Under the pieces are notes generated by a model. It made no database searches. It saw only the letters and a list, made by a program, of their open reading frames with translations, and was not told the DNA's origin. This document shows positions 1-64,000 of a DNA stretch of 64,000 nt, in pieces (positions within the stretch are counted from its first letter, which is position 1; every line of letters begins with the position of its first letter). Location of the stretch: positions 620,001 through 684,000 of the forward strand of contig NZ_CP074441.1 in the NCBI RefSeq assembly GCF_018394055.1. Reading direction: 5' to 3'. Origin of the DNA: Weissella ceti (GTDB lineage Bacteria > Bacillota > Bacilli > Lactobacillales > Lactobacillaceae). Both the position numbers and the translations under genes were made by a program.

Positions 1-829
1 CATTCAATCCCACAGGATTATTCATCACAAATTCCATTTCCTTAGTTGGAGATGAAACATACTTTTCTAAGAATTTCGTAGTAAACGTGTTTACTGAATC
101 CACGTCAGCCGATTCAAGATCAGACTGTTCGTTTGTATTACGAACCAAACTATCAGCAATGTGTCCCACCGTTGATTGTTCAGTCGTCATAAACGGAAAC
201 GCAACCACTGTATAACGATTATTCTTTTCAGCATATGGAATATTCAAGAAAAGTGTTTGTGTCTCATGCACATCAACTTTACTCTTCTTTTTATGCTTGC
301 CTTTACCACTCTCAACTTCCTTAGTACCCGTAGTTGTCTTTACAGAAACCTTCATTTGGGCAATTTTAGCGTCATTTTCAACATAAAGCGCCACTAATTC
401 GGAGCTTTCGAGCGATTGAGCTTTCCAATTGTCCATAACAGATAACTTAGAGACATCTAAGTCAGTCGCAAAGTACGGCTTTAAACTGTCCAGCCATTTT
501 TGATAATCGCCAGTCTCTCCCGTACGAGTTTCAAATACAGATAGAAATTCATTTAAATAACGCCCCAATGACGGGTTATATGCCAACAAACCAGTTTGTG
601 CCTTATCTAGCTTGTCTTCATAACTCTTTTGTTGCGACCTTAAATGCCGATTTTGTTCCGTGACATTTGAGACTTTCAAAAATGCTAATGGTCCACTAAT
701 CACTAACAAGCCAATCAACGTACCCATGATCCAGCGAGTTCTCTTTACAGAAATCTTGCGTGTTTTAGGTAGTCGCTTAGCTTTTAGCTTTTCAATTTTC
801 TTAAACCCAAAAATCTTAATAATACTCAC
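1..829 (-). CDS. TcpC-like conjugal transfer protein, C-terminus outside the window
   Basis: Reading the minus strand from a GTG at 829 gives an open frame that runs off the left edge (276 codons visible). The first 35 or so residues are basic and cytoplasmic (FGFKKIEKLKAKRLPKTRK). One membrane segment follows (WIMGTLIGLLVISGPLAFL) and then a soluble extracytoplasmic part. This layout is that of TcpC/Orf13-type proteins (PF12642), VirB8-like parts of Gram-positive conjugation channels. The GTG start is tentative: AAAGGA lies only about 2 nt before it. The next ATG, inside the membrane segment, would remove the cytoplasmic tail. Position at the 3' side of the relaxase and TcpA genes supports the role. 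The family call rests on architecture and context. Confidence 0.65.
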   Translation of the reverse strand, partial: MSIIKIFGFKKIEKLKAKRLPKTRKISVKRTRWIMGTLIGLLVISGPLAFLKVSNVTEQNRHLRSQQKSYEDKLDKAQTGLLAYNPSLGRYLNEFLSVFETRTGETGDYQKWLDSLKPYFATDLDVSKLSVMDNWKAQSLESSELVALYVENDAKIAQMKVSVKTTTGTKEVESGKGKHKKKSKVDVHETQTLFLNIPYAEKNNRYTVVAFPFMTTEQSTVGHIADSLVRNTNEQSDLESADVDSVNTFTTKFLEKYVSSPTKEMEFVMNNPVGLN

Positions 830-870
830 GTTCCTTTCAAAGTTTTTACTGAAAACACCGCCATTTAGGC

Positions 871-908
871 AATTAAAAAACAACCGTTCATTTATGAATA
901 GTTGTTTT
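871..908 (-). terminator. Terminator after the 104-residue ICE gene
   Basis: The arms AAAACAAC and GTTGTTTT enclose an inner TTCAT/ATGAA pairing, and a T-run follows on the minus strand. It sits between the 104-residue gene and the TcpC-like gene, so it could reduce transcription into the latter. Confidence 0.7.
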
Positions 909-918
909 AGATTAATAT

Positions 919-1233
919 TTAGTTCTTTTCTGACTTCAAGAAACGATCTGCCTTTGCAACTGCTTCTTCAACAGCCTTTGAGACGTTTTGAGCGTTCTTA
1001 ACAATCCCAGAGTTCTTAGCAATAAAGCGCAAGTTCATACGCATTGCCTTTAATTCATCTGCAAACAAATCTTCCAACATTGGATCTTCTGCAATCATTG
1101 CGTCCAATTCAGCTGTCCCAGCATATAGCTTTTCTTTGTCTAGCTTAGCCATACTTGCCGTGATTTGATTAGCGTGTTCTTGTGTTTCTTGTAGTGCCTT
1201 CTTCAATCGTGTTGCTGATACTTGTCCTGCCAT
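919..1233 (-). CDS. Small ICE-encoded protein of unknown function
   Basis: This 104-residue protein is preceded by GGAG 9 nt before its ATG. It has no signal peptide or membrane segment. The sequence looks fully helical, with many Ala, Lys and Glu residues and heptad-like spacing (SATRLKKALQETQEHANQITASMAKLD), so it may form a coiled coil. It lies between the relaxase and the TcpC-like gene in the transfer module and ends at a clear terminator. I do not recognise a family. An accessory role in transfer or regulation is only suggested by position. Confidence 0.6.
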   Translation of the reverse strand: MAGQVSATRLKKALQETQEHANQITASMAKLDKEKLYAGTAELDAMIAEDPMLEDLFADELKAMRMNLRFIAKNSGIVKNAQNVSKAVEEAVAKADRFLKSEKN

Positions 1234-1332
1234 AATAATGGTCTCCTTTTTTCACTGTAATTTATAGTTAGAATTTTAATACATTAACTTTGAATACCCA
1301 CCCGCTTGTTTTCAGTAACCCGTGTTCTATGA

Positions 1333-2544
1333 TTAATGTTGTTTTTCAAATTCATTCGCTAGTGTGTTTTCTTCTTCAATTTGTCGATTTAATGCTTCTA
1401 ATAGCTTTTCATGTTTGGGAGATAATTCAGCTTCACGCATAAACTCCATAACATCGGATAATGCACCTGCTTCATCTAGTAATTTCAAAGTCGGAGCTAC
1501 TGAACGTTGAATCCATGCTAGTGACCTTTCCAAACTAACTTCTTCTGGCAATGTTTCAAATACAATTTCCTTAGCGTGTAAGACGAAGTAATGCCATTGT
1601 TGAAAGACAGGTCTATCTTCTGCTTCTACATAGTCATCACGTGCTTTAATTTTGGGATCAATATACTCATAAAACGTAATATACCGATTGAAATAACCAT
1701 ATACGGTTGGGATTAAGTCATCGCTCACAATCCAATCATGCACAACTTGCATAGCTTTACGAGTATCGCCAATCTGTAATTCATACCGATTAACAATACC
1801 TAAATCACTTTTAGTTGTTCCTAACTTACTCGCAACTTCTTTGTCCTTTTCATAAAATCGAAAGAACACATTACCACGCTTACCAAACTCTAACGTCCAC
1901 CCGTCATATTCATTACCATGAATAATTGGCTTACTTCTAAAACGACTTTTGTAGTCCTTATTCATGGCTAACTTAATCAAGGTGTCAATGTCGAACCAGC
2001 CCCGTGGTTGAATGTAATCATTGATCGCCATGTCAATACGAGTCACTTTTCCTGAATATTGCATTGTTGCGACATAGAGCAAGTCAACCCAAGTGCGCTT
2101 TTGCTTTTGTAACAGAAACTCCATAGACCGACAACCACGTCCAGATATTTGTAGTAACGCCCCGATTTCATCAACATTTTCAGAACGAGTAAATACTCGA
2201 ATATAGAAAAAACCAGAGTAGTTAAGCGAAGCCTTGTACAACATGCTTGCATTACCACCACTGGTTGAAAAATCGTCAATATTCATGCCTAACACGTCCG
2301 AAATAACTTTTTCAGGTGTTAAAGTTTCAAAACTGATACGTAAGTAATCGAGCGCAATTGCCATAGTCCCGTTAAAAGACGTAAAACTTAAATGAATACG
2401 CTCCTGAACTTTTTCAGGTATTTCATTTGCGCCTGATTCATAACGGGCATACGTTGTCTTACTAATATCTAAGTAGGCTGCCATTTGCCTAACAGACCAT
2501 TCACGTTCCACACGATACTGTTTTAATTGTTCAGACGTTATCAT
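1333..2544 (-). CDS. MobT/Rep_trans-family relaxase (ICE replication initiator)
   Basis: The protein is about 403 residues from the preferred ATG at 2544, which has GGGGA 9 nt upstream. The same frame opens at 2565. The first 55 or so residues form a Cro/XRE helix-turn-helix (SVRQMAAYLDISKTTYARYESG). The rest resembles the replication initiation factor family of Tn916 Orf20 and ICEBs1 NicK, including the conserved RIDMAIND stretch around residue 175 and a later RYELQIGD block. Such proteins nick oriT, stay bound to the 5' end, and start both transfer and rolling-circle replication of the excised element. The start overlaps the end of the upstream small gene by 14 bases, which suggests translational coupling. 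Confidence 0.85.
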   Translation of the reverse strand: MITSEQLKQYRVEREWSVRQMAAYLDISKTTYARYESGANEIPEKVQERIHLSFTSFNGTMAIALDYLRISFETLTPEKVISDVLGMNIDDFSTSGGNASMLYKASLNYSGFFYIRVFTRSENVDEIGALLQISGRGCRSMEFLLQKQKRTWVDLLYVATMQYSGKVTRIDMAINDYIQPRGWFDIDTLIKLAMNKDYKSRFRSKPIIHGNEYDGWTLEFGKRGNVFFRFYEKDKEVASKLGTTKSDLGIVNRYELQIGDTRKAMQVVHDWIVSDDLIPTVYGYFNRYITFYEYIDPKIKARDDYVEAEDRPVFQQWHYFVLHAKEIVFETLPEEVSLERSLAWIQRSVAPTLKLLDEAGALSDVMEFMREAELSPKHEKLLEALNRQIEEENTLANEFEKQH

Positions 2545-2887
2545 ATTCAAATTCCCCGTCATCAATTTTAGCTAAGCCAATCGTTGCTGTTGCACGCAAT
2601 CGTTCACGCCATTCACACCACAACTGAACTACCTTAGCTTGCCCGTCAAATGAAAGACTTGATTTATAAAAGTTAACCACGTCATATCCATTTTCAACCG
2701 GCGTAATTGATTCAACGGACATAGTACCTAACAAATCAGGTAATTCAGCTGGTAAAGTCCATATATTAGCTAGACAAGTAATTTCAGCCCCTTGCGGGTC
2801 AATTAACGTAAAAATGAACTGATCACTTTCTGGCAAAACCAGTAAATGCTCTAATCCGAAAAACTTATATTCTACAATTTCACTCAT
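2531..2887 (-). CDS. Small ICE protein of unknown function, upstream of the relaxase
   Basis: This is a 118-residue acidic soluble protein with a good ribosome site (AAAGGGTTAAATAATG). Its 3' end overlaps the relaxase start. There is no membrane segment or signal peptide, and I do not recognise a domain. It lies between the candidate oriT and the relaxase gene, where related ICEs can carry small accessory factors. A role in relaxosome formation is a guess from position. Confidence 0.6.
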   Translation of the reverse strand: MSEIVEYKFFGLEHLLVLPESDQFIFTLIDPQGAEITCLANIWTLPAELPDLLGTMSVESITPVENGYDVVNFYKSSLSFDGQAKVVQLWCEWRERLRATATIGLAKIDDGEFEYDNV

Positions 2888-2994
2888 TATTTAACCCTTT
2901 CTAGTCGTGTCCCATATTCAATCAAATGGGACACTTGCTAAAATCAACGTCAGAGCTATCATATCAACGTTTAGCGCTGTTTTTTGCTTATTTT

Positions 2995-3023
2995 TAAGCC
3001 CCCCTATTAGGTAAACGGGGGCT
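2995..3023 (-). other. Candidate oriT: GC-armed inverted repeat
   Basis: The arms AGCCCCC and GGGGGCT flank a 13-nt AT-rich centre. Read on the minus strand the right side is CTAATAGGGGGGCT. From memory this resembles the oriT repeats of ICEBs1/Tn916-type elements, which have C-run and G-run arms with CTAACAGGGG at the nick. It lies between the TcpA and relaxase genes, the expected place. I could not align it to references. Confidence 0.6.
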
Positions 3024-3111
3024 GGACGATAAAGTAAAGTTGCTGATAACGCCACGACCGCAAGAACATCGGCATTTCCGACACAAAAAAAGAGAGTTTG
3101 TACCCCTTAAC

Positions 3112-3151
3112 AAGGGTGTGGTGTCGCCTAACGGCGACACCTTACACCCAG
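3112..3151. repeat. Long GC-rich interrupted palindrome near the candidate oriT
   Basis: The inner arms GTGTCGCC and GGCGACAC surround a 4-base loop. They are extended by GGGTGT and ACACCC on the outside with a small bulge. It stands out in an AT-rich stretch that has no convincing gene. It could be part of oriT/dso, a protein binding site, or a terminator-like RNA hairpin, although no T-run follows on either strand. Confidence 0.6.
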
Positions 3152-3244
3152 TTCCTAACGTCACTATTGTTAAGGTCAACACTCTCTAACTTCTTTTGCT
3201 TTGTCTACAATACCGCTGTTTGTCGTAACAGCAACTAAACTTCA

Positions 3245-4606
3245 TCATTCAGTTTTTTCTGTATTTGTGTTTTCTGCTAATTGTTCGCCTAGCTTGTTAA
3301 AATATGCTTTTGCTTTAAAGCCCCGTGGAATCAACGGAGCAAAGAATGCCCGTGGTAAATCAGGTGACATTTGGGCATAGCCCCAACCTTTCAACTTCTT
3401 TGATAGGTTAACAAAATCATTTGGGTCAGCTTCTGGAAACATCATCGTTAATCCAGCAGACTTCATCTTTCCTAACGTTACACGGAATTGGAATTGATCA
3501 CGAGCCCCAGAACCGATACTATCAGCGTCAGGACGTTGCATAGCCACAATCAAGAAAAACCCAAGTTGACGACCTAGCATAACAATCTCACCCACTTGTT
3601 TCTTCAACTGTTCTTGTTGTTTCCACTCCAACTTACTTACAAACGCTCCAAATTCATCAAACACAAAGAAACTAGGTTTCAATTCAAAATCACGATAATC
3701 GCCCATACCGTCATCGTTTTTCAGAATTTCAGTATATTCTTCTGCACGTAGATACATCTCATCATAAAACTTTGTAAATGCCTTTAAAATACGGTCATCA
3801 GAGTAAACCACTTTACCTTTCAAACCCGTTGTTTGTGCCAAACTAGCTAAATCAGTCCGTTTTGGATCAGCAACCATTAAATCAGCACCTGATTTCAAAA
3901 TACCAGAAATAATTGAAAACAAGAAAAATGACTTACCAGAACCAGTATCCCCAGCAACTAACATATGTGGTACTTTGGCAAAGTTCCATGTAAACCCATC
4001 CATGATTTGAATAGAATCACTTTTAATCTCCATATCATCTAATGGCACACGTGCCTTTTCAGGGAAAACTAAAAATTCATGTATCACAAATCCGTCTTCT
4101 GCCGTTTCATCAGACTTTGTAGAACGTGTAGACATCACAATTTCACTCGATAAGATCCCGTCTTTAAATTGTTTTTGAAATTTATTACCGTCTTGTGGTA
4201 GATATAACTGAAAACCAGTCGGCAAAAATTTAACATACAGACGTGGATAATAAACAAGCTTTTTCTTTTGCTTACCATCTTTATTAACGACTTTTTCAGT
4301 ATACAACTGTTTATTTTTAATACTGGTTGCCACTAAGGTCATCTTATAAATCTTGCCCCAAAATCCCATATCATAACGTTTCGCACGGTAAAATGCCCAT
4401 AACACTAACACCGACACAAAATACGCCAAAATACTAACGATTAAAATAACATAATTGATATTAAAAAAGCCAGTCCACAAATAATGGTAACTGGCAATTG
4501 ATAATTGAATAATAGGAACAATCAAAATAGGCAACGATAACGACCAAATCATTTTAGCTGGCAATCTATCAAAGCTATAAAAAATACGAAAGCCACGTTT
4601 AAACAT
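3245..4606 (-). CDS. TcpA/FtsK-like conjugative coupling ATPase
   Basis: This is a 453-residue protein with two membrane segments near the N-terminus (about residues 21-42 and 51-72) followed by a cytoplasmic FtsK/SpoIIIE-type motor. Walker A is AGDTGSGKS near residue 218 and Walker B is PSFFVFDEFGAF near residue 315. The later stretch LGRQLGFFLIVAMQRPDAD is typical of the family. It corresponds to Tn916 Orf21 and ICEBs1 ConQ, which bring the relaxase-DNA complex to the secretion channel. AGGTGG lies 7 nt before the ATG. Length is normal and no defect is visible. Confidence 0.88.
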   Translation of the reverse strand: MFKRGFRIFYSFDRLPAKMIWSLSLPILIVPIIQLSIASYHYLWTGFFNINYVILIVSILAYFVSVLVLWAFYRAKRYDMGFWGKIYKMTLVATSIKNKQLYTEKVVNKDGKQKKKLVYYPRLYVKFLPTGFQLYLPQDGNKFQKQFKDGILSSEIVMSTRSTKSDETAEDGFVIHEFLVFPEKARVPLDDMEIKSDSIQIMDGFTWNFAKVPHMLVAGDTGSGKSFFLFSIISGILKSGADLMVADPKRTDLASLAQTTGLKGKVVYSDDRILKAFTKFYDEMYLRAEEYTEILKNDDGMGDYRDFELKPSFFVFDEFGAFVSKLEWKQQEQLKKQVGEIVMLGRQLGFFLIVAMQRPDADSIGSGARDQFQFRVTLGKMKSAGLTMMFPEADPNDFVNLSKKLKGWGYAQMSPDLPRAFFAPLIPRGFKAKAYFNKLGEQLAENTNTEKTE

Positions 4607-4635
4607 GTACTATCCACCTACTTTCAAAGGATTGA

Positions 4636-4767
4636 TTATCCCTTCTTTCCTTCTTGCTTTGTTTCAGGCTTGTTAGGTGTAGATACCTTGGCGTTAGCCT
4701 TTTCAACGTTGGTAGCACTTACCAAATGAGACCAGTTACGAACATCAGGCTTAAAGAAACGAATGCG
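4636..4767 (-). other. 43-codon open frame directly after the DUF961 stop, no canonical start
   Basis: Immediately after the TGA of the DUF961 gene, in the same frame, 43 sense codons follow before TAA. They encode a basic N-terminal part (RIRFFKPDVRNWSHLV) and a Lys/Pro-rich tail. There is no ATG, GTG or TTG at the front. The second codon is ATT, and the first TTG comes 15 codons in. It may be a separate small gene with an ATT start, a readthrough extension of the upstream protein, or a decayed remnant. The composition looks coding. Confidence 0.35.
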
Positions 4768-5379
4768 TCATTCTGTCAATTTAATATCATCTCCCATTAC
4801 AAAATCATTTTCAATTTGACTTAGCAATGGTAATGGCATGTCCACAACAACTGTTTCGTTCTTTTGCTTATCATGCACACTCAACTTAACAACGTCTTCC
4901 TTAATAGCGTCCATATCTTCACCAGTACGAGCTGCTTGACGACGTTCATTAGACTTTGCTTGTGAGAATCCAGTCTTAACACCAATGAATTGTAGTTCTT
5001 GTCCAATGTATTGATTAACAGGGATTTCATAATCGTTATCAGAAAATGTGACCATAATATCTGATCCACCAGTTACTTCGTCTGCCCAGCGTGATTTTTC
5101 ATCTGAATCTGCCTTAACCAATTTTCCAGTCAATACACCTGAATTGGCGTCTGTATCACGACCAATCCCTGATGATGTAATTTCAGCATTAATTAAACGA
5201 ACTTCTTCCATAAAATTAAAGTCTGCTGGGTTAAAGTTATCTTGTTTCTTCACGGTAATTAGATGATTACCAAGCACCTTTTCAGCACTTAAAGAGATAA
5301 AATCACCATTTACACCCCCATACTTCAACTTTCCAAGTGTATTTTCAACGTTCAAAGGTAGATCCATAAGTGTCAACAT
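4768..5379 (-). CDS. DUF961-family ICE protein
   Basis: The protein is 203 residues from the ATG at 5379, chosen because GGAG sits 9 nt before it. An ATG at 5394 has only a poor site. The opening pattern of a short beta-rich region ending in EVRLINAEITSSG resembles the Tn916 Orf22/Orf23 family (DUF961), the first genes of this transfer operon. The C-terminal half (about residues 95-200) is longer than in Tn916 proteins and acidic. Function is not established; the family always travels with TcpA and MobT. No membrane segment is present. Confidence 0.65.
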   Translation of the reverse strand: MLTLMDLPLNVENTLGKLKYGGVNGDFISLSAEKVLGNHLITVKKQDNFNPADFNFMEEVRLINAEITSSGIGRDTDANSGVLTGKLVKADSDEKSRWADEVTGGSDIMVTFSDNDYEIPVNQYIGQELQFIGVKTGFSQAKSNERRQAARTGEDMDAIKEDVVKLSVHDKQKNETVVVDMPLPLLSQIENDFVMGDDIKLTE

Positions 5380-5430
5380 AATAAAATTCTCCATTTTCTT
5401 TTTTAAAATAATTTGATTTACTGCAAAATA

Positions 5431-5461
5431 AAAACCGACTATCTAGTTGATAATCAGTTTT
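5431..5461. repeat. Inverted repeat upstream of membrane-protein cassette 1
   Basis: The arms AAAACCGACTATC and GATAATCAGTTTT pair with two mismatches around a 5-nt centre and end just before the -35 box of the next promoter. The second cassette has a counterpart at the same place. It could be an operator or a bidirectional terminator between the ICE operon and the cassette. Confidence 0.55.
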
Positions 5462-5466
5462 GTTAA

Positions 5467-5496
5467 TTGATATTCTATTCGCCTGCTCGGTATAAT
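5467..5496 (+). promoter_or_regulatory. Sigma-A promoter of cassette 1
   Basis: TTGATA and TATAAT are separated by 18 bases. The transcript would start about 45 nt before the membrane-protein ATG. The element is nearly identical in cassette 2. Confidence 0.7.
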
Positions 5497-5543
5497 TAAT
5501 ACGTCATCGCAATATGCGTTAAATTTATTATTAAGGAAAAAAC

Positions 5544-6092
5544 ATGAAACACGTGAAAAAACCACCTATCCAAGTAACAATGCTCCCTAATGAGAAAACA
5601 CCATATAAATTTACATATACAAAAAAATATATTTTGAAGTTATGTTTAACTAGTTTTCTTTTGTCATTTATTATTTCTATGCCACTATCTTTTACTGAAA
5701 ACCTATCAAACACAATTGTAACATTATGGATAATGATGATAATAATTTCATTAATTACGACAATAAGCATTATATTAGTGTATTCTGTCGTAAACAAATC
5801 TCTAAATCGTTCTGTTGTCGGCTATTGCCTTATACTGTTCTCGATTGTTTGTTTCTTATTATCTGCATTTGTTGCTCTTCCTGCAACTACAAATATGCAC
5901 ATAATCTCTGTATTTTATATTTTCATAACGGTAAGTGTAACTTTACACATATTAACATTAGTTTGGGATTATCTTGATACTGTTGATATTCAAGAACATA
6001 GTTATTTAGGTAAAAACCTAACAATCTTAACTCCAATTTTGTTGAGTTTTGGACTCTTATTGGTTACCATATTAACTTTCTTCAAAAAATAA
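5544..6092 (+). CDS. Unknown multi-pass membrane protein, cassette copy 1
   Basis: This is a 182-residue, very AT-rich gene with about five predicted membrane segments (roughly residues 30-52, 58-80, 92-112, 118-140 and 158-180). The N-terminus is short, basic and cytoplasmic (MKHVKKPPIQV). AAGGA precedes the ATG. I do not recognise a family. The protein shares its first 25 or so residues' pattern (MKxxKKxPIxV, then P-x-Y) and its last segment (LTIL, then IxxSF, then a Lys tail) with the gene at 6892, while the middle differs. Its strand is opposite to the ICE operon. Candidate roles are surface exclusion, immunity or defence, none of them shown. Confidence 0.7.
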   Translation: MKHVKKPPIQVTMLPNEKTPYKFTYTKKYILKLCLTSFLLSFIISMPLSFTENLSNTIVTLWIMMIIISLITTISIILVYSVVNKSLNRSVVGYCLILFSIVCFLLSAFVALPATTNMHIISVFYIFITVSVTLHILTLVWDYLDTVDIQEHSYLGKNLTILTPILLSFGLLLVTILTFFKK

Positions 6093-6250
6093 TAAACGCA
6101 GTAGTAGTCTACCAGACCCCATTAAATGGGCTATCCCCTATTGAACTACATTCGTACAATAAGGAATGACTTAGATTCTTCAATCCAAGTTTCGGCTTTA
6201 TTGATAAAGGGGTCAAACTGTTCTCTTTTTCGTCCGCAACACCCCTAGAA
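6093..6250 (-). ncRNA. Structured repeat element, copy 1
   Basis: The element starts right after the stop codon of the membrane-protein gene and is about 85-90% identical to 7480-7638. It contains a hairpin CCCAT-TAA-ATGGG (6118-6130). A second hairpin at 6169-6190 pairs fully only in the minus-strand RNA because it needs a G-U pair. A third, CTTTA/TAAAG, follows, and a GGGGT/ACCCC pairing spans about 35 nt. The minus orientation is inferred from the G-U pairs. It could be an RNA or a single-strand origin of a rolling-circle element. Confidence 0.5.
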
Positions 6251-6365
6251 GCAAGACCTATTGTGTTCAGTGATATTTTAGATGTATAATGTTCTTTGCT
6301 AGTGGCATTATACATCTAAAATGTTTGAACAGGTTTTGTTCTTATTTTATTTATTTGTCAAAGAT

Positions 6366-6399
6366 CAAGTCGGCTGATTTAATCAGTCGGCTTTTTCTT
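6366..6399 (+). terminator. Terminator of cassette 1
   Basis: An 11-bp stem with two G-U pairs (GTCGGCTGATT against AATCAGTCGGC) is followed by TTTTTCTTTTT on the plus strand. The same structure recurs in cassette 2. Confidence 0.75.
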
Positions 6400-6416
6400 T
6401 TTGTCCCATAACTAAG

Positions 6417-6490
6417 AAAAAGCACAGAAACGATAGATTACAAACACGTTACGAATTAGTAACTTCGTTCTCTATCACTTCTATGCTTTT
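6417..6490. repeat. Long hairpin element of cassette 1
   Basis: The outer arms AAAAGCACAGAA..GATAGA and TCTATC..TTCTATGCTTTT pair with few mismatches. A small inner palindrome GTTAC/GTAAC lies in the middle. Cassette 2 has the same outer arms with a different inner palindrome. The 325 or so bases that follow, up to the cassette 2 inverted repeat, hold only AATGCC/GGCATT half-repeats and no gene. Confidence 0.6.
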
Positions 6491-6776
6491 AATATTAATA
6501 TTTTGGTTGCAACCCCTAATGCCAATTTTTTTGAAATTGTAATGTATTTGTAACCGAAACGGATCTACCCCTAGGCATTATGCGGATTTAATTAATTACA
6601 AATCGACTACAATGTGTATTTCTAACGAATATATCATTAACAAATTAAGAAACATTCGTTACCAATAGCACTTTAGAAGTTACTATATCTATTAATATGT
6701 AGTTTGTAAGTGTTAAACGTTACTGGAAACTAAAACTAATTTCTTTTTTAAAATAGTTAGTCTGTTACATAAAATA

Positions 6777-6808
6777 AAAACTGATTATCACGTAAATGAT
6801 AACCAGTA
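6777..6808. repeat. Inverted repeat upstream of cassette 2
   Basis: The arms AAAACTGATTATC and GATAACCAGTAT match the counterpart upstream of cassette 1 in position and sequence, with changes in both arms. It directly precedes the -35 box. Confidence 0.5.
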
Positions 6809-6812
6809 TGGA

Positions 6813-6842
6813 TTGATATTATATTCGCCTGCTCTGTATAAT
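6813..6842 (+). promoter_or_regulatory. Sigma-A promoter of cassette 2
   Basis: TTGATA, an 18-base spacer and TATAAT. Only two bases in the spacer differ from the cassette 1 promoter. Confidence 0.7.
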
Positions 6843-6891
6843 TAATACATCGTCGCAATTTACGTTAAGTCTATTTAAGGAATTACGGATT

Positions 6892-7479
6892 ATGAAACAA
6901 CACAAGAAAAAACCAATAGAAGTAAAATTAATTGAACCAGAAGTACCAAAATACATATATAATCCATCAAAAACAACAAATGATTTTATGATCGCAACAT
7001 TTCTGTTATTAATCATGATGTCAATTCCATATACAAATAAAATGTTATATATAATAAAATTAAATGATAATCATGAAATAATTTTAAATTACTTAATACT
7101 AGGTATTATGGCGATTTTATCAACGAGTATAATGCCTATTACCCGATCAAAAAAGATAACTATAAAGGAAAAAACTAAACTATCCTTCAAAGAAATAAAA
7201 GCAACGCACCCAATATTGTTTACATTGCTCATTGCAACAATGTGTATCCAACAACTTATATATCGTTCAAACGGAATATTGTATGGTATATCTTTTTTCA
7301 TGCTTTTAATGATAGAATGGTATTTCTTGATTTGGATAACCCACTATATATTCCAATCTATTGATTATTTCTGCAAAGTTGATATAAAAAAACAAAATAT
7401 TATCATATCAAATACTCTAACAATTCTACCAATAATAATTTCGTTTATTGCATTAATTGTTTCACTCCTAAAATCCTAA
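6892..7479 (+). CDS. Unknown multi-pass membrane protein, cassette copy 2
   Basis: This is a 195-residue, extremely AT-rich gene (Ile, Lys and Asn rich). About five membrane segments are predicted (near residues 31-48, 63-84, 105-125, 128-152 and 173-193), again after a basic MKQHKKKPIEV start. The ending LTILPIIISFIALIVSLLKS mirrors the end of the copy 1 protein, and the segment before it (YFCKVDIKKQN) mirrors YLDTVDIQEHS. The centre has diverged strongly. AAGGAATTACGGATT precedes the ATG. The pair looks like an amplified family with conserved ends and a variable core. Function is unknown. Confidence 0.7.
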   Translation: MKQHKKKPIEVKLIEPEVPKYIYNPSKTTNDFMIATFLLLIMMSIPYTNKMLYIIKLNDNHEIILNYLILGIMAILSTSIMPITRSKKITIKEKTKLSFKEIKATHPILFTLLIATMCIQQLIYRSNGILYGISFFMLLMIEWYFLIWITHYIFQSIDYFCKVDIKKQNIIISNTLTILPIIISFIALIVSLLKS

Positions 7480-7638
7480 ATAAACGCAATAGTAGTCTAT
7501 CAACCAGTCATTAAATGACATATCCCCTATTGAACTACGTTCGCACGATAAGGAATTACTTAAATTCTTCAATCTAAGTTTCGGCTTTATTGATAAAGGG
7601 GTCAAACTGTTCTCTTTTACGTCCGCAACACCCCTAGA
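7480..7638 (-). ncRNA. Structured repeat element, copy 2
   Basis: This is the counterpart of 6093-6250. The first hairpin is GTCAT-TAA-ATGAC (7507-7519), so two base pairs changed on both sides relative to copy 1. The stem at 7558-7579 also stays paired in minus-strand RNA, with its G-U pair at a different position. The sequence between stems is nearly invariant. A small ORF on the minus strand crosses it in both copies but has unrelated ends, and I do not call it a gene. Confidence 0.5.
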
Positions 7639-7753
7639 ATAAAAGGATTTACGGTTGTTCAACTACATGTTATACTTATCCATATTCTACATGCATAAAT
7701 ATCTGTAAATGAATGAAAATCTTTTATTCTTTTTATATTTATTTATCAAAGAT

Positions 7754-7786
7754 CAAGTCCGCTGATTTTAATCAGTCGGCTTTTTC
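7754..7786 (+). terminator. Terminator of cassette 2
   Basis: The stem AGTCCGCTGATT/AATCAGTCGGCT has one mismatch and G-U pairs, and TTTTTCTTTTT follows. It matches the cassette 1 terminator. Confidence 0.7.
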
Positions 7787-7807
7787 TTTTTGTCCCATAA
7801 ACTAAAG

Positions 7808-7882
7808 AAAAAGCATAGAGATGATAAAGAATATAAACATTACATTTATGTAACGCATTTCTCTATCACTTCTATGCTTTTA
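7808..7882. repeat. Long hairpin element of cassette 2
   Basis: The outer arms AAAAGCATAGAG..TGATA and TATCACTTCTATGCTTTT surround an inner palindrome TTACAT/ATGTAA. The inner part differs in sequence from cassette 1 but still pairs. Confidence 0.6.
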
Positions 7883-8304
7883 ATATTATAGTTTTGAAAG
7901 CACGAATATTTATCACTAACCTTCTAGTAACTCATACTATGAATCTCTTTTATGCATTTTAGATTTAAAAATTCTCTTGATTATTTGCGCCTGATTCAGA
8001 ATTGCTTTGTTTTTTATGACGTTATATAAACGCATTGAGACATTATTTCAAACTATTTCTGTGGATACTTGGTTATCTTGTTTATTGAGGACGTATTTCA
8101 GAAACAGCTCAAACTCACATATTGTGCCTGTTAAATCCAGTCACAGTTTGATAATTAACTGATGCCATTGTTTCAGCGTATTTCTGATAACTATTAACTT
8201 TTCACAAGTTACTTGTGGTGACTCTCAATTGATTATTTAAAGCGTGTAACTCATCAAAAATATTTTAAATATTTGGGGCTATTGTTGTTATTGCGATCTT
8301 AGAA
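7883..8304. other. Gene-poor stretch, nothing recognised
   Basis: All six frames are broken by stops. The only notable signal is GACGTTATATAAACG at 8018-8032, which recurs at 9493-9507. It may be decayed DNA at the ICE boundary. Confidence 0.5.
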
Positions 8305-8364
8305 TTAGTGTAACAACACATAAATGAATGCAATCAACAAACTGATACCTTCCGCTAGAGACAT
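8305..8364 (-). pseudogene. Remnant of a putative holin-like toxin gene
   Basis: After AAAGGAG the frame reads MSLAEGISLLIAFIYVLLH and stops after 19 residues. The opening MSxxEALxLMIxF pattern and the single hydrophobic helix are those of the short putative holin-like toxins (Hol_Tox, type I toxin-antitoxin) common in lactic acid bacteria, usually about 30 residues. A one-base shift near the Ile-Tyr would continue the hydrophobic helix (CVVTLILRS). The gene is therefore probably frameshifted and dead. The upstream leader with ATGGTGCAAAAAACC also resembles that family's context. Identification is from memory of the family. Confidence 0.4.
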
Positions 8365-8613
8365 TGTCAGCTAACTCCTTTCTACAGATTTTGATGTGTT
8401 GGTTTTTTGCACCATACGCACCACCACCTTTCGATGAAAGTCAGCCACCGTCCTATTAACTTGTATCCTCAGCTTATCATGTTAAATTTATAAACACAAT
8501 CTAAAAACTCCTCTAATCATTGATATGACAGTGTTCATACGTATCTCAAAGACTTTAAATCTATCCTCAAGAATATGAATTGTATATTTAATAAGCTAGA
8601 TTAACTAATAAAA

Positions 8614-8635
8614 AACCACCCAAATTTGAGTGGTT
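8614..8635 (-). terminator. Terminator of the oxidoreductase gene
   Basis: AACCAC and GTGGTT flank the AAATTT centre, with a T-run on the minus strand 23 nt past the stop codon. Confidence 0.7.
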
Positions 8636-8657
8636 GGTATAATTATAAACTTATAAT

Positions 8658-9284
8658 TTATTTGTCGTATACACCCATTGGTTGATGCTTGTTTCCTGAA
8701 TTGATTTCATCCATAAACGCATCAGCATAGTCAGCATAACTAATATAACTCTTACCATTTTCATCCACTCCCAAGTTCTCACCTGAGAAATAATGATGTC
8801 CAGTATGTGGTGCATCAAATTGCATGTCCAATGGTGGTGTCATGTAAAGCCAATTAAATGACGTGTCATTCTTCAACAACTCATATGCCGCAACTTCATT
8901 TTCAGCCAAAGGCTTAATGAATGCTGGTAAATCAGGTGAGTCAATCACACGTGAATGATCTGGTAAATATGAAACTCCTGCTCCACCAGCAATAATCAAT
9001 CTCGTCTTTGTACCTTGAAAGATATCCATCAACTTTTGCATTGAAGTGCTAAATTGCTTCAAGTCATCTGATGGTGCATTGTAAGCATTAATCACAACGT
9101 CAAATTTTTCGATATCTTGAGTGATTAAATCAAAAAGATCTTTTTTCTCCACTACTAAATCATTGGTATTCGTTAGCTTTTCTGGATGACGGACAATTGC
9201 AGTTGTCTCATATCCTTCTTTCAATGAACGCTCTACTAATAGTGATCCTAGCTTACCAGTTGCACCAATAATTCCTACCTTCAT
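8658..9284 (-). CDS. NAD(P)-binding atypical short-chain oxidoreductase
   Basis: This is a 208-residue protein starting with the Rossmann motif GIIGATGKLG (residues 4-13), followed by a loop with Arg-His (IVRHPEK) that suggests NADPH. It belongs to the NAD(P)H-binding/NmrA-like atypical SDRs, such as YwnB-type proteins. Substrates of these proteins are mostly unknown. The usual YxxxK pair is not evident. AGGA lies 7 nt before the ATG, and TATAAT occurs on the minus strand near 9345. The gene stands alone between the ICE-like region and the adhesin, with better codon use than the cassettes next to it. Confidence 0.8.
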   Translation of the reverse strand: MKVGIIGATGKLGSLLVERSLKEGYETTAIVRHPEKLTNTNDLVVEKKDLFDLITQDIEKFDVVINAYNAPSDDLKQFSTSMQKLMDIFQGTKTRLIIAGGAGVSYLPDHSRVIDSPDLPAFIKPLAENEVAAYELLKNDTSFNWLYMTPPLDMQFDAPHTGHHYFSGENLGVDENGKSYISYADYADAFMDEINSGNKHQPMGVYDK

Positions 9285-9586
9285 TTTTGCTGTCCTCCAA
9301 ATATTTTGTAATGTATTTGAGCTCTTTCAAGTTCCATATTTAATTATACGCCAAAGAACCTTTAAAAAAACTAAAAACAAATACAACTGTATGTATATAT
9401 GAACGCATGAATATTATTAAACTGAACATATGCCTATTGGCTCAATAGTTATCGATCAGCGATATGGATATTTTAAATAAAAGCCATTCTTAGACGTTAT
9501 ATAAACGTACTCAGAGATGTTTTTGAATTTAAATCAAGGTATTTATCCATCTACAAACGCTGATGTTTTCTTACCTATTTAATTTA
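9285..9586. other. Intergenic stretch before the adhesin terminator
   Basis: It contains the oxidoreductase promoter region near 9345 and the second copy of GACGTTATATAAACG (9493-9507). No gene or RNA is recognised. Confidence 0.5.
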
Positions 9587-9628
9587 AAAAGCACTAAGTA
9601 ACTCATCTTTGGGTTACTTAGTGCTTTT
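9587..9628 (-). terminator. Terminator of the LPXTG adhesin gene
   Basis: AAAAGCACTAAGTAAC pairs perfectly with GTTACTTAGTGCTTTT (16 bp). T-runs occur on both sides, so it can act in both directions. Confidence 0.85.
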
Positions 9629-9663
9629 CTAATTATTTATTTACGAGCTATAAATTCAGCTTA

Positions 9664-11193
9664 TTATCGCTTACGGTAATATACAAGTCCTAGCGCAAAA
9701 CTTAACATAACACTTCCAATAACTGTCCACACATCTGTCGTTGTATAGCCAGTTTCTGGTAATGCGTCCGTGTTTATTTTGTGTTGCTTGTTTACGTTAT
9801 TCCCTTGATTTCCGTTTACATCATTAGCCATAACGTTTGATGATTGTCCATCTTGCGCTGTGTTGTTTTCCGTAGATTCAACGATTTCATTAGACATTGC
9901 TGAATCCTTGTTTTCTGGTTCTGTTACAGAACTTTCATCGGGTGTTACTTCATCCTTATTTTCTGGTTCTGTCACAGAATTTTCATCAGGTGTTGTTTCA
10001 TCCTTGTTTTCTGGTTCTGTTACAGAGTTTTCATCAGGTGTTACTTCATCCTTGTTTTCTGGTTCTGTTACAGAATTTTCATCAGGTGTAACTTCATCCT
10101 TGTTTTCTGGTTCTGTCACAGAATTTTCATCAGGTGTTACTTCATCCTTGTTTTCTTCTGTTACAGTATTTTCATCAGGTGTTACTTCATCCTTGTTTTC
10201 TGGTTCTGTTACCGGCGGTTCTACCTTATCACCAACACTGCTTCCACCACCAGCAGTGTTTCGTGTTTTCTTTCGAACTGTTAATCCAACCTTGTTCGCA
10301 TCATATCGAATCCAAGCCATGTTGTCATATTCTGCCGCTTTACCACTATCAGTAACACGGGTCTTATAACGCACTAGCAACTCTTCATCAGGCATTACTT
10401 TATCCATAGTAAATCCAAATCCACGATCATTGTCAGTAAATGTTACTGAATAACGTGATGGATCTACTGCTGTACTTTGTCCATTTTTACGAATAACAAA
10501 CTCAAATGAATCCTTAATATAATCTAATCCGGCTCCAAGTTCGTCTCCGCCTTCAATGTTTTCCATCAAAGCGTTGAAACCATTGTAGTTAAGTTGTAGT
10601 TCGTAATTGATGATTGTTTGATCTTTAGGATCCATCTCTCCGAATTTACTAAACTCACTGGCTTCATATTTTACACCTTTTTGAAGAACGTTGTGTTTTT
10701 CAACAGTTCCTCTAACAGGTAATTGTACTTCTACAGGACCATCAGTCACGCCAGATTCATTTTGGTCCCATTTCGTTGATACGAAAAATGAACCGCGATT
10801 ATTCTGCTTTTCTGTTGCACGATCTGTAAAAGTCAGCTTCAACTTACCAGTGCCTTCTTCAAATGATGCTTTAGCCACAACCACGCCATCAGCATTCTTA
10901 ATGTCAAAGTCACTAAGTTGAGACACCTTCAATACTTTTGGCAATTCTACTGACATAGAATCCCCAGGTTTCACTGTATCGGGGTATGCAAAATCATACG
11001 ATAGACGGAAATCTTCTAAATCTTTCACTTCGATTCCACTATCTAATACATTCTGATTTGCGCTATTTATTAATGTTACGTTCGTCAAAAATTGTGAACC
11101 GTAATCAGTGGCTGCAGATGCAGTAACATTAATACCAAAAATCCCAAATAACAATAAAACAATTATAAACAATGTTTTCTTAAAATGACTCAT
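9664..11193 (-). CDS. LPXTG-anchored repeat-rich adhesin
   Basis: This is a 509-residue surface protein. A signal peptide covers residues 1-28 (ending TASAA). Residues 30-315 form two beta-rich regions resembling the N-terminal Ig-like/collagen-binding folds of MSCRAMM adhesins (PGDSMSVELP, later YKTRVTDSG). From about 325 to 440 there are seven 16-residue repeats of the type VTEPENKDEVTPDENS, the second shortened by two residues. The C-terminus has the sortase A signal LPETG near residue 478, a membrane helix and RKR. It is covalently linked to peptidoglycan and likely adhesive; the ligand is unknown. GGAGGATTTAGGCA precedes the ATG. The protein shares domain order with the one at 48385. Confidence 0.85.
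   Translation of the reverse strand: MSHFKKTLFIIVLLLFGIFGINVTASAATDYGSQFLTNVTLINSANQNVLDSGIEVKDLEDFRLSYDFAYPDTVKPGDSMSVELPKVLKVSQLSDFDIKNADGVVVAKASFEEGTGKLKLTFTDRATEKQNNRGSFFVSTKWDQNESGVTDGPVEVQLPVRGTVEKHNVLQKGVKYEASEFSKFGEMDPKDQTIINYELQLNYNGFNALMENIEGGDELGAGLDYIKDSFEFVIRKNGQSTAVDPSRYSVTFTDNDRGFGFTMDKVMPDEELLVRYKTRVTDSGKAAEYDNMAWIRYDANKVGLTVRKKTRNTAGGGSSVGDKVEPPVTEPENKDEVTPDENTVTEENKDEVTPDENSVTEPENKDEVTPDENSVTEPENKDEVTPDENSVTEPENKDETTPDENSVTEPENKDEVTPDESSVTEPENKDSAMSNEIVESTENNTAQDGQSSNVMANDVNGNQGNNVNKQHKINTDALPETGYTTTDVWTVIGSVMLSFALGLVYYRKR
9915..10215. repeat. 48-bp tandem repeats inside the adhesin gene
   Basis: About seven copies of a 48-bp unit encode an acidic Pro/Glu/Asp stalk. One copy is 42 bp, which keeps the frame. 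Near identity between neighbours suggests recent expansion and likely length variation between strains. Confidence 0.85.
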
Positions 11194-11742
11194 TGCCTAA
11201 ATCCTCCATGATTATTTAATTAAATAGAAAAACATACACATCACTCGGCATCCTAGATATGACATACACGTGTTTTCAAAATATATTAAAAAACAAACCT
11301 TAAACGAAACTTACAGAGAAAACAAAACAAATTATTAATATATACTTTTGCATATTTAATTACTCATGTTTTTTTATTGTTTTTTCCAAGAAAACATATT
11401 TTTTATCTATAAAAATTATCAAAAAACCCAATTTTAATCATTTTATTTTTTATAAAATACATAAATAACATCTTTAAATATCCTTTCTATTTGAAAAAAC
11501 AAAAACCCGAACAATTCATCTTATAAAAAGAAAACAGGAAAAGACATACAATGTAAATCATTTCCACAAAAACGAAACCCGCTTATCTCTTTGGTTTCGT
11601 TTTTAATTTTTTAAAATATAAAAAGTTGTAAAAAAACTAGAAATACGATATATATCAAAAAACAAACATTGATTCCTCAGTATGAGCGCAATATCGAGTC
11701 AACATCCATATATACCATTCGGACATCCCCACCCACATACAG
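11194..11742. other. AT-rich upstream region of the adhesin gene with an orphan hairpin
   Basis: More than 500 bases contain no gene. It should hold the adhesin promoter, but many AT-rich matches prevent a choice. A strong hairpin at 11568-11604 is the only defined structure. Confidence 0.5.
11568..11604. terminator. Orphan hairpin terminator upstream of the adhesin
   Basis: AAAAACGAAACC pairs perfectly with GGTTTCGTTTTT and is flanked by T-runs on both strands. No gene on the plus strand precedes it. On the minus strand it lies 375 nt before the adhesin start, so it could insulate or attenuate adhesin transcription. Confidence 0.65.
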
Positions 11743-11776
11743 AAAAAAAGGGACCATGCGCTTGCATAGTCCCTTT
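11743..11776 (-). terminator. Terminator of topB
   Basis: AAAGGGACCATGC and GCATAGTCCCTTT form a long stem, and seven T residues follow on the minus strand. Confidence 0.85.
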
Positions 11777-11816
11777 CATGTTACTTATCAAAAAATTGAA
11801 GACAGTCCTGTTTACA

Positions 11817-13880
11817 TTAAACAAAGTCGCCATTAAACCCAAAAGTCTTTTTTCCTTTATAGGTGTAATCAGTCAATTTGCCACGATATGTGTATTCTCG
11901 TTTAGTACCTTTACCTTGAATATCAATTTCCTTCCCTGATAGCAAGTCATTGATTTCATTTGCAGTAAACGTATGTTTTCCCCATTTAGCGTTAAAAGAA
12001 ACTTCTTTACCAGTAGGTGTGTACATCCCCGTTATTTTCTCTTTTGGTACGTGTTTTTTGGTACGTTTAGTAGGTTTTGCAAAGTGATCAGCGAGTGATT
12101 CCGCATTTTTTAGAATCACAGGCATATCGTTTTTGATGGTTAATTCAATTGAGTTTTGTGCATAAGCCATACTTGTTTCTTGACGACCAACCTCTTTAAA
12201 GATATCAAAAATACGTTTCGTAATAGATGGATTAGCAATAAACGTGCCTTTTACAAGATATGCAGAGATAGCCCCTTCATTCGTAAGTTTTATTTTACCC
12301 TTCGTATCTATAAAATAGGCATTTTTACCACTTGAAAGATCTGAAAATGTAGATGTTCGAGTGGCTCCTGTTCCAATATCATACTTTTCAAGAAAGGTCT
12401 TTAACCATTGCCAAGTGGGCTGTTGTGGTTTTGGATTTTGTCCTTCATGAACAAACATATTGGCAGTATTCCCAATCCCATCACTGGTTTGATCTTCTTT
12501 CTCAGCATCTCCATCTTGGTAGACCAATTTCCAATTCATATGAACAGGCATATTTAATACAGATGTGAACATCGGTGCTTCTTGAATATTTGCTTTAATT
12601 TGACGGTAAACATAATCTTCAGCGAACATCGCTAAGAAATTCTTAGCTAACACTTGATATATACGTGCGGCAGATGCTCCGAACTTCTGTAACGCATCTA
12701 ATGACGTTGGCACCTTTTCACCAGGACGATTAGCCCCATGTGCTCCTTCATCCTTAATATGGGTCTTTCTGGCGGTGCGGTGTGTTAATAGCGTCGTTGG
12801 CACACCCACAACCCCTGCAATTTGATCAACCATTGGTAAGAGGTCCATAAATTGTTCAGTGGTAATGGTACGATCTTCTGTACGTGGGTATGAAACAATT
12901 TGTGCTTCATACATTTTCTGATAGGTTGCTAAGACATCTTTTGCCTTGAAACCTTCTTTGGCTAATACTGCGGACAGTGATGACAGGTCCAGTAATTTTG
13001 GTGGTGCTTGGCGTTTTTCTTGGTCCGCAACAATCTGTGGTGTCCCGACTAGTGGATAAGGACCACTGGTCATGTCTGTTTCAGCAGCTCGTTTATTTGG
13101 AAAACGAAAAGGAATTACGTCTAATCCTTTCGTTGAGCGGGTATACACATTTCCCTTATTATCCTTATAGCGAGCTTCATAGAAAGGAACCCGTTGATAG
13201 TTTTTAATCGCTTCTTCTTGTTCATAGACCTTGTAGATCATTGCCGACTTTAAACGGCCTTGACGAGAGAGCAATTTATAACCTTGTTGCTCGGCTCCCT
13301 TTGTCGCAATACGGGTAAGTTGCATTGACGCAAAATCCCAACGACTACGTGCCATCCCCATCAATAGGTCACCATCCTGTGTTGGGTCACTGACATCACG
13401 TAACGCATGAAACGCTTTTTGGATACTCTTGGCCGATTCATCCATAAAATCAGCACGTAAGACTTGACCACGCCAACCAATTGCTTGAATCGCTTCCCAT
13501 GCCAACAATTCACCTTCACCGGATGGATCATTATCCGTCGCAATCACTAAAGCGTCTACTTGCTTCGCTTGTAGTTTTAACTCATCTAATAACTTTTTAG
13601 TTGATTCAATCTTACCCGTACGGAGATTCTTGGATTTAATGTACGTGTTCTTCCAAGCAAATTGTGATAAGTCCCAAGGCAAGTATTCTAATCGCCAACT
13701 AGCTAGTTGTTCCTCTAAGGCCTTTGGTACTTGCTTCTCTGGTCCATGTAGTTGCATCACATGTCCGCGCAAACTCGTTAATTCATAATCGAAATCCAAA
13801 TAATGACCTTGCTTACCTCCCAAGGCCTTTTCAAAGTTTTTTCGGGCGCTTGGTTTTTCGGTGATAATCAAATATTTCAT
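11817..13880 (-). CDS. topB: DNA topoisomerase III (type IA)
   Basis: The protein is 687 residues from the ATG at 13880, chosen because GGGAGG lies 9 nt before it. The frame opens 7 codons earlier. The TOPRIM domain is at the start (IITEKPSA, then TDNDPSGEGE near residue 100, a variant of the usual DxDxxGE). The catalytic tyrosine is in SYPRTE near residue 338. Type IA enzymes relax negative supercoils and decatenate DNA by single-strand passage. The C-terminus (from about 600) carries a small repeat-like domain (SFNAKWGKHTFTANEINDLLSG) typical of plasmid and ICE TopB forms as well as chromosomal ones. A second, mobile-element type copy is possible but cannot be judged here. Confidence 0.88.
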   Translation of the reverse strand: MKYLIITEKPSARKNFEKALGGKQGHYLDFDYELTSLRGHVMQLHGPEKQVPKALEEQLASWRLEYLPWDLSQFAWKNTYIKSKNLRTGKIESTKKLLDELKLQAKQVDALVIATDNDPSGEGELLAWEAIQAIGWRGQVLRADFMDESAKSIQKAFHALRDVSDPTQDGDLLMGMARSRWDFASMQLTRIATKGAEQQGYKLLSRQGRLKSAMIYKVYEQEEAIKNYQRVPFYEARYKDNKGNVYTRSTKGLDVIPFRFPNKRAAETDMTSGPYPLVGTPQIVADQEKRQAPPKLLDLSSLSAVLAKEGFKAKDVLATYQKMYEAQIVSYPRTEDRTITTEQFMDLLPMVDQIAGVVGVPTTLLTHRTARKTHIKDEGAHGANRPGEKVPTSLDALQKFGASAARIYQVLAKNFLAMFAEDYVYRQIKANIQEAPMFTSVLNMPVHMNWKLVYQDGDAEKEDQTSDGIGNTANMFVHEGQNPKPQQPTWQWLKTFLEKYDIGTGATRTSTFSDLSSGKNAYFIDTKGKIKLTNEGAISAYLVKGTFIANPSITKRIFDIFKEVGRQETSMAYAQNSIELTIKNDMPVILKNAESLADHFAKPTKRTKKHVPKEKITGMYTPTGKEVSFNAKWGKHTFTANEINDLLSGKEIDIQGKGTKREYTYRGKLTDYTYKGKKTFGFNGDFV

Positions 13881-14015
13881 TGCCAATTGCCTCCCATACA
13901 TAGTCTCTTACAGTTTCTGACGTTACTGTATTATTTATCCATTGTACTATGAAAAACACTGAATTTGGTTATTCCTCTAGTTGGAAATCATGGTCATATG
14001 TTCAAACAGTCATAT

Positions 14016-14042
14016 AAAAAGACCATGTTTTCACATGGTCTT
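14016..14042 (-). terminator. Terminator of the adenine deaminase gene
   Basis: AAGACCATG/CATGGTCTT with a T-run on the minus strand, 55 nt past the ancestral stop codon of adenine deaminase. Confidence 0.8.
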
Positions 14043-14164
14043 GCTGGCATATATATTTTCGCTTAGCCATTAACATTATGGCTTATAGCGTCATTGTTAA
14101 CCATTCAAGTCAATAAAATCAAACACATCAAAATCAAATAACCCTTGGTCTGTTAACTTTAGAT

Positions 14165-14282
14165 CTGGGATCACAGGTAACGCCATAAAGGACAGCGTTA
14201 TAAATGGGTCAAAGGGAACATCGCTGGGATCACAGGTAACGCCATAAAGGACAGCGTTATAAATGGGTCAAAGGGAACATCG
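14165..14282. repeat. 59-bp perfect tandem duplication in adenine deaminase
   Basis: Bases 14165-14223 and 14224-14282 are identical. The length is not a multiple of three, so the reading frame shifts after the first copy on the minus strand. Confidence 0.95.
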
Positions 14283-15808
14283 CTGATTTGTGTAAAGGCC
14301 GCTTGTAACGCACCATATTGTTCCGCAACAATCTCAAATGGCGCGTCTGACATGACGCCACCAATACTCAATGGTAGAGCAACAATCGTATCAGGATCAA
14401 TAACCACGACCAAACCACCATTCATTTCGCGCAATACATCTGCAGCTTTGAGCATCGCTTCGTCGTCTACACCAGCAATAATCACATTATGTGAGTCGTG
14501 GGCCACTGTTGCACCAATTGCACCTCTGGTTAAGTTAAATCCACTGATAATTCCCGTAGCAGCCCCCAAGTCATGATAACGTTCTGCCACGACCAATTTT
14601 TGAAATTGTGAATTAGGTATGAATTCACTTTCCATATTGGTCGGTACCTGTGTTACTAGATGCTCCGTTGCAATATGATTGGGTACAATCCCAATCACAT
14701 TTGTTTGATTACTCGTAATTGGTACGGACAACTGTTCTTTAGTCAAGGTAAAGTTTAGTGGTGTCACGGGGGTTTGAATAGTTGATGCACTCCTCTGATT
14801 CTGTTCACTCACCCAGCAACCATTGACCATTGTATCTGTAATCACAAAGTTCGCTTTATCTTGGAAGACAATTAAGTCAGCCACATATCCGTCATTTAAT
14901 GCACCGACATCCCGCAACTTTTCAGCTTGAGCTGCATTGTAACTAGCCATTGTTAAGACCATTTCTATTGGCAAGCCCTCTTCCAATGCAATTCGGACAC
15001 TATCATCAATTGAACCTTTATTCAAAAGATCCACAACTGTTTTATCATCTGTTGCAAAGCTAAAACGACTAAAATTATTTGACGTAACCGCTGCAAGCAC
15101 AGCCTTTTCATCTTGTTCAACTGTTCCTTGACGAATCAAAATATTCATCCCCGCCGCTAAACGATCATGAGCTTCTGCCACACTGGTTGTTTCATGATCT
15201 GAGCTAATCCCTACTTGTCGATAAATTGAGAGCTGTTCTCGGTTTAACCCCGCCCCATGACCATCAACTTGTTTATTGTACGCCAAAGCATCTGTAATCT
15301 TAGTCACCATATCGATATCTTGATTAGCCACGGCTGGAAAATCCATTACCTCCGCTAAGCCATTCACACGTTCATGCATGTAAAATGGCTTTAAATCAGC
15401 TGCTTTCAGCGTAGCCCCAGCATGCTCAAAAGGCACTGCTGGTACAGAAGAAGGTAACATAAAATGAAAATTAGTTAGACTATTTTCAGCATCGTCCAGC
15501 ATAAATTGAATACCCGTTTGTCCATTAACACTGGCCAATTCGTGTGGATCAGCGACACCAGATGTTACACCATGCATCGCTAACAAACGCCCTAGTTCAG
15601 CTGGTCGTAATAAACTACTTTCGATGTGCAAATGCGCATCAATTAAGCCTGGTGCAATATATGCCCCCTTAGCATCATAAACCGTATCAGCTCGCAACGT
15701 GTCACTTGCACCACGCATGATAATCTTTTCTCCCTCAATCCACAACTCTGTATTTTCAAATTGTTGTGTAAAGACATCTAAAATTTTCGCATTAATGATA
15801 TGTAACAT
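14198..15808 (-). CDS. adeC: Adenine deaminase with an altered C-terminus
   Basis: The enzyme converts adenine to hypoxanthine for purine salvage. The start at 15808 has AAAGGA 9 nt upstream; the frame opens at 15841. Metal and active-site motifs of the amidohydrolase family are present: DAHLHIESS near residue 60, VADPHEL, DGHGAGL and SSDHETTS. The frame currently ends after [14 protein letters not shown] (536 residues). Without the 59-bp duplication it would run on as [19 protein letters not shown] and stop at 14097 (550 residues), a normal family ending. The last 22 or so native residues are thus replaced by eight unrelated ones. Catalytic motifs are untouched, so activity may remain, be reduced, or be lost through instability. 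Confidence 0.9.
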
Positions 15809-15841
15809 TCTAATTTGTCCTTTCGTTCCCCAAAAACTCAT

Positions 15842-16156
15842 TACCAGTAGAATTGTTACTTAGTATACAGCGATTACTCAGATTCACCTATTAAGATTTT
15901 TCTCATTATTAGAAAAACGTTTAACCAACTAACCAGCCCATCCGAAAAACAATTTAACATACATTAAAAATACCATTTTTCGTAAAACATGCGAAAAACA
16001 ATCTCTACATAAATCACTTTTATATACTATGATCAATGAAGAACGAATAACAATTATCGTTGTCACATTGTCAATATGCAAGCAATCAAACATGTTACAT
16101 ATAGGTATTTCATTTAGCCATGTCAAACAAGTGACCTTACACCACTAACGCAACAT
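15842..16156. other. Intergenic stretch, nothing recognised
   Basis: It should contain the adenine deaminase promoter. A 65-codon open frame on the minus strand (15929-16126) has no ribosome site and odd composition, so I do not call it. Confidence 0.5.
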
Positions 16157-16363
16157 TTAACTTTTCAGCCTATCTAACGATGCTTCATACCGTTTTCGCT
16201 GATCATCTGACATAAACAAACTCACAAACAACTTATCTGTATCACTTAACGCCTCCCAAACTTTTTTCTCTTTCTTCGTTCGTAAATTCACTTTGATGAC
16301 TTTAGTAAGTTTTAATCGATCTGATTCATTCAATTGCGTATATACATCTGATAAACTTTGCAC
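16157..16363 (-). CDS. Small protein of unknown function (second of a pair)
   Basis: This is a 68-residue basic helical protein that starts with GTG 11 nt after the stop of the upstream small gene. The ribosome site is weak, so coupling to the first gene is likely. The sequence has charged, amphipathic helices (LNESDRLKLTKVIKVNLRTKKEKKVWEAL) and no membrane segment. No family is recognised. Confidence 0.55.
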   Translation of the reverse strand: MQSLSDVYTQLNESDRLKLTKVIKVNLRTKKEKKVWEALSDTDKLFVSLFMSDDQRKRYEASLDRLKS

Positions 16364-16374
16364 TTGTGTTACCG

Positions 16375-16587
16375 TTAAAGCAACATATCATCGAGCATAT
16401 TTTGAACAATTTGTTTTTTTACCACTGTTTCCGTAATTAAATGACTAACAATTTCCACCTTTAACGCTTCATGTTTTTCACGTTCAACTTGATGTCGTTT
16501 CGTCATTAACGACTCATTGATACTACGTAGTTCTATTGCACTAACATCATCGCCAATCTGTTTTATATTTTCGTTTCCAACTAACAT
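16375..16587 (-). CDS. Small protein of unknown function (first of a pair)
   Basis: This is a 70-residue soluble protein with a clear ribosome site (GAGGG, 6 nt before the ATG). It looks helical, with a Lys/Glu-rich middle (LMTKRHQVEREKHEALKVEIVSHLI). It heads a two-gene unit with the 68-residue protein. No family is recognised. The arrangement of two adjacent small soluble genes would also fit a toxin-antitoxin pair, but no known toxin motif is visible. Confidence 0.6.
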   Translation of the reverse strand: MLVGNENIKQIGDDVSAIELRSINESLMTKRHQVEREKHEALKVEIVSHLITETVVKKQIVQNMLDDMLL

Positions 16588-16900
16588 ATTCGTCCCTCGA
16601 TACTCTTTTACATTTTATTTTTCACACTCTTAATGCAATAAATCGATTTCACTGCACGTAAAATATTTATCTAAAATCATGTATCCTGATACACAAAAAC
16701 ACCCTTAAAGAAAAATCTTTATGGGCATTCATTAAATGTCTGTTCATTGTGCTCATTCAAATCGAACTCGCGCATAATAGTATGGGGTGAAAAGTAAATA
16801 ATTGTGTTATGTGCACCAATCCCCTTATTAAGGTTAATAAAGGCTGGTCTTGTTCCCTAAATTTCTAGGTGTCTTCTATGTGTCAGTATGTTGTCATTGC
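16588..16900. other. Intergenic stretch downstream of the WxL gene
   Basis: It contains a hairpin at 16699-16726 (CCCTTAAAGA/TCTTTATGGG) with a T-run on the minus strand, probably the terminator of the WxL unit. Nothing else is recognised. Confidence 0.55.
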
Positions 16901-17650
16901 TTAAATTGGGGCTGCTTCTAGCTTCCAATTCAATGTAACTTCATATTCTTTAGCCAATGGCGTAACGCCAGTTTGTGCATTCATTGTTACACCATCAGTC
17001 GTATTGGTCTCTGTATCTGGTGTTCCAAATTGACCAAAGGTCGTTCCTTGTCCAGCCCCAACTTCAGCGTTCATAATAGTACTGTCACCATTACCCGCAT
17101 TTAGCTTTTGCTCATACGATGTCACACCATTCGTTAATTCTTGACCATCAAAGCCCATCACTTTCGCCTTTCCGAATGAAATGTATGATCCAGGCAAAGG
17201 CGTCTGCGCATCATCCTTAGTCTTGAATTCTCCGTCTTGGCTTACCTTCAAATGCCATCCAGCCGCAGTTCCACGCATGTCAGAAATTTGCATATATGGT
17301 GCAATTTTATTTCCAGCAGAGGTGTCGATCAACTTAGCATTGATGTTCTTACCCATCTTATCAACTTTTTGTTCACCGAAATCCATATCTGATAGATATG
17401 TAATTTTCAGCAAGGCTTCGCTTTCTGTACCTTGATTGTCACCCGGTGTTTCTGGATTCTCTGGATCTGTCCCTGGTACTTGCGGCTTTTCTGGATTAGT
17501 GTCCGCAGGTTTAAAGAGCACCTTCGCAGTTGTTGCCGCATCTTGACCCTGTGCATCGTAATTTGCTGCTTGTGCAGAAGGTGTTGCCAGTAAAGTACCA
17601 GCAAATGTAAGTGCTAATGTAGTTAATAGTCCCATTGAAGTCGTCTTCAT
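16901..17650 (-). CDS. WxL-domain cell-wall protein
   Basis: This is a 249-residue secreted protein. Residues 1-28 are a signal peptide (ending AQAA) and a Pro-rich linker follows (about 50-75). The WxL domain has GWHLKVS near residue 134 and the closing YEVTLNWKLEAAP motif at the C-terminus. WxL domains bind peptidoglycan non-covalently. AGAGGG lies 6 nt before the ATG. The DUF916/DUF3324 gene directly upstream is the usual membrane partner. No LPXTG member of the cluster is adjacent, so this is a reduced WxL locus. Confidence 0.9.
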   Translation of the reverse strand: MKTTSMGLLTTLALTFAGTLLATPSAQAANYDAQGQDAATTAKVLFKPADTNPEKPQVPGTDPENPETPGDNQGTESEALLKITYLSDMDFGEQKVDKMGKNINAKLIDTSAGNKIAPYMQISDMRGTAAGWHLKVSQDGEFKTKDDAQTPLPGSYISFGKAKVMGFDGQELTNGVTSYEQKLNAGNGDSTIMNAEVGAGQGTTFGQFGTPDTETNTTDGVTMNAQTGVTPLAKEYEVTLNWKLEAAPI

Positions 17651-17722
17651 AAATTTTCCCTCTTTCTTTGTTATACATACGACTGTGTTCTAAAACATCT
17701 CCCAATTGTTTACTGATGATTA

Positions 17723-17742
17723 ATCGAGCATCACCTCCTTTG
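17723..17742 (-). promoter_or_regulatory. Near-perfect Shine-Dalgarno with a three-codon frame upstream of the WxL gene
   Basis: AAAGGAGGTGATGCTCG on the minus strand matches the 16S anti-SD over about 10 bases. The overlapping ATG reads Met-Leu-Asp-stop. It lies about 75 nt before the WxL start, which has its own ribosome site. Confidence 0.4.
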
Positions 17743-17801
17743 CAAGATATCGTTTGTACCTTTATCTTGTTTAAATGAATAAGTCGCTATAGATCCTGGC
17801 T

Positions 17802-18838
17802 TTAATCATCTAATTGATGCTCTTTTTGTTTTGCTCGCATTTTAGGATAGGCGTAACCTAGACCAATTACCACCGCAATCATGAATAACCCAATCAACCA
17901 GTACCATAAATTATCTTTGTGAATCGTTACATCTTGATCATTAAAATGTGTTGCATCATCATCTGAAATCACGAGCTCTTTTTCAAAGTGCCATTTACGA
18001 TCTTTATTTTTAATATCCAACTTAACTAGATATGTGCCCGGGTCCCATTTTTTTGATCCCCTAAAGGCACAACCCAATCAAACAAACTGTATGGGGCAAT
18101 ATTATGGTCCTTTTCTTCGACATCTAAAACAGTCTTCTTCGTTTCTTTATTAATTACAACCACTTGCGCATCTATGCCTTTAATAAAATCACCGCCTCTG
18201 GCTGATAAAGTCGTTTTCAGGGCGTTCCGTTTGTTCCACTGTGCCAATGCAACCTTGTCTAAGGTCAATTGAGGTTTACTTGGTTTATCTTTCTCACTCA
18301 CCACAAAACCAACAACATATGAATATTTGTTCAACACAGTTGGACTATTTGCATCCTTCTCTTGCTTGTCTTTTCCGTCTGTACGTTCTGCAAACGTAAA
18401 TCCACCAGACACAATACCCTCAAACGATTTCTTTGGCATCTGCAATTGATATTTAATGTCTTTCTTTGATTTTGGTGGCAAAACAATAACCCTTGGCCCC
18501 CTAATCGTTTTATCGTCCATTTTTACGGGCAAATTATCAGTCGATCTTAAGGTACTATTGCCATAATCAACTTGCATTTGTTTATTGGTTTTTGCCGTAT
18601 CAGTGTATACATCAACAGTAACCTCATGATTACTTTCATTTACGACGCGAAATGTTAAATCTTCAACTTGTGTTGGTTGCATTTGTAAATTAAAATAACC
18701 ATGGAATATTCCTTTTTGGCTTTTAGATGGCAAGGGTGTCACGCCAATAACACTCGTTGCCTGACCTACTACAGTAGTTGTCTGCAACGTTGCTAATAAT
18801 AAGCCAGCTAGTACTAATATTTTTGTTTTAGCTTTCAT
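17802..18838 (-). pseudogene. DUF916/DUF3324 WxL-partner membrane protein, frameshifted
   Basis: The gene has a signal peptide (1-25), a DUF916 domain (about 30-150) and a DUF3324 domain (about 160-300). The C-terminal membrane helix (LWYWLIGLFMIAVVIGLGYAY) has a basic tail. These proteins anchor WxL proteins to the membrane side. The frame ends early at 18026 after VPLGDQKNGTRAHI. The rest (KKWDPGTYLVKLDI through the membrane helix) continues in the -1 frame to 17802. The switch lies at a run of seven A residues on the minus strand (around 18049). One more A would restore a 345-residue protein of normal length. It may be a mutation, phase variation, ribosomal or polymerase slippage, or a sequencing error. 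Confidence 0.85.
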
Positions 18839-18865
18839 CTGAAACTCTCTCCTTACAATCCGAAT

Positions 18866-18881
18866 ATCACTATAAAGTGAT
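18866..18881. promoter_or_regulatory. Palindrome in the divergent WxL/LacI promoter region
   Basis: ATCACT-ATAA-AGTGAT is a perfect inverted repeat. On the minus strand it overlaps a TATAGT that could be the -10 box of the DUF916/WxL unit, so a bound protein would block it. Confidence 0.5.
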
Positions 18882-18890
18882 TGTGATTTG

Positions 18891-18904
18891 TAGAACCCGT
18901 TCTA
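18891..18904. promoter_or_regulatory. LacI-type operator candidate
   Basis: TAGAACCCGTTCTA is a perfect 14-base palindrome with a central CG-containing core, as LacI-family operators have. It sits between the regulator and the divergent WxL-partner gene, overlapping the likely regulator promoter. Confidence 0.55.
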
Positions 18905-18936
18905 TAGCAAGCGTTTTTCGAAAGGAATTTATCAAT

Positions 18937-19887
18937 ATGTCAATTAACGAAATTGCCGCCCTTGCAAATGTAAGCAAAGGGACTGTGTCACGTGTCATCA
19001 ACAACAAAGGATATGTCAGTGAAGCGACTCGTAAAAAGGTCGAAGATGTGATTCGCGAAAACAATTATGTACCTAACCAATTAGCGCGTAATTTAAGTAA
19101 TGGTAATTCAAAAACTGTCGCCATTATGTGCCCATATCCTGGCTATGAATGTATTACACGCGGTATTTTAGCGGCCGCCTGTGAAGCTGATTATGCGGCT
19201 GTCTTCTTTGAGACACATCTCAATCCCGAAAAAGAGCGCCATATTTTAAACTTATTAAAAGAACATTATTTCGATGCCCTAATTATCTTGCGTTGTTCTC
19301 TCCCTTATTCAGAAATTGAAGAGTATCAAACTGAAAAAAATAATATTGTAACGTGTCAAATGAATGACTCTGATAAAATTTCGACCCTAGCCTTAGATTT
19401 CACATCGTTGCAAACGAGCATTACGAACTTTATTAAGTATCGTCAAGAAGACTTCGGGATTGTTTTATCTCGCGATGCGATTATGGCTGATGAAATTCAA
19501 ACGACGATGCATGCAACTTATAATGAGTTACAAGCTGACAACCAATTCGTTTATCAAATCGAACCAGGGATGGCTGGAGGAATCGATTTCGCCGAATACA
19601 TCATCGAGAACAATGAAATGGCTACTCTCCCAGATGTCATGTGGTTTGATGATGTAACTACGGCTGCTGGTTTTAAGCAAACATTCCAATTTGCCAATTT
19701 AGATGTTCCAGATATTATTGTTTTAGGTGTCAGTCCTTTAGCTCAATTTGCGCAATTCATTACCTTGAGTTGTCATGAATATAAATATGGACAATTAGTT
19801 TACAATTTAATTGGTCAACCAATTAGCAAAGAGCTCCTAACATCTAATGTCACTTTGCCCTCTAAGCTTAATCCTGAATTAGCTTAG
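18937..19887 (+). CDS. LacI-family transcriptional regulator
   Basis: The protein is 316 residues from the ATG at 18937; an upstream in-frame start at 18877 would add residues ahead of the DNA-binding domain. The N-terminus is a typical LacI helix-turn-helix and hinge (INEIAALANVSKGTVSRVINNKGYVSEATRKKV, then NYVPNQLARNLS). The rest is a periplasmic-binding-like sensor domain, less conserved than in sugar regulators. It is transcribed away from the DUF916/WxL unit across two palindromes, so control of those genes and of itself is likely. The effector is unknown. A terminator follows. Confidence 0.85.
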   Translation: MSINEIAALANVSKGTVSRVINNKGYVSEATRKKVEDVIRENNYVPNQLARNLSNGNSKTVAIMCPYPGYECITRGILAAACEADYAAVFFETHLNPEKERHILNLLKEHYFDALIILRCSLPYSEIEEYQTEKNNIVTCQMNDSDKISTLALDFTSLQTSITNFIKYRQEDFGIVLSRDAIMADEIQTTMHATYNELQADNQFVYQIEPGMAGGIDFAEYIIENNEMATLPDVMWFDDVTTAAGFKQTFQFANLDVPDIIVLGVSPLAQFAQFITLSCHEYKYGQLVYNLIGQPISKELLTSNVTLPSKLNPELA

Positions 19888-19908
19888 TATAATTACTACA
19901 GTCATCAA

Positions 19909-19950
19909 TCCCCCATAACTAGATATGATTTGATAGTTATGAGGGTTTTT
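19909..19950 (+). terminator. Terminator of the LacI-family gene
   Basis: CCCCATAACTA pairs with TAGTTATGAGGG and is followed by TTTTTATT. Confidence 0.8.
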
Positions 19951-20034
19951 ATTATTAAAGTGTTTATGTACCGTCATGTCACTTGCGAAACATACGATTT
20001 TATTATGAATAATTTTAAAAAATTGTATCTTATC

Positions 20035-20199
20035 TTGACTATTTAACATGACTACTACATAATTATGTTTACGAAACCAAATTAGTGTTCTTAAAATTTC
20101 ACCACTAATGTGTGATCGTTATCCAGACGGATATATACATAGTTATACAATAGTTGCATGCAGCTATTTGAACCACCTTCCCCCGAGGTGGTTTTTTTG
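20035..20199 (+). ncRNA. Candidate small RNA between orphan promoter and terminator
   Basis: TTGACT (20035-20040), a 17-base spacer and CATAAT (20058-20063) form a good promoter. A strong terminator follows at 20169-20199 (AACCACCT/AGGTGGTT plus seven T residues). No gene lies between. The transcript would be about 130 nt and contains a short palindrome around TGCATGCA. No known RNA family is recognised. Confidence 0.45.
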
Positions 20200-20244
20200 T
20201 ATACGCATATCTAATTTTTCAGTATGTAAGAGTCGCTTGCATAC

Positions 20245-20281
20245 AAAAAAGCCTACCTATGATCCTTCAGGTAGGCTTTTT
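20245..20281. terminator. Bidirectional terminator after the glycosyltransferase gene
   Basis: AAAAGCCTACCT and AGGTAGGCTTTT form a strong stem with T-runs in both directions. Confidence 0.85.
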
Positions 20282-20309
20282 ATTTTAAATTAAAAATTGA
20301 ACGGCTTAC

Positions 20310-23300
20310 TTATTTGGTCGCATCCTCTTGCTTAAACAAAAGATCAACCATACGTTGTGATGCTTTACCGTCATCCATTGGTGTATACGTTGCACGGAAT
20401 GTTGTCCATGCATCCCCAAATAATGTCATATAATCATCCGCATGATTAATCGCATCCGCTAATTCTTGTTGCGAATTCACGATCCAACCAGGTGCAGTTG
20501 GCAAATATGGCATTAATCCACCACGTGTTTCTTCATACAATGCTAAGTCTGGGACCAAGAAGATCATTGGTTTACCAGTTTGCGCATAATCAAAACGTAA
20601 TGATGAGTAGTCTAATACAGCCATGTCTGAGGCAATGATCAAATCAAGAATTTCTGGGTATGCCGTCACATCAATCACATTGTTGGCATCAACAGTATCC
20701 CCTGCACGACGATTCATCATGTGTCCACGAATCAACAGTACGTACTCATCTCCTAACTGCTTTGCTAATTTGTTGTAATCAACAAAATCCACACGATGTG
20801 AAGCAAATTCAGTGTCAGATGCATAGTCACGGTAAGTCGGTGCATAAAGCACAATCTTCTTATCCATCCCAATGTGCAAACGTTGACGTACTTGTTTATT
20901 AATATCCGCACGTTCAGTGGCACGATTAGCATCAACTAAAATATCATTTCGGGGATGCCCAACTTCTAGCATCTTACCATAGAAGTTAAAGCTATCTTGA
21001 TATAATGGCGTCGCATATGGTGCTGGTGACAAAATAAAGTCCCATTGCGCTTCACGATCTTGGAATGATTTAATTCGCGCTAAAGTGTATTCTTTATCTT
21101 CATAGAATGCACGCCCCATTTGCTTATAAGGATACCCGTGGAATGCTTGTACAATACGTTGGCCAGGCTTCTTATGCATATAATTAATTTGGTGCACATT
21201 TTCAACTACAGTACCAGCCGTAGCCAGAATATCAAACCATTCTGCCGAATTGATGATGACACGATGTGTTCCTGCTGGCACGGCAATATGTTGGTTTTGG
21301 ACTGCCCAATAAATTGTTAAATCCTTATCTGGACGTTTTAGAATCTCTTCCGTCAACGCAACCGCATTATCAGTTACTGATTCACCATAATAAGTACGGA
21401 ACAATACTTTTTTGGGGTCAACCGGCTTTGATGAATTCAAGTATTCTGACAATAAACGACTCCAACCGTAGCCACCCTTATCTTCGTCGGGCATCTCATT
21501 AAAGAATTGAACACGCAATTTACGCTTGCTGTAATTAAAATCGATACGATGGTTATGAATAGCATCGTGATATCCATCAAATGGCAAACTTTTAACGAAT
21601 GCTTCATCGTAGAATGTATTAAATTCTCGATTTCTTAAATTTTTAAATGAAATCGTGTATTGCGTAATTGGCAATGGTACTTCTTGACCAAAGACACTAT
21701 GCGTCAATGCAACCTCTACATGATTTACTTGTTCACCATTTAAATGGATGCGTTGCTTAATCTTAGCCTTTTTCGCGACAACATCCACGCACACATCCAG
21801 TCCCTCCGCGGGAACATTTAATGCGCGTACATCCATGTGTAAGGTATTATCCGTAACTTGTGCATGCTTGACCTCAACAACCGGTGCGACCATTAATTTA
21901 GCATTGCCAGTGGGCAAATTAGTCATTGCCACGTTGTGATCAACGATGGGATTTTGGGTGTCAATTAAACTCAAAACCGGATTGCTTTGTGTATCTAACA
22001 AATTAAATTGCCAATTTTTTTGTTTTGGACGATGCTTTGTCAAAATATCTTTCAAAATATGATACAGACGACGCAACTTTTTAAGTGAAACGTGTACAGT
22101 ATAGACATTTTCCTCATCTGAACTGTTGAGTTGTAATTTAAGCTTTTTCTTATGGCGGCCAATCGACACCATTTCGGCTGCAGCAAGTGGCACGCCTGAC
22201 GTGATTTTAAAGCTTAGCTCAGCATCATTACTTGTTTGCAATTCAACTGTTGCCACTGGTACATATTCCAGGTAATAAAAACCACTCTTAGATGTTTTGT
22301 CTTTTTTTAGACAAATTTGGTTAGTCTTTGAAAGTGGTACATTTTGCCAGCGACCTGTTGAATTGTTTCGTACACGATTCACATCCGTAATGTATTCCTG
22401 ACCACCTACCGAAATAACTACTTGTAGTCTTACACGTGTCTCGAGTTGTTGACACACTTGATTTGGCACCGTAAAACGATAGAAATTATCCGAATAATCT
22501 GCCCACCACTCTTTGTGCTCACGAATTGTATCTGGTTTTGCAAATTGAGCACTTGGTGTTAGTTCGAATAAGACATTGTCTTGTTCACCAGTTGGCTCAA
22601 TTTCAACTAATTGCAGACGTACGTCATATGAAAACTCATGATCATCCAGCTTTGTTACATAGGCTTGAATGTCTAGATCTACACCATCTTCACCCGCATC
22701 AAATCCGCTAATAAACGCACGTGGCTGAAAATTCTCTGACAATACATGACCAGTCGAGCTAAACTCTCCAATATATTTCAAAGGAGACCAATCAACTACA
22801 GGTTGTCCTTGTTGACTAATCAATTTCATTTTGTAATTTGAAATGTTTGTTGCTTCTAATAAGGCTGAGAATGTCTCAACATCACCCTTTGCTAACAATT
22901 GATAGGCAACATCTACAATCGCATCTAATTGTGACTTATCAGCTAACAAATTATAAAATTGTGGCAACGCCTTAAAAATTAAAGCATTGTATTCATCGCT
23001 AACCTTATTGAATTGACGCATAATGTAACGGAAATCATTATTCAAATTTTGAACTAATCGCGCAGTTTTAACATGTTCATCTGCGTTTTCTGACAAAATT
23101 TCTAATGTTAGTTGTGCCGCATTCAGTCGTGCATATAGATCGTCGACCGTTACTTGGTGCGAAATAGATTCGTCACGTTGTACCCAGTGCACTTTATATG
23201 CACCAATTAAATCAATCCCATTCTTGGCACTCGCATACATTTTCGCAGTAAATGGTTGGTCTTCATATAAGATACCATCAATAAACGTTAGCCCTGCTTG

Positions 23301-23834
23301 TTCATAAAAAGATGCACGAATTAGTTTTCCCCATGCAGTAGATGCTTGTAGCACATTAGGAAATTCTTGCACTGTAAAGTGCTGCTTGGTTTGTGAAAAC
23401 AATTGTTGCATCCACGCTCCTGGCAAATTGGTTTTCTTTGGATATTCTAAATCATATCCTGTAATCGCAACGTCTGACCCGGTTAACTCCAATGATGAAA
23501 ATAACGTTTCTAAGGTATCATCTTCCATGTAATCATCTGGATCTATGAAGAACAAGTACTCACCACTTGCTGCTTCAACTCCAGCGTTACGTGCACTTGA
23601 TAACCCACCATTGATCTTATTCACAACACGAACACGTGTATCTTTTTTCGCTAACTTTTCCGCAATCTGTTGTGTATTATCTTTTGATCCATCATTTACA
23701 ATGATAATTTCGATGTTTGACAATGTTTGTTCCAAATATGATGTCACATTATCTTCTAGAAAATCAGCTGCATTGTACGCTGGTACAACCACACTTACTA
23801 GACCCGAAATGTACTGTTTAGTCGTTTCATTCAT
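20310..23834 (-). CDS. Bifunctional GT2 glycosyltransferase / CDP-glycerol glycerophosphotransferase
   Basis: This is a 1174-residue cytoplasmic, membrane-associated enzyme. Residues 12-250 are a GT-A family 2 domain (VSVVVPAYNAADFLEDNV, IIIVNDGSKDN, GGLSSARNAG, and the metal-binding FIDPDDY). Residues 330-780 form a beta-rich middle part. Residues 800-1160 resemble TagF-type glycerophosphotransferases (GYPYKQMGRAFYED, VGHPRNDIL, IVLYAPTYRDY, DYSSLRFDYAQTGKPMIF). It probably extends and glycosylates teichoic acid or a related phosphopolymer. It is transcribed alone from an extended -10 promoter (TGGTATAAT, minus strand, 23907-23912). No other wall polymer genes flank it. Acceptor and sugar cannot be read from sequence. 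Confidence 0.85.
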   Translation of the reverse strand: MNETTKQYISGLVSVVVPAYNAADFLEDNVTSYLEQTLSNIEIIIVNDGSKDNTQQIAEKLAKKDTRVRVVNKINGGLSSARNAGVEAASGEYLFFIDPDDYMEDDTLETLFSSLELTGSDVAITGYDLEYPKKTNLPGAWMQQLFSQTKQHFTVQEFPNVLQASTAWGKLIRASFYEQAGLTFIDGILYEDQPFTAKMYASAKNGIDLIGAYKVHWVQRDESISHQVTVDDLYARLNAAQLTLEILSENADEHVKTARLVQNLNNDFRYIMRQFNKVSDEYNALIFKALPQFYNLLADKSQLDAIVDVAYQLLAKGDVETFSALLEATNISNYKMKLISQQGQPVVDWSPLKYIGEFSSTGHVLSENFQPRAFISGFDAGEDGVDLDIQAYVTKLDDHEFSYDVRLQLVEIEPTGEQDNVLFELTPSAQFAKPDTIREHKEWWADYSDNFYRFTVPNQVCQQLETRVRLQVVISVGGQEYITDVNRVRNNSTGRWQNVPLSKTNQICLKKDKTSKSGFYYLEYVPVATVELQTSNDAELSFKITSGVPLAAAEMVSIGRHKKKLKLQLNSSDEENVYTVHVSLKKLRRLYHILKDILTKHRPKQKNWQFNLLDTQSNPVLSLIDTQNPIVDHNVAMTNLPTGNAKLMVAPVVEVKHAQVTDNTLHMDVRALNVPAEGLDVCVDVVAKKAKIKQRIHLNGEQVNHVEVALTHSVFGQEVPLPITQYTISFKNLRNREFNTFYDEAFVKSLPFDGYHDAIHNHRIDFNYSKRKLRVQFFNEMPDEDKGGYGWSRLLSEYLNSSKPVDPKKVLFRTYYGESVTDNAVALTEEILKRPDKDLTIYWAVQNQHIAVPAGTHRVIINSAEWFDILATAGTVVENVHQINYMHKKPGQRIVQAFHGYPYKQMGRAFYEDKEYTLARIKSFQDREAQWDFILSPAPYATPLYQDSFNFYGKMLEVGHPRNDILVDANRATERADINKQVRQRLHIGMDKKIVLYAPTYRDYASDTEFASHRVDFVDYNKLAKQLGDEYVLLIRGHMMNRRAGDTVDANNVIDVTAYPEILDLIIASDMAVLDYSSLRFDYAQTGKPMIFLVPDLALYEETRGGLMPYLPTAPGWIVNSQQELADAINHADDYMTLFGDAWTTFRATYTPMDDGKASQRMVDLLFKQEDATK

Positions 23835-24072
23835 GAATACTTCACATTCCCCTTTGTTAACTGTAGCTCAGGTTTCTACTCTTGAAAAAACCTGTCTAAT
23901 AGTTGAATTATACCATATCCAGGTAATCAAAACGTGTAACTTATGTGTCCCACAGGCCTCACTTATGAAAATAAATGCCCATATTGTCAAAACGGTCCAC
24001 AAAATACTAAACGTGCTTAACAAATTGCCAGAACATGATAAACTGGTATTAATTGAGCACAAGGAGAAATTT

Positions 24073-24726
24073 ATGCAAACCAACACACCAACGTCACGCT
24101 ATATCATTACTAATGAAGTTTTCAATGCAATCACACACGGACTAGGCGTGCTACTCAGCTTGGTTGGGATGAGCTTACTTATGTTGAAAGGTGTGGCATT
24201 ACATTCAACCGTTTATATTGTGTCTTATGCTATTTATGGCACAACCATGTTTTTGTTATTCTTATGTTCAACTTTATTTCACAGTTTCATTTTCACTCGT
24301 GCTAAAAAGGTCTTTCAAGTCTTTGATCACGATTCAATTTATTTACTCATCGCTGGTAGCTACACGCCGTTTTGTCTTCTAAGTATTAAGGGATGGTTAG
24401 GCTGGAGTTTATTCACAGTTATCTGGTTATTAGCAATAATCGGTATTGTTTACAAATCATTAACACTACGACACACGCACAAAATCTCTAACATCTCAAC
24501 GCTTATCTATATTATTATGGGCTGGTTATGTTTAATTGCTATCAAGCCGCTCTATGACGCATTAAGTATTGAAGGTGTTGCTTTGCTAGCTGGTGGTGGC
24601 GTGGCCTATACAATTGGAGCTTTCTTTTACAGCCTAGCTAAGATTCGCTACATGCATGTTGTTTGGCATTTCTTCGTCCTACTAGGAGCATTTTTGATGT
24701 TTTTATCTGTGTACTGGTACACTTAA
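24073..24726 (+). CDS. Hemolysin III family membrane protein
   Basis: The protein is 217 residues from the ATG at 24073, preceded by AAGGAGAAATTT. The same frame is open far upstream, antisense to the glycosyltransferase gene, but that part is not coding. It has seven membrane segments. Conserved residues of the hemolysin III/PAQR-like family are present: EVFNAITHGLG near the start, STLFHSF, FDHDSIYLLIAGSYTPF in the middle and HVVWHFFVLLGA near the end. These supply the presumed metal-binding His and Asp. Family members are related to adiponectin receptors; the bacterial role is unclear and hemolysis is not generally shown. Confidence 0.88.
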   Translation: MQTNTPTSRYIITNEVFNAITHGLGVLLSLVGMSLLMLKGVALHSTVYIVSYAIYGTTMFLLFLCSTLFHSFIFTRAKKVFQVFDHDSIYLLIAGSYTPFCLLSIKGWLGWSLFTVIWLLAIIGIVYKSLTLRHTHKISNISTLIYIIMGWLCLIAIKPLYDALSIEGVALLAGGGVAYTIGAFFYSLAKIRYMHVVWHFFVLLGAFLMFLSVYWYT

Positions 24727-24804
24727 TCGCTTCCATATACCCTTGACTCACACATTTTCACGTAAGGATATGAACCTTCATATACATGACAAATAGCACA
24801 ACAA

Positions 24805-24850
24805 AAAAGCAGGCAAATCCTCACTGAGTTAAAAGGATTTGCCTGCTTTT
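24805..24850. terminator. Bidirectional terminator between hemolysin III gene and fatty acid operon
   Basis: AAAAGCAGGCAAATCC pairs perfectly with GGATTTGCCTGCTTTT around a 14-nt loop. It serves both convergent units. Confidence 0.9.
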
Positions 24851-24885
24851 TGTCGTCTAAATAACTAAATGTACGTTCATTTAAT

Positions 24886-25425
24886 TTAAATAACGTCTTT
24901 GACAATATTTGTTAATATCTTACGCTGCGCAATAATCTTTAGAACACTCATAACGGCCGCTGTCTTGACAAACATCATCAAAACAAATGGGAAAACGCCC
25001 ATTTGCAACCCTGCAATCAAAGATGTGTGCATAATGTTTGCTAACCAAATGCCACCAATGAATAATTGTAACGTTCCAGCTAGCAATAAACTCACCGTTA
25101 CAGTTAGCCATTCATTCTTGGCTTGTCCCAATCGTCCGACAATCAATGGAAAGGCTAGTAATCCAATTAGATAACCACCTGTTGGCCCAGCAAACACCGC
25201 CCATCCGCCATGCCAATTGGCAAACACCGGTAATCCAAACCCACCTAACAAAAGATATGCCGCCACAAGCAACAAACCATTTCGACGTGACAATAGACAT
25301 ACCGCCATTGGGATAATAAAAGTTTGCATACTAAAGGGAACAATCCCTAATGGCACTGTCATTGGCGCTAACACCAGTACCATACTTAATAAAATACCTG
25401 TTAATGATAATTCTTTTACATTCAT
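24886..25425 (-). CDS. bioY: Biotin transporter substrate-binding subunit BioY
   Basis: This is a 179-residue membrane protein with six segments. The family signature GPTGGYLIGLLAFP is near residue 90, preceded by the GGFGLPVFANWHGGWAVFAGPTG region. BioY is the S-component of ECF-type biotin transporters. It ends the fatty acid operon directly after birA, so biotin uptake is co-expressed with the enzyme that needs it. No biotin synthesis genes are seen in the window. Confidence 0.92.
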   Translation of the reverse strand: MNVKELSLTGILLSMVLVLAPMTVPLGIVPFSMQTFIIPMAVCLLSRRNGLLLVAAYLLLGGFGLPVFANWHGGWAVFAGPTGGYLIGLLAFPLIVGRLGQAKNEWLTVTVSLLLAGTLQLFIGGIWLANIMHTSLIAGLQMGVFPFVLMMFVKTAAVMSVLKIIAQRKILTNIVKDVI

Positions 25426-26151
25426 TTAATCTTCCTTCTTTTCCAACACATTCACATGTACTAACTCACCTGTATGAATAATTTTTTCACCTGATCCTGT
25501 CATGATGATTAGACCACCTCGTGAATCAATACCTTTAGCAATACCTGATATTACGTCATGACCAACTTCAGCCTGTATATGACGTTCTAGTACCATACAA
25601 CTCTGTCGATAATGTTGTAAGATCTCATGATCGGAAAGTACAATACACGTCATTAACATCTCTTGGATATCTAGCATTAATTGCTTTGGATCTTGCATAT
25701 ACTTGTCGTTCAATATCCCCATCTTATTTTTCAAATCAGATGGGATAACTTGTGCATTCACATTTAGTCCGATACCAATTAGAAAGTAAGTCATATCCCC
25801 ACATGTCTGCTTTTCAATCAAAATACCTGCGACTTTGCGATTTTTCATATACAAGTCGTTGATCCATTTAATCCCCACACCTTGATATCCATGAGCCGTT
25901 AAGGTACTAACCAACGCAATTGCTGTGGCATGCGTTAATAATGTATCTGAGCATTTTAACTGTTGGACTGGTAAAACAATCGTCATATACAAACCGTTGT
26001 TTGGTGAATAAAAAGGACGCTTAAAGCGTCCATAACCATTAGTTTGTGTTTTAGCAAATAAACAAGTTGGTGTACTGATTAAGCCAGCATCAAGTTGTCG
26101 TTTCGCTTCATATTGAGTTGAGTCTAGTGTCTCAAAAAACAATGTTTGCAT
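25426..26151 (-). CDS. birA: Biotin-protein ligase, monofunctional
   Basis: This is a 241-residue enzyme that attaches biotin to the AccB lysine. The catalytic domain starts almost at residue 1 (ETLDSTQYEAKRQL), and GYGRFKRPFYSP carries the adenylate-binding loop. KWINDLYMKNRKVAGILIE follows near residue 110. The N-terminal winged helix of bifunctional BirA is absent, so it cannot act as a biotin repressor. The ATG shares a base with the accA stop (TAATG). bioY follows without a gap. Confidence 0.92.
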   Translation of the reverse strand: MQTLFFETLDSTQYEAKRQLDAGLISTPTCLFAKTQTNGYGRFKRPFYSPNNGLYMTIVLPVQQLKCSDTLLTHATAIALVSTLTAHGYQGVGIKWINDLYMKNRKVAGILIEKQTCGDMTYFLIGIGLNVNAQVIPSDLKNKMGILNDKYMQDPKQLMLDIQEMLMTCIVLSDHEILQHYRQSCMVLERHIQAEVGHDVISGIAKGIDSRGGLIIMTGSGEKIIHTGELVHVNVLEKKED

Positions 26152-26951
26152 TAGAATTTCCTAAAACGTGCTTGACGATCAATTACCAGTTCATCACCAG
26201 TCAAACGTTGTAATTGTTCCACCTCATCAGTTAACCAACTACGTAAGTAACGTAAAATCTTTCGCGGTCGCATGTCAGGTACAATGTGGTCAATCACCCC
26301 TTGTTGCTGCAATACGCCAGCTGTCAACCCCATGACATCAGCAGCTTCATTAGCTCTACTAGCATCACGCCAAAGGATTGAGGCAAAGCCTTCTGGACTT
26401 AATACTGAATAAGTCGCATGTTCAAACATGGCGACCCGATTGGCCACGGCAAGAGCTAAAGCTCCACCAGACCCACCTTCACCATAAATCACACTAAGGA
26501 CTGGTACTTTTAAATCCATACTAGTTCGAATGGCATCTGCAATCGCACCACCTTGTCCCATTTGTTCTGCGCTCTTACCAGGATATGCTCCAGGTGTATT
26601 TACGAACATAATGACAGGTCGGTTAAATTTATCCGCTTGTTGCATAAGGTGCACAGCTTTACGGTAACCGGCTGGTTGTGGCGATCCGTTGTGTGTCTTT
26701 AGCTTTTCAGCTAAATCCTTACCTTTACGGGTCGCAATGACTGTGACTGGAACATCCCCTAACAATGCTAATCCACCAATAATACTATTATCTTCATGAC
26801 CGCGATGATCACCATGTAATTCCACAAAATCATCAAACACTTGTTCAAAAAAGTCATAGCTATCAAAACGATCTTCACGTGCCTTCACAACTATTTCAGC
26901 CGCTGTCAGAGGCTTTTTTGTTGGTATCAGAGTTTCTTTTAAGCTCTTCAT
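26151..26951 (-). CDS. accA: Acetyl-CoA carboxylase carboxyltransferase, alpha subunit
   Basis: This is a 266-residue crotonase-fold protein that pairs with AccD to transfer the carboxyl group from biotin to acetyl-CoA. Conserved stretches include RPVIMFVNTPGAYPGKSAE, the GGSGGALALAVA oxyanion region and YSVLSPEGFASILWRD. It has the short form usual in lactobacilli, lacking the longer N-terminal helix region of E. coli AccA. It lies 5 nt after accD. Confidence 0.95.
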   Translation of the reverse strand: MKSLKETLIPTKKPLTAAEIVVKAREDRFDSYDFFEQVFDDFVELHGDHRGHEDNSIIGGLALLGDVPVTVIATRKGKDLAEKLKTHNGSPQPAGYRKAVHLMQQADKFNRPVIMFVNTPGAYPGKSAEQMGQGGAIADAIRTSMDLKVPVLSVIYGEGGSGGALALAVANRVAMFEHATYSVLSPEGFASILWRDASRANEAADVMGLTAGVLQQQGVIDHIVPDMRPRKILRYLRSWLTDEVEQLQRLTGDELVIDRQARFRKF

Positions 26952-26956
26952 CCGTA

Positions 26957-27802
26957 TTACCCCTTTCGTGTCGGTTGGTGTAATGTTACTAAGCGAGCAA
27001 TTAATGTTGATAGGTGTTCTCGTGACACCACTTGATCAATATGCCCGTCACTTCGTAACATTTCAGCACGTTGAAAATCTAATGGTAGAGTCTCATGCAT
27101 CGTTTGTTCGATTACTCGACGCCCAGCAAAACCAACCATTGCATGCGGTTCTGCGATGATTACATCACCGTCCATCGCAAACGATGCGGTCACACCGCCC
27201 ATTGTCGGATCAGTTAAGACCACTAGATAAAACAAACCAGCTTTTGCATGATTATTAATGGCTCCTGAAATCTTCGCCATTTGCATCAGAGACAAAATAC
27301 CTTCTTGCATACGGGCTCCACCAGACGCTGTAAATAACACCACTGGCAATTGATGAGACGTTGCATATTCAAATAGGCGAGTGATTTTTTCTCCAACCCC
27401 TTGGCCCAGTGAACCCATAATAAAATGCGTATCCATTGCACCAAGCGCAACTTGTGCACCTTGAATGTCCGCAATTCCGGTTACTACAGCTTCCTTCATC
27501 CCCGTCTTTTTTTGTAATTGTTGGCGCTTGGTCTCATAACCAGGAAAATCAACGGTTGGTCCGACCACATCAGCATCTAATTCTGTAAATGTCGTCGCAA
27601 TTTGACCAATTCGTTCAGTTGCTGTTAAGCGAAAACCATAATCACATTCTGGACATACTTTCAAAACCCCTAATTGCTTTTCGTATAATCGTGTTCGACA
27701 GTACGGACAATCAATAAACAAATTGGTTGGCATTTGATCATATAAGGTTGTGTCACGTGTCACCTTTGTTAATTTAGTTGAACGTTTGAGGAAATCTAGC
27801 AT
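26957..27802 (-). CDS. accD: Acetyl-CoA carboxylase carboxyltransferase, beta subunit
   Basis: This 281-residue protein has the N-terminal four-cysteine zinc finger (CPYCRTRLYE and CPECDYGF, residues 34-57) and a carboxyltransferase domain with FTASGGARMQEGILSLMQMAK and DPTMGGVTASFAMDGD. It forms the heterotetramer with AccA, which is encoded directly downstream. Confidence 0.95.
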   Translation of the reverse strand: MLDFLKRSTKLTKVTRDTTLYDQMPTNLFIDCPYCRTRLYEKQLGVLKVCPECDYGFRLTATERIGQIATTFTELDADVVGPTVDFPGYETKRQQLQKKTGMKEAVVTGIADIQGAQVALGAMDTHFIMGSLGQGVGEKITRLFEYATSHQLPVVLFTASGGARMQEGILSLMQMAKISGAINNHAKAGLFYLVVLTDPTMGGVTASFAMDGDVIIAEPHAMVGFAGRRVIEQTMHETLPLDFQRAEMLRSDGHIDQVVSREHLSTLIARLVTLHQPTRKG

Positions 27803-27833
27803 GAGATATAAGCCTCACTTTCATTTAATTCCA

Positions 27834-29204
27834 TTATTTGGCGACATTCGCTTGCCAACGCGGCATCACTTCAGATTCCACGTAAGCAATATTGAATGTC
27901 CCCGCTTGTACTTGCGGGTCGTCTAATAACCAACGTTGGAAATCAACATTGGTTTGTAGACCATCCACGATGACTTCATCCAAGACCCGACGCATACGGA
28001 TTAACGCTAATTCACGAGTTGGTCCCCAAACTAGCACTTTCAAAATCATCGCATCATAATAGGGTTGCACATTGTCACCAGGATACAAAGCTGTATCAAA
28101 ACGTACATTTGGTCCTCCAGTTGGTAAGTACAGATTTTGTACAGGTCCCGCACTTGGTAAGAAACCTTTCTCAGGTTGTTCTGCATTAATTCGACATTCA
28201 ATGGCGTAACCATTTAATTGAATGTCAGCTTGCTCCCAAACCAAGGGTTCACCCGCTGCAACTTCAATTTGCAATCGAATTAAATCAATACCTGTTACTA
28301 ACTCTGTTACAGGATGTTCTACCTGAATACGGGTATTCATTTCTAGGAAGTAAAAAGCACCCGTGTCATCTTGTAAAAATTCAATGGTTCCAGTATTTTC
28401 ATAATCAATTGCATGGACAGCATTAAGCGTAATTTGCCCCAGTTCAGCACGTTGTTCATCACTAATCGCCGTTGCTGGTGATTCTTCAATTAATTTTTGT
28501 TTATGCCGTTGTAAAGAGCAGTTACGCTCTGGAAAGTAAACTGCGTGTCCATTTTGATCCCGACAGACTTGCATCTCAATATGACGGACATTCGTTAGGA
28601 CCTTCTCCACATACATACTGTTATCCCCAAATGATGCTTGCGCTTCACCTTGACCAGTCACAAAAGCCTCAGCCAACAAATCCGGGGAATCTACAAGCCG
28701 AATCCCTTTTCCACCACCTCCGGCTGCTGCCTTCAATAAAACTGGGTAACCAATTTTAGCCGCAACCGCCTGTGCTTCTTCAACAGTTGAGACGGTTCCA
28801 TTTGAACCTGGAATCACAGGGACATTGGCCTCTTGCATTGCTGCACGCGCATTAGCTTTGTTTCCCATCAAGGCAATCACTTCAGCTGAAGGCCCAATCC
28901 ATTTAATACCTACGGATGTGACCATTTCAGCAAACAAATCATTTTCTGCTAAGAAGCCGTAACCTGGATGAATCGCTTCTGCACCCGTCATTAGAGCAGC
29001 ACTCAGAATATTTTGCATGTTCAAGTAACTGTCTTGCGGTTGAGGCTCCCCAACCGCAATTGCTTCGTCTGCCAATTGCACATGTAAGGCATTTTCGTCC
29101 GCCGTTGAATAAATCGCAACTGACTCGATACCCATTTCTTTTAATGTTCGAATAATGCGGACTGCAATTTCACCACGGTTCGCAACCAACACTTTCTTAA
29201 ACAT
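27834..29204 (-). CDS. accC: Biotin carboxylase
   Basis: This 456-residue ATP-grasp enzyme carboxylates the biotin of AccB. It starts FKKVLVANRGEIAVRIIR. The glycine-rich ATP loop is AAAGGGGKGIR near residue 165. The catalytic region EMNTRIQVEHPVTE lies near residue 285. Normal length, with no defects. fabZ ends 4 nt upstream. Confidence 0.96.
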   Translation of the reverse strand: MFKKVLVANRGEIAVRIIRTLKEMGIESVAIYSTADENALHVQLADEAIAVGEPQPQDSYLNMQNILSAALMTGAEAIHPGYGFLAENDLFAEMVTSVGIKWIGPSAEVIALMGNKANARAAMQEANVPVIPGSNGTVSTVEEAQAVAAKIGYPVLLKAAAGGGGKGIRLVDSPDLLAEAFVTGQGEAQASFGDNSMYVEKVLTNVRHIEMQVCRDQNGHAVYFPERNCSLQRHKQKLIEESPATAISDEQRAELGQITLNAVHAIDYENTGTIEFLQDDTGAFYFLEMNTRIQVEHPVTELVTGIDLIRLQIEVAAGEPLVWEQADIQLNGYAIECRINAEQPEKGFLPSAGPVQNLYLPTGGPNVRFDTALYPGDNVQPYYDAMILKVLVWGPTRELALIRMRRVLDEVIVDGLQTNVDFQRWLLDDPQVQAGTFNIAYVESEVMPRWQANVAK

Positions 29205-29207
29205 CAG

Positions 29208-29639
29208 CTATTCTCCAATCACAAAAGTTAGGTCAGCAGTTGTGGCTTTCTTACCATTTACAGATACAACGCCCTTACCCTCACCAACAGCACCACGCAT
29301 ACGTGTCAATGTCACTTCTAATGTTAATTGATCACCAGGTGTTACGCGTTGACGAAAACGTGCCTTACTAATACCACCTAAGTAAGCCGTCTTACCAGCA
29401 AATTCTGGCATAGAAAGAATCGCAATGGCCCCTGTTTGAGCCAATGCTTCTAACATCATGACACCAGGAAACGTTGGATTACCGGGAAAGTGTCCTTGAA
29501 AAACTTCTTCATTAATTGACACATTCTTAATCGCTACCGCACGTTCACCTGGTTCTAGTTCTGTCACACGATCAACCATCAAAAATGGGTAACGATGTGG
29601 CAAAATATTTTGAATTTCTTGTACATCTAAAGTAGTCAT
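29208..29639 (-). CDS. fabZ: (3R)-hydroxyacyl-ACP dehydratase FabZ
   Basis: This 143-residue hot-dog-fold dehydratase starts at the ATG at 29639, just after the accB stop with GGAGG in front. The catalytic His50 (QGHFPGNPTFPG) and Glu64 (MMLEALAQ) are present. It is the intact partner of the FabZ-like protein at the start of the operon, which lacks the His. It removes water from 3-hydroxyacyl-ACP during elongation. Confidence 0.95.
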   Translation of the reverse strand: MTTLDVQEIQNILPHRYPFLMVDRVTELEPGERAVAIKNVSINEEVFQGHFPGNPTFPGVMMLEALAQTGAIAILSMPEFAGKTAYLGGISKARFRQRVTPGDQLTLEVTLTRMRGAVGEGKGVVSVNGKKATTADLTFVIGE

Positions 29640-29640
29640 A

Positions 29641-30111
29641 TCATGCCTCCATTGGTGTGACTTCAAATAGGACATCGTTATAAGCAACAACATCATTATT
29701 TGTCACACAGATTGTTTGAATTGTTCCGCTGATTGGGCTAATAACCGGGGTCATCAGCTTCATTGCTTCAATAATCGCCACTTGTTCACCAGCTTGAATT
29801 GTTTGACCAACCGTCACAAATGGTTCTGCATCTGGACTTGGTTGCAAATGAACCGTCCCCACTAATTCAGCTTTAATATTGGCAAGTTCTTCATTGTTGG
29901 CCGATTCATTGACCGTATCAGTCTGGGAAACCATTGGCACTTGTGGCATATTTTCTTGTGCTTGTGGCATTGTTGATGTTCCCACATTGCCATGCCATTC
30001 ATTTTTACTTAATGTCAACGTAACTTGCGCTGCATTCAAATGAAATTCACGTAAATCACTTTGTTCAAATTGCGTCATTAAACGCTCAACATCTGTTAGT
30101 GTTAAATCCAT
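29641..30111 (-). CDS. accB: Biotin carboxyl carrier protein
   Basis: This 156-residue protein has a variable N-terminal half with a Pro/Gln/Asn-rich linker and a biotinyl domain at about residues 82-155. The biotinylated lysine is in the EAMKLM motif near residue 120. The start follows the fabF stop directly (TAAATG). Confidence 0.95.
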   Translation of the reverse strand: MDLTLTDVERLMTQFEQSDLREFHLNAAQVTLTLSKNEWHGNVGTSTMPQAQENMPQVPMVSQTDTVNESANNEELANIKAELVGTVHLQPSPDAEPFVTVGQTIQAGEQVAIIEAMKLMTPVISPISGTIQTICVTNNDVVAYNDVLFEVTPMEA

Positions 30112-31350
30112 TTAGGCCTCCCACTTTTTAAAGACCAATGCTGCATTATGACCACCAAAGCCATAATTTGCAGACATTGTGTATTGCACGTTTTCAACAG
30201 GCGTTGGTTCAGTGACTAACTTAGCCCCTAGGGTTGCTGGATCTTGTTCTGTTACCCCCACATTAGGTGGGAATTCATTACGTAATAAGCTACCAACCGC
30301 TGCAATCGCTTCGATGGCACCAGCGGCCCCTAATAAGTGACCAGTCATCCCCTTAGTTGAAGACACGGCAACACCTTGTTCCCCAAACACACGTACCAAT
30401 GCATTAGCTTCAGCTAAGTCATTCGCATTGGTTCCTGTTCCATGGGCATTCATGTAATCAATCATATCGGCTGACACGTTTGCGTCTTCTAACGCTAATT
30501 GCATCGCTGCCGCTGGACCAGTACCATCTGGCGTTGGACTTGTTAAGTGGTAGGCATCTGAATTAGCACCATAACCAATCACTTCTGCCAAGATGTTAGC
30601 GCCACGAGCTTGTGCATGATCTAGTGATTCTAGAATCATCACGCCCGCTCCTTCTCCCATCACGAAACCATCGCGATTGGCATCAAATGGACGTGAAGAC
30701 GCATCAGGATTGTCACTTGTTGACAAAGCTGTCAACGCAGCAAAACCTGAAATCCCCATTTCATTAATAGTCGCTTCCGCACCACCTGTAATCATGACGT
30801 CTGCACGGCCATCCTTGATACGCCAAAAGGCTTCACCGATCGCATTTGTGGCAGAGGCGCAGGCGGTTGATAAGACATAGTTAACACCTTGCGCCCCATA
30901 ACGAATTGAAATGTTACCTGATAACATGTTGGGAATCGAATTTGGTACAAATAACGGACTTACACGTGCCGGCCCTTTATCATGTAACTTAATAACTTGT
31001 TCTTCAATGGTTGTTAGTCCACCAATTCCATTTCCCATGATGACCCCAACACGACGTGCGTCGATTGTTTCATCGGTCATATCTAGTTTAGCTTGCTCAA
31101 GAGCTTCACCCGCAGCATGAACACCATATTGAGCGAACAGGTCCATCTTACGGGCTTCACGTTTACCAACACGTTGGTTGGTATCAAAATCTTTGACTTC
31201 ACCAGCAACAGAAATACCTGCTGCAGTAGCATCAAATTTAGTGATTTTGGCAATCCCACTAACACCCTTAAAGAGATTATCTAAATAATCTGCTGTATTA
31301 TTTCCAACAGGTGTCAAAGCACCCATCCCTGTAATTACAACTCGTGACAT
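30112..31350 (-). CDS. fabF: Beta-ketoacyl-ACP synthase II
   Basis: This 412-residue thiolase-fold condensing enzyme has the Cys-His-His triad: STACASATNAIGEA near residue 163, MNAHGTGTNAND near residue 303 and TKGMTGHLLGAAGAIEA near residue 340. It elongates acyl-ACP with malonyl-ACP. It is the only FabF-type synthase in the operon, with FabH starting chains. Confidence 0.96.
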   Translation of the reverse strand: MSRVVITGMGALTPVGNNTADYLDNLFKGVSGIAKITKFDATAAGISVAGEVKDFDTNQRVGKREARKMDLFAQYGVHAAGEALEQAKLDMTDETIDARRVGVIMGNGIGGLTTIEEQVIKLHDKGPARVSPLFVPNSIPNMLSGNISIRYGAQGVNYVLSTACASATNAIGEAFWRIKDGRADVMITGGAEATINEMGISGFAALTALSTSDNPDASSRPFDANRDGFVMGEGAGVMILESLDHAQARGANILAEVIGYGANSDAYHLTSPTPDGTGPAAAMQLALEDANVSADMIDYMNAHGTGTNANDLAEANALVRVFGEQGVAVSSTKGMTGHLLGAAGAIEAIAAVGSLLRNEFPPNVGVTEQDPATLGAKLVTEPTPVENVQYTMSANYGFGGHNAALVFKKWEA

Positions 31351-31368
31351 TATTGTCTCCTCTCACCA

Positions 31369-32091
31369 CTAGATGTGTAATCCACCATCAACCGTGATTG
31401 TTTGTCCTGTGATGTAGTCATTTTCAATCAAGAACTGGGTTGTTAACGCAATTTCGTCTGGTGCACCAAAACGATGCAATGGAATTTCGTCTAACAAGAC
31501 TTCCTTGTGCTTTTCAGGCAGTTGATCAGTCATGTCTGAGACAACCATTCCTGGGGCAATTGCATTTACACGCACACCACGCATAGCGCCTTCACGCGCC
31601 AAAGATTTCGTCAAACCGATCATTCCAGCCTTTGCCGCCGCATAATTCGTTTGGCCAACATTGCCCATTAGTCCAACAACCGAAGCCATGTTAATAATGA
31701 CACCAGCACGTTGATGCATCATGTGCTTAAAGATGGGTTGTGTAACATAGAACGTTCCCTTTAGATTGGTATCAATTACACGATCAATATCATCTGTGGG
31801 TAGTCGCACCATTAAGCTATCTGCAACAATCCCAGCGTTATTGATCAAAACATCAATTTCAACGTCATTTGCATACAGTTCATCAATTGCTGCTTTAATA
31901 CTAGCTTGATCTGCAATATCACCTGTCATTACTAATGTATTTTCAGGAAATTCACTCAATAAAGTGGCACTTGGCATCTTACGGCCATGTAAAATGATTC
32001 GTGCCCCTGCTTGACTTAAACGCTTAGCCACCGCTAAGCCAATTCCACGAGTAGATCCAGTAATCAAAACTGTTTTATCAGTTAGTTGCAT
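31369..32091 (-). CDS. fabG: 3-oxoacyl-ACP reductase
   Basis: The protein is 240 residues from the ATG at 32091. The frame opens earlier at 32172, but AAGGAG lies 8 nt before the chosen ATG and overlaps the fabD stop region. It is a short-chain dehydrogenase with the GSTRGIGLAVA cofactor motif, NNAG, and the YAAAK active-site motif near residue 150. It reduces 3-oxoacyl-ACP with NADPH. Confidence 0.95.
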   Translation of the reverse strand: MQLTDKTVLITGSTRGIGLAVAKRLSQAGARIILHGRKMPSATLLSEFPENTLVMTGDIADQASIKAAIDELYANDVEIDVLINNAGIVADSLMVRLPTDDIDRVIDTNLKGTFYVTQPIFKHMMHQRAGVIINMASVVGLMGNVGQTNYAAAKAGMIGLTKSLAREGAMRGVRVNAIAPGMVVSDMTDQLPEKHKEVLLDEIPLHRFGAPDEIALTTQFLIENDYITGQTITVDGGLHI

Positions 32092-32092
32092 A

Positions 32093-33013
32093 TTATTGCT
32101 CCTTAAATTGCTGCACACTTGCCCAGTCTGACAATGATAGTCCTGATATGTCAGGATGTAATTGTTGTGCAAACTTCAGCAATGTCCCATCTGGGCCAAT
32201 TTCAATGACCCGGTCTGGTTGTGTATCAGCGGTTAAATTCTTAAATGCTTCTGCAAAGAAAGTCGGTGTTGTCATTTGCGTCGTCAATGTTGTTGTGACA
32301 CTCAATTCGAACGGTTGTTTCGTTGTATTTGAGTACACTGGATACATTGGTGTCCGTTGCACAACACTCAGCAAGTCTTCACGAAGCGCTAATGCTGCGC
32401 TACCCATGTATGGTGTATGAAACGCTCCTGCAACGGGTAGGCTAATACAGCGTACTTTAGTTTGTGTTTGCACATATTCACTAAAAGCTTGTAGCGCTTT
32501 TTCCGTCCCACCAACAACAATTTGTTTCATGGTATTGTAGTTAGCCAAATACACTGGTACATCTTGCGCTTGCATAGCTGTAATCGCGGCCAAAATTTGG
32601 GCTTGATCTTTTCCTAAGACAGCCATCATTTGTGTTTCTTCTTGCTCACTGGCAATTTGCATGTAGTGCCCCCGCTTTTGTAACAAACGTACGGCATCAT
32701 CGAACTCAAACACACCGGCAATTGTTAATGCCGTATATTCCCCTAGACTCAAACCAAGTAAACTCACAGGTTCCTCTAATTGATCCTTAACAAGGGTATA
32801 AATTCCCATTTCATGAGCAAAAATAGCAACTTGCGCATATGCTGTTTGTTTTAACTTTTCTGCGTCGGTTAGAACAACTTTGTATAAGTCATATCCCAAT
32901 ACTATGCTGGCTTGATCAATGACTTGTTTATAAACAGATTCATTTTCATATAGGTCAACACCTAATGTTGGCATTGCTGCCCCTTGGCCACCTAACAATA
33001 ATGTTGTTTTCAT
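32093..33013 (-). CDS. fabD: Malonyl-CoA:ACP transacylase
   Basis: The protein is 306 residues from the ATG at 33013, two bases after the fabK stop. Motifs are LLLGGQGAAMPTLG at the start, the active-site serine in GLSLGEYTAL near residue 90, and GAFHTPYM near residue 195 with the catalytic His. It loads malonyl groups on ACP for FabH and FabF. Confidence 0.94.
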   Translation of the reverse strand: MKTTLLLGGQGAAMPTLGVDLYENESVYKQVIDQASIVLGYDLYKVVLTDAEKLKQTAYAQVAIFAHEMGIYTLVKDQLEEPVSLLGLSLGEYTALTIAGVFEFDDAVRLLQKRGHYMQIASEQEETQMMAVLGKDQAQILAAITAMQAQDVPVYLANYNTMKQIVVGGTEKALQAFSEYVQTQTKVRCISLPVAGAFHTPYMGSAALALREDLLSVVQRTPMYPVYSNTTKQPFELSVTTTLTTQMTTPTFFAEAFKNLTADTQPDRVIEIGPDGTLLKFAQQLHPDISGLSLSDWASVQQFKEQ

Positions 33014-33015
33014 AG

Positions 33016-33978
33016 TTAATCCTTTGAATACTTCGTTAAAATCCCGCTCGCATCTTGCCATGTTTCTGACAAAATATCTTTCACCGGCTTAATTGAATCA
33101 ATCATGCCCGAGATTTGGCCAGCCATGAAGGCTCCCTCATCTTTGTTACCATCAACAACTGCTCGACGTAATGACCCGTTTTCTAAGTCTTCGATGGCTT
33201 GTGCATCGGGCTTAGGTTGAGTAATTTCAAAACGTTCTTGTTTAATGAATCGCTTTGCCATCTTGGTCTTCAACACACGGGCACGGTTTCCTAATAATTC
33301 ACCAGTGACAACTGTGTCAATATCATTCGCCTTTAAGACGGCAGCTTTAAAGTTTTCGTGAATTTCAGATTCTTCAGAGGCCAAGAAACGAGTTCCCATT
33401 TGGATACCACTAGCACCTAAGGCGACTGCTGCTGCTGCTCCACGCCCATCCGCAATTCCACCAGCTGCAATGACTGGGATATTCACAGCATCGACTACTT
33501 GTGGCACTAATGTTATGGTTGACAGACTACCAATGTGTCCACCCGATTCAGCACCTTCAGCAACAACGGCATCCACACCCTTTTTTTCCATCATACGAGC
33601 AAGCCCGACTGAAGGGACAACAGGCATGACAATAATGCCATGTGAATGTAGTTCTTCAAGGAATGGGGATGGATCTCCAGCACCAGTCGCAACGACTTGC
33701 ACACCTTCTTCAATCACCACGTCAAAAACTTCTCGAATGTGACGTGACATCAACATAACATTTACCCCAAATGGGCGGTTGGTTACTTCACGTGCGCGAT
33801 GAATTTCGGCACGCACTTGTTCAGCGCGCCAATACCCTGTACCAATAATTCCTAAGCCCCCTGCTTCGGACACTGCTCCAGCCAAACGACCAGTTCCGGC
33901 CCAAGCCATTCCACCTTGAATAATTGGGTAACGCATACCTAACTTCTGAAATAGCGGGTTGTCTAATTCTACTTGCAT
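33016..33978 (-). CDS. fabK: Enoyl-ACP reductase II (FMN-dependent)
   Basis: This is a 320-residue TIM-barrel flavoprotein of the nitronate monooxygenase/FabK family. It starts with PIIQGGMAWAGTGRLAGAVSEAGGLG, with VVAEGAESGGHIG near residue 140 and PVIAAGGIADGRG near residue 170. It carries out the last reduction of each elongation cycle. FabK instead of FabI is typical of streptococci and some other lactic acid bacteria and gives natural triclosan tolerance. Confidence 0.94.
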   Translation of the reverse strand: MQVELDNPLFQKLGMRYPIIQGGMAWAGTGRLAGAVSEAGGLGIIGTGYWRAEQVRAEIHRAREVTNRPFGVNVMLMSRHIREVFDVVIEEGVQVVATGAGDPSPFLEELHSHGIIVMPVVPSVGLARMMEKKGVDAVVAEGAESGGHIGSLSTITLVPQVVDAVNIPVIAAGGIADGRGAAAAVALGASGIQMGTRFLASEESEIHENFKAAVLKANDIDTVVTGELLGNRARVLKTKMAKRFIKQERFEITQPKPDAQAIEDLENGSLRRAVVDGNKDEGAFMAGQISGMIDSIKPVKDILSETWQDASGILTKYSKD

Positions 33979-33997
33979 CGTGATTACCTCGATATGA

Positions 33998-34237
33998 TTA
34001 AGCGGCTAGTGCTTCGGCGATTTTCTCTACCAAGCTTTGAACAGTTGTAATGTTTTCCGCAACAGCCAATTGAATATCAAATTCGTCTTCAACTTGGTTC
34101 AATACTTCGAACAAGTCCAATGAGTCGGCATCGATATCGTTTGCCATATCAGTTGTCAATGTTACTTCGCTTTGTTCCAAATCAAATTGTTCCATCAAAA
34201 TTGCTTGTACCTTGTCAAAAATCATTTCGTTAGTCAT
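33998..34237 (-). CDS. acpP: Acyl carrier protein
   Basis: This is a 79-residue acidic four-helix protein. The start at 34237 has GGAG 9 nt upstream; an in-frame ATG at 34252 is less likely. The phosphopantetheine serine is in the DADSLDLFEV motif near residue 39. It carries all intermediates of the pathway. Confidence 0.95.
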   Translation of the reverse strand: MTNEMIFDKVQAILMEQFDLEQSEVTLTTDMANDIDADSLDLFEVLNQVEDEFDIQLAVAENITTVQSLVEKIAEALAA

Positions 34238-34303
34238 GTGTCTATTCTCCATTTATTTCATTTATTAAAAAGTATATGTTATTAACTATATGGGTAAATT
34301 TTT

Positions 34304-35275
34304 TTAGATGCGAATTACTAGCGCACCTACGGTTAATCCACCACCAAAACCAGCCAAGACAATCGTCTGTCCCGTCTTTAGCAAACCATTTTCATTCAAT
34401 TCGTGTAACAATAACCCCACACTTGCCGCACTGGTATTTCCGTATTGCGCCATGTTCATTGGAAACTTCTCTATTGATTGGTCCAAATGGTTCGCAATAC
34501 TTTGTATGATTCGTGCATTAGCTTGATGACAAATGAAGTAATCAACTTCATCTATTGTTACACGTGCTTTTTGCAAGGCAGCTAAAATTGCTTTCGGCAC
34601 CTCTGCTGTCGCAAAGTTATACACTTGACGGCCATCCATATTAAACGCAAATGGATATTGTGTCTTATGTTCAAAAAATGGGCTTTCTTGTGCAATTTGC
34701 CCAGCTGTTAAGAAATGGCCTAACTCACCAAAACTTGATAAATGTTCTGCCAACAAGCCGGTCTCATTGTGTGTCTGTGATATTGCGACTCCGGCGGCAC
34801 CATCACCAAACAGTACAGCAGTGCGACGGTCTTCCCAATCCACTAAGCGACTTAACGTTTCGGCCCCAATAACCAGACCTTTTTGATAACGTGTCTGCAA
34901 AAGCATTGTTGCAGTACTAAGCGCATAAATAAATCCTGCGCAAGCTGCGCCCATATCCATAGCAAAGGCATTATTCGCGCCAAGCCGGCCTTGTACTCCA
35001 GCGGAAACACTAGGTGTCAATGTGTCGGGTGACATGGTTGCAACGATGATGAAATCTAGATCTTCAGCACTCCATCCCGTTGTGATTAATAATTTTTCGG
35101 CAACACTAACAGCTAAATCTGTTGTTGTTTCATGTGTTGCAACATATCGCTGCTGAATACCGGTCCGTGTTCGAATCCATTCATCTGATGTTTCAACCAT
35201 TGTAGCTAATTCATCATTTGTTAAACATTTTTCGGGGACCACTGAGGCAGTTGCATTAATTGTTAATTTTTCCAT
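34304..35275 (-). CDS. fabH: Beta-ketoacyl-ACP synthase III
   Basis: This 323-residue enzyme starts fatty acid synthesis by condensing acetyl-CoA with malonyl-ACP. The Cys-His-Asn triad is visible: MGAACAGFIYAL near residue 112, FICHQANARI near residue 248 and YGNTSAASVG near residue 280. Normal length. The ATG immediately follows the fabT stop. Confidence 0.96.
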   Translation of the reverse strand: MEKLTINATASVVPEKCLTNDELATMVETSDEWIRTRTGIQQRYVATHETTTDLAVSVAEKLLITTGWSAEDLDFIIVATMSPDTLTPSVSAGVQGRLGANNAFAMDMGAACAGFIYALSTATMLLQTRYQKGLVIGAETLSRLVDWEDRRTAVLFGDGAAGVAISQTHNETGLLAEHLSSFGELGHFLTAGQIAQESPFFEHKTQYPFAFNMDGRQVYNFATAEVPKAILAALQKARVTIDEVDYFICHQANARIIQSIANHLDQSIEKFPMNMAQYGNTSAASVGLLLHELNENGLLKTGQTIVLAGFGGGLTVGALVIRI

Positions 35276-35743
35276 CTATTCTTTGATAGTGGCGTGTAAT
35301 CCTTGCAAATGATTTTCAAGTTGGCTAATCGCCTTCCCAATAACCTGCGTTTGTTCATCAGTTAATGAATCTGTTAATGAATGTGTTAAATCACGATGAA
35401 ATGCTTCATGTGCACGATATACAGTACGACCTCGATGTGTTAATCCTAGCTTTACTTCACGTCGATCAGTTTCTGAACGTTGACGTTCTACATAGCCTTT
35501 CTTAACCAACTTATCCAACGCTGTAGTCATTGCACTTGGCTTCAAATGAACCAAGCGTGCAATTTCTGTGGCGTTGGGGAATTCATACATTGAGATTGCT
35601 GCAATAATGTGCATTTCTTTTAAGCTAATGTCTCGAAATTCAGACCCTTGCAAAGAGACTTCTTCAATCCACATCACGTTATTAAAAACATCCACCAGAT
35701 TCTTATTCATTTGTTCAAACGCGACACGCTTAGATTCCACCAT
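35276..35743 (-). CDS. fabT: MarR-family fatty acid synthesis regulator FabT
   Basis: The protein is 155 residues from the ATG at 35743, which has GGAG 6 nt upstream; earlier in-frame starts have poor sites. It is a winged helix-turn-helix MarR-type repressor (NATEIARLVHLKPSAMTTALDKLVKKGYVERQRSETDRR, about 55-95). In streptococci and lactococci FabT binds operators in fab promoters with long-chain acyl-ACP as corepressor. Placement as the second gene of the operon and the palindrome at the promoter agree with this. Confidence 0.92.
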   Translation of the reverse strand: MVESKRVAFEQMNKNLVDVFNNVMWIEEVSLQGSEFRDISLKEMHIIAAISMYEFPNATEIARLVHLKPSAMTTALDKLVKKGYVERQRSETDRREVKLGLTHRGRTVYRAHEAFHRDLTHSLTDSLTDEQTQVIGKAISQLENHLQGLHATIKE

Positions 35744-35763
35744 TATGCTCTCCATTTCTAACT

Positions 35764-36192
35764 TCACTGTTGGTCAGCAACCACAAACATTAATTCTGCT
35801 TCAGTTGTTAATTGACCGTTCACAGTGACGTTTACCATTACGGTACCCATATTTTCTCTTATTGTACCAAATTTAACGGTCATATGGAGAACATCACCCG
35901 GTTTTACTGCCTGGTGAAAATCGGCTTGATTAACACCAGTCATGTATGCCGTTTTATGGGCGAACTTTGGTGAATACAAAATCAAGATTGATGCTGCTTG
36001 TGCCATTGTTTCAATTATCAATGTACTTGGCATCGTCATACTTGGCTGGTTTGCAAAGAACGCTTCGTTAGCCGTTACATTCTTAAGCGCCACCAGACTT
36101 TCGTCCGGTACCATTTCCTGAACCCGATCTATAAATAAGATTGGGTATCGATTGGGAATGATGTCCATAATCTCTTGGACTTGTAATTCCAT
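35764..36192 (-). CDS. FabZ-like hot-dog protein without the catalytic histidine
   Basis: This 142-residue protein from the ATG at 36192 (AAAGGAG upstream) is clearly homologous to FabZ (IIPNRYPILFIDRVQEM, NVTANEAFF, IIETMAQAASILIL). The motif that should read GHFPGxPxxPG is replaced by ANQPSMTMPST, two residues shorter. The catalytic His is lost while Glu61 remains. It heads the fatty acid operon, the place of fabZ1 or fabM-like genes in relatives. It may be a non-catalytic partner of the second FabZ, an enzyme with altered chemistry, or a regulator. Annotated databases would probably call it FabZ. Confidence 0.85.
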   Translation of the reverse strand: MELQVQEIMDIIPNRYPILFIDRVQEMVPDESLVALKNVTANEAFFANQPSMTMPSTLIIETMAQAASILILYSPKFAHKTAYMTGVNQADFHQAVKPGDVLHMTVKFGTIRENMGTVMVNVTVNGQLTTEAELMFVVADQQ

Positions 36193-36208
36193 ATCGCTGC
36201 TCCTTTTT

Positions 36209-36225
36209 ATTTCGATTATCGAATT
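36209..36225. promoter_or_regulatory. FabT operator candidate
   Basis: ATTTCGATTATCGAATT is a 17-base palindrome just downstream of the -10 box of the fatty acid operon. It has the spacing and AT pattern of known FabT boxes but with TCGA in place of TTGA. Confidence 0.6.
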
Positions 36226-36238
36226 ATTCGATAGAAGA

Positions 36239-36268
36239 ATAATATTACACATTCCGAGGATGTGTCAA
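36239..36268 (-). promoter_or_regulatory. Promoter of the fatty acid operon
   Basis: On the minus strand TTGACA (36263-36268), an 18-base spacer and TATTAT (36239-36244) lie upstream of the FabT-like palindrome and the first gene. Confidence 0.75.
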
Positions 36269-36298
36269 CAAAAAACATTCAAAAAACATTTTATTACA

Positions 36299-36335
36299 CA
36301 AAAAAAGACACTCGATGATTCCATCGAATGCCTTT
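36299..36335 (-). terminator. Terminator of oatA
   Basis: AAAGACACTCGATG pairs with CATCGAATGCCTTT with small mismatches, and a run of seven T follows on the minus strand. Confidence 0.75.
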
Positions 36336-36346
36336 ATATCAAGCGT

Positions 36347-38221
36347 TTAATTCAGATTATTTTGTTTTAGAATTGCATCTGTAATGGCATCTGCATAATA
36401 GACTTGTCCTTTTTCATTTGGATGAACATGATCATCATAGAACCAGTCTGCTTGTCCTTCACTAGTTGAATACCAATCAATGACAGTTAAATTATCATAC
36501 TTCTTAGTCATTTTATCTAACATTTCATTCACATCAGACTCCCAGCGACCCGTAGGTACACGAACATTCGCCCAGTAAACATGTCGATTGCCCAACAATG
36601 TCATAATTTCGTCGAATTGTTCTTCTGTAAATGATCCATTTGTTCCTAAAATCATCAAAACATTGTCTTGAATACCCTTTGTCTGCAACATTGAGGTGAT
36701 AATCGGTCCAGTTGCATATAACTGACGACCAACATCTGCATCCATCACGATATTTGGGAAATTCTTCTCTAATGTAGGTAAAGCATCTAGTGCCATTGAA
36801 TCACCGATTGCGGTCAATGGCATATTCTTTGTAAATGCTTTTTGTTCAGCCGTTAACTTAGAGTTTTCTTTGTCCGGCTTTTCTTTAACAATTAAATTAC
36901 CATAAGCATCATATTCTGGTTCTTCTGGTTCTTCTTCAACTATTTCTTTTTCTTTCGACTTGTCAGCTAGCTTCTTTGTTTCTTCTAGATGCTTCTCAAA
37001 TTCACTTGGTTCTGTTTTCACAACAGGTGGCTTAGCAGCCAGCGCAAAGCCCATCATCGTAAATAGGAATACACCCAGGAAGAAACCTGCACGCTTTGTC
37101 TTTTTTACAAAGAAGAAATCGTGCATATAGTGTTTTACATCAGTCCACGTCACACGACGTAATGGATGTTCAAACAAACGGTATGACAACTCACTCAATA
37201 TTAAAATAATCGCAATCTCAATGATTGCATTAATAAATAAATGGTCATTCACATTAGTTATTTTAGCATCGTAGAACACCATAACTGGTGATTGATACAA
37301 ATAGATACCATAACTACGCGTTCCGACCCATGAGAAAAATGGATTTGACATGAATCTATTCATATTGGCGGCTGGATGAACCACAGCAGCAACTAAAATT
37401 GCAGAAGCTACACTGACAAAGAACATACCACCACGGTAAACAAATCCATCATCATAGGTTAAGACTCTGAATGCATAAATAAGATATCCTAATGCACCTA
37501 ATCCTAATAAATTAATCCCCCAACGACGAACACCTGAAATTTTATCCGCCAACAATGCACTTGGCCACATAAATGCTAACCAACATCCAATTAAGATTGA
37601 AAACATCCGCGTATCTGTTCCATAGTATATACGTGTAGGATCAGCACCCGGTACGTACATAATGGCCATCAATAGCGCTGAAAATACAATCAAACATGCA
37701 ATGGCACGACTGGCACGCGTTGCACTACGTGCTTGGCGATAAAAGATAATACAGATTAAAGGCCAAATTAGATAAAATTGTGCTTCCACAGCTAGTGACC
37801 AAATATGTGTAAATGGTGATGGTGTTCCAAATTTATCAAAGTAAGACATATTATTGGAAATTTGCCACCAATTATTCACATATAAGACACTACTAATCAC
37901 GACTTCACGTAAATCTTTTAATAGATCCCGTTGGAATAGCAAAATATAAGTTGAAGCACTTGCAAGTAGCACTAGCAGTGCTGGATATAAACGTTGGAAT
38001 CGACGAACATAAAAACGACGTAAGTCAATTTTTCCCTTAGCGATCCATTCTTGGTTCAACAAATCAGTAATTAGATAACCAGAAACAACAAAGAAGATTG
38101 TTACCCCTAAAAATCCCCCCGGTAAAGCCTGAGGAAATAAATGATACATAATAACCCCTAGCACTGCTAGGGTTCTAATTCCGTCTAACCCAGTGATATA
38201 CCTTCGATTGTTATTTGCCAT
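36347..38221 (-). CDS. oatA: Peptidoglycan O-acetyltransferase (OatA-like)
   Basis: This is a 624-residue protein. Residues 8-400 form an acyltransferase 3 domain with about 11 membrane segments (YITGLDGIRTLAVLGVIMYHLFP at the start). A charged linker with Lys/Glu runs from about 400 to 460. The rest is an extracellular SGNH esterase-fold domain with AIGDSMALDALP near residue 470 and the Asp-His pair in YDDHVHPNEKG near residue 605. OatA acetylates MurNAc, which gives lysozyme resistance. Other targets such as teichoic acids or polysaccharide are possible. Confidence 0.85.
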   Translation of the reverse strand: MANNNRRYITGLDGIRTLAVLGVIMYHLFPQALPGGFLGVTIFFVVSGYLITDLLNQEWIAKGKIDLRRFYVRRFQRLYPALLVLLASASTYILLFQRDLLKDLREVVISSVLYVNNWWQISNNMSYFDKFGTPSPFTHIWSLAVEAQFYLIWPLICIIFYRQARSATRASRAIACLIVFSALLMAIMYVPGADPTRIYYGTDTRMFSILIGCWLAFMWPSALLADKISGVRRWGINLLGLGALGYLIYAFRVLTYDDGFVYRGGMFFVSVASAILVAAVVHPAANMNRFMSNPFFSWVGTRSYGIYLYQSPVMVFYDAKITNVNDHLFINAIIEIAIILILSELSYRLFEHPLRRVTWTDVKHYMHDFFFVKKTKRAGFFLGVFLFTMMGFALAAKPPVVKTEPSEFEKHLEETKKLADKSKEKEIVEEEPEEPEYDAYGNLIVKEKPDKENSKLTAEQKAFTKNMPLTAIGDSMALDALPTLEKNFPNIVMDADVGRQLYATGPIITSMLQTKGIQDNVLMILGTNGSFTEEQFDEIMTLLGNRHVYWANVRVPTGRWESDVNEMLDKMTKKYDNLTVIDWYSTSEGQADWFYDDHVHPNEKGQVYYADAITDAILKQNNLN

Positions 38222-38230
38222 GACATTTGA

Positions 38231-38490
38231 CCCTTTCTAAAATTCCTCACGTGTATTTCGTGTTCCTCATGAGGGTGTTTAGACCATTTGTCATGGTGTC
38301 CCTATTTGTAAATCACTACACTTTAAACTTAATCACATTACTTTCTATTAAACACCAATTGTCCAAAACATGCTATTAAAATTAAAAAAAAAATCGACTT
38401 TCTCTGAATTCCAAAGCCTAGCATTAAAACTACCTTAAAGCGTATATATCAACGAATTGGCAGCATTTTTGAATTCAGATTTTATTCACA
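38231..38490. other. Intergenic stretch upstream of oatA
   Basis: This AT-rich region should contain the oatA promoter. No clear -35/-10 pair stands out and no gene or RNA is recognised. Confidence 0.5.
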
Positions 38491-38492
38491 TA

Positions 38493-38526
38493 AAAAGCAC
38501 CTCCAAATTATATTGGCAGGTGCTTA
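38493..38526. terminator. Terminator of nox
   Basis: AAGCACCT pairs with AGGTGCTT 35 nt past the nox stop codon, with a T-run on the minus strand. Confidence 0.75.
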
Positions 38527-38560
38527 ATTGTTTTCTAATCAAATATATAAAATGTAACAA

Positions 38561-39907
38561 TTATGAATTTGAACGAGACATCAAAACCGCCTTAATGGCT
38601 ACTGATGATACGTAATTCAATGGTTGCGCAAAATTTGGTTGGAAGAAGAAATCTGATAAGGCTAATTGATCAATCGTCATTTTGTTTTCAATCGCAACTG
38701 AAACAACATTCGCAGCTTGTGAGATATCATGTTTGGACATAAATTCAGCACCAATAATACGATGTGTTGTTTTGTCCCACGTTAGTGAACACTTCACCTT
38801 TTCCGTTGTTAACATAAAGTCTGGACGGTAATCTTCTTCAATGATTGCTGTTTCTGCTTCAAGGCCTTTCATTGCAGCACTTGTTTTATTTAATCCAGTA
38901 GATGCAAAGGCTAGTTCATATAATTCAACCGCTGACGTTCCTTGTGTTCCAGGATGTGTAAGACTTGGTTTAACAACATTGTGTCCAATGACCATCCCTT
39001 GACGAATCGCATTCGTCGCTAATGGCATGTATTCATGCGTTTGGGTCGGCGTATAAAAGACCGCACTTGCGTCCCCCGCTGCAAACACACCTTCCACACT
39101 GGTTTCCATATAATCGTTTGTCACAATTGCACCATTGGCTAACATATCAACTTGACCGGCAAATAAGTCTGTATTTGGTGCGAATCCAATGCTAAGAACT
39201 GCCATGTCAGCGGCATAGGCCCCACGATCTGTTTTTACAATAATTCCATCATCTGTGTCTTCAAACCCAATCACTTTTTCATTCAGAGCCAAGGTTACCC
39301 CATGTGATTGAAAGGCCTCTTCGTAAGTTGCTGAAAATTCTTTTGATGCTGTTCGTGACATCACACGATCTGTTGCATCGATTAAGGTAACGTTTTTTCC
39401 TTTGCGAGATAATTGTTCCGCCAATTCCGCACCAATGTATCCAGCACCAATTACTACCACACTTTCCAAGTTTGGTGTTAATTCACGTAGTTCATTTGCA
39501 TCTTGCCATGTCTTACTAAAATAAATTTTATCACTATCAATGCCTGGTAGCGGTGGCACAATTGCCTTTGATCCAGTTGTAATGACAATTTTATCAAAAA
39601 TTTCAGTTGTAACGTCCCCTGTTACTAGGTTTTTAATCACTAATGTTTTCGTTGCTAAATCTGCTTGTTGTACATCTGTTTGCATATGCATATGAATCCC
39701 TTGTTCAGCCATGGATTCAGGTGATTCATAAAACATACGATTTGGGTCTGATACTTGGTCCCCAACCCATAGAGCGATTCCACAAGACAAGAAAGATACA
39801 TTGTCATGACGTTCAAATACATGGACTTCCGCACCCTCTTGCTCTGAAATAATTGATTTCGCAGCAAATACTCCTGCGTGTGTGCTACCAATAACGGCTA
39901 CTTTCAT
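38561..39907 (-). CDS. nox: NADH oxidase (CoA-disulfide reductase family)
   Basis: The protein is 448 residues from the ATG at 39907 (GGGGGA upstream; the frame opens 9 codons earlier). It has two Rossmann folds (VAVIGSTHAGVFAA for FAD and VVVIGAGYIGAELAEQL for NADH near residue 155), the redox cysteine in SFLSCGIALWVG near residue 42, and AAGDASAVF near residue 280. In lactic acid bacteria such enzymes reduce oxygen to water with NADH and restore NAD+. An inverted repeat lies upstream at 40093. Confidence 0.9.
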   Translation of the reverse strand: MKVAVIGSTHAGVFAAKSIISEQEGAEVHVFERHDNVSFLSCGIALWVGDQVSDPNRMFYESPESMAEQGIHMHMQTDVQQADLATKTLVIKNLVTGDVTTEIFDKIVITTGSKAIVPPLPGIDSDKIYFSKTWQDANELRELTPNLESVVVIGAGYIGAELAEQLSRKGKNVTLIDATDRVMSRTASKEFSATYEEAFQSHGVTLALNEKVIGFEDTDDGIIVKTDRGAYAADMAVLSIGFAPNTDLFAGQVDMLANGAIVTNDYMETSVEGVFAAGDASAVFYTPTQTHEYMPLATNAIRQGMVIGHNVVKPSLTHPGTQGTSAVELYELAFASTGLNKTSAAMKGLEAETAIIEEDYRPDFMLTTEKVKCSLTWDKTTHRIIGAEFMSKHDISQAANVVSVAIENKMTIDQLALSDFFFQPNFAQPLNYVSSVAIKAVLMSRSNS

Positions 39908-40092
39908 GATTTTATCCCCCGATAATATATACATGTCATTAACTAATTTGATGACACCCGAATATTATCATGAAATGGTTATTTTTTACAAGTAACTTTT
40001 TCACTAATCAAAACGCCTGAAAATGCATATAATTACAAAACAAATCAAAAAACCTGTTTAAATCAATCTTAAAAGCATTGATTTAAACTCGC

Positions 40093-40108
40093 AAGTTTGT
40101 GAACTTGT
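40093..40108. promoter_or_regulatory. Inverted repeat upstream of nox
   Basis: CAAGTT-TGTG-AACTTG lies between nox and the TetR gene, with TTGTGAA-like half sites around it. It could bind the neighbouring TetR-type or a Rex-type regulator. Confidence 0.4.
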
Positions 40109-40190
40109 GAATTAAAACCCGTAACAAAATGCTTATTTTATCATTTTTAAAAACAATCCTTTTTGTGATTTCACATATTTAAAAACAAAA

Positions 40191-40222
40191 CAAAAAGCAC
40201 TGGACAAAATATCCAGTGCTTG
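40191..40222 (-). terminator. Terminator of the YdcF/TetR unit
   Basis: AAGCACTGGA pairs perfectly with TCCAGTGCTT, with a T-run on the minus strand. Confidence 0.85.
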
Positions 40223-40229
40223 AATTCGG

Positions 40230-40736
40230 CTATGATAACCATTGATTAATTTTTTTATATGTTCCCGTAATTTCTTCTTCACGACTTGGGTATAAAAAGA
40301 ACTTACGCATTAAGTCATGACCAGCTGTCATTGCTAGCCACCCTTTAATTTCTGCATCACTTGCGTCTGGTTTCAGCAAACGCGGTGTCAATGAGGCCGC
40401 AAATTCTTGATCATGTAGCGCTAAAAATTGTTCGTTTATCTGATAGTATTTTTGTAAAAAATGATAGACGTCAGGTTCATCTTGAACCATTGCAATGATT
40501 GATTCCAAATTACGATGTCCATGCACATGACGCATCATCTTACCAAATACCCACTTATAAGCATCATTAATATCAGCGAAATATGTGTAGAACGAACCGC
40601 GTGAAATCTCTGCACGCTTAATGATTCGAGCTACTTGCGCATCAACTAGCGCATATGTTGTAAATTCCGTCACCAAAGCATCATAAATTTGGGCCTGCTT
40701 ATTTGGCTTCAGATTATCAAATGTCTTCGTTACCAT
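40230..40736 (-). CDS. TetR-family regulator
   Basis: The protein is 168 residues from the ATG at 40736, which has AGGAAG 8 nt upstream; a GTG three codons earlier is possible. The N-terminal helix-turn-helix is IIKRAEISRGSFYTYFADINDAYKWVF (about 35-62), and the C-terminal part is a variable ligand domain. It lies 18 nt after the YdcF-like gene and is co-transcribed with it. Targets are unknown; nox next to it is possible. Confidence 0.8.
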   Translation of the reverse strand: MVTKTFDNLKPNKQAQIYDALVTEFTTYALVDAQVARIIKRAEISRGSFYTYFADINDAYKWVFGKMMRHVHGHRNLESIIAMVQDEPDVYHFLQKYYQINEQFLALHDQEFAASLTPRLLKPDASDAEIKGWLAMTAGHDLMRKFFLYPSREEEITGTYKKINQWLS

Positions 40737-40754
40737 ATATGTCACTTCCTATGT

Positions 40755-41840
40755 TTACATTACCACGAAAATAATGTTAAAGATGATCAACCCCGTCAAA
40801 CTAATTGCATGAAATAACTTATGCCCTGACAGTAAAGCAATATATTCACGCAATAATGCATTGTACACAAAGTATCGTCGTGTTCGTGCGCCAATCCCAT
40901 CAATATTCAAACCAGCTCGGCGTGCATTTCCCGCCGCTCGAAAGACATGATAGTCACTCGTTGCAAAAATACCACTATCGGTTGGTAGATCAAGACCTTC
41001 AACGATTATCTTCGAATAGATCATATTTTCTGTGGTTGTTTTTGACTCTTCTTCTGCAATTAACAACTCCTCTGGGTATCCTGTTGTTAAGGCATATTCG
41101 CGCATTGCGCGCCCTTCTGGGATTTCTTCATCTGGTCCTTGTCCTCCAGACAAAATAATATACGGACGTTCGCCCGTCTTCTTATATTGACGATTTGCAA
41201 ATTTTAAGGCCACATCAATTCGTGATTTTAAGAGATTAGATAATTCTGTTCCGTTTAACAAACCTGCGCCCAACACAATGATGAATTTTTGATTCAACTT
41301 AGGTCGGAAAATGACATATAGCAAAAATGACAAGCTAAAGTTAATCATCCAGAAAACGAAATAACCAATAATCACACCACTGATAATACGTAAGCCGCTT
41401 GCCCACATGTAATGTAAGTGTGCATCAAACCAATCAAACAAAAATGGCGACAAAATTAGATAGATACCAATAATCAATGTGAGTGAGTTACTTAGCGTAT
41501 GGGCTTCACGACGCCAAACCAGAAAGGCATTCCACAACAGTAAAAAACCCAATATCATTGATAGTGCAATAATAACCAGCAATACGAACAAAGCTAGCAT
41601 AAACCATGCACCAACTACTAATTCGTTCCCAAAACTCACAATTAGACCAGTCATACTAACCCCAAACGATAGAATGAAAATGGTGGCTAATCCGCCATTC
41701 ATCAATCGAATCTTATTTGACTTAAAACTAAAATACAACATTAGTCCAATAACAACTGTCACGCCCCATGTCATTAAGACAAACGGCGCATATTGTTGCA
41801 TTGTATTTTGCAATTCTTCCACTACGTATCTCCCATCCAT
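40755..41840 (-). CDS. YdcF-like DUF218 membrane protein
   Basis: This is a 361-residue protein. About six membrane segments occupy residues 15-190. A DUF218 domain follows (IVLGAGLLNGTELSNLLKSRID, YIILSGGQGPDEEIPEGRAMREYAL, ESKTTTENMIYSK, TSDYHVFRAAGNARRAGL). One more segment closes the protein (about 340-358). DUF218 members such as SanA and YdcF are linked to envelope functions, and the precise reaction is not known. AGATACG precedes the start. Confidence 0.85.
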   Translation of the reverse strand: MDGRYVVEELQNTMQQYAPFVLMTWGVTVVIGLMLYFSFKSNKIRLMNGGLATIFILSFGVSMTGLIVSFGNELVVGAWFMLALFVLLVIIALSMILGFLLLWNAFLVWRREAHTLSNSLTLIIGIYLILSPFLFDWFDAHLHYMWASGLRIISGVIIGYFVFWMINFSLSFLLYVIFRPKLNQKFIIVLGAGLLNGTELSNLLKSRIDVALKFANRQYKKTGERPYIILSGGQGPDEEIPEGRAMREYALTTGYPEELLIAEEESKTTTENMIYSKIIVEGLDLPTDSGIFATSDYHVFRAAGNARRAGLNIDGIGARTRRYFVYNALLREYIALLSGHKLFHAISLTGLIIFNIIFVVM

Positions 41841-42091
41841 TCTTCATCTAAATATTATACTACAAATTAGTCGTTTCTTATGGGAGATACTACCACACAT
41901 CTTTAGTAATTGCCGGCTCTTGATGTTTAAAATCATCTAACCAAATATTTCACTCTTTATATAGAAGAAAAAAATTCAAAAAAGTTAAAAATCAACTAGC
42001 CGCCTCTTTTTATAAACTCATAAACAGAAAATTTTTCACACATTCATTCTATTCATACGCTTATCGTTTACCATTATCTCTTTAAAAACAT
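41841..42091. other. Intergenic stretch between divergent genes
   Basis: It holds the promoters of the divergent YdcF-like and YxeA-like genes. Nothing else is recognised. Confidence 0.5.
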
Positions 42092-42118
42092 TTGACATAG
42101 TATTATTTATCGTATAAT
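42092..42118 (+). promoter_or_regulatory. Promoter of the YxeA-like gene
   Basis: TTGACA and TATAAT with 15 bases between; a TAATAT two bases on would give 17. GAAAGGGG follows before the ATG. Confidence 0.6.
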
Positions 42119-42146
42119 ATTATTTTTACACGAAAGGGGTACTATC

Positions 42147-42527
42147 ATGAAATTATTTAAAACTATCGCCGTTACAGCTGTTCTTATTGCCGGACTTGGT
42201 TTCGGTGTCTCACAACTAACCAAGAACTCAAACAGCGAATTCGCTGGTATTGTTGATCAATTAAACCCATTCCTTAAGACAAGCACTGTATACGTTAAAA
42301 TTAATGAACCCGCATATATTGAAGAACACGGAAACGCCCAATATGAACAAACAGCTGTTGATGCCCAAGGAAACACACGTCCTGTTAGCTACACCGGTAT
42401 GGGCGTGTTGAAAAAAGATCACTACCTTGCCCTAACAAACAAAGGTGCTCATGTTGAATCATATGCAGAAGTGCAACCTAATGAAATTCCTACGAAAGCT
42501 TTGAACGTTCTAAAGACACAAAATTAA
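42147..42527 (+). CDS. YxeA-family (DUF1093) exported small protein
   Basis: This 126-residue protein has an N-terminal hydrophobic segment (residues 5-24), followed by a small beta-rich domain: TSTVYVKINEPAYIEEHGNAQYEQTAVDAQGN and the closing YAEVQPNEIPTKAL. These match the YxeA/DUF1093 family of Gram-positive small surface or secreted proteins. Function is unknown. AAGGGG lies 9 nt before the ATG. It stands alone between its own promoter and terminator. Confidence 0.8.
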   Translation: MKLFKTIAVTAVLIAGLGFGVSQLTKNSNSEFAGIVDQLNPFLKTSTVYVKINEPAYIEEHGNAQYEQTAVDAQGNTRPVSYTGMGVLKKDHYLALTNKGAHVESYAEVQPNEIPTKALNVLKTQN

Positions 42528-42587
42528 TGCTGCTTTAATTGATATACACAATCAAATTGTTATTGTTGTCATGACAATATACATATA

Positions 42588-42626
42588 CAAAAAAGGATCT
42601 AGATGATATCGTCTAGATCCTTTTTT
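42588..42626. terminator. Terminator of the YxeA-like gene
   Basis: AAAAGGATCTAGA pairs perfectly with TCTAGATCCTTTT, followed by a T-run. Confidence 0.85.
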
Positions 42627-42707
42627 ACACTTTCTTTCACTATCTACTAAAGTAAATCATCACATACTTAACCATCTATTGCATGCTTACTACCGCAAAT
42701 GATGAAG

Positions 42708-43337
42708 CTAATATGCAGCATCTGCTGCTTTTTGCCAAAAAGCAATTTCATGTTGATATGATTTGACATAAATATCAACATAGCTGAAATCTGTTAAAGT
42801 TCGTTGTTGTGGATTAGCAAGATAGTCATTCAATACTTGCCAATATAGCACCACCCAATCATGGTATTTTTTAGAAGTATAAAAATCAAACCAAGCTCGA
42901 TAGTTTGTATTCACTTCTCCTGTATCAAGTCCCGCTTTTGCAATTAAATAATAAGATTCCACACATGGAAGCAAAGATAATACCCCCGCTAGGACATCCC
43001 CCTGACTTGTCTGTTCAGCCATGTGAGCTAGATAAGATTCATTATGTTGCCCTGGTTTAATTTGCGCAATATTTTCTGGATTGGCTTGTAAAGCAGCATG
43101 AGCGTCACTTTCATCTGATAACATTCCCGGCAATTGATACCCTTGCATAATCAGCTGATTATAGACACGTGTACTATATTTAGTAAACGTTTCAACATAG
43201 TAATGGTCTTGTGCAATATAATAATCTCGCTGTGCTTGGGTTAATTGTCCGGCTGCTAAATTCATCACAAATGGCATCTCATGGATTTGTCCCATGTACT
43301 TATCTCGGATAATCTTTAATTCATCAGTTAATGTCAA
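42708..43337 (-). CDS. tenA: Thiaminase II (aminopyrimidine aminohydrolase)
   Basis: This 209-residue all-helical protein has the catalytic Cys in LLPCVESYYLIAK near residue 132 and the acidic QDHYYVETFTKYS region near residue 45. TenA salvages the pyrimidine half from damaged thiamine. It overlaps thiD by 14 bases and closes the thiamine operon. Confidence 0.92.
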   Translation of the reverse strand: MTLTDELKIIRDKYMGQIHEMPFVMNLAAGQLTQAQRDYYIAQDHYYVETFTKYSTRVYNQLIMQGYQLPGMLSDESDAHAALQANPENIAQIKPGQHNESYLAHMAEQTSQGDVLAGVLSLLPCVESYYLIAKAGLDTGEVNTNYRAWFDFYTSKKYHDWVVLYWQVLNDYLANPQQRTLTDFSYVDIYVKSYQHEIAFWQKAADAAY

Positions 43338-44139
43338 AGCTATTCCCTCCCGCCCAATGATTCAATGGTCCATGACCCGCACCAACAATAATTTCATTCT
43401 GAATGACATCATTCATAAAACGACGTGCACCAGGCATTATATCTACCAATTGGTGGCCATGGGCTAGCCCTGCTGTAAGATAGGCTGACAATGTGTCTCC
43501 AGTTCCATGGGTGCGTTGTGTCTTGACTCTGTTTGCTTCATACCAAAACACGTCGCCATCTACAGTAAGTAATAGATCTTGTACAATCAGTCCCTGACCA
43601 TGGCCCCCTTTTAATAGAATGTTCTTTGCGCCTAAAGTTTGTAACTTTAACGCGACAGCATGCATGGATGCTTTATCCGTTGCCAATTTCCCGGTTATAA
43701 CTTCAGCCTCTAGTAAGTTAGGCGTTAGTAAAAATGTATGTGGCAATACATACTGAACTAGCGCATCAATAGCAGAATCACTAAGTAATTGTGCACCACC
43801 TTTAGCGATCATGACGGGGTCCACAATCACTGGGATATCTTTTGCTACATCACTTATGAGTTGCCCTACCGTTTTAACAATATCTGCATTAAATAAAGCC
43901 CCTGTTTTTATTGTTTTTATTGATAAATCTGCCATCACGGATGACATTTGCGCCTTAATCATATCTACTGGAGTTGGTAGTATATGCTGCACTCCTAAGG
44001 TATTTTGTGCTGTTATTCCAGTAATGACTGTAGCGCTATAAGTACGCAAAACATCAAACGTCCGTACATCGGCATTAATACCGGCACCACCACTTGAATC
44101 AACTCCCGCAATGCTTAAAACTTGTGGTATTTCTGACAT
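43324..44139 (-). CDS. thiD: Hydroxymethylpyrimidine (phosphate) kinase
   Basis: This is a 271-residue ribokinase-fold enzyme (LSIAGVDSSGGAGINADVRTF at the start, KGGHGQG, and THGTGDTLSAYL with the catalytic Asp near residue 212). It phosphorylates HMP to HMP-PP, taking its substrate from TenA or uptake. ThiC for de novo HMP is not seen. Confidence 0.94.
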   Translation of the reverse strand: MSEIPQVLSIAGVDSSGGAGINADVRTFDVLRTYSATVITGITAQNTLGVQHILPTPVDMIKAQMSSVMADLSIKTIKTGALFNADIVKTVGQLISDVAKDIPVIVDPVMIAKGGAQLLSDSAIDALVQYVLPHTFLLTPNLLEAEVITGKLATDKASMHAVALKLQTLGAKNILLKGGHGQGLIVQDLLLTVDGDVFWYEANRVKTQRTHGTGDTLSAYLTAGLAHGHQLVDIMPGARRFMNDVIQNEIIVGAGHGPLNHWAGGNSFDIN

Positions 44140-44141
44140 CC

Positions 44142-45278
44142 CTATTCTCCTACTTGCTCTTGGTAACGATCAATGTCAAAGGCATCGAGCCAATGTCTTG
44201 GCACTGATTCACCAAGTACCAGTGACGTTATCATCCTTCCCGTTATTGGTGCTAATAAAATGCCATGGCGTTGGTGCCCATAAGCATAAAATAATCCTGG
44301 ATGATTGGCATATTCACCAATCATTGGTAGTCCATCTGCAGCGGTGTTATTTGGTCGTAATCCTGCCCAGGTTTGATTAACTGTTAAATGTTCAGTCAAT
44401 CCCGGCGCAACATGGTTTACCTGTTCTATTAAATGCCGAACTCCTGTTAGTGACACCGTTTTTGACCAGTCATTGCTACGTTTAGTCGCGCCTATAATAA
44501 CCTCATCCCCATTTCTAGGCACCATATAAAACTCCGAGTGATACAACGTGTACGTGAGTTGTGGTCCATGATTAGTTGCTGCAATGACCTCACCTTTCAT
44601 GGGATATGTGGTGTTATGCTTGTCAGATAAATCTACCTCAATAATGTCAGATCCTGCTACGCCAGTGGCAAGAACCACTTTCTCAGCCAATACAGTTTGC
44701 CCATTTGTTAAAGCTAATCGATAAGCTTCCTTCTCGAATTGAATCGATTGTACACGGGAGGCTTCCCTAATAACTACGCCCGCTTGCTCCGCAGCACGCG
44801 CAAATGCTTTTGCAACTTGCATAGGGAGCACACTAGAATCAGGCAGATGCACAGCACCCAGCATATTTGTACTTACATATGGTGCCATGGTAACTAAATC
44901 CTTTTTTGATAACCATTGTAAGTGTTGTTCTTTAACAAGTACTGCTAATTCATCATATTCATTCTGATTAAATGCTAACTTGATTAGTCCATTTTGTCGT
45001 AACCCAATATCAATTCCGGTTACAGCGCGTAATTGTTCTGCCAATATCGGATACATCGCTTGGCTTTTTTGCGCAAAATCAAATACACCGGCTTCTGAAA
45101 AAGTCCGATATTCAGAATATGCCCCCAACATGCCTCCGGCCGCTTGCGTAGTACCTTTACCAACTTCATGTTCTTCTAGTAAGACTATGGCTAAATTTGG
45201 ACTAGCCTGACTTAAATGATAAGCAATCGATGCCCCAATAACACCACCACCTACAATTGCCACATCAACTTTAACCTG
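44142..45278 (-). CDS. thiO: Glycine oxidase ThiO
   Basis: The protein is 378 residues from the ATG at 45278; the frame opens 13 codons earlier inside thiG. It is a DAO-family FAD enzyme with VDVAIVGGGVIGASIAYHLS, GTTQAAGGMLGAYSE and the C-terminal GHQRHGILLAP. It oxidises glycine to the iminoacetate used by ThiG. It overlaps thiG by 8 bases. Confidence 0.92.
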   Translation of the reverse strand, partial: QVKVDVAIVGGGVIGASIAYHLSQASPNLAIVLLEEHEVGKGTTQAAGGMLGAYSEYRTFSEAGVFDFAQKSQAMYPILAEQLRAVTGIDIGLRQNGLIKLAFNQNEYDELAVLVKEQHLQWLSKKDLVTMAPYVSTNMLGAVHLPDSSVLPMQVAKAFARAAEQAGVVIREASRVQSIQFEKEAYRLALTNGQTVLAEKVVLATGVAGSDIIEVDLSDKHNTTYPMKGEVIAATNHGPQLTYTLYHSEFYMVPRNGDEVIIGATKRSNDWSKTVSLTGVRHLIEQVNHVAPGLTEHLTVNQTWAGLRPNNTAADGLPMIGEYANHPGLFYAYGHQRHGILLAPITGRMITSLVLGESVPRHWLDAFDIDRYQEQVGE

Positions 45279-46068
45279 CATTACCCTTCTCCAAATCACT
45301 AAATAGTTTTTGCCCACTCATTGGAGAGGAGGGTACGGCGCCAGTATGGGCATCTAATACTCGTCCTGCTTTTGCCAAGTATGCCTTACGCCCAGCTGAG
45401 ATACCATCATGAAAAGCTGCAGCCATCAATGGAATATTATTGGCTGTTGCAATAGCCGTGTTAGCCATAATCGCATCAACCCCCATTTCCATTGCTTCAG
45501 CTGCTTGACTTGGCTTACCAATCCCAGCGTCAATAATGACTGGTACTTCAATATTGTCCACAAGTAGTTGAATCATGTCCTTATTCGCTAAACCACGATT
45601 ACTCCCCAAGGTTGAGGCTAACGGCATCACCGCTGCAGCTCCAGCAGCAACTAATTTATGCGCTAACACTAAGTCAGGCATCATGTACGGCAGTACAATG
45701 AACCCTTCTGCCGCTAATACCCGTGTTGCTTTTAGCGTTTCTTCGCCATCAGGCATAAGGAATTGCCGATCCGGCATAATTTCAATCTTTACCCAGTCAC
45801 TACCACTCAATGCACGAGCCAAACGTGCAATACGAATAGCTTCTTCTGCATTTGTGGCACCAGATGTATTCGGTAATAGCGTTACTCCGTCCGGGATGTA
45901 TTCTAGAATATCTGATTCATGCGCTTCGTTACGCTTCAATGCCATCGTGATCATTTCCGCTCCTGCATGATCGACAGCAGCTTTAATCAAGTCATACGAA
46001 TATTTACCTGATCCTAAAATAAATCGTGAATCAAAAGCATGTCCTGCAATAATTAGTTGATCGGTCAT
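45271..46068 (-). CDS. thiG: Thiazole synthase
   Basis: This is a 265-residue TIM-barrel enzyme. Motifs are GSGKY, MALKRNEA, LLPNTSGATNAEEA, KIEIMPD, and the late VIIDAGIGKPSQAAEAMEMG. It joins ThiS thiocarboxylate, iminoglycine and a deoxyxylulose phosphate to form the thiazole. Its ATG shares a base with the thiF stop. Confidence 0.95.
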   Translation of the reverse strand: MTDQLIIAGHAFDSRFILGSGKYSYDLIKAAVDHAGAEMITMALKRNEAHESDILEYIPDGVTLLPNTSGATNAEEAIRIARLARALSGSDWVKIEIMPDRQFLMPDGEETLKATRVLAAEGFIVLPYMMPDLVLAHKLVAAGAAAVMPLASTLGSNRGLANKDMIQLLVDNIEVPVIIDAGIGKPSQAAEAMEMGVDAIMANTAIATANNIPLMAAAFHDGISAGRKAYLAKAGRVLDAHTGAVPSSPMSGQKLFSDLEKGNAG

Positions 46069-46724
46069 TAATTTTCTCCTTCTAGGTTTTCCTGTGACAA
46101 TAACAACTGCAATATCATATTCACTTGATGCCCAGCAGCGATCATAACCCGACCAGCCATTAAACCTTCTTTACCCGGATTAGTTTGGTCCCCTGCAATG
46201 TAAACATTCTTACGGAACTTCTTAGTTTGAATCGTATTAGATGAATGTAAGCCAGCCATACCATTCCCCATTACTAATGGCTTATTGGGATAAGTTGCTT
46301 CACTCGTACGTAACAACATCGCTTTAGCATCTGGTACATCAAATGCTTCAACCATGACATCTGCATCCGCAAATAACTCTGCCACATTCTCATTAGTTAC
46401 TTTAACTTGATGAATCGTAATATTGATAAATGGATTCATTTCCAAGATGTTTTCACGCAATGCCATAACTTTTGGCATGCCAATCTGACTTAACTTATAC
46501 TGTTGGCGGTTAAGATTACTAAAATCCACAACATCAAAATCAATTAAAGTTAAGTGTCCTACGCCAGAACGTGCTAAGCCAATAGCAATGTTTGATCCCA
46601 AGCCGCCCGCACCTGCAATTACGACATGTGCATCTACCAATGCTTCAGTAGATCCGGCTACGTTGCGTTCTTTCATCCCATGCCAAATGTCTTGCGCGGG
46701 GATGCCTTGCATGTTAATCGTCAT
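46068..46724 (-). CDS. thiF: ThiS adenylyltransferase
   Basis: This is a 218-residue E1-like protein. The nucleotide motif is GAGGLGSNIAIGLARSGVG near residue 36, and DFDVVDFSNLNRQQY with the Arg finger follows. It activates the ThiS C-terminus. It is shorter than E. coli ThiF because it lacks the distal zinc-cysteine region; this short form is common in Gram-positive thiF. Confidence 0.92.
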   Translation of the reverse strand: MTINMQGIPAQDIWHGMKERNVAGSTEALVDAHVVIAGAGGLGSNIAIGLARSGVGHLTLIDFDVVDFSNLNRQQYKLSQIGMPKVMALRENILEMNPFINITIHQVKVTNENVAELFADADVMVEAFDVPDAKAMLLRTSEATYPNKPLVMGNGMAGLHSSNTIQTKKFRKNVYIAGDQTNPGKEGLMAGRVMIAAGHQVNMILQLLLSQENLEGEN

Positions 46725-46777
46725 CTTCTATTCTCCAATTCATATTTCTGTTTTAACGATTCTGATTCATTTGGAAA

Positions 46778-46975
46778 TCAGCCACCCCCAACGAATGACA
46801 CAACTTCAATCGCATCATTTTCTCCTAACACAACATCTTGAAAGTCATCCTCTTTTAAAATACGACCATTTAATTCCACCACTACGTGTGTCGTATTCAT
46901 GACTTCTCGTTTTTTAAGCATTTCACTAACGGTTAATCCTTCTAAACCAGTGATTAATTGTCCATTCATGCGCAT
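46778..46975 (-). CDS. thiS: Sulfur carrier protein ThiS
   Basis: This is a 65-residue ubiquitin-like protein ending in VSFVGGG, which carries the Gly-Gly for thiocarboxylate formation. GGAGGCAATACGCTT precedes the ATG. It is the first gene after the TPP riboswitch. Confidence 0.93.
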   Translation of the reverse strand: MRMNGQLITGLEGLTVSEMLKKREVMNTTHVVVELNGRILKEDDFQDVVLGENDAIEVVSFVGGG

Positions 46976-47001
46976 AAGCGTATTGCCTCCAAAAAATAAA
47001 A

Positions 47002-47040
47002 TAAAAAAGCACGTGCTTCCATAGTGAAAGAACGTGCTTA
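47002..47040 (-). terminator. Riboswitch-associated terminator upstream of thiS
   Basis: AAGCACGT and ACGTGCTT flank a 17-nt loop, with a T-run on the minus strand, between the aptamer and thiS. It is the likely off-switch when TPP is bound. Confidence 0.8.
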
Positions 47041-47062
47041 GGTTAATACCGACCTAATTGCA

Positions 47063-47157
47063 CCACTTTCCTACGCTAGTTTTAACTAGATCAGGTTCTT
47101 GGAATCCAAAGCATTGGCTTTATCTCAGCCGATCACTTCTTTCGGCACTCCCAGTGG
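47063..47157 (-). promoter_or_regulatory. TPP riboswitch upstream of thiS
   Basis: The minus strand has the conserved core: GGGAGTGCC, GGCTGAGAT, AAGAACCTGATCTAG, then ACTAGCGTAGGAAAGTGG, with P1 formed by CCACT and AGTGG. It begins just after the thiE stop, so it gives the thiSFGOD-tenA part its own control. Confidence 0.95.
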
Positions 47158-47159
47158 AT

Positions 47160-47792
47160 TTATATATGTGGCATGTTAATGTTTACTTGACGTAACGCCG
47201 TAACCGTCTTCTCAATATCATTAGACAACATAATCTCACTTACTACAGCTACACCATCAATTGGAAAGCCCGTAAAGGTATGCACATTGTGTGTTTTAAT
47301 TCCCCCAATAGCAACCACTGGTATTTTGACGGTTTCGCCAATATCACGCAGGGTTTCGGGGGATGTTGGTCGTGTAATAACTTTAGTTTGGGTTGGAAAT
47401 ATTGCACCAACGCCTAAGTAATCCGCCCCCTCGCGTTCCGCCTCAATCGCACGATTCACGCTTTTGGCTGACACACCAATTAATTTATTAGGACCAACTA
47501 ATCGACGCACGATAGATATCGGTAAATCAGCGTCACCGATATGCACTCCAGCCGCATCAACCGCTAACATAATATCTACGCGGTCATCAATAATTAGTGG
47601 TACGTGATACCGATCAGTTATTCTTTTGACGTCCATAGCTAGCTCAAAATAATTACGCGTGGACAGCGATTTTTCGCGCAACTGGATAATGGTTACACCG
47701 GTTTGGCACGCCTCCTCAATAATTTCCAAAAATCGACTTGGCGAATACTCATATTGACCAGTCACAAGATACAGTTGATACGGATTCATCAT
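47160..47792 (-). CDS. thiE: Thiamine phosphate synthase
   Basis: The protein is 210 residues from the ATG at 47792; the ATG three bases on is also possible. It is a TIM-barrel enzyme with TIIQLREKS near residue 33, the DDRVD and GVHIGDADL motifs, and [11 protein letters not shown] near residue 122. It joins HMP-PP and thiazole phosphate. It precedes the thiS unit, and each has its own riboswitch. Confidence 0.93.
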
Positions 47793-47809
47793 TTCACCCC
47801 ACTCCAAAG

Positions 47810-47842
47810 AAAAAAGCACAACACGTTAAAAGCGTTGTGCCT
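47810..47842 (-). terminator. Riboswitch-associated terminator upstream of thiE
   Basis: AAGCACAACACG pairs with CGTTGTGC and is followed by six T on the minus strand. Confidence 0.8.
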
Positions 47843-47965
47843 GAATGTTCATAGTGTAGCGTTAAGAATAAATATTGCTAAACGATCGTCACTGCTCGTG
47901 TTTATACATATGCTTCGAATTATTATTTTGAAGATATGTCGCTAAAGTGTACACCGTCATATTTA

Positions 47966-48047
47966 TTGTTAGCTTCCTACGCTAGTGTTAACTAGATCAG
48001 GTTCTTGGGTATAATCTCAGCCACATTTGGGCACCCCAGCTTTTAAC
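47966..48047 (-). promoter_or_regulatory. TPP riboswitch upstream of thiE
   Basis: The minus strand shows GGGGTGCCC, GGCTGAGAT, AAGAACCTGATCTAG and ACTAGCGTAGGAAGC, the TPP aptamer core. It has a shorter variable arm than the copy at 47063. Confidence 0.95.
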
Positions 48048-48060
48048 AGGATTAGTTTAG

Positions 48061-48311
48061 CAATTATTTCAAAGTTTAGCAACAAAAAAAGATACAAACA
48101 ATAAAGAATAGACATTCATTTATAAACGACTATTCATCCATATTAAGGACATATACGTACATTTCATACATATATAAACACCAATTCGTATCCTTAAACT
48201 ATAGAAAAAATCACAGCACTCAAACAACTTACAACTACCAAATTCAACAAATATGTCGAGAAATCAAATATACATATTACTCTATTTTTGATGTTTGGAT
48301 ATTATTACAAA
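48061..48311. other. Intergenic stretch upstream of the thiamine operon
   Basis: It should contain the thiE promoter. This AT-rich stretch has no gene and no clear RNA. Confidence 0.5.
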
Positions 48312-48313
48312 AC

Positions 48314-48349
48314 AAAAAAGCCCTAAAGCAATTGTACTTTAGAGGCTTT
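48314..48349 (-). terminator. Terminator of the second LPXTG adhesin gene
   Basis: AAAGCCCTAAAG pairs with CTTTAGAGGCTTT (one mismatch), with a T-run on the minus strand. Confidence 0.8.
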
Positions 48350-48384
48350 CATGAAATATTTAATTCGTTTCAATTAATCGGTAA

Positions 48385-50463
48385 TTACTTACCACGACGA
48401 ACCATTACTAATCCTGCGAATACAAGACCAAGCAAACCAAGAATAGTCAAATTGAAGTTATCAGCTGAACCAGTATTTGGCAATTCTGCCTTCTTTGTTT
48501 CAGACTTCTTCGCTGTAGTCTTCTTAGGTGCTACAACCTTTTCTTCTGACTTACCATTTAACTTCGGTGCTGGAGTTGGCTTTACATGTGCCTTAGGCGC
48601 TGGAATTGGCTTAACATCAGACTCTGGTGCTGGTGTTGGCTTTACATGCGCTTTTGGCACAGGCATTGGCTTAACATTAGGCTTCGGTGTTGGTGTTGGC
48701 TTAACGTCAGGCTTTAGTTCTGGCTTAATTGGATTGATCTTGTCATCTTCAACTACTTGCCCATCAATATGTTCTGGGGTAATTGGATCGATAACGTCAA
48801 TATCTTCTTCTGGAATAATTTCTTCCGTTGGGTCGATATGTACTTCTGGCTTTGAACCGTGAATACCATCTTCTAGGTGGTTTTCTTCGATAATTTCATC
48901 GCCTGTTTCTGGAACGATTGGGTCGATAACGTCAACATCTTCTTCTGGCACAATTTCTTCCGTTGGGTCGATATGTACTTCTGGCTTTGAACCGTGAATA
49001 CCATCTTCTAGGTGGTTTTCTTCGATAACTTCATCACCTGTTTCTGGAACGATTGGGTCAATAACGTCAACGTCTTCTTCGGGCACAATTTCTTCCGTTG
49101 GGTCGATATGTACTTCTGGCTTTGAACCGTGAATACCATCTTCTAGGTGGTTTTCTTCGATAATTTCATCACCTGTTTCTGGAACGATTGGGTCAATAAC
49201 GTCAACGTCTTCTTCGGGCACAACTTCTTCCGTTGGGTCGATATGTACTTCTGGCTTTGAACCGTGAATACCGTCTTCTGTATGTGGTCCTTCTGTATCT
49301 TCATCTGCGTCATCTGGAACGATAGGCGCAATTTCATCTACAATTTCGTCCGCAGGAAGTTCTTCTTCCTTTGGTACGTTATGTACGTCTGGTTTTGAAC
49401 CATGGATACCATCTTCTAGGTGGTTTTCTTCAACACTTTCAGTACCCTTGTCCGGCGTAATTGGGTCAATGTCATCCGTTGTTTCTTCAGGCATTGGATC
49501 AATCGTACCTTCAGTTCCTTGGTTCAGATTATCAACACCTTCGATTTCACCTGACATTAGCAAGTTCGCTACACGGACGTTATCTGAAACTGATTGTGGG
49601 TTGTTATTTCCTGCTGCAAAAGAGACTGAGAACTTATTTGTTAGTTCCTTCATCTTCTCTCCTGCACCTGTCAAACGAGTCTTGTATTGGATTGAAACAG
49701 TTTCACCGTCAACTAGCGCTTCAGGCACGGTTACAGAAAACTTGTTTCCCATGACTTTAACCTTTGGCACTGTAACTCCAGGCTTACCACTAATTGTGAA
49801 TGAGTCATCCACGTATAAGTGACCTTGGCCAAGTGAATCCGTTACATCAATGTTACCAGTGATGTGATCACGGTTCGCATTGATTACAATGTACCAGTTC
49901 AAGACAGTCGGATCATTAAGGTCAACATTTCCACCCTTGTATGCAGGACGATGTGGTTGAACAGGACCAGTATTTGTCTTATGCCCCTTAACCTTCAGCG
50001 TTGGCACGTTTTGGACTTTTGTCCCCAAAGACATGTCAAGTGTGTTTTCTGAATCCTTAGCCAATCCTTGCTTAACTTGCAAGTTAAAGGAAAGCTTACC
50101 CTTGATATGCTCTTTCGCAGACACTTTATCAGTAAACTTCACAACTGCTCGTCCGCTTTCCACGGTAACAATTGCGTAGTCTTCTAACTTCATGCTTGTC
50201 TTAAATCCTTCAAGCTCCTTAGGTAAATCAAAAACCATTTCATCGCCAGCTTTGAATGTATGACCATCCTTTTCACTAAATCCGATCTTTACGTTTAAGT
50301 TTTCACCCTCCCAGGCTTCCGACTTGTCAACAGTAATTGAATCCACAAACAGATCCTTATTTATTTGACTAGCTTGTACTGTATTGCCAGTAAACATCAC
50401 TAGAACACAGGCAAGCATAGCCATCAACCACAATAGTGGTTGATATTTTTTGTTTTCTCGCAT
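48385..50463 (-). CDS. LPXTG-anchored adhesin with long tandem repeats
   Basis: This is a 692-residue surface protein. A signal peptide (1-32) precedes two beta-rich adhesin domains (about 35-310) that resemble those of the 509-residue protein (KAGDEMVFDLPKELEGF, VKFTDKVSA, YKTRLTGAGEK). From about 325 to 570 there are five units of about 43 residues containing EDGIHGSKPEVHIDPTEE. A Pro/Lys-rich wall-spanning part with a 13-residue period (VKPTPAPKAH) follows. The end is LPNTG (near 661), a helix and RRGK. It is likely exported and anchored by sortase A. GAAGGAG lies about 10 nt before the ATG. Confidence 0.88.
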   Translation of the reverse strand: MRENKKYQPLLWLMAMLACVLVMFTGNTVQASQINKDLFVDSITVDKSEAWEGENLNVKIGFSEKDGHTFKAGDEMVFDLPKELEGFKTSMKLEDYAIVTVESGRAVVKFTDKVSAKEHIKGKLSFNLQVKQGLAKDSENTLDMSLGTKVQNVPTLKVKGHKTNTGPVQPHRPAYKGGNVDLNDPTVLNWYIVINANRDHITGNIDVTDSLGQGHLYVDDSFTISGKPGVTVPKVKVMGNKFSVTVPEALVDGETVSIQYKTRLTGAGEKMKELTNKFSVSFAAGNNNPQSVSDNVRVANLLMSGEIEGVDNLNQGTEGTIDPMPEETTDDIDPITPDKGTESVEENHLEDGIHGSKPDVHNVPKEEELPADEIVDEIAPIVPDDADEDTEGPHTEDGIHGSKPEVHIDPTEEVVPEEDVDVIDPIVPETGDEIIEENHLEDGIHGSKPEVHIDPTEEIVPEEDVDVIDPIVPETGDEVIEENHLEDGIHGSKPEVHIDPTEEIVPEEDVDVIDPIVPETGDEIIEENHLEDGIHGSKPEVHIDPTEEIIPEEDIDVIDPITPEHIDGQVVEDDKINPIKPELKPDVKPTPTPKPNVKPMPVPKAHVKPTPAPESDVKPIPAPKAHVKPTPAPKLNGKSEEKVVAPKKTTAKKSETKKAELPNTGSADNFNLTILGLLGLVFAGLVMVRRGK
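48755..49430. repeat. 129-bp tandem repeats in the second adhesin gene
   Basis: There are about five units; three central ones are nearly identical at the base level and the outer ones have drifted. This indicates recent internal expansion, and copy number is likely to vary between isolates. Confidence 0.85.
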
Positions 50464-50805
50464 TTAAAACAATCTCCTTCAAATTTCGATTTTTTGAAAT
50501 TTGCTGATTATTCACGAGATATAAATTGCTAATTAACAACCTATACATAATCAGCAACGTTATTAAACTTATCGTATTTTTATCACTAAGTCTAGTTTCA
50601 AAATTTAAATTCCTTTAAAAAAATCGCATATAAGACCGGAAACGCCATTAAATCAAGACTTTACACTTGTGAAGTCATCTTATTTTTAATTTTTCTTTTT
50701 ATTATTAAAAACAAGTGACATATATACAACTATCATTTAATTAGTCAAAAACACCGAAACAACAGCAACATAGGCACGTAAACCATTTAGTTTCATTTAA
50801 GGTGT
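50464..50805. other. Upstream region of the second adhesin gene
   Basis: More than 300 AT-rich bases lie between the adhesin start and the next terminator. A promoter must lie here but I cannot place it. No gene is seen. Confidence 0.5.
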
Positions 50806-50845
50806 TAAAAAAAGGTAATTCCATTAACACAATGAAATCACCTTC
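50806..50845 (-). terminator. Terminator of the GDPD gene
   Basis: AAGGTAATTCCATT pairs with AATGAAATCACCTT (two mismatches), with a T-run on the minus strand. Confidence 0.75.
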
Positions 50846-50879
50846 TTTTTGAATATTTAAAAATTAAATTTCACAAACA

Positions 50880-52679
50880 TTAACCAACTGTACCACTTGA
50901 GATATTAGGCATCGTAATAATATAATCTTGAATTCGTTGGGCATACGTTGGATTCTCTTGTTCTTCTTTAATTTCTTCTTTTAACGTCGTTAATTCATCA
51001 GTAATTAATCCATCCACATGATAAGACATCATGCGACGCATCGTATCCCCATCATTAATCGTCCAAGCATATACCTCACGTCCCGCAGCACGCGCTTTAG
51101 ATGTAAATCGCTTGTTCAACGTTGTTTCTTCCATTGTATATGCATCCGCATCCGTATGTGGGTAAATAAAGTTATACGGTAAAATATATGAAACGTACAG
51201 CAAAGGTGCTTTTTCCTTCACACTTGCGACCACATTATAATCTAATGACTGCACTTCATGGCCATAAGCTAGCAGTGTATCTTCATACTTATCCAAAAAA
51301 CGCTGCATCATATCGGGTGAGTCTTTTTTAGATGTCTTAATTTCTACAAGTAATTTTTGATCTAAATCATTAGCAACTGCTAAATATTGATCAAAACTAG
51401 GTAAGGCTGCAGTAAATCCGTTTTCATGGACCTTCATTTTTTGTAGTTGTGCAAGCGTAAAGTCTTGTGGTGCCCCATCTACACCCGTTAAAGTCTTCAA
51501 ATTAGGGTCATGCATAACCACAAATTGCCCATCTTTCGTTTCTTGAATATCCATTTCAACTAAATCAGGCGCTAATTTGCTCGTTCGCTTCAAGGCAGGA
51601 ATCGTATTTTGTGCGCCATTTGGGTTTTCTACCCCATCTACACCTCGATGTGAAATTGTTTTAGGGATGGACTCACCAATACCTAACATGAAAACCACAT
51701 TAAACCCAATAATAATCAATCCTGCTAACGCAATAACTGTAACAGACGTTGTCTTCATCCAACGAGCGCCCCGCCAAGATACAAGCGGTTCTGATTTAGT
51801 CATGTATGGATATAGCGCTGGGTGAGACAACAGGAATGACAAGATAACCATTGAAGCCCAAGCACCAAAAAAGACATTCAAGATTTGGATTAATGACAAA
51901 TTAGCCACACCACTAAACAAGGCAATTGAATTTGAAAGTTGATCAAATCCTATTTGAGAGAAATATACAGCCGTAAAGGTAATAATGCGTGGTACTGTCG
52001 TCAACATCCCTAACGCCCATAATTGAATTGCAAAACGCCAGAATTTACGATGAGTAATGGCCGCACTAATGCTCACCGCATCTTTAGCTGCCAAATTACC
52101 TACCACCATTAAAGGCAACACGAAAATCCAACGAACAGCAATATACCCAACCACAATAGCTGCAATTAAGATACCTAGACTAAACAGTATATTCTGCATC
52201 AAAAAGTCTAATATAAATGTCGGAATAACAATTTTCCCTAACAACTGACTACCAAAAACAAGTTGCGTTGCTTGCATAATCACTAAAAAGTAAGCTAACA
52301 AGAACAGCGCCGAAGTCCAAGTTTGATTACGGACCGTTTCCCAACTCTCTTTAACCAACTGTAGGACATTAAAACGACGTTGCTTAATCTGACGCATTCT
52401 TAATAACAAATATGAAAACTGCATAAAGACTAGTGAAAGCAGCAATATAAATAACAAGAGCAACAATATCGTCGCAATTGGTTTCTGAATTAAGATATCT
52501 AAATTTGTATATGAAATATACGGGATATCTTGTAAGCGTAAAATCCATGACGCTGCGCCATTAAAAAACGCAATCGCAATTTGCAACACAATATTTAGAC
52601 TGATAAACAACATCAAATAACTGGCCCATTGCCGTCCAAATTCTTGTGTACTAGATTTAAAATGTTTTAAAATCCCCAT
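50880..52679 (-). CDS. Membrane glycerophosphodiester phosphodiesterase
   Basis: This is a 599-residue protein. About eight membrane segments form the N-terminal GDPD membrane domain (residues 20-330). The catalytic TIM-barrel domain follows (about 340-570), with ISHRGVDGVENP supplying the His-Arg of the active site, LVEMDIQETKDGQFVVMHDPNL the metal ligands, and LVEIKTS. It probably cleaves glycerophosphodiesters, from lipoteichoic acid or phospholipid turnover, outside the cell. Transcribed alone. Confidence 0.88.
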   Translation of the reverse strand: MGILKHFKSSTQEFGRQWASYLMLFISLNIVLQIAIAFFNGAASWILRLQDIPYISYTNLDILIQKPIATILLLLLFILLLSLVFMQFSYLLLRMRQIKQRRFNVLQLVKESWETVRNQTWTSALFLLAYFLVIMQATQLVFGSQLLGKIVIPTFILDFLMQNILFSLGILIAAIVVGYIAVRWIFVLPLMVVGNLAAKDAVSISAAITHRKFWRFAIQLWALGMLTTVPRIITFTAVYFSQIGFDQLSNSIALFSGVANLSLIQILNVFFGAWASMVILSFLLSHPALYPYMTKSEPLVSWRGARWMKTTSVTVIALAGLIIIGFNVVFMLGIGESIPKTISHRGVDGVENPNGAQNTIPALKRTSKLAPDLVEMDIQETKDGQFVVMHDPNLKTLTGVDGAPQDFTLAQLQKMKVHENGFTAALPSFDQYLAVANDLDQKLLVEIKTSKKDSPDMMQRFLDKYEDTLLAYGHEVQSLDYNVVASVKEKAPLLYVSYILPYNFIYPHTDADAYTMEETTLNKRFTSKARAAGREVYAWTINDGDTMRRMMSYHVDGLITDELTTLKEEIKEEQENPTYAQRIQDYIITMPNISSGTVG

Positions 52680-52741
52680 ATTTCCTCTTCTTTCATCTTA
52701 TCAAAATTGACTCGAATACTGTATTAACCCTATTATAACGC

Positions 52742-52779
52742 AAAAAAAGGACAGCCTCTGACGAGACCGTCCTTTTCTT
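52742..52779 (-). terminator. Terminator of the small basic protein gene
   Basis: AAGGACAGCCTC pairs with GAGACCGTCCTT with small mismatches. A T-run follows on the minus strand. Confidence 0.75.
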
Positions 52780-52958
52780 TACTTAGATAAACGCGCAATT
52801 TCCTTTTCAATCTCCTTAAGGCGACTTGTTAAGTTCTTTTGACGTTCTTCAAAGTCTAAGCTACGACCGTTGTTTGAGTATGTCGCAACTAGCTTGCGTT
52901 GTACTCGTGAACGGTGGCGCTTTAGTACTTGAATCTTAAACCAGTTGTTTAAAGACAT
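52779..52958 (-). CDS. Small basic protein of unknown function
   Basis: This is a 59-residue protein. GGGAGGT lies 6 nt before the ATG at 52958; a start two codons earlier would overlap the ribosome site. The N-terminal half is rich in Arg and Lys (KIQVLKRHRSRVQRKL). The C-terminal half looks like a short coiled coil (RQKNLTSRLKEIEKEIARL). It has a strong own terminator and ribosome site, which supports a real gene. I do not recognise the family. Confidence 0.65.
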   Translation of the reverse strand: MSLNNWFKIQVLKRHRSRVQRKLVATYSNNGRSLDFEERQKNLTSRLKEIEKEIARLSK

Positions 52959-53079
52959 AAGCATACCTCCCGTTTTCTTGTCTTAACAGACTATTATTTT
53001 AGCCATTAAGCATTAATTCGAAGTTAAAGTAAGTAAACCTAACTCGTAATATTCAACAGTATAACATATTTTTAGTAAA

Positions 53080-53108
53080 AAAGCATCTAATTTTACATTA
53101 GATGCTTA
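53080..53108 (-). terminator. Terminator of the CHAP protein gene
   Basis: AAGCATCTAAT pairs with ATTAGATGCTT, with a T-run on the minus strand. Confidence 0.85.
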
Positions 53109-53119
53109 CGTTTTAACTA

Positions 53120-54010
53120 TTAAAAGTGGATGATTCCAGCGATATCATTGTTTACCCAAACAGTACGTTCGTGGAAAGGCTTTCCAGCAAAGTTTCCTTC
53201 TGCCATTTGGAATGAACCATCAGCATTAACTGAAGTAATGTAACCAACGTGACCGAACCCTGCATACCAACCTTGTGACTTAAATGATACAACTGATCCT
53301 ACTCGAGGTGTCATTGAAACATTAACGCCACGGGCTTGTGCGTTAGCCGCCCATGATTCAGCATTTCCAAGGAATTGGAATTGTGAAACATTGACACCAC
53401 GTTCAGCCAAGATGTTCGCAACGAATGAAGTACATTGCGCTGCTGGGTAGCTGTAACCACCATTGTAGAATCCATTGATTCCAGCTTGGCGAACATTAAC
53501 TGACTTCACTTGCGTGTTAGCATCGTTAGTTGTTTGCTTCTTTGGCGCAGCTGGCTTATCTTGCTTTTGAGTTGTTTCTGGCTTTGTAGTAGGTGTTCCC
53601 ACAGATCCACTCAAAGCTGACTTCTTAAACCAAACAGGTTCTCCAGCCATTGTTAGGCTCAAGTTATCACCTTCACTGTAACGAATATCGTAGTTTCCAT
53701 TTGAGAAAGTGAAGTGTGACCCTTCAGTAAGAGTTTGCTTTTCACTACGGTTTCCATTCGCATCCGTAACAGTCAATGGATCAACTGGAATCCAGTTATT
53801 GTAGTCAATTGTTGGGATAGCTAGTGGGTTCGCAACGACGTACCACTTACCCATGTGTTGTACTAGACGATCAACCTTGTATACACCTTCAACGTTCATT
53901 GAAGAAGTGTTAGCAGATGCTTCATCAGCAGTTCCCATTGTTGCTAAAGTTGTTGCCCCTACCATAGTAGCTAACATTGCTACCGTCTTTTGTCCCTTTG
54001 TAGTAATCAT
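53120..54010 (-). CDS. Secreted CHAP-domain peptidoglycan hydrolase
   Basis: This 296-residue exported protein has a signal peptide at 1-34 (ending EASAN). Residues 40-130 form a beta-rich region with a repeated aromatic pattern, similar to SH3-like or surface-layer repeat domains. A Thr/Gln/Lys linker follows. Residues 175-296 form a CHAP domain with the catalytic Cys in AAQCTSFVANIL and the His in GFGHVGYI, plus MAEGNFAG. Such proteins act as amidases or endopeptidases during cell separation. A WalR-like site lies in the upstream region. Confidence 0.88.
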   Translation of the reverse strand: MITTKGQKTVAMLATMVGATTLATMGTADEASANTSSMNVEGVYKVDRLVQHMGKWYVVANPLAIPTIDYNNWIPVDPLTVTDANGNRSEKQTLTEGSHFTFSNGNYDIRYSEGDNLSLTMAGEPVWFKKSALSGSVGTPTTKPETTQKQDKPAAPKKQTTNDANTQVKSVNVRQAGINGFYNGGYSYPAAQCTSFVANILAERGVNVSQFQFLGNAESWAANAQARGVNVSMTPRVGSVVSFKSQGWYAGFGHVGYITSVNADGSFQMAEGNFAGKPFHERTVWVNNDIAGIIHF

Positions 54011-54066
54011 CGTGTTTCCCCTTAAATATCTATCTCTTAATATGTCTTTAACTATACATAAAGTTC

Positions 54067-54083
54067 TTTACGATTTCTTAACA
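54067..54083 (-). promoter_or_regulatory. WalR-box candidate upstream of the CHAP hydrolase
   Basis: On the minus strand TGTTAA-GAAAT-CGTAAA differs by one base from the WalR consensus of two TGTWAH hexamers 5 bases apart. WalRK controls CHAP hydrolases in other Firmicutes. The rest of the region up to 54342 has no gene. Confidence 0.45.
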
Positions 54084-54342
54084 TTTATTAATCTTTATGA
54101 CTACAATTTAGAAAACCTTAATATTTAAGTTTTTTCACAAAACAAAAAACCAATATTAAACATAAGTTAAACAAAAAGCTTAACGCAAGCTTTAACGAGC
54201 TTTATTATCGACTATACCAATTCAAAATAATTCAGCCGCCACTCCTTAAATGTTACGAAAACATTACAAAACAAGCGTTTAATGTCTTTTTCTCGTTAAA
54301 AAAAGACATTAATTTGCATTAATGTCTTAAGAAATTCTTTAC

Positions 54343-55167
54343 TTAATTAATATTTAACTTTTGAATAATTGTATCCAATACACCATCATGATTATTGTCC
54401 GAAACAGCATTTTCAAACTCATTAATTAAACGTTGTTCACCGTTCGGCATTGAAATTGGCATGCCAACAAACTTAAGCATTTCGTAATCATTCATACCAT
54501 CTCCAAAAGCCATGACTTCTTCAGGTTGAACATTAAAAGCATCCAACAAATATGTTAGTCCAGTGGCTTTATCAACATCTGCAGGAATAACATCAACAGA
54601 TCCATATCCTGATGTCGTTGCACGCAAACGACCTTCAAATTTATTATTGAAAACCGCAATCAAACGATCCGCTTCTTCAGGAAGACAGTCAAACGTAATT
54701 TTATTAATACGATCATGCTCAAAATCAGCCAATGCCTTAACAAATTTTAGATTTGGTAAGTATGATTCAAACAATGGAAAGCGTTCCCCTACTCCAATGA
54801 AATCTTCATGCATGTAGTTATCTTCTTCACCAGTGTAGACGATTCCTGCACGCCAAGTGATGTTTTCACTTAACAATGTTTTAGTGATATCTTCAATATC
54901 GCTTGTCTCTAATACAGACTTACGATATTGCTTTTGATCAGCATCAATGACAACCCCACCGTTATTAATAACGTAATCATAACGCCCATAAAAATCGGCA
55001 AAAACACGATCAACAACTCGCTTATCGTTTCCAGTCGCAATGACAAATCGCATGTTATGCGCTTCAAAGTAATCCAAGACACGATCGAACTTCTCTTTGT
55101 TAATGTTTTTTTGATCATCAAAGAATGTACCATCTAGGTCTGTTGCAACCATTTTAATTTCTGGCAT
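54343..55167 (-). CDS. Cof-type HAD-superfamily hydrolase
   Basis: This is a 274-residue C2-cap HAD phosphatase. Motif I is DLDGTFFDD near residue 10, the Thr motif is FVIATGN near residue 42, and motif III/IV is DKATGLTYLL...VMAFGDGMNDYEML near residues 200-230. These enzymes dephosphorylate sugar phosphates, FMN or similar compounds; the substrate cannot be read. Upstream GAGGAG fits the start. Confidence 0.88.
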   Translation of the reverse strand: MPEIKMVATDLDGTFFDDQKNINKEKFDRVLDYFEAHNMRFVIATGNDKRVVDRVFADFYGRYDYVINNGGVVIDADQKQYRKSVLETSDIEDITKTLLSENITWRAGIVYTGEEDNYMHEDFIGVGERFPLFESYLPNLKFVKALADFEHDRINKITFDCLPEEADRLIAVFNNKFEGRLRATTSGYGSVDVIPADVDKATGLTYLLDAFNVQPEEVMAFGDGMNDYEMLKFVGMPISMPNGEQRLINEFENAVSDNNHDGVLDTIIQKLNIN

Positions 55168-55255
55168 ATTTAACTCCTCATCTCATAACGTAATTGACTA
55201 AAAGTATAACATACCTAAATCAGCATAAAAAAACCTAATATTTAAAGATAAACAA

Positions 55256-55287
55256 AAAACAGCAACTAAAAAGTCGCTGTTCCTAAT
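55256..55287 (-). terminator. Terminator of the GGDEF gene
   Basis: AACAGCAACT pairs with AGTCGCTGTT (one mismatch), with a T-run on the minus strand. Confidence 0.75.
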
Positions 55288-55291
55288 TTTA

Positions 55292-56389
55292 TTAAGTTGT
55301 TTCGTCAAAATAAATACCGTTCTTTTGACCGTTTTTAACATGATATAGCGCTTGATCCGCCGCATTAAATGCTTTGCTCAAGTTATGATCATACAAACGA
55401 TTGTCACTCACTCCAGCTGAAACCGTCACATTCAAATGACACACTTCTTGTCCGCGATATTGAATCGTACTACGAATGACATCGAACAAAGTTCGCAAAT
55501 ATGTCTTACTCATTGGAGACTCAGAATCCATAGACATAGCTACAATAATTTCGTCCCCACCAAATCTAAAAATTTGCTGATTTTTGACATGCGATTGATT
55601 ATTGAGCACATCGCGCAACATGCGAACAACCATCTTCAACACTTCATTTCCCACCACATGTCCATGCAAATCATTAATTGCCTTAAATTGATCAATATCA
55701 ACAACCATCATAATGATGTTTTCTTCTTGTGCAGGCCCTGACAAAAACTCATTAAACGCACGATAATTTTGAATTTCAGTTAATTCATCTGTATACATAA
55801 CCTCTTCTTGAAAGAGAGCATTCTTTTTCGTATAGTGTGCTAAACCTGCAATGTACAAGCCAAACATCGTATACACAACAATAATGAATAAAATATTATT
55901 GATTGTTGTCATGTGTGGTAAAAAGAACATCAATTCCATGATTTCTAAACTCATAAATGCCACTGTCAAGAACGTAATTTGCCATTTCAAGCGTGTAAAT
56001 TGACCACTAACCCAACAAATCACATTAATGATAAGCCACAAACCAAGCAATAATTCAATCGAATGATCAACTGTCCATCCACGATAAAACCATAACGCAA
56101 ACGCGAGAACCGTTGGTGTGACAATCGACAACCCCTTACTTGCACTTTTGTTCATAGTTGAGACTAATGCAATCATGATTGGCATATAGACAAAGAAAAT
56201 AAATCCTATCATATGAAAAGTTAAAATCAAAATAATATAAACAAAACTTGTTGCAAAAATGATCTCAATTATACGTCGTACACGCATCGAGACAAATCGT
56301 GTATTTAATTGCGTCACAAAAAATATAGACATACTCATACTGAGTATGAAAAACAATATTAAAATCCCGTTAGCAATAGCTCTAAGCAT
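55292..56389 (-). CDS. Membrane GGDEF protein (putative diguanylate cyclase)
   Basis: This is a 365-residue protein. Six or so membrane segments (residues 5-195) form a sensor-like region. A GGDEF domain follows (about 205-360) with ELTEIQNYRAFNEFL, DIDQFKAINDLHGHVVGNEVL and the intact active-site loop RFGGDEI near residue 275, then VSAGVS. It should make c-di-GMP if active. The RxxD inhibitory site expected five residues before the GGDEI loop is absent. No EAL or PilZ partner is seen in the window. GGDEF proteins are rare in most lactic acid bacteria. Confidence 0.87.
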   Translation of the reverse strand: MLRAIANGILILFFILSMSMSIFFVTQLNTRFVSMRVRRIIEIIFATSFVYIILILTFHMIGFIFFVYMPIMIALVSTMNKSASKGLSIVTPTVLAFALWFYRGWTVDHSIELLLGLWLIINVICWVSGQFTRLKWQITFLTVAFMSLEIMELMFFLPHMTTINNILFIIVVYTMFGLYIAGLAHYTKKNALFQEEVMYTDELTEIQNYRAFNEFLSGPAQEENIIMMVVDIDQFKAINDLHGHVVGNEVLKMVVRMLRDVLNNQSHVKNQQIFRFGGDEIIVAMSMDSESPMSKTYLRTLFDVIRSTIQYRGQEVCHLNVTVSAGVSDNRLYDHNLSKAFNAADQALYHVKNGQKNGIYFDETT

Positions 56390-56494
56390 TCCACCTACCT
56401 CATTATGTAAAAAAACGCCTAAAGGCGCTTAAAAATTAATACGTTACCCTCCCAAGCGTTTAACGTTCCCTATTTTTACCCCTTCAATGTGCAC

Positions 56495-57403
56495 TTAATC
56501 TAAGTCAAATACACCATGTCGCTTAGCAATTGTTAGAATTCGCGTCACAAATCCCATCCCTTTAGCAGTCAATTGCATACTCTCTAGTGGTTCTGCACCA
56601 TACATGATGCCCGTCATTGCTCCTAACAAGGGTAGCATACGTTGTGGCGCACCTTTTAATTCTGAGGCTAAATGCAATGCACTAAACTTATCACTAGTAT
56701 TTAATAATACCCATAAAGTTGCCTCTAACGTGTCAACCACATCAGCACTAGCTGTAATGTCATTAACAGATAAACTCTTAAAATCCGGTGTATTTAATGT
56801 ATCAAACGCACCTAAGTCAGCTGCAAAAATTGGATGCTTAGCATAGTATTCAAAGGCCGAACTCATCGCTTCATCTAATGCAACTTCTAACGTTTCACCA
56901 CTTAACAATTGGTTGACAATCATCGCATACAAACCAACTGCCATTAACGTACGAGGCGTATTATGTGTCACTCCACAAATTTGATGTAAGATTAACATTG
57001 CCGGATCTTTCGTCACAAAATCTTGACCATATTCTGAACGCAAATAAAGCACTACAGGTGTGATACGTAGTAATGCGCCATTTTCAGAATCCTCTGGCGC
57101 TAGACTACCTGATGAAAATGGATCCCGATTATCTAAATAGTGTAAGATTGCTTGTTCCGTGATACGACCTGGAACTTGTTTCTTCCGTAGAGCAGTATAA
57201 TCCGCATGTAGGTACCAATATGTAAACTGATCCATCAAGGCTGCTAAGTTGTACCCACGAGACAAACTACTGATTGTGGCCAGCGTTAAAGAACCAGCTG
57301 CACGCCAATCAGCTTGTGGTTGTCCTTCTAATTCTTGAACAAGCAAATCTGCTTGTAATATACCCAAAGTAATATTATCTAAGTCATTACGCGTTGATAT
57401 CAT
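56495..57403 (-). CDS. ADP-ribosylglycohydrolase-family protein lacking metal ligands
   Basis: The protein is 302 residues from the ATG at 57403 (GAGGAG upstream). The helical pattern follows the ADP-ribosylglycohydrolase/DraG family: GILQADLLVQEL at the start, GSLTLATISSL, DSENGALLRITPVVLYL near residue 115, ICGVTHNTP near residue 145, and LLGAMTGIMYGAE near residue 260. The acidic metal-binding motifs are gone: the TDDT-like place near residue 40 reads WRAAGSLTL and the late GGDTD-like place reads LKGAPQRML. It is probably not a hydrolase and may bind a ligand or nucleotide instead. The gene is transcribed alone. Confidence 0.75.
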   Translation of the reverse strand: MISTRNDLDNITLGILQADLLVQELEGQPQADWRAAGSLTLATISSLSRGYNLAALMDQFTYWYLHADYTALRKKQVPGRITEQAILHYLDNRDPFSSGSLAPEDSENGALLRITPVVLYLRSEYGQDFVTKDPAMLILHQICGVTHNTPRTLMAVGLYAMIVNQLLSGETLEVALDEAMSSAFEYYAKHPIFAADLGAFDTLNTPDFKSLSVNDITASADVVDTLEATLWVLLNTSDKFSALHLASELKGAPQRMLPLLGAMTGIMYGAEPLESMQLTAKGMGFVTRILTIAKRHGVFDLD

Positions 57404-57454
57404 GCTTGCTCTCCTCAACTCTTATTAAAAAATTTTAACATGAATTTCTAGTCA

Positions 57455-57483
57455 TTGGCAAATCACCCGACATTGGCTATAAT
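57455..57483 (+). promoter_or_regulatory. Promoter of the DUF2507 gene
   Basis: TTGGCA, 17 bases and TATAAT, about 34 nt before the ATG at 57517. TAGGAGA precedes the start. Confidence 0.75.
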
Positions 57484-57516
57484 TTTAATTATTGAAAGAT
57501 ATAGATTAGGAGACAA

Positions 57517-57945
57517 ATGGATACAATGGTTAACTCAGAAAACGCTGCATTCCCCCTTGAGGTCTTACGTGACCGTTTATTACCCAACTTGTTTCAAGAA
57601 AACGAATCAGAAATCTCTTACTGGGCTGGAAAAAGCCTTGCGCAAACAGAAACATTTTCCAGCGATGCGCAAATTATTGAATTCTTCGCTGCAGCTGGAT
57701 TTGGTGAATTAGAGGCCCTAAAAACTACTACTACACATGCCGATTGGCGCCTATCTGGTCCAATCGTCACAGCTCGTGCTATCGATGGTCGCGAAGCATC
57801 ATTTAGTTTGGAAGCCGGCTTCTTGGCCCAAGCGATGGAAATGGTGTTAAACCGATCAGTTGAAGTTACCAGTGAACTAAGCCGTAAAAAAGACTATGTT
57901 AAGCTAACTGTCCTAATTGGTCTACCAGACGACGAATTAGTATAA
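57517..57945 (+). CDS. YslB-like DUF2507 protein
   Basis: This is a 142-residue soluble protein. The N-terminal LEVLRDRLLPNLF...ISYWAGKSLA pattern and the later AGFGELEAL and EAGFLAQAMEMVLNRSVEV match the YslB/DUF2507 family, related to V4R/heme-NO-like folds. Function is unknown. In Bacillales and Lactobacillales it often neighbours racE, uvr or yslB loci. Confidence 0.8.
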   Translation: MDTMVNSENAAFPLEVLRDRLLPNLFQENESEISYWAGKSLAQTETFSSDAQIIEFFAAAGFGELEALKTTTTHADWRLSGPIVTARAIDGREASFSLEAGFLAQAMEMVLNRSVEVTSELSRKKDYVKLTVLIGLPDDELV

Positions 57946-57965
57946 AGTAAATAATATGATTAACT

Positions 57966-57998
57966 CACTACCACAATCGTTAGTAGTGGGTTTTTCTT
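57966..57998 (+). terminator. Terminator of the DUF2507 gene
   Basis: CACTAC pairs with GTAGTG, followed by GGTTTTTCTTTT. A second, bidirectional hairpin lies directly behind it. Confidence 0.7.
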
Positions 57999-58006
57999 TT
58001 GTTCGC

Positions 58007-58046
58007 AAAAAGAGCCATGATTAGCAATTTAATCATGACTCTTTTT
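58007..58046. terminator. Bidirectional terminator between DUF2507 gene and trmB
   Basis: AAAAAGAGCCATGATT pairs with AATCATGACTCTTTTT (one mismatch). It serves the trmB-ecsBA unit on the minus strand. Confidence 0.85.
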
Positions 58047-58060
58047 GCGACAACTAAGGA

Positions 58061-58732
58061 TTACTTAGCTGACTTAAAAGCTCCTTGGAACTTGTAGATT
58101 GGGAATCCACGTTCTGAGAACTTTTGTTCATATTCAGTTTCAACGTTGTCTACCATCTTATCTGCATCTGCGTGCAAGTCCAATGAAATACCACCCGGTA
58201 GGAAAGTAATGCCGTATTGCGCAAATGAGAACAATGAGTATTCAAACAAACCACGGTTGTCAGTCTTGAATTCTAGTTCTCCACCATCTGGCAAGATGTT
58301 TTCGTAACCTTCAAGGAATGACTTGTAAGTCAAACGACGTGTTTCGTGACGTGACTTTGGCCATGGATCTGAGAAGTTCAAGAAGACCTTAGCAACTTCA
58401 CCCTTTTCAAAGTATGTGTCAACTCCGGCACCATCACCGTAGATGAACTTCAAGTTAGGTAGTTCGGCTTCATCTTCATCTGCCTTACGGGCCGCAACAG
58501 CAACCGCAGATTCTTGAATTTCCATTCCGATAAAGTTAATTTCTGGGTACTTCTTAGCCATCCCCACGATAAATTGACCCTTACCAGTTCCAACTTCGAT
58601 GTGAATAGGTTGTTCCTTAGCAAACAAGCCTGCCCACTTCCCCTTCATATCTGTTGCTCGCTTTTGTGTTACCACTAGATCAGCATGGTCATCAATCCAT
58701 GGTCCAGCCCACATTTTCTTTCGTAAACGCAC
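58061..58732 (-). CDS. trmB: tRNA (guanine-N7)-methyltransferase
   Basis: This is a 223-residue SAM enzyme that starts with GTG (AAAGGAG 8 nt upstream, overlapping the ecsB stop). Motifs are HIEVGTGKGQFI near residue 47, NFIGMEIQESA, and FLNFSDPWPKSRHETRRLT near residue 118. It methylates G46 of tRNA. It ends the ecsA-ecsB-trmB operon. Confidence 0.93.
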   Translation of the reverse strand: MRLRKKMWAGPWIDDHADLVVTQKRATDMKGKWAGLFAKEQPIHIEVGTGKGQFIVGMAKKYPEINFIGMEIQESAVAVAARKADEDEAELPNLKFIYGDGAGVDTYFEKGEVAKVFLNFSDPWPKSRHETRRLTYKSFLEGYENILPDGGELEFKTDNRGLFEYSLFSFAQYGITFLPGGISLDLHADADKMVDNVETEYEQKFSERGFPIYKFQGAFKSAK

Positions 58733-58736
58733 GTGT

Positions 58737-59816
58737 TTATCTCCTTTTGAACATGTTTTCCGCTTTGCGGTCTGAGTATAAGAATACCAAAGCTATGGCC
58801 CACAAAACAAGACCAAATTCAATCATTAAGATTGATTTTATTGTTAGACCAGCGATTAAGCCCATCATCAACCACAAAAATAGCATCATCCCCATTAATG
58901 GTCCTGCCACTTGGTGAAAAGCACGCTGTCGTTGTTGCATTGTTACGGGAATTAAATGATCAAAGACGCGTTGTTGGTAGGCCAACATAATTGGCAAGAT
59001 TTGGATTAAGAAGACATACATTAATCCCATCAATGTCCCTATTAACAACCATCCTTGCAGTGTTACAAGTAACACACCACCCAAAACCGTCATCGTGCCC
59101 CATAATTGGAGATAATCATTCGTACGGAAAAAACTTGTAATGTAGAGTGCTGTTAATCCGCGCCCATTTGGCCAATGCCTAATCATCCAATCTGACCAAC
59201 GATTTGGTTTCACAGTTGCCTTTTGTTCTGGGATATCCACGAACCAACTAAAGACATGAACAATCTTTTGAACACGCTTTGTCTCTAAACTTGCAATGCG
59301 ACGCCAATTTAACAAATCAGACTCTGTATACTGTTCAAAACGTCCAGCTCGAACATATAACCAAGTCATATTGGCCAGTGCTAAAGCAACACTACCAATT
59401 ACGACACTTATCAACCAGCCAATATGCATGTGCAATTGTAGCCACACGACCGGAAACAACACTAACAAAATAATTAATTGGATAACCGTACGGATAGCTA
59501 AACTATACATCAAACCGAAATAACGTAATTGACGAAGGTCGCCTTCATTGCCTAAGAAATAAATGGCGTCTTCTTCCTTAACAAAGGTCGCTGGGCGGCT
59601 TAAGATCATCCCCGTTAATAACGTAAGGCCAGTAATCACGAATTGATTAAGCAATGTCACTTGCATTGAACTTAAGAATTTTTGATAACTAACTAATCCC
59701 GCCCCCATCAAGAATATCAGCGCCAGAATAGCGTGATCGTTAAATACATAGCGTAAATATTTAGAAAATTGTTGCCATTGACGTTGCCAACGTTCTTTAA
59801 ATAACTTGCCTGCCAT
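58737..59816 (-). CDS. ecsB: ABC transporter permease EcsB
   Basis: This is a 359-residue membrane protein with eight or more segments. The N-terminal LFKERWQRQWQQFSKYLRYVFNDH and the central WLxxR(A)GRFEQYTE region match EcsB. It pairs with EcsA, whose stop overlaps its ATG by one base. Ecs affects secretion, competence and protease function in Bacillus; the transported substrate has not been settled. Confidence 0.88.
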   Translation of the reverse strand: MAGKLFKERWQRQWQQFSKYLRYVFNDHAILALIFLMGAGLVSYQKFLSSMQVTLLNQFVITGLTLLTGMILSRPATFVKEEDAIYFLGNEGDLRQLRYFGLMYSLAIRTVIQLIILLVLFPVVWLQLHMHIGWLISVVIGSVALALANMTWLYVRAGRFEQYTESDLLNWRRIASLETKRVQKIVHVFSWFVDIPEQKATVKPNRWSDWMIRHWPNGRGLTALYITSFFRTNDYLQLWGTMTVLGGVLLVTLQGWLLIGTLMGLMYVFLIQILPIMLAYQQRVFDHLIPVTMQQRQRAFHQVAGPLMGMMLFLWLMMGLIAGLTIKSILMIEFGLVLWAIALVFLYSDRKAENMFKRR

Positions 59817-60499
59817 TAGCGTGCCTCACGTGGATCGACATAATCGACTAGCTTACCGTGACTTGTGACTTGTCCGTGTTCCAGATAAACAAAGTTGTCC
59901 GCCAATTCTGCTAATTTTTCAACCATGTGTGTTGTAACGAGAATACTTGCGCCAGTTGCCTTTTTTTCTGCCATCAAGGCTAATAAATGGTCAACCGCCA
60001 CAACATCTAACCCCAAAAAAGGCTCATCAATGATGTACAACTTAGCATCTAGTGTAAAAGCCATCACAATCATCAACTTTTGCCGCATCCCCTTAGAGAA
60101 ATGCGTTGGATACCATTGTTCTTTATTATCTAAGCGGAACAGATGCAATAATTCCTTCGCTCGCATCCATGCGCTGTCATTGTCCAAACCATACGTATCA
60201 ATCATTAATTGAATGTGTTGTTGCACGGTTAGTTCAGGATAAATAACGGGTTGTTCAGGAATATAGGCAATTTGCTTCTTGTAAGCAATTGGATCTTCAG
60301 TTAAAGTCACACCATTCAACGTAATTTGACCACGAGTCGGTGCCAATAAGCCAATTAAATGATTAATTGTCGTTGATTTCCCAGAACCATTAAGCCCAAT
60401 CAAAGCCATGACTTCCCCAGATGCAATTTCAAAAGACACATCTTGTAAGACATTTTGTTGGCCATAACCACCAGACAAGTTTGATACTACGAGACTCAT
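59816..60499 (-). CDS. ecsA: ABC transporter ATP-binding protein EcsA
   Basis: The protein is 227 residues from the ATG at 60499 (GAGGAT upstream; the frame opens at 60511). Walker A is GLNGSGKSTT near residue 37, the signature motif is the unusual FSKGMRQKLM near residue 135, Walker B is LYIIDEPFLGLD, and TTHMVEK carries the switch His. It is the first gene of ecsA-ecsB-trmB and divergent from hit, the conserved Firmicutes order. Confidence 0.92.
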   Translation of the reverse strand: MSLVVSNLSGGYGQQNVLQDVSFEIASGEVMALIGLNGSGKSTTINHLIGLLAPTRGQITLNGVTLTEDPIAYKKQIAYIPEQPVIYPELTVQQHIQLMIDTYGLDNDSAWMRAKELLHLFRLDNKEQWYPTHFSKGMRQKLMIVMAFTLDAKLYIIDEPFLGLDVVAVDHLLALMAEKKATGASILVTTHMVEKLAELADNFVYLEHGQVTSHGKLVDYVDPREAR

Positions 60500-60564
60500 A
60501 TCTATCCTCACTTTTCATCGTTGTTTATATTTCTATTTTACACTAATTCAAATCGCTTCGGTTT

Positions 60565-60593
60565 TTGGTTTTACTGCGTGATTCCTGTATAAT
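60565..60593 (+). promoter_or_regulatory. Promoter of hit
   Basis: TTGGTT, a 17-base spacer and TATAAT, 38 nt before the ATG. GAGGGAGA precedes the start. Confidence 0.75.
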
Positions 60594-60631
60594 TAGCATT
60601 AACATTATAGTTGATGAGGGAGAACTGATTT

Positions 60632-61060
60632 ATGCAAACTGAAGCTGATATTTTTGATTTGATTGTCCAAGGTGAAATTCCTAGCTACAAGGTCTACGAA
60701 GATGAAGACGTTCTTGCTTTCTTGGACTTGAGCCAAGCTACACCAGGCCACACTTTGTTGATTCCAAAGCAACACGTGGCCGATATCTATGGTTACGATG
60801 CTGACTTAGCAGCCCGTGTGTTGACTAAGATTCCAGTTGTCTCACGTGCTATCCGTGACAGCGACCCATCAATCATTGGTTTGAATGTTTTGATGAATAA
60901 TGGAGCCCCTGCTGGGCAAAGCGTCTTCCACTCACACGTTCATTTGATTCCACGTTACGAAAACGATGGTCTAAACCTACCAGCTGACGTTGAAGCACAC
61001 GAAACAACGCCTGAAATTTACAAGGAACGTGCCGCTAAGATTGCCAAGCAATTTAACTAA
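60632..61060 (+). CDS. hit: HIT-family hydrolase
   Basis: This is a 142-residue histidine-triad protein of the Hint/HinT type. The triad HSHVHLIPR lies near residue 96, with a DIFDLIVQGEIPSYKVYED start and TPGHTLLIPKQH in the middle. It probably hydrolyses purine nucleoside phosphoramidates and AMP-lysine-like compounds. It heads a two-gene unit and is divergent from ecsA. Confidence 0.92.
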   Translation: MQTEADIFDLIVQGEIPSYKVYEDEDVLAFLDLSQATPGHTLLIPKQHVADIYGYDADLAARVLTKIPVVSRAIRDSDPSIIGLNVLMNNGAPAGQSVFHSHVHLIPRYENDGLNLPADVEAHETTPEIYKERAAKIAKQFN

Positions 61061-61073
61061 TTAGGAGGTCAGT

Positions 61074-61361
61074 ATGCGATTTTTCTCTAACTTATTCAAA
61101 GGTGCTATTGCCCGTTTTAAGGCATGGCGTAATCAAGTCACTCACCTACAGTTATCAGTTAAGAAGTTGAACAAGGCAACTGCTGATCTAAAAGCTTCTC
61201 TACCTACTGTAGAAGAATTCGCGCAAGATATGGAACGTAGTTCACGTAAGTTAAATTACAAAAACAAGCCCCATCTTGATCGCATTGAAGATGCTAATGC
61301 ACGTATCCAAGCTAACTTGGCACAAATCCAAAACATCTTGAGTCGTCAAAAGACAAAGTAA
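61074..61361 (+). CDS. Small coiled-coil protein downstream of hit
   Basis: This is a 95-residue basic helical protein, 13 nt after hit with AGGAGG before the ATG. A short amphipathic N-terminus (MRFFSNLFKGAIARFKAWR) is followed by coiled-coil-like segments (LSVKKLNKATADLKASL, IQANLAQIQNILSRQ). It resembles small YtxH-like or hypothetical proteins often found next to hit, but I cannot assign a family firmly. Confidence 0.7.
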   Translation: MRFFSNLFKGAIARFKAWRNQVTHLQLSVKKLNKATADLKASLPTVEEFAQDMERSSRKLNYKNKPHLDRIEDANARIQANLAQIQNILSRQKTK

Positions 61362-61369
61362 ACCATATA

Positions 61370-61432
61370 AAAAGCACGAACCATTCTATGACCTTCCGAC
61401 TTACTGAAGGCTTGAATCGTTCGTGCTTTTTA
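61370..61432. terminator. Bidirectional terminator between hit unit and uvrB
   Basis: AAAAAGCACGAA pairs with TTCGTGCTTTTT. A second inner stem CCTTC/GAAGG forms the top. Confidence 0.85.
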
Positions 61433-61496
61433 ATTTGGTATTTAGTTTATTCGCCCATCACGACGAACACACTATTCGCTTCTATCACTAAAGAGC

Positions 61497-63509
61497 TTAC
61501 TTGCCCATTTGTACGCGTAATTCCATCACTGTATCACGCAAACTTGCGGCTTCTTCGAAATCCAAACGTTTAGCGGCTGCACGCATTTGTTCTTCCAAGT
61601 TTTCAAGCGTTGCTTCTTGATCGGCTTTCGCCATATCCTGAAAGGCAACTTGCGTAAAGCTTTCTGATTTATTACCAGATTCCACGCTACGTGTTACTTG
61701 AATGTTTTCACGAATTGGCTTAATGATTGTTTGCGGCGTAATGCCATGTTCTTCATTATAAGCCATTTGAATCTCACGACGACGTTGTGTTTCATCAATC
61801 GCCGCTTGCATTGAACGGGTTGTCTGATCTGCGTACATCAAGACATGACCGTTTTGATTACGGGCGGCACGACCAATGGTTTGAATCAAAGAACGTTCAT
61901 TACGTAAGAATCCTTCTTTATCCGCATCCAAAATCGCTACCAATGATACTTCCGGCACGTCGATTCCTTCACGCAAAAGATTGATTCCAACTAAGACATC
62001 AAACTTTCCCAAGCGTAAGTCACGAATAATTTCTGTTCGTTCTAACGTCTTAATGTCTGAATGCAAGTACTTAACCTTAACCCCAACATCTTCTAAGTAA
62101 TCACTTAAGTCTTCGGCCATCTTCTTCGTCAATGTCGTCACAAAGACACGCTCGTCCTTTGCGACACGTTCATTGATTTCGCCTAGCAAATCATCAATTT
62201 GTCCCATAACTGGACGGACTTCAATCGTTGGATCTAGCAAACCAGTTGGTCGAATGATTTGTTGGGCAATATGGTCAGGTGTCACACGTTCAAGTTCGTA
62301 GTCACCTGGTGTCGCAGACATGTAGATAATTTCGTTGAAGTGTGTCTCCACTTCATCCAACTTCAATGGACGATTGTCTAAGGCACTTGGTAGACGGAAA
62401 CCATAATCAATCAACGTTTCCTTACGTGCACGGTCACCCTTATACATACCACGGATTTGTGGCATTGTAACGTGGGACTCGTCCACAACAATCAAGAAGT
62501 CATCCGGGAAGAAATCAAGCAAGGTAAATGGTGGTTCACCTGGTACACGACCATCCATGTGACGAGAATAATTCTCAATTCCGTTGGTGAAGCCCATTTC
62601 TTGGATCATTTCCAAATCGTATTCAGTACGTTGCTTCAAACGTTGTGCTTCAAGCAACTTCCCTTCATCTTCAAACTTCTTCAATTGTTCATCAAGTTCA
62701 GCTTTAATTGTCTTAACCGCACGTGAACGAATATCGTCATTCGTCATAAAGTGGGTCGCCGGATAAATCGTGATGAAATCTGTTTCCAACGCAATTTCAC
62801 CTGTTAAGGCATTAATTTCGCGAATACGCTCGATTTCATCCCCGAAGAATTCCACACGAATTGCACGAGAATCAGATGATGCCGGGAAAATTTCCAAAAC
62901 ATCCCCGCGTACACGGAAACGACCACGTTGAAAATCAATGTCATTACGGGCGAATTGAATATCAACTAGCTTACGCATAAGCTCATTACGATCTAGTTCT
63001 TCTCCAACCCGTAGATTAATGACGTGATCACGGTATTGTTCCGGGCTACCTAGCCCAAAGACAGATGAAACAGATGCGACGACAATGGTGTCATTACGTG
63101 AAAGCAATGATGCAGTCGCCGCATTACGTAGCTTGTCAATTTCATCATTAATAGATGAATCCTTTTCAATATACGTATCTGATGAAGGTACATATGCTTC
63201 TGGTTGGTAATAGTTATAGTAAGAAACAAAGTATTCAACCGCATTATTTGGGAAGAAATCTTTGAATTCACTATACAACTGTCCCGCCAATGTTTTGTTA
63301 TGTGATAAGACCAAGACTGGTTTATTCGCATTTGCAATCACGTTGGAAATCGTAAACGTCTTTCCAGTTCCTGTTGCTCCCAACAAAATTTGCTCTTTCA
63401 CATGATCTTCAATACCAGTTGACAATTGTTTAATCGCCGCCGGTTGGTCACCAGTTGGTGAATACTTCGACACTAAGTCAAAGGTCTGATCTTTTGTTGG
63501 TTCTTGCAT
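61497..63509 (-). CDS. uvrB: Excinuclease ABC subunit B
   Basis: This is a 670-residue DNA repair helicase-like protein. Walker A is [12 protein letters not shown] near residue 43. The beta-hairpin region [20 protein letters not shown] lies near residue 96. DESHVTMPQ is the DEAD-like motif near residue 343, and [19 protein letters not shown] is motif VI near residue 545. The C-terminal UVR motif ([22 protein letters not shown]) binds UvrC. Normal length. uvrA is not visible. Confidence 0.96.
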
Positions 63510-63530
63510 GATAAACCTCCCTTGTGATGC

Positions 63531-64000
63531 CTACTTATTTGCAGGCATGTACATATCAATATAGATTTGCTTCAAACGGTCTGATCCTGGAAATTGTTCA
63601 TTCAAAAGTTCGGGTAAGACTTCACGAATAAAGTACGCCACACTTGGCATATCTCGGAATTCATGAATTGTCTTCAAACTTTCACGATAAATTTCCACAA
63701 AGACGCGTTCTGGATTTCCCTTTTGTAGTTCTTCGTATGCTTCATACAACAAGTCAATCTTGTCCGCTACTGACAAGATGCGGCCTTCTAATGTGTCATC
63801 TTTCCCCTCGTGTAGACGACGCTTGTAGATTGCTTGTAATTCCGCTGGAATTTCAGCTTCTACGAAGTTGTCTGATAGGTTATCTTCCACATCCGCCAAC
63901 ATTTCGCGTAGAACTGGGGATGCATACTTAACTGGTGTGCGAATATCCCCAATGAAACGTTCTGAAATGTCATGGTTCAAGGCCTTTTCATAGACCATAC
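63531..64000 (-). CDS. YfbR-like HD-domain protein, N-terminus outside the window
   Basis: About 156 residues are visible and the frame is open at the right edge, so the true start lies beyond. The first visible part, VYEKALNHDISERFIGDIRTPVKY, matches the HD motif and following stretch of YfbR-type 5'-deoxynucleotidases (HDxxE then GDxPTPVKY). The later SVADKIDLLYEAYEEL supplies the last metal ligand. The ATG near the edge (63998) falls inside the domain and is not the start. The enzyme may dephosphorylate dNMPs. Confidence 0.75.
   Translation of the reverse strand, partial: MVYEKALNHDISERFIGDIRTPVKYASPVLREMLADVEDNLSDNFVEAEIPAELQAIYKRRLHEGKDDTLEGRILSVADKIDLLYEAYEELQKGNPERVFVEIYRESLKTIHEFRDMPSVAYFIREVLPELLNEQFPGSDRLKQIYIDMYMPANK

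Follow-up and report, generated by a model that had tools for sequence, protein, structure and literature searches.

A tandem pair of what is probably a new structured RNA family at the conjugation operon of a MOBT-type element in Weissella ceti

Described systems closest to the locus

Little is known about the regulatory RNAs of Gram-positive conjugative elements. Optional protein genes located in a loop of a structured RNA occur in group I and group II introns and in HEARO RNAs, and conjugative elements carry membrane-associated exclusion proteins such as YddJ, the exclusion membrane protein of ICEBs1. With respect to transcriptional control, the terminator T1 of Tn916, located upstream of the first transfer gene, is a proven insulator (Wirachman and Grossman 2024, PMC11658703), and the antiterminator RNA canT of the same element was first described in 2024 (PMC11658703). 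On elements with rolling-circle replication, ICEBs1 sso1 and the single-strand origins of plasmids are noncoding stem-loops that are conserved and span a few hundred nucleotides (PMC4595007).

The locus analysed in the current work is located in a stretch of 64,000 nucleotides of Weissella ceti DNA (hereafter the window), which is part of a 1.5 Mb chromosome, and consists of two tandem units adjacent to a conjugation operon. As is the case for T1 of Tn916, intrinsic terminators are located at the element end, upstream of the conjugation operon and pointing into it; unlike T1, there are two of them per unit, flanking a structured unit which is probably read in the opposite direction, and their insulating role is proposed by position. 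The RNA canT is likewise a structured RNA of a MOBT element that is tied to the control of conjugation genes, but it lies between orf8 and xis and is read toward the operon (the two were compared by description). The likeness to introns and HEARO RNAs extends only to the hosting of an ORF in an RNA loop: the Weissella ORF encodes a membrane protein and not a nuclease, a maturase or a transposase-like protein, there was no sign of splicing or mobility of the Weissella unit, and none of 4227 Rfam families matched region 5380–8650 at or above its gathering threshold. (The only Rfam matches in the window are TPP riboswitches, located elsewhere.) The ORFs resemble YddJ-type exclusion proteins in being membrane-associated and carried on a conjugative element, but differ from them in having no match to a sequence family. 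Finally, sso1 maps downstream of the relaxase gene (PMC4595007), whereas the Weissella unit precedes the first transfer gene and ends in a conserved terminator. The locus is probably a tandem pair of members of a new structured RNA family, so far seen in Weissella only and located at the transfer-operon end of MOBT-type elements of the ICESt3/Tn916/ICEBs1 superfamily.

Layout of the tandem units in the window

As proposed in an earlier note on this DNA, the two units (5431–6490 and 6780–7881) are direct tandem copies with their parts in the same order. Five repeat families are shared between the copies, of 131 nt (92% identity), 105 nt (78%), 92 nt (76%), 62 nt (84%) and 34 nt (100%), at a near-constant copy-to-copy spacing of about 1346 and 1388–1391 nt. 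The AT-richness remarked upon in the same note was also observed, the GC content being 27–31% in the tandem region versus mostly 35–45% in its surroundings, and the conservation of noncoding parts is evident from the 91.5% identity of the noncoding core between copy 1 and copy 2.

The first gene of the conjugation operon (4768–5394, minus strand; weakly DUF961-like, with a Pfam score below the cut-off) is divergent from copy 1. This copy opens with a leftward intrinsic terminator ahead of the operon (5431–5461, minus strand), which has 13 pairs and a T tail in the terminator scan, and its counterpart in copy 2 (6780–6807, minus strand) is indicated by the scan as well as by wobble bias. The elements that follow, up to and including the rightward terminator, are all on the plus strand. 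They begin with the 5′ motif TCGCCTGCTC (5479–5488 and 6825–6834), which is the same in seven of the eight units described below and matches at 8 of its 10 bases in the eighth, and with a hairpin named PX, which in copy 1 (5490–5502) has the stem GTAT...ATAC and includes the sequence TATAAT, and in copy 2 (6835–6849) has the stem TGTAT...ATACA. In copy 1 a conserved leader, TCATCGCAATATGCGTTAA (5504–5522), includes the outer 5′ strand of a further stem, P0. The 5′ strand of P0 (5515–5532, with a 5-nt bulge, in copy 1; 6861–6877 in copy 2) is paired with a 3′ strand (6088–6100 and 7477–7488, respectively) that overlaps the stop codon of the ORF; the membrane-protein ORF 1 (5544–6092; 182 aa, five predicted helices) and ORF 2 (6892–7479; 195 aa) are thereby placed in the apical loop of P0.

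The structured core follows, occupying 6093–6246 in copy 1 (H1 6101–6112, H2 6118–6130, H3 6139–6161, H4 6170–6189, H6 6208–6246) and 7481–7635 in copy 2 (H1 7489–7500, H6 7597–7635). The loop of H6 is C/U-rich and constitutes the most conserved single-stranded segment (6217–6230 in copy 1), its TTCTCT core being present in all eight units and recognisable in one further, degraded unit. Then come a long stem, H7 (6252–6338 and 7636–7730), in which pairing is kept and sequence is variable, a rightward intrinsic terminator (6367–6402 and 7755–7791, each identified by the scan and by wobble bias), and a long hairpin, H8 (6418–6490 and 7809–7881, minus strand), which on its wobble bias is leftward and terminator-like. 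The scan returned five terminator-like sites against 0.6 expected.

Homologous units and compensatory base changes

A profile of both membrane proteins gave a C-terminal match in another Weissella genome (G312), where a whole unit is located beside the same divergent transfer gene. A covariance model (R1) was built from three cores, being those of the two window copies and G312, and was searched against 398 genomes of the family, with matches in W. viridescens (151 bits, E 7e-38) and W. oryzae (28.6 bits, E 1e-4). The leader motifs TCGCCTGCTC and TCATCGCAATATGCG, which are outside R1, are also present in these two species; a pattern search combining them retrieved 4 of the 398 genomes, all of them Weissella and all at unit loci, with no match for the reversed control among the genomes listed. 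With a second covariance model (R2), based on six sequences, the Weissella genome G302 and a third copy in W. oryzae were also detected; copies outside the training set scored 74 and 51 bits. In total, eight complete homologous units were retrieved from five Weissella genomes, both window copies included; a fourth W. oryzae copy, cut short where its contig ends, may be a duplicate of the third.

No units were found in other sampled Lactobacillales, and the search of 295 Lactobacillales genomes with R2 gave no match beyond the genome to which the window belongs. The following candidates were discarded as chance matches: the first blastn matches in other genera, a profile match in clpC, pattern matches in three viral contigs and one in Lachnospiraceae. 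Model matches at 18–23 bits in other genera were also discarded, the three that were examined being in or between unrelated genes, and no covariance-model match was obtained for Duganella or Thalassotalea. Searches of plasmid and phage records with blastn and tblastn gave no homologue, the weak matches being chance AT-rich or coding ones, and blastn against 72,556 plasmids, which also served to look for similarity to plasmid single-strand origins, gave no match. In searches of open-licence full texts, no account of a comparable RNA from elements of Weissella was found, an absence that is weak evidence.

The conserved nucleic-acid structures claimed in the earlier note are corroborated by compensatory changes across species. 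Among three sequences, 10 of the 28 pairs in five core helices are changed on both sides with 95% of cells paired, a level of covariation reached by none of 500 shuffles, and core pairing falls to 39–47% when the partners are slid by one column; among six sequences, 13 of 38 pairs are changed on both sides. Over the eight units, the two strands of a helix taken from the same unit pair at 98–100%, versus 45–81% for strands crossed between units, in a test covering PX, inner P0, H1, H2, H6, H7 (seven units) and the terminator; the helices were assigned by hand, so the former value is partly obtained by construction and it is the contrast with crossed strands that is informative. For PX, six distinct stems occur in the eight units, with pairing of 100% within units and 46% when crossed. 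Folding of single sequences was only weakly better than that of shuffled ones.

The 155-nt structured element of the earlier note recurs across species, but it is not a complete element: it is the middle of a longer structure, which has its start upstream of the gene (TCGCCTGCTC...TCATCGCAATATGCG) and encloses the gene by means of P0, which joins the leader (TGCG, the 5-nt bulge and a variable strand) to the start of the core. The loop of P0 is short in units without an ORF and holds the whole ORF in gene-bearing units. The membrane-protein gene, which had been taken as a constant part of the unit, is absent from five of the eight units, all of which retain the 5′ motif, the structured core, the rightward terminator and the far hairpin, and is broken in a sixth. 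What is conserved is therefore the structured, non-coding unit; very probably this is an RNA with a length of about 320–390 nt. A minus-strand ORF running through the 155-nt element was considered and rejected, since it stops early in G312 and is not kept.

With regard to the carrier, the proposed association with an integrative conjugative element was substantiated, as all eight units are located beside the first gene of a conjugation operon of MOBT type, at the operon head, and are divergent from that gene. This gene is of two types: the first, present at four loci (five units), includes the window gene, which is 45–53% identical to the unit neighbours in G312, W. viridescens and one W. oryzae copy, and the second is present at three loci, with about 50–88% identity among its members. 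A scan of the genome collection for the first transfer gene gave no match. In the window a Rep_trans-type relaxase is encoded at 1333–2565 (PF02486, E 9.8e-34; Rol_Rep_N, 1.1e-17), with an FtsK-like coupling protein beside it at 3245–4606 (PF01580, E 1.3e-9); no tRNA gene was found within the window or in the 20 kb upstream.

The relaxase is present in 6 of 28 Weissella genomes, and the unit was detected by the model in five of these six and in none of the 22 genomes without the relaxase (a tally which excludes the second relaxase of G313, located near a contig end). The sixth genome, G018, gave no significant model match; inspection by eye of the same place showed 14 nt, AGACATTTCTCTCT, together with a similar far hairpin, and this site is a probable degraded homologue of the unit. 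A lack of co-occurrence of element and gene elsewhere, which the earlier note had named as a refutation of its view, was observed as far as the gene is concerned; with the conjugation operon, on the other hand, the element does co-occur. A unit that tracks the relaxase and lies between putative insulator terminators and the conjugation operon raises the question of what is controlled and of why the P0 loop tolerates cargo.

Direction of transcription and role of the unit

A rightward intrinsic terminator is present in all eight units, and over these its stem carries 9 GU to 1 AC mismatch, as is expected of RNA made from the plus strand. The inverted repeat previously noted 5′ of the gene is indeed present, but is an intrinsic terminator that points left, opposite to the gene (0 GU to 6 AC on the plus strand over four units). 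Similarly, the long hairpin (H8) exists, but is leftward and terminator-like, opposite to the gene (1 GU to 6 AC on the plus strand over copies). Both counts indicate that these structures act on the minus strand; the loop of H8 is too long for the terminator scan, the leftward matches of which are the 5′ inverted repeats. On the basis of their position, the leftward terminators probably protect the conjugation operon against transcription that enters from outside. As to the near-identical sigma-A promoter, a promoter score of 11 out of 12 is obtained in both copies, but the putative −10 box TATAAT is inside PX, where the sequence changes in other species with pairing kept, and the −35 box is not conserved across units. 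With its TATAAT in a covarying hairpin, this promoter is only putative.

The most likely interpretation is that of a regulatory RNA which hosts interchangeable exclusion or immunity-type genes. Each unit would be transcribed rightward, away from the conjugation operon, ending at its own terminator, and the RNA would fold into PX between two invariant motifs, the closing stem P0, H1, H2, (H3), H4, H6 and the long H7. The leftward terminators at the edges would keep outside transcription out of the conjugation operon, as T1 does in Tn916, and the rightward structured RNA may help to set the state of that operon. An ORF placed in the P0 loop could make use of the transcript and terminator of the RNA with the fold unbroken, and cargo genes would have found a berth in this loop. 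Anti-Shine-Dalgarno pairing between the H6 loop and the first transfer genes was no better than for shuffled sequence, and within the elements no long complement of this loop was found besides its own antisense; since such targeting of transfer-gene starts is not supported, the roles given here to RNA and protein are hypothetical. Only tentatively can the units be extended to a new class of RNAs specific to conjugative elements, with a P0 loop that is open in evolution to interchangeable membrane-protein genes; a single transcript would then serve as the mRNA of an exclusion or immunity protein and, at the same time, as a structured RNA that regulates the element or recruits proteins.

The core itself is neutral as to strand: its helices are almost all Watson-Crick, with 6 GU to 5 AC among about 319 pairs, and folding of the opposite strand is no worse (mean z of −1.83, against −1.31). 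RNA and single-stranded DNA are accordingly not discriminated by the core alone, and the acting strand is deduced from the terminator, the ORF orientation and synteny. Such low and unbiased wobble, together with strand-neutral folding, would suit a structure that acts as single-stranded DNA in rolling-circle replication or transfer, for example as a single-strand origin, or as a single-strand promoter from which the region would be primed or expressed in the recipient, with the terminators merely blocking transcription; moreover, sites of this kind are required by MOBT elements, which have rolling-circle replication (PMC4595007). This explanation is nevertheless unlikely, as the rightward terminator, with its RNA-type wobble and U tract, is kept even in the five ORF-less units, which implies a transcript, and as all three ORFs are oriented along the supposed rightward transcript. 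In addition, sso1 of ICEBs1 occupies a different place, just downstream of nicK (PMC4595007).

The earlier note had viewed the locus as a membrane-protein gene in a fixed regulatory frame, with selection for diversity in the protein core. In favour of such a diversifying cassette, with the noncoding structures as its regulation, two nearly saturated ORFs that are related at the C-terminus lie inside flanks of 78–92% identity. The two proteins are 28% identical over the whole alignment, and the sole significant local match is at the C-terminus (36% over 36 aa); nucleotide identity of the ORFs is 66.7%, versus 64.3% for shuffled sequence with the same aligner, a divergence near saturation and too high for a dN/dS test. 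This explanation is, however, largely refuted and has become improbable, because the frame stands intact without the gene. There is no ORF between leader and core in W. viridescens, G302 and three W. oryzae copies, and in G312 the membrane gene is frameshifted and has lost its stop with the frame of the unit intact (a C-terminal stretch is common to this broken ORF and the two intact ones). The pattern is accounted for equally well if ORFs were exchanged at one fixed site, or if the flanks evolved in concert. When a divergent gene lies within a conserved frame, the frame is easily misread as the regulation of that gene; here it is the frame that is conserved, and the apical loop of P0 carries the membrane gene as optional cargo.

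That the divergent membrane proteins belong to no known family was confirmed in so far as Pfam, NCBIfam, PHROG and PADLOC profiles gave no match and tblastn against plasmids gave no relatives; the AlphaFold model, with five helices and a pLDDT of 52, was too poor for a fold search. As the weakest step in the reading of the unit as a regulatory RNA with cargo, we infer that these proteins are interchangeable and of exclusion or immunity type.

It is very improbable that the core is instead a canT-like, cis-acting antiterminator on a leftward transcript, allowing passage of the leftward terminators after excision. These are in the position of T1, which the Tn916 operon needs canT to pass (PMC11658703), and folding of the minus strand is at least as good; yet on such a transcript the unit would be reached only once the first leftward terminator (H8) had been passed, it has a rightward terminator of its own, and canT is found elsewhere, between orf8 and xis (PMC11658703). 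It is equally improbable that RNA and membrane protein together serve the element as a toxin-antitoxin or defence pair, as might be suggested by a small membrane protein that belongs to no known family and is encoded within a structured RNA of a mobile element, given that most units are without the protein, so that the RNA does not need it, that PADLOC gave no match, and that a distant C-terminal relative of the protein (30 bits, E 4e-7) exists in another genus without the RNA unit, beside a lysin-like gene.

Unit copies in other Weissella genomes

The single genome of W. oryzae SG25 (loci L064, L037, L063 and L087) contains at least three, and perhaps four, copies of the unit, the conserved structured noncoding element, together with four relaxase matches, and the elements bearing the unit or relaxase are of two types. 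In the unit of Weissella genome G302 (locus L062, about 9170-9290), hairpins H2 and H4 of the structured core are separated by an additional insert of ~100 nt, which duplicates H1/H2-like sequence (AATAGTAGTCCATTAACCAACTATTT).

Reading frames in and beside the unit

A minimal Met-Arg-stop frame (ATG CGT TAA) is located within the conserved leader at window 5513-5521 and at the same position in six other units; it is missing from window copy 2, and is probably a coincidence. The first transfer gene is cut short by an in-frame TGA (window 4768-4800), the protein ending in ...GDDIKLTE*. Beyond this TGA, the same frame resembles the C-termini of the other copies (RIRFF...), and the early stop reflects a nonsense mutation or else an error in sequencing.

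Other features of the window

The stretch separating the unit from the following gene holds a full-length match to the Listeria sRNA rli28 (window 8285-8493, minus strand), which scores below threshold (38.3 bits versus a gathering score of 45; E 0.016). An LPXTG-type surface protein ORF carrying a PENKDEVTPDENSVTE repeat (window 9664-11193, minus strand) neighbours a putative topoisomerase-like ORF (window 11817-13901). Two TPP riboswitches, both on the minus strand, are situated ~0.9 kb apart (window 47051-47162 and 47957-48048).
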